From: a virus
DNA length: 38,455 bases
Strand: one strand, 5' to 3'
IMG/VR virus record: IMGVR_UViG_3300037882_002206
Span: 1-38,455 of that record
This document shows positions 1 through 38,455 of the stretch, one piece after another; the stretch's first letter is position 1, and every line of letters starts with the position of its first letter. The position numbers and the translations under genes are program-made. Under the pieces are notes generated by a model, which had not been told where the DNA came from, did no database searches, and saw only the letters and a program-made list of their open reading frames with translations.

Positions 1-3000
1 CCAATGGTCATAAATTCCAAATCTCCACCAGTAATTTTCTCGCCTGACGTTCTAAGTTCGTTCGCAAACAAATATTTACTAGTGTCATTCCAAAAGAAAT
101 TAGTTGTGCTTTGTGACAATCCACCCAATAAACTACCAAATGTAACCCCACTAGGTTGTAGTCCTAAAGTCAAACTAGCAGATGAATTATATGTACCTGG
201 AATATTGTGGTCGGCATAATTATATTCTAGTTGCCCAGATGTAACATAATGGCTAGCAGCCATATTGTGAGAAATAATACATCCAGAAACAGTATTAGTT
301 GGGTCAAAAGCAAAGCCACACCCACTCATATGTAAATTATGATTAATTTCTGAGCCGTAAGTTAATTCTAACCATATACCAGAACTATTAGGCATATTTC
401 GGAATATGTTACTTTCTAGTAAACTGTCTCTTACATAAATACAGTATACTCCCATACGTCCAGTATGACCATTAATAATATTATGACTAAACGAAGAATT
501 GTATACATAATTACCGCTGGTACCACCAAAATAAACCCCATAAATACCAGAAGTATTTTGCCACCTGTTTCCATTAATATGGGATGAATCACACCCAATA
601 AACGACGAAGGAGACAGACCATAAATTTTGTTGTCAGCAAAAATTAGATCGTCAACATCATAAGCCTCTACAGTTAGACCTAATCCTCTAAAGTCGGTAT
701 TACTTAGAACATTATTTGTACAAACAAGTGGTTCCTGAGTGGGACTACCAGCTAAGTAGAATTGAATGAGTGGGCGACCACCAAACGCGGAAGATAGTAA
801 TAACCTACTCTCAATTTTATTCTCGGAAATAATAACTTCGCTAGCGGTATTCTTGACAACAATACCCTTACTGGTATAAGTTTTAATTCTATTATTAGTA
901 ATAGAAGTATTGTTTAAAGATGAATCAATAGCTGTACCGCTGGGCATAGAATCAATGTATACAGCGGCCCAACCACCAGATACATCTAAAAAGTAATCTT
1001 TAGTTACTCCACTATCAGGACTGTCATTACAGTAGTTAATCGTATTATTATCTACGATTAGTCCAGCACTAGCTAGCGAATAAACTCCACACTTTCCAAC
1101 ATTCTCAATGGTATTATCAACTACTTCGGCATCCATACACGAGCCAAGATGAATAGCGTTCATACCAATATTTTTGATATGCACACCCCTAACTAGTACA
1201 TTTTTTACCCCGTACATGGCAATACCATGTTGGTCGATAATGTTCGCAACAGCACTACCACTATTAGTTATAACACCACTAGCCTCGGCATAGTTATCCC
1301 AACCCCAGGTGATATTTGACCAATTACCATCAATGGTCATATTTTCAAAGGCAATATTAGTTTGATTAATAGTAATAGAACTTCTGAAAATAGAGCCAGC
1401 AGTTCCACCATTGTTAGTAATAATTGTGTTTCTACCAGCACCATAACTTCTAATGTTATCACCAGTAATATTTAAGTTATAGTTAAAAGCACCCTGAGCA
1501 CTTTGGCGTGTAGTTAAGAAAACGCCCTCTGGATAGTAAACTGTACCTCCATTAGCTAATCCTCCTACGAAGTCATAAGCTTCTTGTAAAGGTTCAGTAT
1601 CATCAGTAACACCATCGCCAGCGGCACCGAACGACATAACGTTGTATCCAATGCCGTTGTAGTAGGCGGCTGCGCCTGGCAAAGCTGGGCTACCTTCGCC
1701 AGCAACACCACTGGTTGGATAATCAAAAGTTGAACCACCACAGTTACCAGAATCGGGGGCGTCACCACTAGCAGCAGGATCATCATTAACACAACGCTCT
1801 GTACTGAAACCAGCGTTAACATATAGAGTACGATAACAAACTTCTAAACGAGAAACGTTATCTTCATCTGGATAACAGTCTACCTTAGTAACTACACAAA
1901 CTGGTTTATATTCAGCGTTCGCAATTAGATAAGTAAATCTAGCTGGATCATATTCCAATAATACCCTAGAACCAGACCCAATTGGGTGGCCAAGAACATT
2001 AGTAATAGGAACAATACTGTTTCCGCTTACGGTAGTACCGTCATAATTAATCAGAGTGGCAGTATTACCAGATGCGGCGGTTTGAGCAGTAGTTTCAACA
2101 TCAGCCCCGATATGCTGATTTAATTTAGCTAGAACCAACGAATAAGAAGTCGAACCAGCAACCCACATGCCCTTAGAATAATCCCAGCGTAAGTCTACAG
2201 GACCAGTTTTCCAACGGGCGGGTTTACGACCAAAGTTTGGAGCAAAATAATTACTTCTGGTTACAGGATCAACCCCAGAAACAGAATTTGAGTTAGGTAC
2301 AGGATAACCCTCAGTATCAAAACCCCAGCCAGTTAAAACAAGTGGACCTTTAATGGCAAAACCACCATATTTGTAAGCATCATAGTAACCAGAATAAGCA
2401 GTAACAAAGTTATGACCAAATTCCTCCATCAAACCACTAGAACTATATTTCAAAATAAAATCCATATCGTGACCACCCACGCTACGATGCCCGCTAGGAT
2501 CAAGGGCAAAGCCAGGATGGAAAAATGGATTCATAGTAATAGAAGTTACTGAGTTCGTACCAGAACTTGTAGTTAGAGTACCAGTAGCACTAACAGAACT
2601 GAAAGCTGGCGGTCGATTATAAACATTACTACTAGAACCAGAACCAGGCGGCTCATATTGTGAGAGAGGACAAGAATTGTCTAGCTTGGTAAAATTACCA
2701 CTAGTACCAGGAAAAATAACTGGGCGAATTAGAGTGTTAACTTCAGCAAACGAGCGGTAGCCAGTAATTTCGACACCTAGCAAACTAACATCAATATCAG
2801 ACATAGCTGTTTGAGGATTAACAAAAGCAGTAGATTGCATAGTCCAGGGATCATTATCAACTAGGTAAGCAGAACCACCACTAGCCGCTAAACCCGATGG
2901 AGCCCCGAAATATCTATCACTACCGCCCATCAAAACATTGTGTGAATCAGAATTTTTAGCTGCCATGCTTCGCCCAATTTTGGAACGATTGTCAGCATGA

Positions 3001-5837
3001 ATATCAGCAATATTGAAGAAACCACCGCCAGCAGGATCACCGTCAAGCCCACGTTCAATCGCTAACTGATTTGAACGACGTTGATTTAATCTAGCATTAA
3101 CGAAAGAAGTAATGGTTTTCGACACGGCTAGACGAGTAGAAGCTACTTTACGAAATTTTTCAATAGCAGCTTTAGATTGATTACCACGAATTTGTTTAGT
3201 ATAAGTACGAAAGACGTATTCTGTTGTTACTTCCGAATCAGAATAGGACACATTGATGGATGAAATGCTGGGGCCATAAAGTCCGACCCAAGTAGTCAAA
3301 CTAGCTCCGAATTGGTTATTACCGTCTTGGTCTAAGAGTTCTAACAAAGCATAAGAAATAGACCCGTCTGTGAAAGAAGACATATTTCTAAACTGGGCAA
3401 GTTGTGGAGCCGAAGCCATAATTTCATGACCCAAAGGCAAAACAGGTAGACCAGCTACCCTAATACTACCCATTTCTATGCTTTGAGCTTTAGCAACTAA
3501 ATCCCTAGCCTTAAGAATACCAAAGCAGTTAAGTACATTTTCCCCATTAAAATTCCAGGGAACCATATCTGTATCACGCTCAACAATAGTTTGCCCAGGA
3601 ATGATATTAATATCTGGGACAACAAAACACGTAGCAACATCTTGAGATGACCAGGGGCCGTAAGTTAGAATATTGCTCTTGATAGCAGCTAGGGTACCAT
3701 CGGGCTTATATCTAACATTACCCATAGGGATAGAGTTAAAGAATCGACCAGTACTATTATCAAAAATGCTACTAAGTTTATTTCTAACAAGAGCTTCATT
3801 AGCACCCAATAGAGCAGCACCAGCATCTCCATTATTTCCCATGAGAACTAACTGTTGAATAAGTGTAGCTACGATGCCATCAAAAATTACTGCATCATCG
3901 TTAGCTAAACGTTCTGTGACGGGATTATTTAACGTAACAACAATGTATGGAGAACATTTGGTGGCATTGTCTAGATAAACATAGTCTGACTCTACCGTAC
4001 AGGGTAGGTACACGCTGGTTCCATCAGTTATATAATCGTTCTGATCTAAAGTAGAGAAATCAATTTCTGCGGCTTTTACAGAACCAAATTGCACGAATGG
4101 CTGTAATAGGCCCTCATCAGTTCTAAAGTAAAATAACCCTACAGACGACATACTTAGCGGATTGACAACGACGGGCCAACCACCCTCTGGCGAAGGCTCG
4201 TGACTAGTTTGATAGGCAATATCGTCAGTGGAGTATCTGATACAAGTTTGTGGCACGGGCATAATAAACTTCCGCCCAAAATATTCGTCAGCAAATTTCC
4301 TGATGTAATTATATAGTAGAGTTACAGTATTAATATTTGTGTCTATCTTTTTTACTGTAACAAAGTTGTTTAGAGTAAGCCCAGGTTTAACATTTGCGAT
4401 AAATTCTTGAATAGCAGCTTGTGGTAAGTTTCCCCAAGTAGCATTTAAACCCAAAGATGTAGCAATGGGATGATCTTGGCTAGTAACATAACTGAGCCAT
4501 AAGTCCATTCCAATAATCGCAGCCCGTAATTCACCAACAGTAAAAGAATAGCTGTCTATCGGGTTATCATCCACGTCTAAAATACCTAAGTCAGCAATAT
4601 CAATTGTAACTTCATGCTCATCGTCTAAATCATTATTTGAACCAAAGATAATATCGCCAGCTAAGTCTGTTCCCCAATAAGGTACAACAAAACTACCACT
4701 AGCCTCAATAATGTCTCTTCTGTTATCGCCAAAGATTAGGGCAGCGGTGGGCTCATTTCTTAGCTCACGCCCGTAGTTATATGTAATCTTGCCAGGCTGA
4801 CTATTTACGAAAGCTTGAATAGCATTAGTGTCATATTGTTCCTTTTTAGACATACCACGAACGCGAATAATATTAGTAAGTGTGCCAAACATAAACGCGG
4901 GCAGTAAATCTACGTAGTAGTCGAATCCAAGACGAGCAGAAATTTCGTCTAGGGCATCACCTAGCGTCATAGAGCCGCCGTCACCAATCCTAATGTTGAA
5001 AGCATTCTCACCAATAGTAAAATAAGGCCCATCAGGAATTTCTGATAAGTCCACACAGTAGGAAGCGTAGGCGGTATTAAAAATATCGAAACGTGGATCA
5101 CGGGGTAGATATCCCATACCTATACGACCATCACCCCTAAAAACTACTCGTCCTGAGTAGCAAAAGTTAGATAAAGGGTCTGCAATTGTAGACAAGAGAG
5201 GGTTGGTTCTACAAGTAAGTAAGTGAACCGCTCTCTTAATAGATTTCCAGGTCATACCTGCTTCGCTAACATCAGCCCCACCGAATGAGGAAGCTACGAA
5301 AGCTGGAGTTGGGAAACCATTAACAGTAGACCAAAAGGGATCATACCCAGCACAACAGACGGAGCCAGGATTGATATGTTCTAACAAACCATAACAATTT
5401 AGAATGTTATAGTTAGTGCCAACTCTACCAGCGTAATCTTTGGTAATAAGTTGAACACCATCTAGTAATTCTCTGGGGCCAGAAATAGTAACAAGAAATA
5501 CTGGATTTCCGTCAACTGAACCGTTTTGCTCCCACCGTTGCAAGATTCCTGCAAATTCATACGTGCCGATTCTAAAGTAAACTGGACAACCAACTACAGG
5601 CGGAAAATATGTGTCTTTAGGGTCGGGGCCGTACCATAGTTGTGGGCGTAATAATTCATCATAATAACGTTTACCAGTAGTGCTACTACACGGGTCATAA
5701 ATTAGTTCTACGGTTAGAGACGTAGTTTCACCTTGCAGTCCTAGATTAGAAGTAAAACTTCTGACTGATAAACCAAGAAAAAGAGTATGTTCAAATGGCC
5801 CGAATAAGTTTGCGGGCGTACAATTATTAGTCGCCAT
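1..5837 (-). CDS. Giant tail-tip hub / tailspike fusion protein, 3' end outside window
   Basis: An open frame without any stop runs from ATG at 5837 to the left edge, at least 1945 residues, so the protein is partial. The first ~150 residues (MATNNCTPANLFGPF...) sit directly after the tail-tip candidate and look like a phage tail hub domain, but I do not recognise a precise family. From about residue 1395 the chain becomes a parallel beta-helix: residues 1407-1414 read GDGVTDDT, the entry signature of the pectate-lyase-3 / pectin-lyase-fold family. It is followed by rungs rich in N, G, I and V (for example VVDNTIENVGKCGVY) up to the edge. In phages such domains bind or cut surface polysaccharide. 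The start overlaps the upstream stop as TAATG, so translation is probably coupled. Expected place is the tail tip, with receptor binding or depolymerase activity. The enzymatic role is inferred; catalytic residues were not identified. Confidence 0.85.
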   Translation of the reverse strand, partial: MATNNCTPANLFGPFEHTLFLGLSVRSFTSNLGLQGETTSLTVELIYDPCSSTTGKRYYDELLRPQLWYGPDPKDTYFPPVVGCPVYFRIGTYEFAGILQRWEQNGSVDGNPVFLVTISGPRELLDGVQLITKDYAGRVGTNYNILNCYGLLEHINPGSVCCAGYDPFWSTVNGFPTPAFVASSFGGADVSEAGMTWKSIKRAVHLLTCRTNPLLSTIADPLSNFCYSGRVVFRGDGRIGMGYLPRDPRFDIFNTAYASYCVDLSEIPDGPYFTIGENAFNIRIGDGGSMTLGDALDEISARLGFDYYVDLLPAFMFGTLTNIIRVRGMSKKEQYDTNAIQAFVNSQPGKITYNYGRELRNEPTAALIFGDNRRDIIEASGSFVVPYWGTDLAGDIIFGSNNDLDDEHEVTIDIADLGILDVDDNPIDSYSFTVGELRAAIIGMDLWLSYVTSQDHPIATSLGLNATWGNLPQAAIQEFIANVKPGLTLNNFVTVKKIDTNINTVTLLYNYIRKFADEYFGRKFIMPVPQTCIRYSTDDIAYQTSHEPSPEGGWPVVVNPLSMSSVGLFYFRTDEGLLQPFVQFGSVKAAEIDFSTLDQNDYITDGTSVYLPCTVESDYVYLDNATKCSPYIVVTLNNPVTERLANDDAVIFDGIVATLIQQLVLMGNNGDAGAALLGANEALVRNKLSSIFDNSTGRFFNSIPMGNVRYKPDGTLAAIKSNILTYGPWSSQDVATCFVVPDINIIPGQTIVERDTDMVPWNFNGENVLNCFGILKARDLVAKAQSIEMGSIRVAGLPVLPLGHEIMASAPQLAQFRNMSSFTDGSISYALLELLDQDGNNQFGASLTTWVGLYGPSISSINVSYSDSEVTTEYVFRTYTKQIRGNQSKAAIEKFRKVASTRLAVSKTITSFVNARLNQRRSNQLAIERGLDGDPAGGGFFNIADIHADNRSKIGRSMAAKNSDSHNVLMGGSDRYFGAPSGLAASGGSAYLVDNDPWTMQSTAFVNPQTAMSDIDVSLLGVEITGYRSFAEVNTLIRPVIFPGTSGNFTKLDNSCPLSQYEPPGSGSSSNVYNRPPAFSSVSATGTLTTSSGTNSVTSITMNPFFHPGFALDPSGHRSVGGHDMDFILKYSSSGLMEEFGHNFVTAYSGYYDAYKYGGFAIKGPLVLTGWGFDTEGYPVPNSNSVSGVDPVTRSNYFAPNFGRKPARWKTGPVDLRWDYSKGMWVAGSTSYSLVLAKLNQHIGADVETTAQTAASGNTATLINYDGTTVSGNSIVPITNVLGHPIGSGSRVLLEYDPARFTYLIANAEYKPVCVVTKVDCYPDEDNVSRLEVCYRTLYVNAGFSTERCVNDDPAASGDAPDSGNCGGSTFDYPTSGVAGEGSPALPGAAAYYNGIGYNVMSFGAAGDGVTDDTEPLQEAYDFVGGLANGGTVYYPEGVFLTTRQSAQGAFNYNLNITGDNIRSYGAGRNTIITNNGGTAGSIFRSSITINQTNIAFENMTIDGNWSNITWGWDNYAEASGVITNSGSAVANIIDQHGIAMYGVKNVLVRGVHIKNIGMNAIHLGSCMDAEVVDNTIENVGKCGVYSLASAGLIVDNNTINYCNDSPDSGVTKDYFLDVSGGWAAVYIDSMPSGTAIDSSLNNTSITNNRIKTYTSKGIVVKNTASEVIISENKIESRLLLSSAFGGRPLIQFYLAGSPTQEPLVCTNNVLSNTDFRGLGLTVEAYDVDDLIFADNKIYGLSPSSFIGCDSSHINGNRWQNTSGIYGVYFGGTSGNYVYNSSFSHNIINGHTGRMGVYCIYVRDSLLESNIFRNMPNSSGIWLELTYGSEINHNLHMSGCGFAFDPTNTVSGCIISHNMAASHYVTSGQLEYNYADHNIPGTYNSSASLTLGLQPSGVTFGSLLGGLSQSTTNFFWNDTSKYLFANELRTSGEKITGGDLEFMTI

Positions 5838-7342
5838 TAGGAGCAGTTACCCAAAGTCCACCCAATAGTACGACGATATCTTCCAGTCTTAATTGACGAG
5901 TTTTCTGTGTCTGTATATCTAAAAATCTGGCTGGTTCCAATAGAACCAGAATAGGCAGCAATATAACTGTTGATGCCTTCAATGATATTTACGGGTGGCC
6001 CATATAAACATCCACTAGGTTTATACACCACTTCAATATTTAATAAACGACCAGCCGCCGTAGAAGTATTCATATCTTGTAATAAAGCTCCAGCACTTCG
6101 GCCCACAATAGCAATATTACTAAAGATATCTGTCGGGTTTGTAACCTCAATTTCAATTAGCTCACTAATAATAACGTTAGAAGCAATACAATTACTGGGG
6201 CGATCATTAAATGTAAAGTTATAATTAATTGTTCCCGCTACTGGGTTACGTCCAATAGTAGAATTAAGAGGAGTAGTATGCAGACTGCCGTTGTATACAT
6301 TAGCCCTATTATAAATGTTTCCACTAACAGTGTTAAATAAACCTGAAGCAGCTTCCCACTTGCTCACAACAACGTTATTATTGTTAGCAAGATAATTAAT
6401 AGACTCTAAGCCCTGAATATTACCTTCTACCGAAACAGCGGTAAGACCATCATCAGCACTTTGCTGCACAGTAATAGAAAAGTCTTCAAAAGCATTGCCA
6501 CTAGATAAAATCCAAGTATCATTAACAGCATATGCACCAGCACCCTTATCAATAGTATAAGTTCGTAGATGGTTGTAAGCATTAAGATACCCGCTGGGAT
6601 AGTTTAGAATTCCGCTTGACGCTCCACTCGTCATAACAGGATAGACTGGATTCGTAATTAGTTTTGATTCGCACCACGATTTAGCCCATTCCCAAGGTTC
6701 GCGGTTAATCACGCCATGTAAATGATTGCTGCCCGAAGCGAAGAAAACTCTCTGACCAACAGCAGATAGATTATGCGTTACCCTGAAGGTGTGTTGTCTG
6801 ATCTTCACATCGCTTTCTGGTTCAGCGGTTTCAATAGACCAAGACTCACTAGAATCCTTAATATAAGGATAAAGAGAAGCATCTTCGCCCGAAGGAAATA
6901 CACTAAATGTAGTACCGTTAAGAGTACCACTAACGATGGGGCAGGTTAGAACAATCTGATAGTCGATATCGCTAGTCCATGTACCATCATTGAAATCTAC
7001 ACTCTGAACAATGGGGTAACAAGCAATTTCCTCATCAGATAAATCGCAGGGATAGATATGAAATAGTTTACCGTCTTCAGCAAAAAGATCGCGTAACGCG
7101 GCCATCTTAGACATTAAACCAGATGGGCGACGAGTTACCGTTTGGTCCGAAGGATCGGCCGTAGGATCAGTAAAACTACTACCGTCAGTGTACGGAGTAC
7201 CCTTATGAGGCAACAATGTACCTGTAAGAGTTAGTATGAATCCTGTACCAACCTTTTCATCGTTGCCCGTCCGAATATTATTTTTCGAGATAGCAACTAA
7301 CGGAGCGGGAACAATACGTTCGCCGCGATAGAGAACGGGCAT
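5837..7342 (-). CDS. Tail-tip / distal tail structural protein candidate (501 aa)
   Basis: The 501-residue protein starts MPVLYRGERIVPAPL and ends one base into the next start (TAATG). It is rich in S, T, N, G and aromatic residues with alternating beta-strand-like stretches and has no signal peptide or membrane segment, as usual for virion proteins. No catalytic motif was seen. Its place after the tape measure and before the hub/tailspike gene is where siphophages keep the distal tail or baseplate protein, and that position is the main basis for the call. Translation starts behind an unusual G-run (eight G followed by AATG), which doubles as a Shine-Dalgarno site. A GGTGTATAAT element lies 100 nt upstream of the ATG. 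It could instead be another baseplate or minor tail protein. Confidence 0.7.
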   Translation of the reverse strand: MPVLYRGERIVPAPLVAISKNNIRTGNDEKVGTGFILTLTGTLLPHKGTPYTDGSSFTDPTADPSDQTVTRRPSGLMSKMAALRDLFAEDGKLFHIYPCDLSDEEIACYPIVQSVDFNDGTWTSDIDYQIVLTCPIVSGTLNGTTFSVFPSGEDASLYPYIKDSSESWSIETAEPESDVKIRQHTFRVTHNLSAVGQRVFFASGSNHLHGVINREPWEWAKSWCESKLITNPVYPVMTSGASSGILNYPSGYLNAYNHLRTYTIDKGAGAYAVNDTWILSSGNAFEDFSITVQQSADDGLTAVSVEGNIQGLESINYLANNNNVVVSKWEAASGLFNTVSGNIYNRANVYNGSLHTTPLNSTIGRNPVAGTINYNFTFNDRPSNCIASNVIISELIEIEVTNPTDIFSNIAIVGRSAGALLQDMNTSTAAGRLLNIEVVYKPSGCLYGPPVNIIEGINSYIAAYSGSIGTSQIFRYTDTENSSIKTGRYRRTIGWTLGNCS

Positions 7343-7424
7343 TCCCCCCCCTTAATATTAAGATAAGGAGGGGACATAAATCCATTAAAAGGGTCAGTAG
7401 GAGGACTCCCCTCGCACTAGACCC

Positions 7425-7442
7425 CTATATTAATTATACACC
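7425..7442 (-). promoter_or_regulatory. Putative late promoter element upstream of tail-tip gene
   Basis: Minus-strand sequence GGTGTATAATTAATATAG. It starts inside the last codons of the HNH/AP2 gene (the stop TAA is part of the element) and lies 100 nt before the ATG at 7342. It matches elements at 17601, 23392, 26507, 34603 and 37997. TATAAT is a perfect -10 box, but no convincing -35 is visible. Promoter function is inferred from recurrence and position. Confidence 0.5.
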
Positions 7443-8414
7443 AAAGTTTTGGCTTTGTTGGAAAGATTGTAGAGCTTGTTCAGCTTCAATTTTGGTTCTA
7501 AAAAAACCAATATGTTGTTTTTTATAAGTTACTTGATATTTACCCCATTTCTCCAAATAACTTATACCACCAGTTCCGCTTTTTCTAATTTTTTTGGGTA
7601 TTTTAGGTGAAATAGTACCATTCAATATGTCTTCTAAATATTGCTCAGCTTCTTCTAAAGTATTAAATTGTTTTTGATAGTTATCATTATACCTTACTTC
7701 AAACTTATTGTTTCGTGTTTTAAAGGATATAGAACCAGTACCAGATTTTCTTATTTTATTATCATAAGAGAGACAACCAGACTTATACTTTTTGATGAAC
7801 AAATCGGCCTCTTCATATGTATCATAATAACCTAAATGTTTGCTAATGTAATTACACTTAACTGAAGCTGCCCATTTTTGTTTTTCTTTACAAAACGCAA
7901 CTCCTCCAGTTTTTTGTTTTCTTAGTTTTCTTTTCCATTCGTAACCATCAATAGAAAAAGATTTGTTCCACAAAACTTGGTTTATACAACTTTTAGAAAC
8001 ATTATATTCTGTAATCAATTCATCAACTTTAATACCAGCTTTATATTTTAATCTAATATCATTAGCATCTTTAAAAGTTAACTTTTGGTTTTTGCTGTAA
8101 CCATCAGCTACCAAATCTCTAGCGTTGTCAGTATAATTGCCTGTAGTAAGATGTAGAGGACAAACACATAATTTATTTGGAGGAGCAACTGGGCATCTGT
8201 GTCTAATAATTAAATTACTTTCTAAGTAGCCATTATACAAAAAATAACTTATCCTGTGAGGTTTCCACTTTTTCCCACAGTAATTGAAAGCTCCGTATCC
8301 GTTCGTATCCTTTGCGCCCATCCAAAAAACACAACCGTTTTCGTCTGGTTCGGAACAGTAGCTTAAAAAACGAAAAATCTCACCTAAGTTCATATCTGGT
8401 ATGTCTTTAAACAT
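7434..8414 (-). CDS. Free-standing HNH endonuclease with three AP2-like DNA-binding repeats
   Basis: I chose the ATG at 8414 (326 aa) because GGGGAGAG lies just before it; an earlier ATG at 8444 has no such site. Residues 18-100 form an HNH nuclease of the phage homing type: CVFWMG..GYG, PHRISY (H53), RHRCP (H72, C74) and CVCPLHL (C83, C85, H88), followed by a GNYTDN stretch. Residues 111-152 resemble a helix-turn-helix. Three AP2-like repeats follow at about 169-209, 225-263 and 279-318, each with the pattern TGxxxF/Y...W/F..xxVxY...LGxFxTxEEAE. These repeats are typical DNA-recognition modules of homing endonucleases. The gene interrupts the tail operon between the tape measure and the tail-tip gene, uses more AT-rich codons than its neighbours and is probably a selfish insertion. 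It is a paralogue of the HNH gene at 37112. Confidence 0.9.
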   Translation of the reverse strand: MFKDIPDMNLGEIFRFLSYCSEPDENGCVFWMGAKDTNGYGAFNYCGKKWKPHRISYFLYNGYLESNLIIRHRCPVAPPNKLCVCPLHLTTGNYTDNARDLVADGYSKNQKLTFKDANDIRLKYKAGIKVDELITEYNVSKSCINQVLWNKSFSIDGYEWKRKLRKQKTGGVAFCKEKQKWAASVKCNYISKHLGYYDTYEEADLFIKKYKSGCLSYDNKIRKSGTGSISFKTRNNKFEVRYNDNYQKQFNTLEEAEQYLEDILNGTISPKIPKKIRKSGTGGISYLEKWGKYQVTYKKQHIGFFRTKIEAEQALQSFQQSQNFGV

Positions 8415-8458
8415 TTTCTCTCCCCAAAACGATTCGTAACCCATATTATTATATAGGG

Positions 8459-11400
8459 CTATGACAGCCCAGAATCTAGTGATCTGAAAACTTCTCCGTC
8501 CTGACTCTGCATCCCCCGATAGTTTTTATTAACTGTACGCAAACCATCGTCGATCATTCTTTGAACCATCGGTTGTAACTCATTTAGCACATCTAAACCG
8601 TTGTGTATAATATGTACTGTGTAGGAACCAACAAGGCTAATTTCACTTGGTATCGATGAAATAGCTGAAGCAAGCGATTGGCTAGCAGACACAAATTGGC
8701 CAATCCAAGGAGCATTAATATTATTATTTTCGACTAGTCCACCACCAGCATATCCTTGCACAATCCCGCCAGAAGCATAACCCCTCAATCCCATTCTTTG
8801 TCTTCTAGCAATACGACGTTGAGTAGCACGACTATAACGTGTTGGTCCATTAGGAATATTACCAAAATTATCAATGCGTGACTGTCTAAACTGACGATTT
8901 TCTCTGAAAGGTCCAAAAGCTCCATTACCAAAATGGCGATCAAACGCTTTAACTGGCAATCCTCTACGCAACGCCATACGTTCATTACGAGGTAAACGTC
9001 CCAAATTTTGTAATCTTTCTTTTCTGTTTAATCTTTTGCCACGAGCAGCAAATTGTATATCGTCTGGGTCGATAGCACCAGAATTAATTTTGTGTAGTAA
9101 TGGATAAAATTTCTCTGTCTGTCTCTTATTGATAACCATTTCCCCTGGAGTTAAAGCAGCCAAAACCGAATCTGTAGTTGTAATTGGTAGTTTCCCTCCA
9201 TTAGCAAAACCAGCAGCAGCAGGACGGTTCATTAACGCCTGTGCCATATTTTGCAACTGAATTGAATTATTGTCCAGGGCTGTAGTATTAAAGTCTAACG
9301 ACGCAATATTTCCCTGAATAGCTTGTGCTTGAATACCCAAGTTATCAATTACTTGTTTTTGTAAATCCCTCTCTTCTTCCATCAAATCTTTGGGAATAAG
9401 TCCAGGTAGAGTATTCTTAATTAGGTCGGCTTTAATATCATCAACTAATTTTCCGTTAATACGAAATCCACTTAGATCATTAAGTCCGCCCAGAGCAAGC
9501 TGTCTCTGACGTTGATTGAGCCCGTTAAAATTGCCCCTACCAATTACCGATTGAGCAGCCATAATACGTTGTAACTGTTGAAGATTATCAACAGCACTGC
9601 CCCCAATTAATCTTTCACCAAATCCGACCCTAGCATTTTTCTCTTGGTCAATCTGAGCTAATCTCTCCAGAGGCCCCTTATTTAGTTCATCCATATTATC
9701 CGTCAGGTTAGATACAGCTTTCTCAGCATGACTTAGAGCAGTATTTAGTTCCTTAAGATTTTTGATGTTAGACAACATTTCCTTGGGGCCACTTTGCTCA
9801 ACCGCCTTTTGAGCAGCATGAACCTGTTGACGCAAAGCATCACGCCCAGCAATTATGGAATTTGCATCTAGAGGATTAGCATTAATACCTGCCCCAGCTA
9901 ACAATCCGCCCTGACGAGATAAAAAGCTTCTTTGTAGTAGGGCAGGATCAACTAAATCATTACGGGCAAATTGACGCTTCATCAGGTCAATATTGGTAGT
10001 AACAGCTACTCCCTTTTCTACCATATCAAACCGCTGTTGAATATTCTTATCAATCTCGTCCATAATAGATTCAAAGCTATTACCGATCTGAACAACACTA
10101 TCGATCATCTTTTTCTTTTGATCTTCTAGTACTGGACGCAAATCCTTAAATAGACTATCAGTAAAACCAGGATCATTAGCCTTACGTTTAAAGTCGGCTA
10201 CGGTATCCTTATTAGCAATAGATTCATCTAGTTGAGCTTCTACGATTTTTAGAACTGTATTGTCTACGCGGCGACCAGTAGATTGCTCGAATTGTTTCTG
10301 AAAATCGCCCAGAATAGTATTAACTACTGTGTCAATATTACCAGTATCACTCATACCTTGTAATTTACCACCAAGTAGATTACTTAAGATTTTCTCTGAA
10401 ATATCAGTGTCAGTTAACTGAGTAGCTAATTTATTTCCCGTGGAACCAAATGCTCCCAGAGTATTAAACAGAGCGTTCTGTACCGCTGGATTGCTAGCAT
10501 TACCATTAAGTGCGGTAGATAATAGAGTACCAGGACCGCCCAAGTTAGTTTGACCTAGACCTCCAGCGATTACCTTACTACTATTAACAATTAAGGACAT
10601 ACCATCAGCAGCCATAGATAGATTGTCAGCCAAATCCTTAAAAGACTGAATATCATTATCTACAGCTTCAGCCATTTCTTGCATTTTCTGAGCAAGATTA
10701 CTCAATGGTTTATTCAATTTAATTAAATCGGCGGTTATTTTCCTGCCGTCCCGCTCTATGTCTCTAAGTGGAACATCAAAGTTGGTCGCTCTTGCTCCAC
10801 CCATAATAAAAGCAGCATTTTTTAAATCTACTTGCTTTGCAATTTGTTCTTCTGTAAAACCTTTGGCCGATAATTCTTTAATTTTGTTTTCAATTTCAGA
10901 GGCTTTAATTTCCAAATCTGGTTGCAATTCTTTCAATCTAGCACCAGTTGCTTTGTTCAATTTTCCTTCTAAAGAAGTTTTATAGTTATAATCTTGATTT
11001 TCTGGGCCAAAAAAACTACCAAAATAAGAAAGGATATTATCCCCCTTAGTGATTCTAGCACCCATTAAATTATCAACTATGGCTTTTCTAGGCTCAGATA
11101 AATCTTTAACCCCTTTACTACTTCCAAATACATCACGAAGTTGTTCAGCACTTTCTTTAAACTTATTATCGCGTTTAGCTGAACTATATCCTAAACCAGC
11201 ACCAACAGCAGCAGCAGTAAGACCAGCATAAGGATTACCAGTAGCCACCAAAGTAGCACCACCAGTAGTTAAGGCGGAAGTAAAACCAGCACTAAAAGGA
11301 TTACTTTGATCTAGTTGACTAGCTGCGGCGATACCACCTAAAAGAGCGGCACCGCCAACATTGCCACCTGAGAGAAGTCCTCTTGCGTTTAAAGTGCCAA

Positions 11401-13828
11401 TAGGTGTCCGCAATCTACTGCGAAGACGATTAAATCTACGACTCATAGAAATCGGACGTTTAGTTTTTGGGCGTGACGAGATAGGAACAGCATTAAACAT
11501 AGGGTGTGTACTAATACTTGGGCCAGATAGACCAGCATAAGGGTTGGGTAATGCTAGCCTAGGTTGCTGATTAGGCATGGGGTAAGCATACCTAGTCATA
11601 CGAGTGTTTTGGTTAAAACCACTCGGAGGCGGGGGAATAACTGTGCCTCTTGTAGTAGAAGTATAAGCTGGGCCAGCAACAACTAAACTTGTTCCAGGCC
11701 GACCCATATCACTAGTCATCTTTCTATATGATGAGTTGCTATACCAACTATCGGGTGTCCTAGAAGAAGGTTGAGTATATCTAATGTTCCCGTTCTTGAT
11801 TCCTCTGAGTAAATTTTCTTCTTCTCTACGTTGAGCCTTGAGAGCATCAGCAGTTCTTTGAGTAGACCTAATAGCTTTTTCTCTAGTTTTAACTTCTTGT
11901 TCAATAACTTCGTTTTGCTTTTTGGAAACAGATAATTGGTCAGTTAACACATTACTATCACCATAACCCTGAGCCATCTGGCTACCAGTAACATAAGTTT
12001 TTCCCCCCACAGAAAATGGTCTGGGCGGATTAGAGGTAACACCAAGGCTTTTAGCTAAGCGGCGTCCCTGATCTTTAGTGAGCCCCATTTCTTCAATGAA
12101 GCCCTTAGTAAAATCTTGAAAGCTAGAATAAGTTTTGTTTCTAGGAGTACCTTTAGCATATTTGCCTACACGACCCTCATTAAAACGATGTAGGTTTTCG
12201 ACACCAATAGCCTTAACAGCTTTCTTATTTAATACGAACTCACCAGGCATAAGCATAGCTGGCTCTGAATCTTTATTACCAGAACCGCCTACTTCACCAC
12301 CACCAGCAAAAGTTTTAAATCTTCTAAATGCCCCTGTAGCTAACGAACCAAAAGATTTGCCAACAGAATAAGCTGAGAATGCAGCAATTAACGGTAAAAG
12401 AGGAGTTAATTTTTCTACAGCTTGAACAGCAGCAGTAGCTACCTTTAATAGATTATTAGCAAAAGCTACGAACGTTGTGTCAGTAGCAATTGTTTTGAAT
12501 AAGTTCTTGAAAGCCTCATTTAGTTTAGTTAGATTTACAATAAGAGACTGCTGACGTTTCTCAGCGTCTTCATCAATAGAACTACCAGCGTTCTGAGCAA
12601 CCGATAAAGCCTCACGAGCTTTAGCTGTTTGTTGCAGCAAGGTTTGTACTTTGTTTACTTGACGAATACCACCAATCTCTTCTACGATCTGAGCAAAAAG
12701 TTGACTCTGTGGGCTAATTTTACTTAGCTTATCAGCAATATTCAAAATAGCCTGAAATGGCCCCACGAAATCTCCCTGAACATCTCTTAGTTGAATACCA
12801 AGTTGTTCCAAGAAATTAACAGTGCCAGGTCTTTGTAGACGGGCGAAAATTGTACGGAATGATGTAGCAATAGTATCAGCACTTTCACGAGAACTATCGC
12901 GGACAGCAGTGAATAGAGCTAACAACTCTTCCATATTACCGCCAGCACCAGAAAATGAAGCACCAGCTTTACGCACGGCTGTAATATAGTCAGAAGACTC
13001 AGCGGCATACTTAGCTGAGAGAGTATTAATCTGTGAGAGCCGTTTGGAGAATTGTTCAGCGGGGATATTAAACTGCCCCATCATAGCAATTAAACCTTCG
13101 CCAGCTTGCTCAATACTATCGAAAGTAGGAGCTAAAGCCACTTTTGCAAGAGCTTCTAGAGCTAGTCTAGTCTCGTTAGCCTTAAGACCAGCTTGGAGTA
13201 ATGTATCAGCAATACCAGTCAAATCCTTAGAGCTTACACCCAAACTCGTCGATAGGCTCATAATTTGCTTAGAAACAGCCGCAACATCACGAATAGTTTT
13301 GCCCCCAGTAATTTGGGACAATCTAACCATTTGATCTTGGAACTGTGCAGCTTCACTAACAGCTTCATCGAAAGCTCGACTGATAGCAATTAGAGGGCGA
13401 GCAGCCAACATAAAAGCTCCGAACCGCTTAGCAGATAGAGCAATCCTATCACCAAGCAACTCGAAGCGATTAGAAAAAACTTGAATATGTTTAGAACTAG
13501 AACTAGTAGATTTAGCACTAGAGTTGAATTGTTTTAAGGCAGCAACACCCATATGGGCATTAATAGCAAAGGTAGCAAAAATATTAGATAGTTTTTGTAC
13601 AGCCTGTCCTAAATTCTGACTTTGGGCCGCAGCGTTAGCAGCAGCCTTACTATAGACATTTAGCCTAGCAGTAAGCCCGTTGATAGCTTGGCTGGCACTA
13701 CGACTGATTTTAACATCAATCGTAACATTGGCGGCTCTAAGTTGTCTTTGCAAAGATTTGGCGAGGGCGGCACCACCTTGTACGGCACCGACCTTAGCCG
13801 AAATATTGACTTGCAAATTACGAGGCAT
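8459..13828 (-). CDS. Tail tape measure protein (1789 aa)
   Basis: This is the longest complete gene of the window. Residues ~180-430 carry the phage minor tail / TP901 tape-measure core (QFQDQMVRLSQITGG..., SADTIATSFRTIFARLQRPG). Hydrophobic and alanine-rich helices follow, for example around LLPLIAAFSAYSVG near residue 480. Two copies of a motif common in tape measures are present: EPAMLMPGEFVLNKKAV near 524 and DSVLAALTPGEMVINKR near 1556. The protein sets tail length inside the tube and takes part in DNA ejection. By the usual rule of about 0.15 nm per residue (lambda gpH), it predicts a tail of roughly 270 nm. It starts 3 nt after the stop of the upstream gene, behind GATGAG. No peptidase or lysozyme domain was recognised inside it. 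Confidence 0.95.
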   Translation of the reverse strand: MPRNLQVNISAKVGAVQGGAALAKSLQRQLRAANVTIDVKISRSASQAINGLTARLNVYSKAAANAAAQSQNLGQAVQKLSNIFATFAINAHMGVAALKQFNSSAKSTSSSSKHIQVFSNRFELLGDRIALSAKRFGAFMLAARPLIAISRAFDEAVSEAAQFQDQMVRLSQITGGKTIRDVAAVSKQIMSLSTSLGVSSKDLTGIADTLLQAGLKANETRLALEALAKVALAPTFDSIEQAGEGLIAMMGQFNIPAEQFSKRLSQINTLSAKYAAESSDYITAVRKAGASFSGAGGNMEELLALFTAVRDSSRESADTIATSFRTIFARLQRPGTVNFLEQLGIQLRDVQGDFVGPFQAILNIADKLSKISPQSQLFAQIVEEIGGIRQVNKVQTLLQQTAKAREALSVAQNAGSSIDEDAEKRQQSLIVNLTKLNEAFKNLFKTIATDTTFVAFANNLLKVATAAVQAVEKLTPLLPLIAAFSAYSVGKSFGSLATGAFRRFKTFAGGGEVGGSGNKDSEPAMLMPGEFVLNKKAVKAIGVENLHRFNEGRVGKYAKGTPRNKTYSSFQDFTKGFIEEMGLTKDQGRRLAKSLGVTSNPPRPFSVGGKTYVTGSQMAQGYGDSNVLTDQLSVSKKQNEVIEQEVKTREKAIRSTQRTADALKAQRREEENLLRGIKNGNIRYTQPSSRTPDSWYSNSSYRKMTSDMGRPGTSLVVAGPAYTSTTRGTVIPPPPSGFNQNTRMTRYAYPMPNQQPRLALPNPYAGLSGPSISTHPMFNAVPISSRPKTKRPISMSRRFNRLRSRLRTPIGTLNARGLLSGGNVGGAALLGGIAAASQLDQSNPFSAGFTSALTTGGATLVATGNPYAGLTAAAVGAGLGYSSAKRDNKFKESAEQLRDVFGSSKGVKDLSEPRKAIVDNLMGARITKGDNILSYFGSFFGPENQDYNYKTSLEGKLNKATGARLKELQPDLEIKASEIENKIKELSAKGFTEEQIAKQVDLKNAAFIMGGARATNFDVPLRDIERDGRKITADLIKLNKPLSNLAQKMQEMAEAVDNDIQSFKDLADNLSMAADGMSLIVNSSKVIAGGLGQTNLGGPGTLLSTALNGNASNPAVQNALFNTLGAFGSTGNKLATQLTDTDISEKILSNLLGGKLQGMSDTGNIDTVVNTILGDFQKQFEQSTGRRVDNTVLKIVEAQLDESIANKDTVADFKRKANDPGFTDSLFKDLRPVLEDQKKKMIDSVVQIGNSFESIMDEIDKNIQQRFDMVEKGVAVTTNIDLMKRQFARNDLVDPALLQRSFLSRQGGLLAGAGINANPLDANSIIAGRDALRQQVHAAQKAVEQSGPKEMLSNIKNLKELNTALSHAEKAVSNLTDNMDELNKGPLERLAQIDQEKNARVGFGERLIGGSAVDNLQQLQRIMAAQSVIGRGNFNGLNQRQRQLALGGLNDLSGFRINGKLVDDIKADLIKNTLPGLIPKDLMEEERDLQKQVIDNLGIQAQAIQGNIASLDFNTTALDNNSIQLQNMAQALMNRPAAAGFANGGKLPITTTDSVLAALTPGEMVINKRQTEKFYPLLHKINSGAIDPDDIQFAARGKRLNRKERLQNLGRLPRNERMALRRGLPVKAFDRHFGNGAFGPFRENRQFRQSRIDNFGNIPNGPTRYSRATQRRIARRQRMGLRGYASGGIVQGYAGGGLVENNNINAPWIGQFVSASQSLASAISSIPSEISLVGSYTVHIIHNGLDVLNELQPMVQRMIDDGLRTVNKNYRGMQSQDGEVFRSLDSGLS

Positions 13829-13831
13829 TGT

Positions 13832-14605
13832 TTACTCATCAAGGAACGGACGCTGACCAAATATAATGTTGCCCTTATCATCGAGTAGATTGCCATCGTC
13901 ATCGATCAATTTCCCATCTTCGTTAATTAATTGCCCGTCCTTATTAATGAATTTTCCGTCCTCATTAATAAGTCTGCCCTCACTATCGATTAACATTAAA
14001 TCATCGTTGATAAACCCTTGAGCCTTTAAGAAAAGATTCTCGGGCATATCAGCAAATAAATTAGTATTATCTCTAGTTAGGTTGGCAAAATTTACGGCTG
14101 CGTCAATAGCGTCCTGTTCGCTCTTACGAGCTAAATAGTCGTCTAAATCCTCGAAATAAGGATCACCACTATCATTATACACCGTACACTTACTAACTAA
14201 AAAATCTTGTCTAACCGTTTCTGCCTGTCCTTCGGCGGTATAAATATCCAATTCAAACTTATCAGCTAGAATAGAATAAAGTTTAATTCTTTCCCGACGC
14301 ATATCCAAGGCGATCTTTTTAGCTTCGGAAAGCTTAATTCCACCAGCTAATTTTTTTTCCATCTCAACAAGATTAGCCTGATGTTTCTTTAGCTGTTCCT
14401 CTTTGGTATGAGTCCACAAACCTTGTTCAGTTAGAATAAGGTCCGCCTTTCCTCTGAGGGGGGCATAGCTCTGCAAAGCTTCGTTCATGGCAACATTTAC
14501 CATTTTCTGGGCTTCACGATTAACCTTATGATTAGGTTTAATAACAGCAAGTTCGATTTCATTGCCATCAGCATCTTTAGTTTTAAACGTGAGTTTATTG
14601 CTCAT
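13832..14605 (-). CDS. Tail assembly protein candidate with C-terminal heptad repeats (257 aa)
   Basis: The gene lies directly before the tape measure, the position of tail assembly chaperones in many siphophages. Residues 1-165 are charged and mainly helical (HKVNREAQKMVNVAMNEAL; KKLAGGIKLSEAKKIALDMRR) without a motif I can name. Residues 206-247 form six tandem seven-residue repeats (IDSEGRL, INEDGKF, INKDGQL, INEDGKL, IDDDGNL, LDDKGNI), acidic and glycine-punctuated. Translation starts behind GGAG, 7 nt before the ATG, and the upstream stop abuts (TAAATG). A GGTGTATAAT match lies inside the coding sequence at 14169-14183. The chaperone role is inferred from position only; a structural protein is also possible. 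Confidence 0.75.
   Translation of the reverse strand: MSNKLTFKTKDADGNEIELAVIKPNHKVNREAQKMVNVAMNEALQSYAPLRGKADLILTEQGLWTHTKEEQLKKHQANLVEMEKKLAGGIKLSEAKKIALDMRRERIKLYSILADKFELDIYTAEGQAETVRQDFLVSKCTVYNDSGDPYFEDLDDYLARKSEQDAIDAAVNFANLTRDNTNLFADMPENLFLKAQGFINDDLMLIDSEGRLINEDGKFINKDGQLINEDGKLIDDDGNLLDDKGNIIFGQRPFLDE
13865..13990 (-). repeat. Six tandem 21-nt units encoding acidic heptads
   Basis: The units encode the pattern I-[ND]-x-[DE]-G-x-[LFI] six times without gaps near the C-terminus of the 257-aa protein. Codons differ between copies, so the array is an old, selected protein repeat rather than a fresh slippage product. It may form a short beta-solenoid; a metal-binding role is possible given the acidic loops, but this is not shown. 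Confidence 0.85.
14169..14183 (-). promoter_or_regulatory. Intragenic match to the GGTGTATAAT element (weak candidate)
   Basis: Minus strand GGTGTATAATGATAG inside the 257-aa gene, 355 nt before the tape-measure ATG. It matches the conserved core exactly but is also explained by the codons for T-V-Y-N-D-S. It may be an internal promoter for the tape measure or a chance match. Confidence 0.25.
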
Positions 14606-14869
14606 TTATTTTCTCCAAAATGTCTTTATCCAATTCCACAAACCCTTCCGTTCCAAGTCGGCTAACCGACTAAGTATCGAGTCAAAATCGACCCCATTAA
14701 TATAAACCTTTTTACAAGAGCCCTCACAGAACAACATATCTGATTTATCATCAGCAGTTATACGAAAGTTACTAGTCCAACATCCATTTTCATCGAAACC
14801 AGTGAGTACTTTTAATTTAATGGTTGCATCATTAATTATTTTCATTCCTTCTTCGTTATTCCCGCTCAT
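14606..14869 (-). CDS. Small protein of tail region, unknown function (87 aa)
   Basis: I do not recognise this 87-residue protein. It begins MSGNNEEGMKIINDATIKLK; the middle (GFDENGCWTSNFRITADDK, MLFCEGSCKKVYING) has three cysteines and looks beta-rich, and the end is a basic/aromatic helix (LERKGLWNWIKTFWRK). The ATG at 14869 was kept because GAGG sits 5 nt upstream and overlaps the end of the previous gene. Its stop abuts the next ATG. The tight packing between the tail-tube candidate and the tape measure suggests a tail-assembly function, by inference. Confidence 0.65.
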   Translation of the reverse strand: MSGNNEEGMKIINDATIKLKVLTGFDENGCWTSNFRITADDKSDMLFCEGSCKKVYINGVDFDSILSRLADLERKGLWNWIKTFWRK

Positions 14870-15253
14870 TTATTCCTCATCATTCTTTACATCTATGTGA
14901 ATATTAAACCATCTCTTCGACACATCGTAAAACTCAAACTCTTCTTTAAGTAATTCAATTTGGTCATGTGCATAAGCAAGAATAAATTTACGGGCGTTTT
15001 TCCACTTATGATATTGTCTTTCTTCATCTCTGGTCTTTTTTTCTTTGGAAAAGTGTTTCCATTGATCGCCCCAATTTTCCTCGAAAGTTTCTAAACATTT
15101 AATTGCAGCAGTTAGAATACGCTTGCTAGCAAACTCAAGTAGCTCATCTCTACTTTTTTCTAGATATTCTTGTGAGCTTGTAAACTTGGGTTTTTGTTCA
15201 ATAGGTAATGGATTACCTTCAGGAATACCGTCTAGTTTCTTTTTCTTAGCCAT
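14870..15253 (-). CDS. Small helical protein of tail region (127 aa)
   Basis: The protein starts with a lysine-rich segment (MAKKKKLDGIPEG), continues with charged helices (EYLEKSRDELLEFASKRIL; HDQIELLKEEFEFYD) and ends acidic (VKNDEE). No known motif was recognised. A good ribosome site (GAGGGG) precedes the ATG, and the gene overlaps the stop of the upstream 325-aa gene by 8 nt. Together with its neighbours it fills the slot of tail assembly chaperones. No slippery sequence linking it to a neighbour was found with confidence, so a lambda-like G/GT frameshift is not claimed. Confidence 0.65.
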   Translation of the reverse strand: MAKKKKLDGIPEGNPLPIEQKPKFTSSQEYLEKSRDELLEFASKRILTAAIKCLETFEENWGDQWKHFSKEKKTRDEERQYHKWKNARKFILAYAHDQIELLKEEFEFYDVSKRWFNIHIDVKNDEE

Positions 15254-16223
15254 TGGCCCCTCTCATCTGTTCTTGGGCGACAGCCATTGTTGTTACATTG
15301 ACTGCACGATCCTTTGGAATTTCGTCTAATTTTCTTCTTTTAATCGCGTTTTCTAACGGCGAATTGAGTTCTTCTATCCCCCTACCATCGTCCTCCTCAT
15401 CAATAAAAATAAACGATTCGTTATAACCGCCCTTATTAGTTAAGCTACGTTTTCCCTTTTCCTTCTTATCTAACTTACGCTCTCTATTAAACCAGATCAT
15501 CCAACCATCTAATAAATCATCATCCTCAATAACCCAATTTTCTGGTTTGTCCTCACAATTGAAAATATTGTCATACATCTTGGACCATAAAATTAAACCC
15601 CTTTGGTCTACGCCCCAGTTATATGGCTTTACCTTTAATGCACGAGTCTTAAGAGATACATACATAGTCCGCCAGGGTTCGTTTCTTGCTACAAATCTTA
15701 GTTGTCTTTCTGGGGTAAAAGTCTTATGATAATTTGTAACATAATCATCAATCAAGTCTTCACTAAATGGTTTTACAATCTTGGTCATAAAAAATTCTAG
15801 TTTCGCAGAAGTTGCATATCCGTGACAAGTAAGCGAATCTAATACAGCCCTCTTTGTATCTAATTGAATAATTCGTTCGCGGGTTTCAGCTAGTTCTTCC
15901 CGCAAAGCAGCCAACCTATTTGGCCTAATACGATCCATATAAAGTCTTAGTTTAAGATTATCTATACTGTCTTTGAGTTTTTTTAGTTCAAACTCTAGGT
16001 CGTCATTCCATAATTCACGCCGATAAAGCGTTATTATTTTTTCATCTTCACTCATCATCCCATCTTTAACCGCCTCATCAAAAGCAGTCTGGAAAACAAT
16101 ATCAGCCTGAAATTTAATATTTAATGAAGGTAAATTAAAAAAATGGGGCTGTCCTCTTATTACTAAAGGAACTCGCCCCAAGGAAATTCTATGTATGATC
16201 TGCTCTCGTGTTTCCCAAATCAT
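15246..16223 (-). CDS. Unknown tail-region protein (325 aa)
   Basis: The open frame extends upstream to a TTG at 16286, but I prefer the ATG at 16223 (MIWETREQIIHRISLGR), which reduces overlap with the coiled-coil gene to 35 nt. The protein has a long helical middle (LKKLKDSIDNLKLRLYM; LAALREELAETRERIIQLD) and a charged C-terminus (IKRRKLDEIPKDRAV). An acidic stretch FIDEEDDGRGIEEL lies near residue 280. No enzymatic motif is visible. Large helical proteins between tail tube and tape measure are often assembly chaperones; this is position-based inference. Confidence 0.7.
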   Translation of the reverse strand: MIWETREQIIHRISLGRVPLVIRGQPHFFNLPSLNIKFQADIVFQTAFDEAVKDGMMSEDEKIITLYRRELWNDDLEFELKKLKDSIDNLKLRLYMDRIRPNRLAALREELAETRERIIQLDTKRAVLDSLTCHGYATSAKLEFFMTKIVKPFSEDLIDDYVTNYHKTFTPERQLRFVARNEPWRTMYVSLKTRALKVKPYNWGVDQRGLILWSKMYDNIFNCEDKPENWVIEDDDLLDGWMIWFNRERKLDKKEKGKRSLTNKGGYNESFIFIDEEDDGRGIEELNSPLENAIKRRKLDEIPKDRAVNVTTMAVAQEQMRGANG

Positions 16224-16431
16224 TAGTCTTAAGTTCCAAATTCTCCCTTTCCAATCGAGAGATTTCTTCCTCAAGCCTGCGAACAAGCTTGGTCTTTTCT
16301 TCTAACTGGCTTCTTAAGTTTTCAACCAGTTGGTTATTTTGAGTCTCAACGGCTCTGTGAGCTTCCTGTAGTTTTACGTACAGGTCGCCCACATAAGCCA
16401 TAACTTCATTATAAGTTGGTGTCTTTTCCAC
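16189..16431 (-). CDS. Small coiled-coil protein (80 aa)
   Basis: The protein starts with GTG at 16431; an ATG ten codons later (MAYVGDLYV) is an alternative. From about residue 15 nearly to the end it is a continuous charged coiled coil, for example VENLRSQLEEKTKLVRRLEE and ISRLERENLELK. There is no catalytic motif. It lies 15 nt after the stop of the tail-tube candidate and overlaps the next gene. It may be a small tail-assembly factor or spacer. The weak ribosome site makes the exact start uncertain. Confidence 0.55.
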   Translation of the reverse strand: MEKTPTYNEVMAYVGDLYVKLQEAHRAVETQNNQLVENLRSQLEEKTKLVRRLEEEISRLERENLELKTNDLGNTRADHT

Positions 16432-16446
16432 TCAATCGGCGTGAGC

Positions 16447-17565
16447 TTAACCGCTTACAGCTAAGTAAAGCCCGTTGTTCGCCCCTGTGTTTGGTCTTAG
16501 GTTAGTATTGGGGTCTGCCATATGTAAGAAGTTCAAATCGTTCTGGTTGGTATAAGTATAAGTAACAGTGTCGTTACCACCGTCAGTACCTCCACCACCC
16601 ATCGTCGAACCAGCCAACTTATTCTTAGTGCCAAGATACATTCTTGTACCTTCGCAAGTACAAATACGAATTACTTGGTTTTGCAAGTTAGTACCTTGTG
16701 TACAAATACCAGCAGTACCAAAAATTCCATCTTCCGTGTGCGAAACGTGCGAACCGCTTACAGAGATAATAGTAATTTCAGTAGTAACTTCTACTGGGAA
16801 GTCAACAGTACGGAAGTAAGCATTTCTACGTCCAAGTTCGAGTAAGTTAGTACGACCTAGGTTAGCACTAACATTGATCGATTGTACGTGAGCAGCCCGA
16901 CTTGTAAGAGTACCGTTGGTATCAACGCCAGGAATATTCTTAGGTAGGATAGAGACTTCGATTGTACCAGAAGGAATCCCGTTAGCACCAGTAGTAGCAA
17001 TAGCAGTAGAATACAAGAAATCTTCGCGGGTATTAACGTTACCGCTAGTACTCGAAGCTGTGTCTGTATTATCGAACTGACCAGTAAAGGTTAAACCAGC
17101 ATAGGTAGGAGCCCAGCGTTGGTCGTTGCCTACTAAAGTAATTGTTTCAGTAAAAGGGCCGTCTACATCCAAAGCCCAAGACATTGACGAGCAAAACAAG
17201 CCCGACATAACAACCTGAGACTGGGGTGCACCAGTAGCAGACGACTTTGTTTCATCAAAAATAGCAATAGCCAGCAAACATTTAGCAGTTGAACGACCAG
17301 CTAAAGTAGGGTCGCTAGCGTCTCTAGTAGCAAGAGTATAAAGCGGAGCACGCCCGTCTAAAACTTTGCTAATTGTGACTTCTACGTTAGGAATACCTTC
17401 GATGTTGTCATACACCGAATCTTGACCAATTTGCAGAATTTGCTGTAGTTCAAAAGACGTATTTACATCTACCTGCTGAACGCCTTTAGCAGCAGTCCAA
17501 GTTGTGCTTGTATCGGGGGCAAAGCCGACTTGTTTTGTGGCATATCTAATACGATTATTAGGCAT
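16447..17565 (-). CDS. Major tail (tube) protein candidate (372 aa)
   Basis: The 372-residue protein is beta-rich, low in cysteine, and full of T, G, N and V. The stretch PNVEVTISKVLDGRAPLY and the repeated VTISK / VEVTTEITI patterns recall the two-sheet core of tail-tube proteins. It sits after the connector genes and before the assembly genes and tape measure, exactly where siphophages encode the tube. It has its own leader: a GGTGTATAAT element at 17601-17619 ends 36 nt before the start, with AAGGA further downstream, as expected for a highly expressed virion protein. The family assignment rests on position and composition, not on a diagnostic motif. No sheath gene was found next to it. 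Confidence 0.7.
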   Translation of the reverse strand: MPNNRIRYATKQVGFAPDTSTTWTAAKGVQQVDVNTSFELQQILQIGQDSVYDNIEGIPNVEVTISKVLDGRAPLYTLATRDASDPTLAGRSTAKCLLAIAIFDETKSSATGAPQSQVVMSGLFCSSMSWALDVDGPFTETITLVGNDQRWAPTYAGLTFTGQFDNTDTASSTSGNVNTREDFLYSTAIATTGANGIPSGTIEVSILPKNIPGVDTNGTLTSRAAHVQSINVSANLGRTNLLELGRRNAYFRTVDFPVEVTTEITIISVSGSHVSHTEDGIFGTAGICTQGTNLQNQVIRICTCEGTRMYLGTKNKLAGSTMGGGGTDGGNDTVTYTYTNQNDLNFLHMADPNTNLRPNTGANNGLYLAVSG

Positions 17566-17600
17566 TTAACATCCTTCGGGATGACGTTTTGAGAGTGTTT

Positions 17601-17619
17601 CCTATTGTTATTATACACC
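17601..17619 (-). promoter_or_regulatory. Putative late promoter of the tail-tube gene
   Basis: Minus strand GGTGTATAATAACAATAGG in the 61-nt intergenic gap. The first G lies 54 nt before the ATG at 17565, nearly the same distance as for the elements at 34603 (52 nt) and 37997 (53 nt). It contains a perfect TATAAT. T-rich sequence precedes it, and no -35 TTGACA-like box is seen. Confidence 0.6.
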
Positions 17620-17626
17620 AAACTTT

Positions 17627-18601
17627 TTACAACTCTTGGAAATCTAGATAAATATCAGAAGAAACAATTGCCCCATATAAATTGGTAGCAAATTTTACCT
17701 TATCTTCAACACGCATATTAACAAACTGGGCTTGTTTCCAACGGAAGCCTATCCCTAGCTCACGCACGAGTTGTGGATACATTAGCGGGTTAACTACACG
17801 ATCCCCACTAGGAGTTAGTGGGAAACTTCCTGATTGAGCTATTAAATTAGAATTATATAAGAAAAATCTTAAATCACTCTGATACGAGACAATATCAATT
17901 AAACGATTAGCGTCTGCATCATTTTCAGTAAAAATATGAAAAAGGACTTTATTTTCAATCCATTGACCACCCCCCAATTCATAGGGCGTAAAGCTGCGAA
18001 CAGGGACAATTTCAACACCAATAGCAGGTAATTGAACTTGGCTCACCGAAAGAGGATAATATTCTCCCGATCCAGTTTGGCTCAGACTATTACTTGATCC
18101 AAAAGTATCAAACTGCATTTCCTGATTGACAATAGAATCATATGTATCAATCCAAACATTTTTGAAACTATAGTTCATCTCAACAACAGTACCAGTTGGA
18201 ATACCAGAATTAAATACTATCAGGCCCTCTCTATAATTAATGTAATGGCCGTAAGTAGCGTCAGTTCTAGTCTTTAAGACCCCATTAACATAAACGCCCG
18301 AGATAGAAATAGGTTCAACGGTACCACCACAACCACTCTCCCAAACTAGATTTTTGCGATAAGTACGCCAAACACGCCCCGTAGTAAAACGAGGATCGGT
18401 TACATGACGAAGTCTGTTGGGCGAATTAATATAATAAGAACCTAAACCGCTTTGAACAGTAGTGAAACCGTTAATATTTAAAAATCCCCAGTCTAATAAA
18501 GACTGTAGATTACCATCCAACTCTTCCGATAAAAGGGTAGAGCCGTATTTAATATTCTGGCTATTACGAAATGTATAATATTGCTGGAAGGCAAATGGCA
18601 T
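17627..18601 (-). CDS. Neck or tail structural protein candidate (324 aa)
   Basis: The 324-residue protein begins MPFAFQQYYTFRNSQNIKYG and is beta-rich with many aromatic residues and no cysteine-pair or catalytic motif. A segment reading VYVNGVLKTRTDATYGHYIN then GLIVFNSGIPTGTVVEMNYSF resembles the short beta-hairpin domains of virion proteins. It overlaps the previous stop by one base (TAATG) and is the last gene before the tail-tube promoter. Its place between connector genes and tube suggests a tail terminator, tail completion or neck protein. The exact role cannot be decided from sequence alone. Confidence 0.6.
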   Translation of the reverse strand: MPFAFQQYYTFRNSQNIKYGSTLLSEELDGNLQSLLDWGFLNINGFTTVQSGLGSYYINSPNRLRHVTDPRFTTGRVWRTYRKNLVWESGCGGTVEPISISGVYVNGVLKTRTDATYGHYINYREGLIVFNSGIPTGTVVEMNYSFKNVWIDTYDSIVNQEMQFDTFGSSNSLSQTGSGEYYPLSVSQVQLPAIGVEIVPVRSFTPYELGGGQWIENKVLFHIFTENDADANRLIDIVSYQSDLRFFLYNSNLIAQSGSFPLTPSGDRVVNPLMYPQLVRELGIGFRWKQAQFVNMRVEDKVKFATNLYGAIVSSDIYLDFQEL

Positions 18602-19254
18602 TATAGGGCATCCTGTATTTCTTTATTAATTATACTAGGAACTTTATCCATAATTTTGCCAAATGACCTAGTAATAAAGTTATTGTCTACATGCCCAGAA
18701 AACTGAGGATTAACCCTGTAACTAGATTTTTTCGACCTAACCATAAGGGCCAAACCAGTACGGCTTCTTGGAATACGAGCAAATCTTACCATATAATTAG
18801 CAATAACGTATTTATTCCCAGCAAGAGCTAACCACTCCAACCACGGCACGGTAAATCCATTTTCAGAAACAAATTGGCCAATTGCTCCAGCTTCGATATA
18901 ATCTGGATGAATGGCGTTTAGCTCAAATCCACCAGCTAATCCGCCGTGAGATAAATGAATATTATTATGTTGGACATAAAACTGTTTAGACCATAAATCT
19001 AATAGGGCGTTAATTTTTTCTTCGGGGTTAACCACGCCCAATTCACCCTTTAAACTTCTCGGAGTATCATCACGCAACGATGCGAATTCCTTGCAGTTCT
19101 TGATTTCGTCCAGCAACATTAAGCGAAATGTGTTGTTTATTTTTGGTTCAGCCTCTTTAAAAGCACGGTTCAATTCATCACGAATTATCTTCATAAGCTC
19201 CTTTTCAAAACCTTTAAAGTTGGTCATGTCTAGATTAATAGTAGCATAAGCCAT
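18601..19254 (-). CDS. Head-tail joining / minor tail protein candidate (217 aa)
   Basis: The N-terminal third is helical and charged (NFKGFEKELMKIIRDELNRAFKEAEPKIN), followed by a region with aromatic and glycine residues (IHPDYIEAGAIGQFVSENGF, VPWLEWLALAG) and a basic stretch (RIPRSRTGLALMVRSKKSSYR). An N-terminal helix and basic core are seen in HK97 gp10-like tail-completion proteins, but the match is only general. It is joined to both neighbours by single-base overlaps, so the four genes from 20559 to 17627 are probably co-translated. Function is inferred from context. Confidence 0.55.
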   Translation of the reverse strand: MAYATINLDMTNFKGFEKELMKIIRDELNRAFKEAEPKINNTFRLMLLDEIKNCKEFASLRDDTPRSLKGELGVVNPEEKINALLDLWSKQFYVQHNNIHLSHGGLAGGFELNAIHPDYIEAGAIGQFVSENGFTVPWLEWLALAGNKYVIANYMVRFARIPRSRTGLALMVRSKKSSYRVNPQFSGHVDNNFITRSFGKIMDKVPSIINKEIQDAL

Positions 19255-19802
19255 TAGGGCATCCGTTCCATAAATTGAAAGAAGTATTTATTCTGACCAA
19301 GCCCCTCAATCGTAGCATCACCATATCTCTTATATTTATTCCGTTCTAATCCTTGCTGGGCGGAATTAATTAAGTAATAATTCCCTCTCTCAATATTAGG
19401 TAGATCGGTTAAATATCCCACAACCTGTATAATCCCATCAGGTACACGCCACTGCATATTCTCCATAATATTAGCCCCAGTCTGTCTGCCCCTAAGAGAA
19501 GTTAACCAATATCCCTTTGGGTCATAAACAACCATTGCCCGAAAGGTAGTAGTAGAATCACTTTCGGTCCACCCTCGACCTTCGCAATAAGGGCATTGCA
19601 TTCCATTAGTAAATGGATTAGGACCACCCGCTCTATAGATATTAGCCGAAACCTTACTTAGCGGATTCAGTTCACAATTAGGGCAGTCTGAGCGTAAAGA
19701 GGGAAAAACAATAGTAGAAATGACGCCGAGATTATCAATCAGGGCGTCTATACAAGAATTATAGTTTCCAATAAGATTAGCAAAATCAACGGAAAATGAC
19801 AT
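19254..19802 (-). CDS. Zinc-ribbon-like neck protein candidate (182 aa)
   Basis: The protein has two CxxC pairs: CPNC near residue 40 and CPYC near residue 73, separated by a loop containing GGPNPFTNGMQ. This is the layout of a zinc ribbon. The remainder is beta-rich (FRAMVVYDPKGYWLTSLRG; GIIQVVGYLTDLP) and ends with a basic/aromatic tail. The location between the connector candidate and the tail tube suggests a head-closure or stopper protein. The cysteine pairs are seen in the sequence; metal binding and the neck role are inferred. Confidence 0.6.
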   Translation of the reverse strand: MSFSVDFANLIGNYNSCIDALIDNLGVISTIVFPSLRSDCPNCELNPLSKVSANIYRAGGPNPFTNGMQCPYCEGRGWTESDSTTTFRAMVVYDPKGYWLTSLRGRQTGANIMENMQWRVPDGIIQVVGYLTDLPNIERGNYYLINSAQQGLERNKYKRYGDATIEGLGQNKYFFQFMERMP

Positions 19803-19812
19803 TCACCCTCCA

Positions 19813-20019
19813 TTAATAATTGCCACCGCTCACATAGTAATATACTTCATCAAATTGACTATCGAATCTAGTTTCAAGAGCACCACTAGTGGGCGTAGTA
19901 GTAACAGCATTATTGGTGCGAGTTTCCCAAAGCAACGGATTGCCTTGACCACTATTTAAAATAAGAGAGCTTTTCTTGTTAAAGGTTTGCCCATGACGGC
20001 AAGCAGTTACCATAACCAT
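19813..20019 (-). CDS. Small unknown protein in connector region (68 aa)
   Basis: The 68-residue protein starts MVMVTACRHGQTFN and ends EVYYYVSGGNY. AGGG lies 7 nt before the ATG, and the gene fills the gap between two neck genes with 10-12 nt spacers, which supports it as real. The tail end is beta-strand-like and aromatic. No family was recognised. It is probably a small virion or head-completion component. Confidence 0.55.
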   Translation of the reverse strand: MVMVTACRHGQTFNKKSSLILNSGQGNPLLWETRTNNAVTTTPTSGALETRFDSQFDEVYYYVSGGNY

Positions 20020-20031
20020 TTATTTACCCTA

Positions 20032-20559
20032 TTAATACATGGAATCGCCTTGTTCGGCGTAACGACCATTATAAGGAACATTAGAACTAGTATAAGGAGT
20101 AAGTACAGCCCGCCAGGGGAAAATATCTGCCCCCATCATGTATTCTCTTTTTGCTTGCTCATACATTCCGCACGGACTATTTTTCCCGTTAAGAATGTCT
20201 TTATAAATTCCAGCTTGGCCCGTAATATTAATTTCTGCTGGGCCAAGTTTAGCCTTAACCCCCTCTTGTCTAGCTTTTTCTCTTAATGATGCAAGGTCTA
20301 ATAAACAACCAGCCTTGAGTGTCATCAAAATAAGAAAAGCTGTGTCCTCTGGGTCTTCAACGGGATCAGGAGTAATGGTAATTTCACCAGGATTAATCAC
20401 ATATTCTTTCCTAACTAGAGGAACATCGTGTGATACATACTTGGCAGCAGTAATAATAACTTGTAAGAGCCTCACATCGTCGTAGGTATAGTTAGTCGGG
20501 TCAACGTCATTAATATATTGACGTAGCATAAAGACAGACTCAGTTTCCCAAGTAGCCAT
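20032..20559 (-). CDS. Head-tail connector (adaptor) candidate (175 aa)
   Basis: The first ~100 residues are largely helical: DDVRLLQVIITAAKYVSHDV and FLILMTLKAGCLLDLASLREKA, with an acidic proline segment between (TPDPVEDPEDT). This layout of helices with a short insertion is typical of the gp6/gp15-like adaptor that binds under the portal. The C-terminal 60 residues are extended and aromatic. It overlaps the stop of the upstream 88-aa gene by one base. The adaptor call rests on fold-like composition and position between capsid and tail genes. Confidence 0.6.
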   Translation of the reverse strand: MATWETESVFMLRQYINDVDPTNYTYDDVRLLQVIITAAKYVSHDVPLVRKEYVINPGEITITPDPVEDPEDTAFLILMTLKAGCLLDLASLREKARQEGVKAKLGPAEINITGQAGIYKDILNGKNSPCGMYEQAKREYMMGADIFPWRAVLTPYTSSNVPYNGRYAEQGDSMY

Positions 20560-20825
20560 TAAGCCCCCTGTTGTTCACTAGGAACAATAGTATTAACATT
20601 TAGATTAGTGGCTGTTTCTGTTTGGCCATCGATTATAGCATTGTCTTGTGTATTTCTAACAACCTGAGCTTCTACACAAGTATAAATATACTGAATGATT
20701 TTCTGTTGCATAAACGCAACACGCTCACTACGAGTTCCATCAAAATTAAAATAATTACAAAACTTCCTGACACAATAATCATATTGGTCGTCATTCAGGA
20801 ATTGTAATTTTAGTGTGTTAGCCAT
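20559..20825 (-). CDS. Small head-region protein (88 aa)
   Basis: The first 60 residues are helical with aromatic positions (LNDDQYDYCVRKFCNYFNFD; RVAFMQQKIIQYIYTCVEAQ), and the last 30 are polar and probably flexible. No motif was recognised. It is joined to both neighbours by TAATG overlaps. It may be a head-completion or connector-associated protein, but this is inference from position only. Confidence 0.6.
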   Translation of the reverse strand: MANTLKLQFLNDDQYDYCVRKFCNYFNFDGTRSERVAFMQQKIIQYIYTCVEAQVVRNTQDNAIIDGQTETATNLNVNTIVPSEQQGA

Positions 20826-21076
20826 TAATCTACGATTTCACCCTGCACCACAGGAACTTCCTCTTCAGGCTGGGCATTAGCTTGGTCGAGAAGCTGTTGT
20901 TTAGCGTCCTGTAAACCATTAAACAAACCAACCCAATTATCGTGGCTAAGCACTTTAATTTGGATAGGCTGGTTCTCTGCACCGCCCACAACAATTTCTC
21001 TAATAACGTTACCCTCGTCGTCAACAACGCCAAAAACCGACTGAACAACAGTTTTTAAATGTACAACGCTAGCCAT
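20825..21076 (-). CDS. Small head-region protein (83 aa)
   Basis: The protein begins MASVVHLKTVVQSVFGVVDD, a beta-hairpin-like start (VFGVVDDEGNVIREIVVGG), then a short helix (LFNGLQDAKQQLLDQA) and an acidic tail (EEEVPVVQGEIVD). It is the first gene after the terminator that closes the capsid gene. A Shine-Dalgarno-like AAGAGGG is found upstream of the ATG. No family was recognised. Confidence 0.6.
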   Translation of the reverse strand: MASVVHLKTVVQSVFGVVDDEGNVIREIVVGGAENQPIQIKVLSHDNWVGLFNGLQDAKQQLLDQANAQPEEEVPVVQGEIVD

Positions 21077-21113
21077 TCAATTACCCTCTTTCTTGTTAAT
21101 CTTTTCAAACCCC

Positions 21114-21152
21114 AAAAAAAAGAGGGACGAGCGAACGGGCGCTCGCCCCTCT
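21114..21152 (-). terminator. Rho-independent terminator after the major capsid gene
   Basis: On the minus strand a 13-position stem with one mismatch (21140-21152 pairing with 21121-21133, AGAGGGGCGAGCG with CGCTCGTCCCTCT) has a six-base loop and is followed directly by eight T (21114-21121). It lies 28 nt after the capsid stop codon and before the 83-aa gene. It probably ends most capsid transcripts while allowing some readthrough to the connector and tail genes. Confidence 0.9.
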
Positions 21153-21179
21153 AGATTGTCAAATTCATCACTGCGAAGC

Positions 21180-22211
21180 TTAGAACGAGCCGAGCAATAC
21201 GCCACGGTTGTCCAAGCAAGCAAAACCTAGTTCCATATAGGTTAGCCATCCAACAAGACGCTCATAGAACAAGCGTTGGTCGGGAATAAGCGAAGCTTCC
21301 TCAATGACGGGCATGACGAAGTTATTCTTATTCTTGTTAAGACCAACCACAAGCTCAACGTCCGAACCGAGTGAAGCGGCAAGTTGGTCAGTGTAGTACA
21401 ACTGATATTCCTGGCTTTCACCAAGCTCATAAAGCTCGTGAAGCTTAGTACCGAAGATATCAGATAGAGTACCACCAGCCATGTTGAACACACGGGTACG
21501 ATCAATATCCGAAAGCTGATCGATATTCCAGTTGCGGATATCCTCAAAACCTTCGGGCGACATATAAATATCAGTGATATCACCGTGGTCAATCGAGCTA
21601 GAGTTACCACCGCCGTTACGCTTAGCAACTACTTTGAGTAGCGATACTAGACGTTTTGTGAACAAACCAGCAGGGGCATCACTATCGAATACCAAGATGT
21701 TACGGTCAACACCAGCACCAAGGATTAAGTGCCAACCGTCATCATTGATTTTCTTAGTCATACCAGCCTGAAGGACTTGCATCATTCTGGCGAGTACATT
21801 CCAGTTAGCATCACGCACGTAGACATTCGGGGCACTAATCGAGTTAGCGATCCAATATGTCGGCACAATGACGTAATCGCCTTCAACCTGCTTGGTAGCA
21901 ATACTACCAGCCTTGGGTACTGTATAAGCAATATGCTCAGCTTCTTGACCAGGGGTATAGAAGTCTAGAGGAATACGGCTCTGTTGCCCAGGTGTAAAGG
22001 TCCACGGCTGGAAGATATCCCTAACGGTATCACCAACTAGCAAAGCTTGACGTAGCGGAGTTTCCAACGCTTCTGTGAGTTCAATCACAGCAGGCTGGGC
22101 TTTACCCCATTCTCCGCAAGTAGCTACTTTGCACATTTCTGTAAGATGTGCAGCTAATTGCGGATCATCCTTCATAGCTTGTGCAAAAGTTTTGTTAATA
22201 TCAGGTAGCAT
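21180..22211 (-). CDS. Major capsid protein (343 aa)
   Basis: I chose the ATG at 22211 (MLPDINKTFAQAMKDDPQLA) because GGAGAAC lies 3 nt before it; the upstream in-frame ATG at 22223 overlaps that site and has none of its own. The protein has an N-terminal helix, a glycine/proline-rich loop (FTPGQQSRIPLDFYTPGQEAE), a long central helix (NWNVLARMMQVLQAGMTKKI) and beta strands near the C-terminus (FVMPVIEEASLIPD). This order agrees with an HK97-type capsid subunit. It follows protease, scaffold and decoration genes and is closed by a strong terminator. HK97 fold is inferred; no unique motif exists. Confidence 0.85.
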   Translation of the reverse strand: MLPDINKTFAQAMKDDPQLAAHLTEMCKVATCGEWGKAQPAVIELTEALETPLRQALLVGDTVRDIFQPWTFTPGQQSRIPLDFYTPGQEAEHIAYTVPKAGSIATKQVEGDYVIVPTYWIANSISAPNVYVRDANWNVLARMMQVLQAGMTKKINDDGWHLILGAGVDRNILVFDSDAPAGLFTKRLVSLLKVVAKRNGGGNSSSIDHGDITDIYMSPEGFEDIRNWNIDQLSDIDRTRVFNMAGGTLSDIFGTKLHELYELGESQEYQLYYTDQLAASLGSDVELVVGLNKNKNNFVMPVIEEASLIPDQRLFYERLVGWLTYMELGFACLDNRGVLLGSF

Positions 22212-22237
22212 TTGGTTCTCCATGAGATTATTTTATA

Positions 22238-22699
22238 TTAGGTAATGTTAACGTCAACCATGATGTAACCATCATTATCCTTTTGACCGAGGAAGCGGCC
22301 AACCTTAGTGCTATTGGTAGTAGTAGTTGTAAAAATACCACCAGTTGTGTAATAAGCATCCTGACCAGCAGTGGGAGTACCAGTTACCTTGTCAGTGACG
22401 ATCACACCCTTGGTTAGCAACCAATATTTAGCACCAATAACGTCCTGTAAACGATGTTGATTCAACTCATAACGAGTAAGGTCAACGTCAACACTTTCCT
22501 CCATGAGAATACCAGCAGGCTTGGTACCAGAAGGTCCACCAGCACCGTTGGGAACTACAACCTTACCACCAGCTTGGTCAGTGAAAGCACCAGAACCACC
22601 ATTACCACTGAATACAGTGACAATGCCAGGTTCAGATACTTCATTGAAGTAGAAGTTCGGTAGGCTGTCTAGAACTTTACGATAGGGTTTAAGAGCCAT
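22238..22699 (-). CDS. Capsid decoration-like protein (153 aa)
   Basis: The protein starts MALKPYRKVLDSLPNFYFNE behind GGAG. It is glycine- and threonine-rich and beta-sheet-like. Segments VSEPGIVTVFSGNGGSG, PAGILMEESVDVDL and GAKYWLLTKGVIVTDKVTG resemble the small beta-barrel decoration proteins (DUF2190-like) that sit between protease and capsid genes and bind the outside of the shell. The family resemblance is by pattern only. The location, between the scaffold and the major capsid gene, is the usual one. Confidence 0.7.
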   Translation of the reverse strand: MALKPYRKVLDSLPNFYFNEVSEPGIVTVFSGNGGSGAFTDQAGGKVVVPNGAGGPSGTKPAGILMEESVDVDLTRYELNQHRLQDVIGAKYWLLTKGVIVTDKVTGTPTAGQDAYYTTGGIFTTTTTNSTKVGRFLGQKDNDGYIMVDVNIT

Positions 22700-22724
22700 T
22701 AAATTTACTCCAGGTTATTTAAAT

Positions 22725-23312
22725 TTAGCTTTTTTGCTCAGGTGAAAACCAACCAGCAATAGCAAGCTTGGCTTTCTTACGCATTTCAGCACGCTCATCA
22801 CTGTTCGCACTGGCAACGACGGTTTCAGGCTCTTTTACTTCCTCTGCTTCACTCAAATCAGCAGAAGCGTTTGCCTCTTCCTTCTTTGCTTCAACCTTAG
22901 TCTCAGCAACCAAGTCAGACACAATTGAGGCAAAAGTTTCATCATCGACCTTGGCATACTTCTTTTCAAAAGCAACAGCCTCATCATGTGACTTACCCTT
23001 GGCTTCAACAGCAGCAACACGAGCCTGAGTTTTCTGTACAGCCTTTAGCTGTTCTAGTTCGGTGGCAAGAGTAGAATAAGCATCTTCCTTATCCTTCTTC
23101 TCTTTCTCAGCCTTTTCCTTATCCTTGGTAGCAGCTTCTAGAGCAGCAGCAGCATCAGTGAGTTTTGTACTCTTCTCAGCTAGGGCTGCTTCGAGTTCAG
23201 TCACCTTGGCTTCAAGAGTAGTGATTGTTTTTTCCTTGGCTTCAACATTAGCCTTAGCAAGCTTTTCAGTTAGCTCGGCTACTTGTGCTTTAAGGGCTTC
23301 TACTTGATCCAT
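22725..23312 (-). CDS. Internal start: scaffold protein made separately (195 aa)
   Basis: ATG 23312 is in frame with the protease gene (codon 319) and starts MDQVEALKAQVAELTEKLAK, which is the first residue of the coiled coil. AAAGAG lies 6 nt upstream as a ribosome site, and a GGTGTATAGT element lies 100 nt upstream (23392-23412). The product would be a helical, charged scaffold around which the capsid assembles, supplied in excess of the protease. Separate expression is inferred from the combination of promoter-like element, ribosome site and domain border. Confidence 0.65.
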   Translation of the reverse strand: MDQVEALKAQVAELTEKLAKANVEAKEKTITTLEAKVTELEAALAEKSTKLTDAAAALEAATKDKEKAEKEKKDKEDAYSTLATELEQLKAVQKTQARVAAVEAKGKSHDEAVAFEKKYAKVDDETFASIVSDLVAETKVEAKKEEANASADLSEAEEVKEPETVVASANSDERAEMRKKAKLAIAGWFSPEQKS

Positions 23313-24266
23313 TATGTTCTCTTTATTTGAAGTGACGGATACGGTATTGTTCTCGACCTTAATATTGTGGAAAGGATTAGCGTTAATCGTTCCCGTACTA
23401 TTACTATACACCAAGTTTTTTAAATTCTGAGAGTAGTTTTCGGAATTTTCCAAAATATTTTTAGTATCATAAAAAATAGGAGTATTGAAACCGACGAAAT
23501 TAGTTTTTGCCTCACTTTCGAGAATTACGCTTTCAGGATTTCCAGGGCGATCTACCAGCCCTTTACCCGAGAATGTAATATTTCTTAGGGCGCGTTCTAC
23601 TTTCTTTCCCTGATATTCGCCCGTACCACCATAACAACGAAGATGTTTAGTTAAATGTGCAGTAGATTTTTCTCTCGTAACTACATTCCAACTACCATCA
23701 GCCTGTTCCATTGCATAATCAAAATTGGTAAATAATGCTTCCATAGAAACATATTTCTTACCAGCCTCAATTGCCTCAATTAATTTTTCAACCTTTTCAG
23801 CTTGGTCTGCATTTTTCCAGTGACGATAAATAACGGCTGAGGTAACAATATGGAATTTTTCTGGAATTACATCCAATTCAAGGTCGTCGGCCACAACTTC
23901 GCCCGCATCATCAATTACATAATTGGCTGTGATATGTCCGATAATTTGGCGATGGTCATGGTCGTTATCGAATGGTTTATCTTCGGGGGTATGACGGGCT
24001 ATCCAAGTTTCTTCAGGCAAAAACCAGTCAGCATTTAAATTACCTTGCTTAGAATTAGCAGTAACAAGAATACTTTTTAAGTAATATAAATCGAATTGTT
24101 TTTCCTGGGCGTCTGTGCCCATTTTGTAAGCTTCTACTACTTGTGCCTTTGTTTCATCGTCGAGTTTTCCGTACTCCACAATAGGGCAAAGTGACGCAAC
24201 AGTATTTGTGCGTTGAATGAGTTCTTTAATATCAGCTTCAGCTTGATAAGTTTTTATTTTTCGCAT
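22725..24266 (-). CDS. Prohead protease fused in frame to scaffold (513 aa)
   Basis: Residues 1-250 look like a prohead serine protease: a His in FDNDHDHRQIIGH (near 103-105), a Ser in KYVSMEALF (S174) and the closing segment TFSGKGLVDRPGNPES (232-246), which matches the common VDRPANPE ending of these enzymes. A linker of ~70 residues is followed from 319 by a long alanine/glutamate/lysine coiled coil typical of scaffolding proteins. The protein would cut the scaffold and capsid subunits during maturation. The start overlaps the 91-aa gene by 13 nt. An internal promoter-like element and ATG (23312) suggest the scaffold is also made alone, as with lambda C/Nu3. Confidence 0.85.
   Translation of the reverse strand: MRKIKTYQAEADIKELIQRTNTVASLCPIVEYGKLDDETKAQVVEAYKMGTDAQEKQFDLYYLKSILVTANSKQGNLNADWFLPEETWIARHTPEDKPFDNDHDHRQIIGHITANYVIDDAGEVVADDLELDVIPEKFHIVTSAVIYRHWKNADQAEKVEKLIEAIEAGKKYVSMEALFTNFDYAMEQADGSWNVVTREKSTAHLTKHLRCYGGTGEYQGKKVERALRNITFSGKGLVDRPGNPESVILESEAKTNFVGFNTPIFYDTKNILENSENYSQNLKNLVYSNSTGTINANPFHNIKVENNTVSVTSNKENIMDQVEALKAQVAELTEKLAKANVEAKEKTITTLEAKVTELEAALAEKSTKLTDAAAALEAATKDKEKAEKEKKDKEDAYSTLATELEQLKAVQKTQARVAAVEAKGKSHDEAVAFEKKYAKVDDETFASIVSDLVAETKVEAKKEEANASADLSEAEEVKEPETVVASANSDERAEMRKKAKLAIAGWFSPEQKS
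23392..23412 (-). promoter_or_regulatory. Putative internal late promoter for the scaffold
   Basis: Minus strand GGTGTATAGTAATAGTACGG inside the linker part of the protease/scaffold gene. The first G is 100 nt before ATG 23312, the same distance as at the tail-tip gene (7442 to 7342). T-rich sequence lies just upstream, as at 17601. It departs from TATAAT by one base. Confidence 0.5.
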
Positions 24267-24529
24267 TCAGGTTTCACATATACGTTTTTTGTTTTTGTAG
24301 GTTTCATCTTTTTTTCTTTTGCATAAACCTCACTAGATAAACAATAGTGAGTATATTTATTAGCATCACCAACTTTTTCTTTTTCTACTGAAAAGTCAGC
24401 ATAATAACCGCTCTTAGCATAATCATCTTTATAAATCATTAAAGATGTAATACCATCAATGGTCTGCCCATCAATAGTCGCTGAAAGTGTACCAGCGTCA
24501 GTATCTAATGTTACAGTTAGGACAGACAT
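24254..24529 (-). CDS. Small unknown protein between portal and protease (91 aa)
   Basis: The N-terminal half is a regular beta pattern (MSVLTVTLDTDAGTLSATID, DGITSLMIYKDD), and the C-terminal half is lysine-rich (KEKKMKPTKTKNVYVKP). It overlaps the portal stop by 13 nt and the protease start by 13 nt, so it is firmly part of the head operon. No family was recognised. A virion or assembly accessory role is likely from position. Confidence 0.65.
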   Translation of the reverse strand: MSVLTVTLDTDAGTLSATIDGQTIDGITSLMIYKDDYAKSGYYADFSVEKEKVGDANKYTHYCLSSEVYAKEKKMKPTKTKNVYVKPECEK

Positions 24530-26490
24530 TCAATAGCTCCTATAATATTATCTCCAGTTACTTCTAATTCGTTGTCGATTAAATAAGCTGCTACTTTATC
24601 GACAAGAAAAAGAAACTTAGCTTCAACTTTATCAGAAAGCTCTAACATATCCTTTACACCAAAGTTGTCTAAAAATGGGTCAATTAGAAATTCAGCTACA
24701 GCTTTTTTCACCTTAGGAGTTCTAGTTTTACGTTTAGTTTTATCCTTAGATGTTTTGGGGCGACCTTGGTTGGGTTGTCCTTTGGGAGTGGCAGTAACCT
24801 TAGTTTTGGCTAATTGCATAGTTTGTTCGTGTTTGTTTAGTTCTCCAGGTCCAGGTGGGTCTAATTTCAGTCCGACTTGACCAGGAGTTGCAGCACCGCT
24901 TTGTAGGGCGATTTTCTTAAGTCCAAATTCCTGTTGAGGATCGTGCCAGGGTCCAGCCTTTTTAGGCAGACGATTTTTAGCTCTGTCCTTACTTTCCCGC
25001 TTCAAACGACGTTGTTCCACTTCAGAATTCTGTCCTAGTGTTTCCATAATTGTTTCCCAGCTAATGAAACCTCTATCGGCAAGATTCATGAGCAACGTGC
25101 CTCTGGCAGAGTCATCAGATAGGTCCATAAAGTCGAAATCAACCGTAGCTGGTTTTTTAATGCCAAGGGCCTTTTCTACAATACGTAACTCTGTTTCCCA
25201 GAAAGCAGTTAGCATATTGCGACAATATTTCAGCCGTTCAACTAATGTTTTCAGTGAAAGGGCATTATTGGTGAAACCATTGCTACCCCCACCTTTAGAG
25301 GTAAGCGTAGTAGGAATGCCTAGGCCATCATAAATGGCAGTAAGAATAGGTTCGTATTTAGCAGAACCTAGAGATTGATACGATTTACTCTCAATAGCTT
25401 CAATTGAGATATCGTCTGTCCAGAATAAATCTACGGGGCCACCACCAGTATTAGCAGACATAATATTCTGTAACTGGCTTAGAGCAGCGGGTTTAGGATA
25501 AATTCCTTTTTCACTATTTCCTAGTTTGAATAAACGAATAGTAGATTTTGTTCCATCCAAGATAGCCATATCAGCCAACTTAGCTTTCTGATATAAGATA
25601 ACATCGTCCAAAATAGAAAGGGTTAATGGATCACCCCATACACGCCAGTCATCCTTTTTGTAATGGGCGACAATTAGACGAGTTGGGTCTAACGGCATTA
25701 AGGCGTTAGGGGTTTTCATAAGTTTTTGAATATCATCTGGGATTTCTCTCAGAAGTTCCCTTTCATACTCAGTTCTAACATTTGCCATATGGGTATAAAC
25801 TGGGCTAATTCTCATTCCCCAGACATTACGCCCAACAAATTTACTGAGTTCAGGGGCAATAGCTTCAATAGTCAATGGATCGAGAAACCTGTAATCCATT
25901 GGAAAAACGCCTTTACCGTAGTACGGAATTTTTTCATATTTGTGGGTTTCTACGGCGGTTGTCGAAATTAAATCTTTTTTCTCACTTTTGCTGAGATTGT
26001 AAAGAATGCGTTTTACAAACACATTCCCGAAACGGAGTAGGTTATTGATAAACCGTTCTGACCTTTCATTGCCTTTAGCTTTGGCAAACCAATTGTTCAG
26101 TAGTTTTTCGTGTCTACGAACGGGATGGGATATAGATATTCCCTGACTGGCGAAATCCGCCATTAAATCGATTATGTTCTTAATCAGTCCGACTTTACGA
26201 TAAGCCAAATCGCACTGGCGAAGAATGTCTTTATTAGTTACAGGCAACGCTTCGTTGGGACGGAACTGATCGTAATTCTTACGGGAGAACGGTTCTCTTA
26301 CGTTGATTCCTGTTTCAATACCAACGAAATCTCCATAGTAAGCTTCGGTTTGATAATTAGCACCACAAGCTCTGCCTGTTTCATTAAGTTGTTTTAGAGA
26401 CTCTTTACCGTCCAGCATAAAGTAGTAGTCATCAGAACTATACTTCGGGCCAATTTGAACGTCTAAAGGCTCGTTGATATTTCGTTTCAT
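24517..26490 (-). CDS. Portal protein (657 aa)
   Basis: The protein follows the large terminase and precedes the protease, the classic place of the portal. Supporting patterns are VGLIKNIIDLMADFASQGIS (the early helix of many portals), FGNVFVKRIL, the DPLTIEAIAP strand region, LTLSILDDVILYQKAKLADM and GLGIPTTLTSKGGGSNGFTN, the last recalling the loop found in many portals. The last ~150 residues are proline/lysine-rich and basic (TSKDKTKRKTRTPKVKK) and end in a small acidic helical part. The ring of this protein is the DNA entry point and binds the terminase. GGAGAAC precedes the ATG by 3 nt, and a promoter-like element sits just upstream. Confidence 0.9.
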   Translation of the reverse strand: MKRNINEPLDVQIGPKYSSDDYYFMLDGKESLKQLNETGRACGANYQTEAYYGDFVGIETGINVREPFSRKNYDQFRPNEALPVTNKDILRQCDLAYRKVGLIKNIIDLMADFASQGISISHPVRRHEKLLNNWFAKAKGNERSERFINNLLRFGNVFVKRILYNLSKSEKKDLISTTAVETHKYEKIPYYGKGVFPMDYRFLDPLTIEAIAPELSKFVGRNVWGMRISPVYTHMANVRTEYERELLREIPDDIQKLMKTPNALMPLDPTRLIVAHYKKDDWRVWGDPLTLSILDDVILYQKAKLADMAILDGTKSTIRLFKLGNSEKGIYPKPAALSQLQNIMSANTGGGPVDLFWTDDISIEAIESKSYQSLGSAKYEPILTAIYDGLGIPTTLTSKGGGSNGFTNNALSLKTLVERLKYCRNMLTAFWETELRIVEKALGIKKPATVDFDFMDLSDDSARGTLLMNLADRGFISWETIMETLGQNSEVEQRRLKRESKDRAKNRLPKKAGPWHDPQQEFGLKKIALQSGAATPGQVGLKLDPPGPGELNKHEQTMQLAKTKVTATPKGQPNQGRPKTSKDKTKRKTRTPKVKKAVAEFLIDPFLDNFGVKDMLELSDKVEAKFLFLVDKVAAYLIDNELEVTGDNIIGAIECLS

Positions 26491-26506
26491 AGAGTTCTCC
26501 GATTTT

Positions 26507-26533
26507 GGTGTACGGCTATTAAGTTAATACACC
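26507..26533 (-). promoter_or_regulatory. Putative late promoter of the portal gene, with inverted GGTGTA ends
   Basis: Minus strand begins GGTGTATTAACTTAATAG and ends with the inverted copy TACACC, so GGTGTA occurs on both strands 27 bp apart. The element fills the gap between terminase and portal genes; its first G lies 43 nt before the portal ATG. The -10 part (TATTAA) is weaker than at other sites. The symmetry could mark a protein-binding site. Confidence 0.5.
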
Positions 26534-26537
26534 ATAT

Positions 26538-28598
26538 TTATCGTCTTCTGATATTATTCAAATTTATAATAGCTTCAGCAGCCTCACGGAAATTATCTGG
26601 GCCAACATACATACCCTTAGCACCCTTCTGTACGTTGCGATCTATCGCAGGATCATCCCAGCGGTAAACGGCACCGCCGATAAAATCAGTGGCTTCACCC
26701 TTATTTTCTTCATACATTAGTTTTCTTGCGACACCATTACTTAATAGCAGAGAAGAATAGCGGTCTTTTCTGAGACGACCTTTTTTATTATCAGCAGTCT
26801 TAATTTCTGGAGTATCCCAGCGTAATCTACCAGAAGGTAATTCTGTAACAACAATAGTAGCTAATTCATCTTTCAAGTCTTCAATTTCTTGCATACAACT
26901 TTCTAAGCTTTCAGCAAAACGAGTATTCTTTTCTTTATTTCTATTATCAAAATCCATAGCTAAAGCAATACCAGCATTGTCGTAACGAGGGAATAATAAA
27001 TTCTTTTGTTCTAAGTCGTGTTTCAATCCTTCGTTTGCTTCTAATACCCAATTTTGTTTAGCAAACTGAATCAAGTGAATAATATGGAGTCCAGCCATAT
27101 TGTCAGTGGGGCGAGGATTATCAATATCGTGGATGGGTAAGATTGGTAATTCGCCTGGCATGAAATTACTCTCTAAAGCCTCTTGGACGCCCACGCTTCC
27201 TTGGGCGTCAAGAGCAATCGCCACGGTAGGAAATGCCTTCATTAATTCACGAATTTTTCTAGCACAATGCCCATAAAAATCTGAGGCTAGAGCTTCTTGT
27301 TGAGCTTTTTGACGCCTGAATTCTGAGCGTTTTGTGGTCCAACAGTAAACAAGACGCCTATGATCTTTATGTAGTTCTAAAACGGTAATAGCAAAGTTAT
27401 CCACTTCAGAAGCGGGGTCCACACCGATTACATACCTGCCCCCTGGATCGCCCGACAAACAAGATTCAAATTTAACGGAACCAGAAGGTTTTTCGATTGG
27501 TTTACTAGTAACACAACTTTCAATAAGTTTGCGGCTAAAATATCCTTGTGTATCACTACCCCAAACAACACCATACTCCATTAAGAAATTGGTTCTAGAC
27601 ATAGTGGCTTGCGATGAAGCCAACATATCCGCATCCATAAAACCATCTGGTACTAGGTCATATGGAATACGAATAATGCAATAGTTATTTGAATTGGTTT
27701 TGTCTGGTTGACCGTTTTCGCCCAATACACGCTCAAGAGTACTAACATCATTACGAGCGGAAATAATATTGTGGTGTAGCTTCCAATACTTATAAAAATG
27801 GTTGAAAGTCCAATAGGCGGTACCAGCTAACACAACTTGATTTGCCCGCACAATTTCATCCCTATTTCCAGTTGGTAAACCCATACCTTGGAGATACTTC
27901 ATAGAAGCCACACGCTTAACGTTTTGGATGGGCGAGGCTGTAACTGAAGCGAAACCACGAAGAACAGTTTCATAGATTTCGGGGTTAATTGTGGCAAATT
28001 CGTCTAGAATAAGATTGGTGGCACGAAAACCTCTAATACGTCCACCATCACCGATAGGAATACCAGTAATGGTACTAGCACCAATTCTAAATAACCATTT
28101 ATCTGGTTCATGAATTAGCCGTTGACGCTTATCTAAGTGAGCCCCACATAAGTCTCTTAATACTGGGGCGTTATTCCAAATATTCTCAATAATTTCCATA
28201 ACGTTCTTTGACTGACGGAAACCAGCACCAGCAATGATTACTTTGGAGCCTGGCTTAAAAACAGCCACTAGCATAGAGTAAAGAGCTAGTGTAAAAGATT
28301 TACCGAAACCACGAGCAGCAATATACATGGGGTTAGAGTGTGTCCACAGCATTTTTAGAATCATTAGCTGTTCGGGCAACAACTCAATATTAAATACGTG
28401 CTTACAAGTAAAACCAAAATTCTCTGGTTTTCTCATAATACGTAAATAATAAAGGGCTGGGTTATCTCGGCCTTCCCAGCCCAAATGCTGTAACTCATGA
28501 TGTTCGATATTAATTTTATCAGTGTCACCAAGACCCAACCACTGATCTTGTGCTTTACGCAGCAACTCCTGAAATTCGTTATTTTGGGTTTTTGGCAT
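26538..28598 (-). CDS. terL: Terminase large subunit (686 aa)
   Basis: This is the ATP-driven DNA-packaging motor and headful or site-specific nuclease. Residues 95-101 (ARGFGKS) are the Walker A motif, 197-202 (LILDEF) Walker B, and VIGVDPASEVDNFAITVLE (391-409, D395) the first acidic motif of the RNase-H-like nuclease. Further nuclease carboxylates are probably those in IALDAQGS and ALAMDFDN. The length of 686 is somewhat long for a large terminase, as in some large phages. It overlaps the upstream ERCC4-type nuclease gene by 20 nt and ends before the portal promoter. The motif set makes this call secure. Confidence 0.97.
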   Translation of the reverse strand: MPKTQNNEFQELLRKAQDQWLGLGDTDKINIEHHELQHLGWEGRDNPALYYLRIMRKPENFGFTCKHVFNIELLPEQLMILKMLWTHSNPMYIAARGFGKSFTLALYSMLVAVFKPGSKVIIAGAGFRQSKNVMEIIENIWNNAPVLRDLCGAHLDKRQRLIHEPDKWLFRIGASTITGIPIGDGGRIRGFRATNLILDEFATINPEIYETVLRGFASVTASPIQNVKRVASMKYLQGMGLPTGNRDEIVRANQVVLAGTAYWTFNHFYKYWKLHHNIISARNDVSTLERVLGENGQPDKTNSNNYCIIRIPYDLVPDGFMDADMLASSQATMSRTNFLMEYGVVWGSDTQGYFSRKLIESCVTSKPIEKPSGSVKFESCLSGDPGGRYVIGVDPASEVDNFAITVLELHKDHRRLVYCWTTKRSEFRRQKAQQEALASDFYGHCARKIRELMKAFPTVAIALDAQGSVGVQEALESNFMPGELPILPIHDIDNPRPTDNMAGLHIIHLIQFAKQNWVLEANEGLKHDLEQKNLLFPRYDNAGIALAMDFDNRNKEKNTRFAESLESCMQEIEDLKDELATIVVTELPSGRLRWDTPEIKTADNKKGRLRKDRYSSLLLSNGVARKLMYEENKGEATDFIGGAVYRWDDPAIDRNVQKGAKGMYVGPDNFREAAEAIINLNNIRRR

Positions 28599-29079
28599 TA
28601 GCTATTCGTTTAAATAGTGCGTTTACAAATTCCCATGCTCCCTGTTTATCATCACAGAACATGAAATAAACATTGTGTTCATCAATAATCTGGTGAATCC
28701 TCTTTAGAATATATCGCCCATTCATCTTAATTTTCTTCTTAATCTTTTCGGGCAAATCTACATTGTGAGGAAAATCTAAAACATCAGATATACTAAACTC
28801 ACAGATAATATAAGGTACAGCAAAAACTTGCATACGCTCTAATTCACGTACAAACCTTTTCTCGCTAAGATTAGTAGCAAATTCAGCTACCGTTCTCTTC
28901 CGCTCAACACAAACTATGTCTTCATACCCCAACATAGTATAGTCGCCCGTTTTTAAGGAAGTCTTTAGTGTACCACCACAATAACCACATTCTTCCCAAT
29001 ACCAGGCCCCAACCTTTTCTTTGTTATCACGGAGCACAGTAAATTTCTTCATCTCAGTTTTCTTATCATCATCTATCAT
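28579..29079 (-). CDS. ERCC4-type (XPF-like) nuclease (166 aa)
   Basis: Residues 17-82 contain the complete pattern of the ERCC4 nuclease domain: VLRD (D18), LKTGDYTM (GDY 45-47), VCVERKR (the ERK catalytic triplet at 59-61) and FATNLSEKRFVRELERM. A CxxC pair (CGYC, 31-34) lies between the first two motifs. ERCC4-family enzymes cut branched or flapped DNA next to a junction. The gene overlaps HNH by 4 nt (ATGA) upstream and terminase by 20 nt downstream, so it may clear branches from replicated DNA during packaging. The family is clear from motifs; the packaging role is inferred from position. Confidence 0.88.
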   Translation of the reverse strand: MIDDDKKTEMKKFTVLRDNKEKVGAWYWEECGYCGGTLKTSLKTGDYTMLGYEDIVCVERKRTVAEFATNLSEKRFVRELERMQVFAVPYIICEFSISDVLDFPHNVDLPEKIKKKIKMNGRYILKRIHQIIDEHNVYFMFCDDKQGAWEFVNALFKRIANAKNPK

Positions 29080-29432
29080 CTATCTCTCCCAGCCAGTAAA
29101 CGATAAAACATAAATTCATATTGCTCCTCAAATCCTAATGTCATTTTGTGGTGTCTATGACACAGAGTAATTCCATTACTAACTAAGAACCTACGTTCTG
29201 GATATTTGGCCCACATTTTAATATGATGAGCTTCGATAGCATCCTTAGAATCACAAACACAACATTTAAATTCATCCCGCTCATATACGGCTTTTCGCCA
29301 TTCGATATAACGCGGGTCTTCAAAGTTTCTACGTTTTTTAGTTTTTGGGCGGGAACGCTTGTTAAACTGATTAGCGTATTTTCTACGACCCCCTTTTCTC
29401 TTGGCGGGCGCTTTTTTGCCACGTCTAGGCAT
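29076..29432 (-). CDS. HNH endonuclease of the packaging module (118 aa)
   Basis: The first 40 residues are strongly basic (GKKAPAKRKGGRRKYANQFN). The HNH core follows: CCVC (57-60), AHH (68-70), N86 and LCHRHHKM (90-97), giving a zinc-structured HNH site. Small HNH proteins encoded next to the terminase genes are established partners of terminase in packaging (HK97 gp74 type). This suits the present location two genes upstream of the large terminase. It differs from the two homing-type HNH genes in the window, lacks an AP2 region, and is joined to both neighbours by 1-4 nt overlaps. Confidence 0.9.
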   Translation of the reverse strand: MPRRGKKAPAKRKGGRRKYANQFNKRSRPKTKKRRNFEDPRYIEWRKAVYERDEFKCCVCDSKDAIEAHHIKMWAKYPERRFLVSNGITLCHRHHKMTLGFEEQYEFMFYRLLAGRDR

Positions 29433-30547
29433 TAAGCGTGATCCCAGAAAGTAAATCTACTCTTAAATATTCCGTCTCCAATAAATTTTGGAGTTTCAAG
29501 ACCGATCATAGGTAAAGTATCAATAAACCCATTGTAAACACCATGAATCCCTATTTTTAAATCTTTCCATCCAGGGCAATCTCTATCAACCATATGTTTA
29601 ACAAGTCCCTTAAAATCTAGAGTTGGTTTCCAACCTAAAATAGAACGGGCTTTACCACTATTACCTAGGAGCATATGAACTTCTGCTGGGCGGAAAAGAT
29701 CAGGATCAATTTCTACATAATCTTTATGATTAACCCCGAATAAACCAAAAGCCTCTTTAAGAAACTCTTCTACACTATGAGTTTTACCACTAGCAAGAAT
29801 ATAATCGTCGGGCGAAACTTGTTGAAACATAAGTCTCATACCGTCTACAATGTCACCAGCATATGACCAATCTCTATAAGCAGATAAATTTCCAAGTTTT
29901 AGTTTTTGGAGCGGGGCTTCTTTGAGTATAATTTCGTTAATATTATTTCTGATATACTTGGTAATTTTTCGTGTAACAAAGTTCTCACCACGTCTCTCGG
30001 ACTCATGATTAAATGCAATACAATTGCAACAAAATAGGCCATATGAACGATAAAGCTGGACAGCATAGTAACCAGCACATTTAGCAATAGCATAAGGAGA
30101 TTGTGGATTGAAAGGAGTATGTTCAGATATAAAACCATCAGGTCCAGCATTATTTCCGAACATCTCAGACGATGCAGCGAACACAACCTTTGTGGTGGGA
30201 GACGATTGTTTAACTGCTTCGAGGACATTCAAGACCCCCTTACCAGTAATATCCCAGGTAGAAAGTGGAGTCTTAAAAGATTCGCCCACATGACTTTGGG
30301 CGGCAAGTAAATATAACTCGTCTGGAAGAGTAGTAGAAATCACTTCCTGCATACTAGCAAAATCAGTAATGTCACCAGATACAAGATGGAAGTTGGGCGA
30401 TTTTAGAGCTTCTTTAATATTTTTATCACTGGGCGTGCTAGTACGCCGTGCAACCCCGTAAACCTCGTACTTATCCGCCAACAATTTGTCCGCCAGGATA
30501 GAACCATCTTGACCAGTAACACCAAGTATTAGAGCTTTATTCCCCAT
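29432..30547 (-). CDS. gmd: GDP-mannose 4,6-dehydratase (371 aa)
   Basis: The enzyme turns GDP-D-mannose into GDP-4-keto-6-deoxy-D-mannose, the precursor of GDP-fucose, rhamnose and related sugars. Residues 9-16 (GVTGQDGS) form the Rossmann NADP-binding loop; ASSEMFGN (125-132) with S126 and E128, and YAIAK (152-156), form the catalytic Ser/Thr-Glu-Tyr-Lys set of short-chain dehydratases; NHES (180-183), RRGENFVTRKI and YRDWSYAGD are hallmarks of Gmd. Full length and intact. It begins behind AAGGA, overlapping the small-terminase candidate by 11 nt. Gmd genes are known in some T4-like cyanophages. Possible uses are changing the host surface glycan or decorating the virion. Confidence 0.95.
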   Translation of the reverse strand: MGNKALILGVTGQDGSILADKLLADKYEVYGVARRTSTPSDKNIKEALKSPNFHLVSGDITDFASMQEVISTTLPDELYLLAAQSHVGESFKTPLSTWDITGKGVLNVLEAVKQSSPTTKVVFAASSEMFGNNAGPDGFISEHTPFNPQSPYAIAKCAGYYAVQLYRSYGLFCCNCIAFNHESERRGENFVTRKITKYIRNNINEIILKEAPLQKLKLGNLSAYRDWSYAGDIVDGMRLMFQQVSPDDYILASGKTHSVEEFLKEAFGLFGVNHKDYVEIDPDLFRPAEVHMLLGNSGKARSILGWKPTLDFKGLVKHMVDRDCPGWKDLKIGIHGVYNGFIDTLPMIGLETPKFIGDGIFKSRFTFWDHA

Positions 30548-31403
30548 CTAAGTCCTTTTCTGAAAGTGTGTCTTCGTCTGTTAATGTTTCCGTGCAATAT
30601 ACGGGTCTGTCTACTGACCCATCTCCATAAGTATGATTTTCACCTAAACGTCTCAAAGCTTCATCGGCGGCCATGTTTAGTAAGACCATATCCCGCCCCT
30701 CCTTATCTCTAATTTCATCATCATCTAAAAACTTAATTAAATCAATGAAACTTTTCTTTCCGTCGGTAGCAGTTTTAACACGCTGCTCTCTTTTAATAAG
30801 AAGGTCTTTACCTACTTCTGTTTGAATCTCAAAATATTTCTGATAGAGTCGTTCAGACTCACCTAATTCAGCAAGCAAACTTAAATGTTTCTGTTCCAAT
30901 TGGCGAAGAGTTGCTTTATCTGGGGCTGGAGCCGCCTCTTCTTGTTCAATCGTCTCAACAATCTTATCTATTCTTTGAGATAGTTCTTTTTGCTTAATAG
31001 CTTCTTTGTCGGCACGAATCTGGAAAATGATCCAGTCTTTAATTTGCTTTTGTTCGGAGAATGGAACATCATACTTAAGCTGATGTACAACTTCCCGCCA
31101 CATCTTCTGGAATTTAGACAACTCAGACCGCGTTAACTCACTACGAACTTGTTCCAATAGAGGCAAACTAGGTTTAAGCTCAATTTGTGATTTACGCTTG
31201 TAACTACCACGCTTCTTAGATCGGCTCTTAAAACCATGCGGATATTTCTTAAGATATTTATCAATCGACCTAACGTTTCTATTTAGATACGCGGCAATTT
31301 CATCGGGGGGCATACTTCCTTTCTTTTCATCAATGAACTCCATTTCATCATAACCAAGCCTACCGACTTTCTTCTCTTCGGGAGATGATTGCTCTGATTT
31401 CAT
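30537..31403 (-). CDS. Small terminase / DNA-packaging adaptor candidate (288 aa)
   Basis: The region around residues 30-55 (SMPPDEIAAYLNRNVRSIDKYLKK) is a helix-turn-helix of the kind that opens small terminase subunits. It is followed by a basic linker (SRSKKRGSYKRKSQ) and long helices with coiled-coil character (residues ~90-210: QKQIKDWIIFQIRADKEA; KATLRQLEQKHLSLLAELGE). The C-terminus is acidic (TLTDEDTLSEKDLDGE). It is encoded upstream of terL, with gmd and two nuclease genes in between. The layout HTH plus oligomerisation helices plus acidic tail fits a small terminase, but no unique motif exists; a transcription regulator is the main alternative. Confidence 0.6.
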   Translation of the reverse strand: MKSEQSSPEEKKVGRLGYDEMEFIDEKKGSMPPDEIAAYLNRNVRSIDKYLKKYPHGFKSRSKKRGSYKRKSQIELKPSLPLLEQVRSELTRSELSKFQKMWREVVHQLKYDVPFSEQKQIKDWIIFQIRADKEAIKQKELSQRIDKIVETIEQEEAAPAPDKATLRQLEQKHLSLLAELGESERLYQKYFEIQTEVGKDLLIKREQRVKTATDGKKSFIDLIKFLDDDEIRDKEGRDMVLLNMAADEALRRLGENHTYGDGSVDRPVYCTETLTDEDTLSEKDLDGE

Positions 31404-31968
31404 TCTCTATTAACTCTTTTTTTGCTTTTGGAATGGTCACACCAGCACGCATCTTTAGATAATCGGCCCTAAGATTAATATCTAATTTTTTGTCAATTAG
31501 TGCTCTAAGTTCGTTAATTTCGGTTTCTTGTTCTACATCAGCCTGAGCATCTAAATTATCGTAGGTATCTACATTATAATTAGATGAGCACAATTCTCGT
31601 TTTAAGTGGTTTCGTTGTTTCCAGGTGGCGAATTCCTTGCAGTCCATGCGTTTCTCGAAAAAGTCACATTTATCATCAAAATATTCTTTGGGGCGATAAT
31701 GTGGACATTTCTTACAGGGAATATCGTTCCTGCTAAATTTATTTCGTTTTAGATTGAGAAGTCTATTCTTGATATGAATAAACAAAAAGTTCTCTAAACA
31801 ACGCTCGCCGTCGTATCGCTCTAAGCCGTCTATAGCGAGTAACCAACATTCTTGGGCAATATCTTGGGATTGATAATATCCGAAGCTATAGGTACTGGAG
31901 AGACGCTTGATAATACTATCTACTATCTCTATCAGTTGTTCCTCGGTCATCCCTTTTGGAATTTTCAT
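31360..31968 (-). CDS. Sigma-70-like factor with region 2 and a cysteine cluster (202 aa)
   Basis: Residues 31-78 (YYQSQDIAQECWLLAIDGLE, RYDGERCLENFLFIHIKN, RLLNLKRNKF) match sigma region 2, the part that binds RNA polymerase and melts the -10 box. A cluster CKKC (85-88) ... C101 ... C110 follows directly and could bind zinc. Residues 150-195 are helical, but a clear region-4 helix-turn-helix is not evident. A sigma with region 2 only resembles T4 gp55, which directs late transcription. The gene overlaps the 48-aa ORF and the small-terminase candidate, so it is expressed with the packaging genes. It could recognise the GGTGTATAAT elements listed here; this link is inferred. Confidence 0.8.
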   Translation of the reverse strand: MKIPKGMTEEQLIEIVDSIIKRLSSTYSFGYYQSQDIAQECWLLAIDGLERYDGERCLENFLFIHIKNRLLNLKRNKFSRNDIPCKKCPHYRPKEYFDDKCDFFEKRMDCKEFATWKQRNHLKRELCSSNYNVDTYDNLDAQADVEQETEINELRALIDKKLDINLRADYLKMRAGVTIPKAKKELIENEIRAIISRREESR

Positions 31969-32062
31969 CTTGCTCGGGATCAGGCACCTCCAGTTCAGCT
32001 AATACTTGCTGTTCTAATTCTAGGCTGGCTTTGGTGTATAAAACGTTTGGAATCTCTTTCAT
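31916..32062 (-). CDS. Small acidic protein upstream of the sigma-like gene (48 aa)
   Basis: ATG 32062 lies 7 nt after a perfect AGGAGG (32071-32076 on the opposite strand), the strongest ribosome site of this block. The product starts MKEIPNVLYTKASLELEQQ, continues VLAELEVPDPEQDE and ends in a charged tail (NSKRDDRGTTDRDSR). Its last 53 nt overlap the sigma-like gene in another frame, so it may couple translation to that gene. No family was recognised. It is too short to be judged by composition, but the ribosome site and position favour a real gene. Confidence 0.65.
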   Translation of the reverse strand: MKEIPNVLYTKASLELEQQVLAELEVPDPEQDENSKRDDRGTTDRDSR

Positions 32063-32097
32063 TTATGTATCCTCCTAGTATATATATACACTAAAAA
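32063..32097. promoter_or_regulatory. Divergent intergenic control region with TATATATATA
   Basis: The 35-bp gap between the minus-strand 48-aa gene and the plus-strand Myb-like gene holds AGGAGG for the minus strand and, on that strand, AGTGTATATATATACTAGG, a relative of the GGTGTATAAT element. A plus-strand GGTGTATAAAACGTTTGG match lies just before it, at 32033-32050 inside the 48-aa gene. It probably contains divergent promoters; the exact sites are not decided. Confidence 0.4.
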
Positions 32098-32388
32098 ATG
32101 AAAAATAAGAACCGAAAAGAAAAATATTGTCACACTTGGACTTTGGCAGAAGACAAGTTTATTTTGGAAAATCAGCATTGGACTGATAAGGAAATCGCAC
32201 ATACGTTGAGTAAATTAAGTGGGCGAAAAATCACTAAAGACGCCCTACGTATGAGACGTGTAAGGCTTGGTATCAAAAAAAGTGAGAAACCTGGCAGGGG
32301 TACCTCTAAGGTTATTAGCGTTAAGATAAACTACGGATTACTTGGAAAGAAAAGATATCGCTATAATATATTCCCGACACAGTATTAA
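32098..32388 (+). CDS. Myb/SANT-like helix-turn-helix DNA-binding protein (96 aa)
   Basis: Residues 14-60 have the layout of a Myb/SANT-type domain: HTWTLAEDKFILENQHWTDK, EIAHTLSKLSGRKITKDALR, MRRVRLGIKK. Conserved positions are the tryptophans at 14 and 27 and the terminal RxxRLGI motif, as in many phage and bacterial HTH proteins. The N-terminus is lysine/arginine-rich. It is on the plus strand, divergent from the sigma block, and its 3' end overlaps the minus-strand Ig-like gene by 68 nt, tail to tail. The ribosome site is poor (A-rich leader). A regulator acting on the divergent region is a reasonable guess. Confidence 0.8.
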   Translation: MKNKNRKEKYCHTWTLAEDKFILENQHWTDKEIAHTLSKLSGRKITKDALRMRRVRLGIKKSEKPGRGTSKVISVKINYGLLGKKRYRYNIFPTQY

Positions 32389-32641
32389 TTTTTGCTTGTA
32401 GTCGATATAATCCGCCCTCAGACAAATCCCCATTGACCGTGGTATATTTTATGGCACCATCTGTTCCATCGGTATTGATTGCTCCGCTCACAACGCTCAA
32501 AGTACCACTAGGGTATCGTAAAAAGACCGTTGGGAAAGTCGCCCCATTAATGTTCATCGGGGTGGAATTATTTGGAAAACCAGCGTTGTTGAGTTTAAAA
32601 GTACAACGTAAATTCGCCCCAATTTCATTTACATAAAACAT
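32321..32641 (-). CDS. Ig-like (BppU-type?) virion domain protein (106 aa)
   Basis: The 106-residue protein is a single beta domain: MFYVNEIGANLRCTFKLNNA, FLRYPSGTLSVVSG, GTDGAIKYTTVNGDLSEGGL and a closing strand FSFQVI. It aligns over its full length with the first ~100 residues of the poly-serine protein next to it (RPPAGTSSG..., GADGLISYSV, GIYTYQGYA, RFFQVLY). Such Ig-like domains are used as N-terminal anchors in phage tail or baseplate proteins. It overlaps the previous stop by one base, so both are made from one transcript. Tail attachment is inferred. Confidence 0.75.
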   Translation of the reverse strand: MFYVNEIGANLRCTFKLNNAGFPNNSTPMNINGATFPTVFLRYPSGTLSVVSGAINTDGTDGAIKYTTVNGDLSEGGLYRLQAKINTVSGIYYSDIFSFQVIRSLS

Positions 32642-34569
32642 TAATAGCTCCTTACAGCAGTCACCATACCAGAAGCGGGAGACACATAAATTGTTCCACT
32701 CTCAAAAGTTCGGCTCATCCAGTTGCATAACCCGTCCGTTCCGCTAGAATGAACCGTGTACTCCCCAAGAGGCTCACCAAATTGCATGGGCCAGTACCAC
32801 CAACAATCAATACTATTATGATTACCAGTGCCAGCTAAACTATCGTCTGGAGCGGGCGGATAAGAAACGAACATAGGATCACCCATACGTCGATACATCA
32901 TTACCATACCAGCCATAAATCTGGTTGAGGATTGTGTATCCATAGTAGTTCCTTGGTTAGTAACAGCAATTGTGCCAGTGATAGCACCAGCAGACTTAAT
33001 ATCTGCTAGGTCTTCAAATCGGTAATACAACTTAACTTTGTCTCCTGTAGCTGGACTAGTTTCCTCAGCGGTCCAACCAAAGTTTTCCAAGTAAGAATAA
33101 GCTGTTGGCAAATTATCCAACGTAATCCTATCCTTAATTGATCCTCCATGTGGGAACATATGGTGGTCGCCAGAAGTAGTAACTAGTAATCTAGTACCAG
33201 CATCAGCCTCTTGCATATCCAAAATATAACGAATATTAGAGTCAATTGAAGTGCCGAATGATATCCCAATCATACCCACTCCACTATCAGCAAACATGCG
33301 AACATTTTCTCTAATAGACCTTAGGTTATCTACGTGTCTTACTGATTTACCAGCACCATCATCTCCCTGATTTACCCAACCTTCTAAAGCCACAAAGTTG
33401 GTCATTTGAGGAACTTCATTAAAACCATTAAGATCAAAGAAAAATGGGCGAATTAGAGCGGTACCACCAAAATTGAATCCGACTAGAATGCCACTTCTAT
33501 TAAGATCGGCTTTTACCTTTTTGAACCTAGCTTTGTTGCCCTCCCAATAAGTTATGTCATAACCAACTTCATCCCAAAACTGCATATTATTTACATAGTG
33601 ACCAGACGCCCCCAAGCCATAAGGAATCATGCGGGACAGCCAGAGGCCCGAGCAGGCAAGCTCGTTAAGCAGGATAGAAGAGGTCGAGTTGGGAGAGGTT
33701 GACGTAGGCAGGGGCGCTCCCGTACAATCAGGGGAATATTCGTTTTCCAAGTCGCCGTCCGTTGGATAAAAACCAACAGTATTTAGCATAATACCCGATT
33801 GTTTTAGAGAGAAATTACCAATAAACGAACTCCATACCGCCGTAGGATAAGCAGCAAGATAAACGTCTCTTAATTGTCTATATCTATCCCTAGCATGTAT
33901 TTTACCCATAGCCAACTCTTCGGCACTAGCCATACCCTCATAAATATTTCCACTAGCCCCACAAATAGGACGTTCAGCATTAAACTTAAGCTGGATACGA
34001 GTACCGATATTAATTAGCATATCCATAGCTTTACTGCTATACTCTGGATAAGTAGTAGTATCTAGATAAGCGTGAGAGCTATTTACTGAGCCACGCATAT
34101 TAAGGTCAGAATTAGGTAATTCAATAGTTGGAATACTACTGCTAGCACTAGAACTGGAACTGCTAGACGAACTAGAACTTGAACTGGAGCTAGAGCTAGA
34201 AGACGAACTTGAACTAGAGCTACTGGAACTACTTGAGCTAGAACTAGAGCTTGAGCTAGAAGACGAACTAGAACTTGGGTTAATATCGAGCCCGTACAAA
34301 ACCTGAAAAAATCTTTGGGCCGAATATACAACTCCAAACCCGCCCGAAGCATAACCCTGATATGTATAAATACCAGCATAATTTATATCACTCGGAGCAA
34401 CAGAATAAGAGATTAATCCGTCTGCACCAGTATTAACAAACGAAGCTACACGCACCCCTGAACTTGTTCCAGCGGGTGGCCTAATCATCATATATTTTGC
34501 TGACGCAGAAGAAACATCGGCCAGTAAATTGGCTACAATTCTAACGCCACTACTATTTACATAAATCAC
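32641..34569 (-). CDS. Tail-associated protein: Ig-like domain, 43-serine linker, large C-terminal domain (642 aa)
   Basis: Start is GTG 34569 behind AGGG. Residues 1-98 are an Ig-like domain homologous to the adjacent 106-aa protein. Residues 99-145 are a spacer of 43 uninterrupted serines, one alanine and three serines. Residues ~150-642 form a globular domain with a pattern like a TIM-barrel sugar hydrolase: FWDEVGYDITYWEGNKARFK, LNRSGILVGFNFGGTAL, NFVALEGWVNQGDDG, MFADSGVGMIGISFGTS. Acidic residues at strand ends (E in LEGW, D in FADS) could be catalytic, but no family was fixed. It probably is a tail-bound enzyme or adhesin acting on host surface material. Confidence 0.75.
   Translation of the reverse strand: MIYVNSSGVRIVANLLADVSSASAKYMMIRPPAGTSSGVRVASFVNTGADGLISYSVAPSDINYAGIYTYQGYASGGFGVVYSAQRFFQVLYGLDINPSSSSSSSSSSSSSSSSSSSSSSSSSSSSSSSSSSSSSSSSSSSASSSIPTIELPNSDLNMRGSVNSSHAYLDTTTYPEYSSKAMDMLINIGTRIQLKFNAERPICGASGNIYEGMASAEELAMGKIHARDRYRQLRDVYLAAYPTAVWSSFIGNFSLKQSGIMLNTVGFYPTDGDLENEYSPDCTGAPLPTSTSPNSTSSILLNELACSGLWLSRMIPYGLGASGHYVNNMQFWDEVGYDITYWEGNKARFKKVKADLNRSGILVGFNFGGTALIRPFFFDLNGFNEVPQMTNFVALEGWVNQGDDGAGKSVRHVDNLRSIRENVRMFADSGVGMIGISFGTSIDSNIRYILDMQEADAGTRLLVTTSGDHHMFPHGGSIKDRITLDNLPTAYSYLENFGWTAEETSPATGDKVKLYYRFEDLADIKSAGAITGTIAVTNQGTTMDTQSSTRFMAGMVMMYRRMGDPMFVSYPPAPDDSLAGTGNHNSIDCWWYWPMQFGEPLGEYTVHSSGTDGLCNWMSRTFESGTIYVSPASGMVTAVRSY
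34135..34275 (-). repeat. Poly-serine tract with mixed codons
   Basis: Forty-three serine codons run without interruption (34147-34275), followed by one alanine and three more serines. AGT, AGC, TCT, TCA, TCG and TCC are mixed, with recurring CTAGTT / CTAGCT hexamers on the minus strand. The variety of codons argues for selection of a flexible linker rather than simple triplet slippage. Confidence 0.95.
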
Positions 34570-34602
34570 ACGGCTACCCTTTTGGCCCCTAGAAGTCTTT
34601 TT

Positions 34603-34621
34603 CCTATCAATATATTACACC
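34603..34621 (-). promoter_or_regulatory. Putative late promoter of the poly-serine gene
   Basis: Minus strand GGTGTAATATATTGATAGG; first G 52 nt before the GTG at 34569. It shares GGTGTA and the trailing ATAGG with the tail-tube element. On the opposite strand the same bases form the leader of the small-gene array, so both units share one control region. Confidence 0.5.
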
Positions 34622-34642
34622 GCCTTAGGAGGCGTAGCCGTG
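34621..34642 (+). promoter_or_regulatory. Leader hairpin over the ribosome site of the small-gene array
   Basis: CGCCTTAGGAGGCG (34621-34634) can fold with CGCCT pairing to AGGCG and places the AGGAGG ribosome site in stem and loop just before GTG 34640. TAGCCGTG (34635-34642) is repeated inverted at 34569-34576 over the start codon of the divergent poly-serine gene. This suggests control of translation or a shared binding site, not proven. Confidence 0.45.
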
Positions 34643-34876
34643 CAAATAAGAAAGTTAAGCGAGTATTTTATTGGCCCAGCTAGATTTAGTTCTAAAAAAA
34701 TACTAGAATACACATTGCCACGAGACATACAAATAGTATTAATTATAGATGTAAATTTGGAAAAACACCACGTTACTTTTCGAGGAGAAGTATTTTCTAT
34801 GTTGGACGGCAAACGAATTTTTAAAAGCTCACAAATACTAAAAGAGGGAGTGGTGGTATACTATGGACACTATTAA
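34640..34876 (+). CDS. Small paralogous array protein 1 (78 aa)
   Basis: First gene of a plus-strand run of about ten small related genes. It starts with GTG behind AGGAGG. MQIRKLSEYF matches the family's opening MKIxKLSQL; YTLPRDIQIVLIID is the central LPxxxxxLIxD strand; EGVVVYYGHY is the hydrophobic closing strand. A basic middle (TFRGEVFSMLDGKRIFKSS) connects them. Function is unknown; no signal peptide or membrane segment is present. It is followed after 15 nt by the second member. Confidence 0.75.
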   Translation: MQIRKLSEYFIGPARFSSKKILEYTLPRDIQIVLIIDVNLEKHHVTFRGEVFSMLDGKRIFKSSQILKEGVVVYYGHY

Positions 34877-34891
34877 TGGAAAACAAAAATA

Positions 34892-35167
34892 ATGAAGATA
34901 ATCCGCGTCCATAAACTTCGCCCATTGGAACAACGTATTTACCCCTTATTGGAAAAATTTACCCTGATATCAAACATTCATATGAACACACTGATTATGT
35001 ATCGTAGTGGAACTGTATTTTTTTACCAAAACAAGGATAAAGAAATCATCAGATACGATGAGAATCAGGGAGAAAATCTTGAGTGCCATAAATGGTTATT
35101 AGTAGATAGTGGACCAGATTGGTTGGATGGCAGATCGTGCCTACTCTTCGAGGGTGCTGAAAAGTGA
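34892..35167 (+). CDS. Small paralogous array protein 2, divergent (91 aa)
   Basis: The start MKIIRVHKLRPLEQRI keeps the N-terminal strand of the family. The centre reads ISNIHMNTLIMYRSGTVFFY, a changed form of the core strand. The C-terminus (LDGRSCLLFEGAEK) retains a short hydrophobic strand but not VVVxP. It is the longest and one of the most divergent members. Its stop TGA overlaps the GTG of the next gene (GTGA), so the two are coupled. Function unknown. Confidence 0.7.
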   Translation: MKIIRVHKLRPLEQRIYPLLEKFTLISNIHMNTLIMYRSGTVFFYQNKDKEIIRYDENQGENLECHKWLLVDSGPDWLDGRSCLLFEGAEK

Positions 35168-35406
35168 AAATATTTCTGCTGTCGCAGTTAACAAATGATG
35201 AAAATGAGATAGGTATCATGCTTAGACATAATTTTTTATACGGAGATCAGACTTTAATTACTTTTAGGGGCGAGAAAAGTTTCCTCATAAAAATGGACAC
35301 AGAGGTTGACTCCATGCGGTTTTTGGGTACACTGCTTAATATGGACGGCTCGCCCTACTTCCACGCCCCACCGTATCCGCCCATGATTGTGAGAGTGGGA
35401 CCATAA
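35164..35406 (+). CDS. Small paralogous array protein 3 (80 aa)
   Basis: GTG start overlapping the stop of the second gene by 4 nt. MKIFLLSQLTND is a near-perfect copy of the family opening. The centre (YGDQTLITFRGEKSFLIKMD) keeps a strand rich in L, I and F, and PPMIVRVGP closes like VVVxP. A stretch of proline and aromatic residues (SPYFHAPPYPP) precedes the last strand. The next gene follows after 2 nt. Function unknown. Confidence 0.75.
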   Translation: MKIFLLSQLTNDENEIGIMLRHNFLYGDQTLITFRGEKSFLIKMDTEVDSMRFLGTLLNMDGSPYFHAPPYPPMIVRVGP

Positions 35407-35408
35407 AA

Positions 35409-35636
35409 GTGAAAATAATTAAGCAGTCTGAACTAGAATGTAAACGCAACCCGATGTTAAATATTAGGTTATGCACAACAAGAAATATTAAAGAATCTTT
35501 TGTGTTAATACTAGATACTAATGACCCCATCAATCACACACCGTTTCACAAACCTATAGACCCTAATGGTGAATTAAAGTATAACTTCTTATTTCAAAAA
35601 ACTCCTTTCATAGTAATGTTATATTTAGGCGAATGA
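35409..35636 (+). CDS. Small paralogous array protein 4 (75 aa)
   Basis: GTG start 2 nt after the previous stop. MKIIKQSELECK shows the family opening with Q-S-E-L in place of L-S-Q-L. RNIKESFVLILDTND is the core strand ending in D. FIVMLYLGE is the closing strand. Its stop TGA is overlapped by the next ATG (ATGA). Function unknown. Confidence 0.75.
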   Translation: MKIIKQSELECKRNPMLNIRLCTTRNIKESFVLILDTNDPINHTPFHKPIDPNGELKYNFLFQKTPFIVMLYLGE

Positions 35637-35863
35637 ATATAATAAAAGCTTCCGAACTAGAGACAATTAGTCGACGTGGGCAAATGGTTCATAAGAGGCT
35701 CATACGAGAAAACCTTTTTTTAATCAATGACGTTGGAATAAACTTGAGACTACATCCTTATATTGGTTTCGGTACTAGGAGATGTACTTACATAACAGTG
35801 TTTGGTAATAAAATTATAACGGCTTATCATCATCAACCTTACCTGGTTGTTGTGTGGGATTAG
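35633..35863 (+). CDS. Small paralogous array protein 5 (76 aa)
   Basis: ATGA overlap with gene 4. MNIIKASELETI is the opening strand, LIRENLFLINDVG the core and YLVVVWD the closing strand. The middle is basic and aromatic (RGQMVHKRL; GFGTRRCTYITVFGNK). The open frame of the next member could start upstream with GTG inside this gene's end, but I prefer its internal ATG. Function unknown. Confidence 0.75.
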   Translation: MNIIKASELETISRRGQMVHKRLIRENLFLINDVGINLRLHPYIGFGTRRCTYITVFGNKIITAYHHQPYLVVVWD

Positions 35864-35910
35864 ATGCACATAATCCACTTCAAAAACTTGCCCTAGGAAT
35901 CCTTAGCCTT

Positions 35911-36135
35911 ATGGACATATACAAACTATCTCAATTTCCTATGCGTGATATAAACGTCTTTGGGACAATTTTTAGGAATTTGCCCAAGGAAACATTTATT
36001 CTAATTAGAGATAATGAAGACGCTATTTACAATAGATCAATATTCTACTTCTATGAACTTAAAAGTGGTGATAGAATTACTGGTCTACCTGTTAAAGATG
36101 AAGTTTGTGTGGTAGTCCCATATGCGAATAGTTAA
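35911..36135 (+). CDS. Small paralogous array protein 6 (74 aa)
   Basis: I chose ATG 35911 because MDIYKLSQFPMRD then aligns with the family opening; the longer frame from GTG 35854 would add 19 unrelated residues. FRNLPKETFILIRDNED is one of the clearest copies of the LPxETxxLIxD core, and VCVVVPYANS ends with VVVP. The end overlaps the next ATG by 14 nt. Function unknown. Confidence 0.75.
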   Translation: MDIYKLSQFPMRDINVFGTIFRNLPKETFILIRDNEDAIYNRSIFYFYELKSGDRITGLPVKDEVCVVVPYANS

Positions 36136-36340
36136 ATTATCACAATTAGATGAGGTCAGGATTAACGGCATTCGTAGTTATGTTAGGCTTGATAATATCG
36201 AAACGCCGTGTATAGTAATAATGGATGATAGTACAGTTGCTCAAATTTGTGTAGGTACTGTTAACCTTTTTACTATGAGAGGTCATCGTCTTAAAAGACA
36301 AAGAACGTTTAAGGAATGGGCAATAGTGGTAGTACCATAA
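36122..36340 (+). CDS. Small paralogous array protein 7 (72 aa)
   Basis: MRIVKLSQLDEV is a canonical opening. LDNIETPCIVIMDDS is the core strand with terminal aspartate, and EWAIVVVP is the cleanest VVVxP ending of the array. It is the shortest complete member. The gene overlaps the previous one by 14 nt and is followed after 10 nt by the next. Function unknown. Confidence 0.8.
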   Translation: MRIVKLSQLDEVRINGIRSYVRLDNIETPCIVIMDDSTVAQICVGTVNLFTMRGHRLKRQRTFKEWAIVVVP

Positions 36341-36350
36341 TGATCGTAAA

Positions 36351-36602
36351 ATGAAAATATATAAACTCAGTCAACTTCCCAAAGCTAAATTTTTTGATAT
36401 ATTTGGTGGGCCAGTTCCGTTCATTCAATATACTTTACCAGAGGGAACTTATCTTCTGATTATAGACCATCCGCTAGACAAAGGCCCCAAAAAAATACCT
36501 GATGGTGCGACAGCAATACTTACCCCTTACGGAAAAAAAATAAAAAATTACCAAGTCTTCTATTGTGATTTTGTGATAATAATAGGGTTTGTAAATTTCT
36601 AA
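36351..36602 (+). CDS. Small paralogous array protein 8 (83 aa)
   Basis: MKIYKLSQLPKAKFF is the consensus opening itself. YTLPEGTYLLIIDHPLD is the consensus core and is close to YTLPRDIQIVLIID of the first gene. The closing strand is FVIIIGFVNF. A GGP segment and a lysine-rich loop (PYGKKIKNYQ) lie between. ATG lies 10 nt after the previous stop. Function unknown. Confidence 0.8.
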   Translation: MKIYKLSQLPKAKFFDIFGGPVPFIQYTLPEGTYLLIIDHPLDKGPKKIPDGATAILTPYGKKIKNYQVFYCDFVIIIGFVNF

Positions 36603-36653
36603 GAATAATGTCAGGGTACACCTGTTTCGTAATTAACGTATGAGGAGGGCCAC

Positions 36654-36884
36654 ATGGAAATAATTACCATAAAAAATAAAACAACTTACACTATGGACCC
36701 AAATAAATACTATCTTTTAATTAACCTCGGTGGGTTGTGGATAGATTCTTCTCATACTTATCCCGCAGAGCCACAAACATGGCTACCAATATTTCCTTCT
36801 CAATACAACATAAAAGCATCATTTCCAAAAATGCCAGCAGTTGTAGTTAAGGGATATGAGAAAATGTCTTTTTATGGTGGGTAG
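36654..36884 (+). CDS. Small paralogous array protein 9, divergent (76 aa)
   Basis: A 51-nt gap and a strong ribosome site (GAGGAGGG) precede ATG 36654, so this gene may be the start of a second translation unit. MEIITIKNKTTY keeps the opening strand pattern, MDPNKYYLLINLGG the core, and AVVVKGYEK the closing VVV strand. The middle is rich in P, S and W. Related to the array but diverged. Function unknown. Confidence 0.7.
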   Translation: MEIITIKNKTTYTMDPNKYYLLINLGGLWIDSSHTYPAEPQTWLPIFPSQYNIKASFPKMPAVVVKGYEKMSFYGG

Positions 36885-37038
36885 GAATTCCTCTTATAGA
36901 ATCCTGCCCGATGAAAATTGTCTAATAGATGTAGACGTAGAACTTGGTCGAATAACTTGGCCCCTAAACAGGTATGGGAATGGATATCAACTTAAAATAA
37001 TTTTAGAAGATAAAATGTTAGTACTAATATGGGCGTGA
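36874..37038 (+). CDS. Small paralogous array protein 10, shortened (54 aa)
   Basis: The likely start is ATG 36874 (MVGRNSSYRILPDENC), overlapping the previous gene by 11 nt; ATG 36856 is the alternative. ILPDENCLIDVDV fits the family core, and MLVLIWA fits the closing strand, but the opening MKIxKLSQL is missing. It may be a truncated or decaying member of the array. GTAGGAATTC in its start recurs at 37062 and 38036. Confidence 0.55.
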   Translation: MVGRNSSYRILPDENCLIDVDVELGRITWPLNRYGNGYQLKIILEDKMLVLIWA

Positions 37039-37111
37039 ACTACCAAGCGTAAGCGTAAATAGTAGGAATTCCAAAGGCTTTTGGGCAAATGTGAGGTCCA
37101 CTTTTTTCGGT

Positions 37112-37963
37112 TTACGTAAAACATGGTTTCAGAATTTTATGTATTTGGTAGTGTCCCAGATTATATTTCTCCATCAAACCATAAATTGTTTGGGCGACAG
37201 ATAACTCACTCTGAGCAAACTCTTGTCTAATTTTCTCGCCCAACATTTCCTTTTGTTCCTTTCTGTCCTCTACAGAAAGTTTTTTAAGTTCTGTCTTTGT
37301 AATTCTGGACTTTGATAGTCCATAAGTTAATTCTCTACAATATTTATATGATATCTTATATTCTTTACATAGTTCTTTCTTAGGTACTCCCTTTAAAAAT
37401 TTCTGTTTTAATTCATCTACTTTTACTGGTTTCAGTTCTATCCTTGTTCTTCTACTTCTATCTTTAGAAACTCGCCCAGTATAATTATTATCCTTCCAGC
37501 TTTTATTATTTACTATAACTCTAATTTGGGCATCGGTAACATCATACTCTATACTCAAACTCTTAGACGACTCTCCATTATGATATCTGTCGCGTATATT
37601 AGTAGCATCATTAAAACTTAATTTTCCCACACTATTCCGCTTTAAAGCATCCTGCATATTATCCCGCTCTGTTCCTTCGTAGAGATGGTCTGGATTAACA
37701 CACGCTGGGCGATCAATGCGACTTCCCGTTGAACGTTCAACGCAACAATGATTCAGTTGTAAGTCTAGATTGCATCCGCCATACCGAAGATGGAACGCTA
37801 CGCGGTGTGCGGCTAGTTGTCTATTTTGGTATTTGAAATATCCGTATCCTCCGTGGTATTTTCTTCCTGTCCACATTATGCAACCATTGGCGTCGGGTGG
37901 AGCACAGAAGGAATAGAATTTGTCGATAATTTTTTGCGGTAGTTCTGGGATTTGTTTGGCCAT
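37112..37963 (-). CDS. Free-standing HNH endonuclease with helical C-terminus (283 aa)
   Basis: I chose ATG 37963 (MAKQIPELPQKII) because AAGGA lies 8 nt upstream and because it leaves the GGTGTATAAC element outside the gene; ATG 38002 overlaps that element's end. Residues 20-102 form the HNH core: CIMWTG..GGYG, AHRVAF (H53), NHCC (H72), CVNPDHL (C88, H93) and GTERDN. Residues 114-156 (KLSFNDATNIRDRYHNGESS...VNNKSW) align with KLTFKDANDIRLKY... of the HNH at 7434. The rest is helical and basic with a second HTH-like region (KKELCKEYKISYKYCRELT) rather than AP2 repeats. Probably a mobile homing-type gene. Confidence 0.88.
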   Translation of the reverse strand: MAKQIPELPQKIIDKFYSFCAPPDANGCIMWTGRKYHGGYGYFKYQNRQLAAHRVAFHLRYGGCNLDLQLNHCCVERSTGSRIDRPACVNPDHLYEGTERDNMQDALKRNSVGKLSFNDATNIRDRYHNGESSKSLSIEYDVTDAQIRVIVNNKSWKDNNYTGRVSKDRSRRTRIELKPVKVDELKQKFLKGVPKKELCKEYKISYKYCRELTYGLSKSRITKTELKKLSVEDRKEQKEMLGEKIRQEFAQSELSVAQTIYGLMEKYNLGHYQIHKILKPCFT

Positions 37964-37996
37964 AAGAACGTTCCTTGAACGGGAGTGAAAGTTAGA

Positions 37997-38016
37997 GGTC
38001 ATATATGTTATACACC
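37997..38016 (-). promoter_or_regulatory. Putative late promoter of the right-hand HNH gene
   Basis: Minus strand GGTGTATAACATATATGACC; first G 53 nt before ATG 37963, as at the tail-tube (54) and poly-serine (52) genes. One mismatch to TATAAT. Homing genes with late promoters are common in T4-like phages. Confidence 0.5.
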
Positions 38017-38217
38017 GTATTAAGCGAAAAGAGAAGTAGGAATTCTAGAGAATTTTTTGTAGAATGGGCTACGTTATTTTTTGGTGGGTACGCTCCGTGG
38101 TATTTGTGCAGGCCCCCCGCCCCCTGGACATATGTACAGTACCCCCCTCCAGGTCATAAAAAGCCCCTCACCACAATTATTGTGATAACAACTATTAGCT
38201 ATCTAATTATTTTCTAG
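38005..38217 (+). CDS. Possible small membrane protein (70 aa)
   Basis: An AGAGG site 6 nt before ATG 38005 supports a start. The product has a basic N-terminus (SEKRSRNSREFF), a proline/aromatic middle (APWYLCRPPAPWTYVQYPPP) and a hydrophobic C-terminus (TTIIVITTISYLIIF) that could be one membrane segment. The middle is encoded by unusually C-rich DNA for this genome. No family was recognised. It may be a real small early gene or a chance frame; if it is not a gene, 38017-38270 holds nothing else that I can name. Confidence 0.35.
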   Translation: MLYTVLSEKRSRNSREFFVEWATLFFGGYAPWYLCRPPAPWTYVQYPPPGHKKPLTTIIVITTISYLIIF

Positions 38218-38270
38218 AGAATATCTGTTGAGAGGATGTTCGTTGCAACAAGTATCTAATACTGAACATA

Positions 38271-38347
38271 TGTACAGGTAAACATATGTACACTAATGAA
38301 CGTTTGTACAGTAAGTGTACGTGTGTATAGTAGTGTACAAGTGTACA
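38271..38347. repeat. Cluster of TGTACA palindromes
   Basis: TGTACA occurs at 38271, 38287, 38305, 38334 and 38342, with near copies TGTACG at 38316 and TGTATA at 38324. A further isolated copy lies at 38133 after CATA. Spacings are 8-18 bp. Such a run of identical palindromes in a non-coding stretch next to a terminator looks like an operator cluster or a replication-initiator binding site. No coding frame here is convincing. Confidence 0.6.
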
Positions 38348-38407
38348 GTAGTGGGCTCGGTCGAGCTGGATATGTCGATATGTCGGAACAATACAATATG
38401 TCAAGCC

Positions 38408-38442
38408 AAAAAAAAGCCCTACGCTAGCGAACTAGCGTAGGG
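38408..38442 (-). terminator. Rho-independent terminator for transcription entering from the right
   Basis: On the minus strand an 11-bp perfect stem (CCCTACGCTAG with CTAGCGTAGGG) closes a TTCG loop and is followed by C and eight T (38408-38415). It separates an unseen unit to the right from this window. On the plus strand the hairpin has no T-run, so the orientation is clear. Confidence 0.92.
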
Positions 38443-38455
38443 ATTAGAGGGGGGG

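Follow-up and report, generated by a model that had tools for sequence, protein, structure and literature searches.

Ten diverged small genes, at least seven of one orphan family, in the divergent small-gene region of an uncultivated tailed phage

An array of ten small plus-strand genes (34640-37038) in an uncultured virus of bacteria, from a clade of tailed phages, contains an orphan protein family without earlier description. The array lies in the expected place, a divergent block of small genes, and judged from its sequences it may represent an expansion of one family of up to tenfold. Seven of the genes share a common ancestry. There is about an even chance that the ten-gene set consists of early proteins, each of which disables or redirects a different host protein. 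An earlier note on this DNA had proposed an undescribed system. This was too strong, and what stands is a protein family not described before, located where related viruses also duplicate unrelated small genes.

The stretch analysed, here called the window, is the whole 38,455-base virus record. Since terminal repeats were not found in it, the record is probably a fragment. Virion and packaging genes on the minus strand fill positions 3-34569, nearly the whole window. Recognised among them were a beta-helix protein, the portal, the large terminase, an ERCC4 nuclease and a nucleotide-sugar epimerase, along with weak matches to a major head protein and to sigma-70 region 2, and a cement-protein match slightly below the Pfam cut-off. 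The array points away from this operon (Table 1). The 642-aa protein encoded at the start of the operon carries a Ser-rich linker, and neither it nor the neighbouring 106-aa protein has a homologue at the loci of the relatives. The ERCC4 nuclease, a small HNH protein and the GDP-mannose dehydratase-like epimerase adjoin the terminase (28579-30547) and are kept in many relatives (35-76 loci; homologues in L027-L106). Past the HNH homing-type gene, a 70-aa plus-strand ORF (38005-38217, MLYTVLSEKRS...) codes by score and is unlike the array family. Seven clustered, iteron-like TGTAC-centred half-sites (ATATGTACA, GTGTACA and similar) near the right end (38125-38350) are possibly operators or an origin. 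A strong terminator-like hairpin on the minus strand at the right edge (38417-38442; 11 pairs, 7 of them G-C) suggests a minus-strand unit coming in from past the end of the record.

Table 1. Array genes (G1-G10) and flanking genes of the window. Rank, leave-one-out rank; z, whole-length shuffle score.
Feature	Position	Strand	Length	Remarks
106-aa and 642-aa proteins	32321..34569	-	106 and 642 aa	First genes of the divergent operon; context, outside the array family
G1	34640-34876	+	78 aa	GTG start after AGGAGG; MQIRKLSEY...LPRDIQIVLIID...VVVYYGHY; z 5.4
G2	34892-35167	+	91 aa	MKIIRVHKL start; membership in doubt past the N-terminus
G3	35164-35406	+	80 aa	MKIFLLSQL; GTGA overlap with G2; z 5.5
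G4	35409-35636	+	75 aa	MKIIKQSEL; rank 1, E 7.5e-5; z 7.7
G5	35633-35863	+	76 aa	MNIIKASEL; ATGA overlap with G4; rank 1; z 6.0
G6	35911-36135	+	74 aa	MDIYKLSQF; rank 2; z 6.9; AlphaFold2 pLDDT 71
G7	36122-36340	+	72 aa	MRIVKLSQL; 14-nt overlap with G6; rank 1; z 6.4
G8	36351-36602	+	83 aa	MKIYKLSQL; rank 1; z 7.3; AlphaFold2 pLDDT 67
G9	36654-36884	+	76 aa	Own AGGAGG site; TTYTMDPNKYYLLIN...PAVVV; plausible member; z 2.9
G10	36874-37038	+	54 aa (60 aa if ATG 36856)	Plausible member
HNH homing-type endonuclease	37112-38002	-		Downstream boundary of the array; context, outside the family

With a codon model derived from the virion genes, each of the ten ORFs scored higher in its own frame than in any other. 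The ORF coordinates bore out gene lengths of 54-91 codons, and the GTGA and ATGA overlaps reported earlier were present at G2/G3 (35164) and G4/G5 (35633). G9 and G10 overlap by 11 nt. AGGAGG sites were strong at G1 and G9, and most of the other genes overlap or are closely spaced. No repeated promoter-like element was found before the array genes, and direct repeats within the array were short. Three copies of the sequence GTAGGAATTC lie at the array end or beyond it (36881-36892, 37061-37072 and 38035-38046), perhaps as a repeated ribosome-binding or regulatory element. The ten proteins have a soluble composition, and their pI values are spread from 5.0 to 9.9.

Common descent had been claimed for all ten genes. 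Profiles built from nine members were searched for the tenth against a background of about 6,800 ORFs; G4, G5, G7 and G8 ranked first, G1 and G6 second and G3 twelfth, and G2, G9 and G10 were not recovered. Over the whole length, G1 and G3-G8 beat 300 of 300 shuffles (z 5.4-7.7), with lower scores for G2 (2.9), G9 (2.9) and G10 (1.3). When the N-terminus was removed, six of these seven still beat 300 of 300 shuffles and G7 beat 299 (z 2.7-4.6), so the family signal does not come from the N-terminus alone. Without it, G10 rose to 3.2 and G2 fell to 0.8. By these profile and shuffle comparisons, G1 and G3-G8 are clearly one family, G9 and G10 are plausible members with a weak fit to the core pattern, and the membership of G2 is doubtful past its first nine residues. 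The ten could instead be several short beta-rich early proteins with convergent starts, as might be read from the three members that the profiles missed and from a best pairwise phmmer E-value of only about 5e-4 between members (ten-sequence set). The shuffle results for the seven, with and without the N-terminus, make this very improbable.

A start resembling MKIxKLSQL was confirmed in eight genes. The central LPxExxxLIxD described with it held in part, as the LIxD strand occurs in most genes and the preceding LP only in G1, G6, G8 and G10. The VVVxP ends attributed to many members were overstated; VVVP is found only in G6 and G7, and others end in VVV-like strands. G10 lacks the N-terminal motif and keeps ILPDENCLIDVD and MLVLIW. 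Among pairs encoding the same amino acid within the shared first nine codons, 43% had identical codons, where the codon usage of the phage predicts 41%. The motif serine is encoded by six codons across seven genes (AGC, TCG, TCT, TCC, TCT, TCA and AGT in G1, G3, G4, G5, G6, G7 and G8, respectively). Codon identity at chance level indicates that synonymous sites are saturated, that the duplications are old and that the motif has been held as protein. Judged from its codons, the motif is thus kept by selection on the protein and not as a DNA signal. A regulatory-DNA cause for the shared start was ruled out, since the motif codons differ at random.

AlphaFold2 models from paralogue alignments had a pTM of 0.53 for G8 and 0.59 for G6 (pLDDT in Table 1). 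Both place strands at about residues 2-5, 11-14, 20-27 and 29-37, with another at the C-terminus; the first strand is followed by a short turn. The similar, mostly-beta strand order is predicted with moderate confidence, and the agreement is partly dependent because most alignment rows are shared; the PDB matches of the two models differ. Fold searches of PDB with both models and of BFVD with the G8 model gave nothing significant (best VIA Z 3.8 and 3.2). RCK-domain, thiamin-pyrophosphokinase and SepF-like matches were rejected as low-score ties. Of the proposal that one fold had been duplicated, there remain one duplicated and diverged family, firm for seven of the ten genes, and the similar predicted strand order of G6 and G8; the inclusion of G2 does not.

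The family matched nothing in Pfam, PHROGs, NCBIfam, PADLOC or PDB sequences at accepted thresholds, with only sub-threshold chance matches, and the statement that it matches no known family was borne out in every library searched with profiles or sequences. IMG/VR was also scanned with a degenerate DNA motif for MKIxKLSQ(L); of the 22 matches, none started a comparable small gene. Two scans of IMG/VR directed at the family, one with G6/G7/G8 and one with G4/G5, gave 32 pattern matches each, and none was confirmed. Searches with tblastn of phages (G8, G6 and G4) and of plasmids (G8) found weak matches only; a NinX-labelled plasmid match and an Erwinia phage match were rejected, as both were antisense to annotated genes. 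A profile search of 67 whole records of related viruses found no array. The weight of this negative is limited: leave-one-out recovery by the profile reaches only about half of the known members, many of the records are fragments, and an empty result shows little when it lacks a positive control. The single match there (record G019) spans a stop codon outside any array and was rejected. Even so, if relatives carried an array with several copies of like divergence, at least one match would be expected. No description of such an array was found in the literature.

Sequence places the window in a large clade of uncultivated tailed phages. For its terminase, IMG/VR contains hundreds of relatives, with identities of about 44-49% for the best; queried as a single sequence, the terminase gave no match. 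Four terminase relatives in genome collections lie in MAGs of four different bacterial groups, which does not fix the host. Genes shared between the window and these relatives are those for head, portal and epimerase, the sigma-like gene and their neighbours. The array was not among them, nor were the 642-aa gene and the HNH homing-type genes. In the region upstream of the sigma-like gene and terminase, opposite-strand genes dominate in 38 of the 46 relatives with enough upstream sequence, and their median length is usually 60-90 aa (about 75 aa). Small paralogous proteins were found in this region at at least 14 of the 46 loci, mostly in 2-4 copies and from families unrelated to that of the window; the count was made by reading the cluster list, includes a few near-identical loci and leaves out clusters resembling repeated non-coding DNA. 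Such a frequency indicates, as far as sequence comparison can tell, that duplication of small genes here is a habit of the clade, and that the window, with a family of its own, takes this habit to an extreme. The paralogues of L064, L094, L112 and L162 resemble the array in size, in position and orientation to the terminase and in being multiplied, mostly to 2-4 copies, but their sequences are unrelated. When the profile of the window family was compared with 74 clusters from the relatives' regions, the probability was at most 0.8%.

Several copies per virus of Cys-rich small proteins (SDCCNVES...CSxCGEHCEIV) were seen on the opposite strand upstream of the sigma-like gene in L064, L112 and L054. 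Another duplicated family in the relatives' region has the pattern KFGTVQV...NGKxYAGxIVKV. In L094, L121, L087, L092 and L055, short ORFs were repeated in several frames (LPKWQ..CQNG, FDVNPYxxxTY, PPLGG). These look like non-coding repeats lying between small genes and may be early promoters.

The genomic context is the best clue to function. Host takeover had been suggested earlier for the array, and its position fits early host-takeover genes, the same place in relatives being a divergent small-gene block; on this ground we read it as part of an early host-takeover or counter-defence region. We propose that the array forms the near end of an early host-interaction region. Tandem duplication of a single ancestral protein, small, soluble and mostly beta, would have produced at least seven copies and perhaps ten, organised as one or possibly two transcription units with translational coupling. 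All copies would keep the same frame, in which the N-terminal MKIxKLSQL strand and its turn are followed by a central strand that ends in Asp (LIxD), a turn at Gly and, at the C-terminus, a hydrophobic strand, while their loops and surfaces diverged. Each copy, made early, would bind a different host protein of defence or housekeeping, or a different variant of a single one, and inhibit or redirect it. In this way the array may act as a broad-spectrum binder set. We infer this timing, the binding and inhibition, and the targets. More tentatively, the family may be a small all-beta phage scaffold, not described before, used as a tandem repertoire of host-protein binders, in which duplication of one fold and diversification of its surface yielded inhibitors each aimed at a different host or defence protein. 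An Aca-like HTH regulator was not recognised among the ten proteins (no Pfam or PHROGs match), and the nearby HTH-like match lies in the HNH endonuclease on the other strand. Some anti-CRISPR operons have no Aca, so a missing Aca is a weak negative. Proteins with a purely internal role could give the same pattern.

An alternative is that the copies co-assemble, or all dock on one host or phage machine, with the conserved N-terminal strand as the interface and the variable parts adding specificities. Translational coupling of the genes would suit co-assembly, and the first nine residues are indeed the best conserved and held at the protein level. However, the motif forms the first core strand and turn in both models, which accounts for its conservation without an interface; it is absent from G10, and only its start is kept in G9. 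We therefore consider co-assembly or a common partner unlikely.

Two further explanations are, in our view, improbable to a similar degree. The proteins could be packaged and injected as a set, with the shared N-terminus as a capsid-targeting tag. The internal proteins IPI-III of T4 are diverse, small and anti-restriction, and their conserved part is an N-terminal targeting sequence only; One of them, the 76-residue T4 IPI*, has helices flanking its two beta sheets and acts as an inhibitor of a restriction enzyme (PMC3012670). The array is like them in combining a conserved N-terminus with diverged, small, beta-rich bodies. Its bodies are related too, however, as the shuffle scores without the N-terminus indicate, and its genes run against the virion operon. 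A regular cleavage site is lacking, since by inspection an [L/I]xE site falls within the first 20 residues only in G1 (LSE) and G7 (LDE), and no prohead protease was recognised with Pfam and PHROGs among the virion genes tested in this fragmentary record. The other explanation is drift, in which the genes would be chance duplicates, largely dispensable and under weak or no selection. It would suit both the relatives' duplication of various unrelated small genes at the same place and the three members that hardly resemble the rest. Against it, all ten frames are intact with real-gene codon usage although synonymous sites of the motif are saturated, and over such divergence stops would have arisen in copies free of selection.

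Should the copies be separate inhibitors that share a scaffold, as in the host-directed reading that we prefer, they would amount to a natural library of small proteins that bind bacterial targets, and would show directly how duplication can broaden the counter-defence of phages. This is a large, uncultured clade, and the different duplicated families in its divergent small-gene region make that region a practical hunting ground for new anti-defence genes. Even with an ordinary function, the family was found in none of the collections searched.

Duplication of viral genes that counter defence is known from other systems. T4 amplifies tifA under defence pressure (PMC9391042). Homologues of AcrID1 are duplicated in close proximity within single archaeal rudiviruses (SIRV1-3), and functional diversification has been proposed for them (PMC11065993). 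Like the array genes in the proposed reading, these encode small early proteins of one family, with several diverged copies close together in one genome, but their viruses are archaeal, and family searches give no sequence link between the two. The host takeover module of SPO1 comprises 26 genes (PMC6873191). Both it and the array are small-gene blocks kept separate from the genes of the virion, from whose operon the array diverges, and the SPO1 block is directed at the host. The takeover genes of SPO1 are mostly unrelated to each other, whereas in the window one family fills most of the block.
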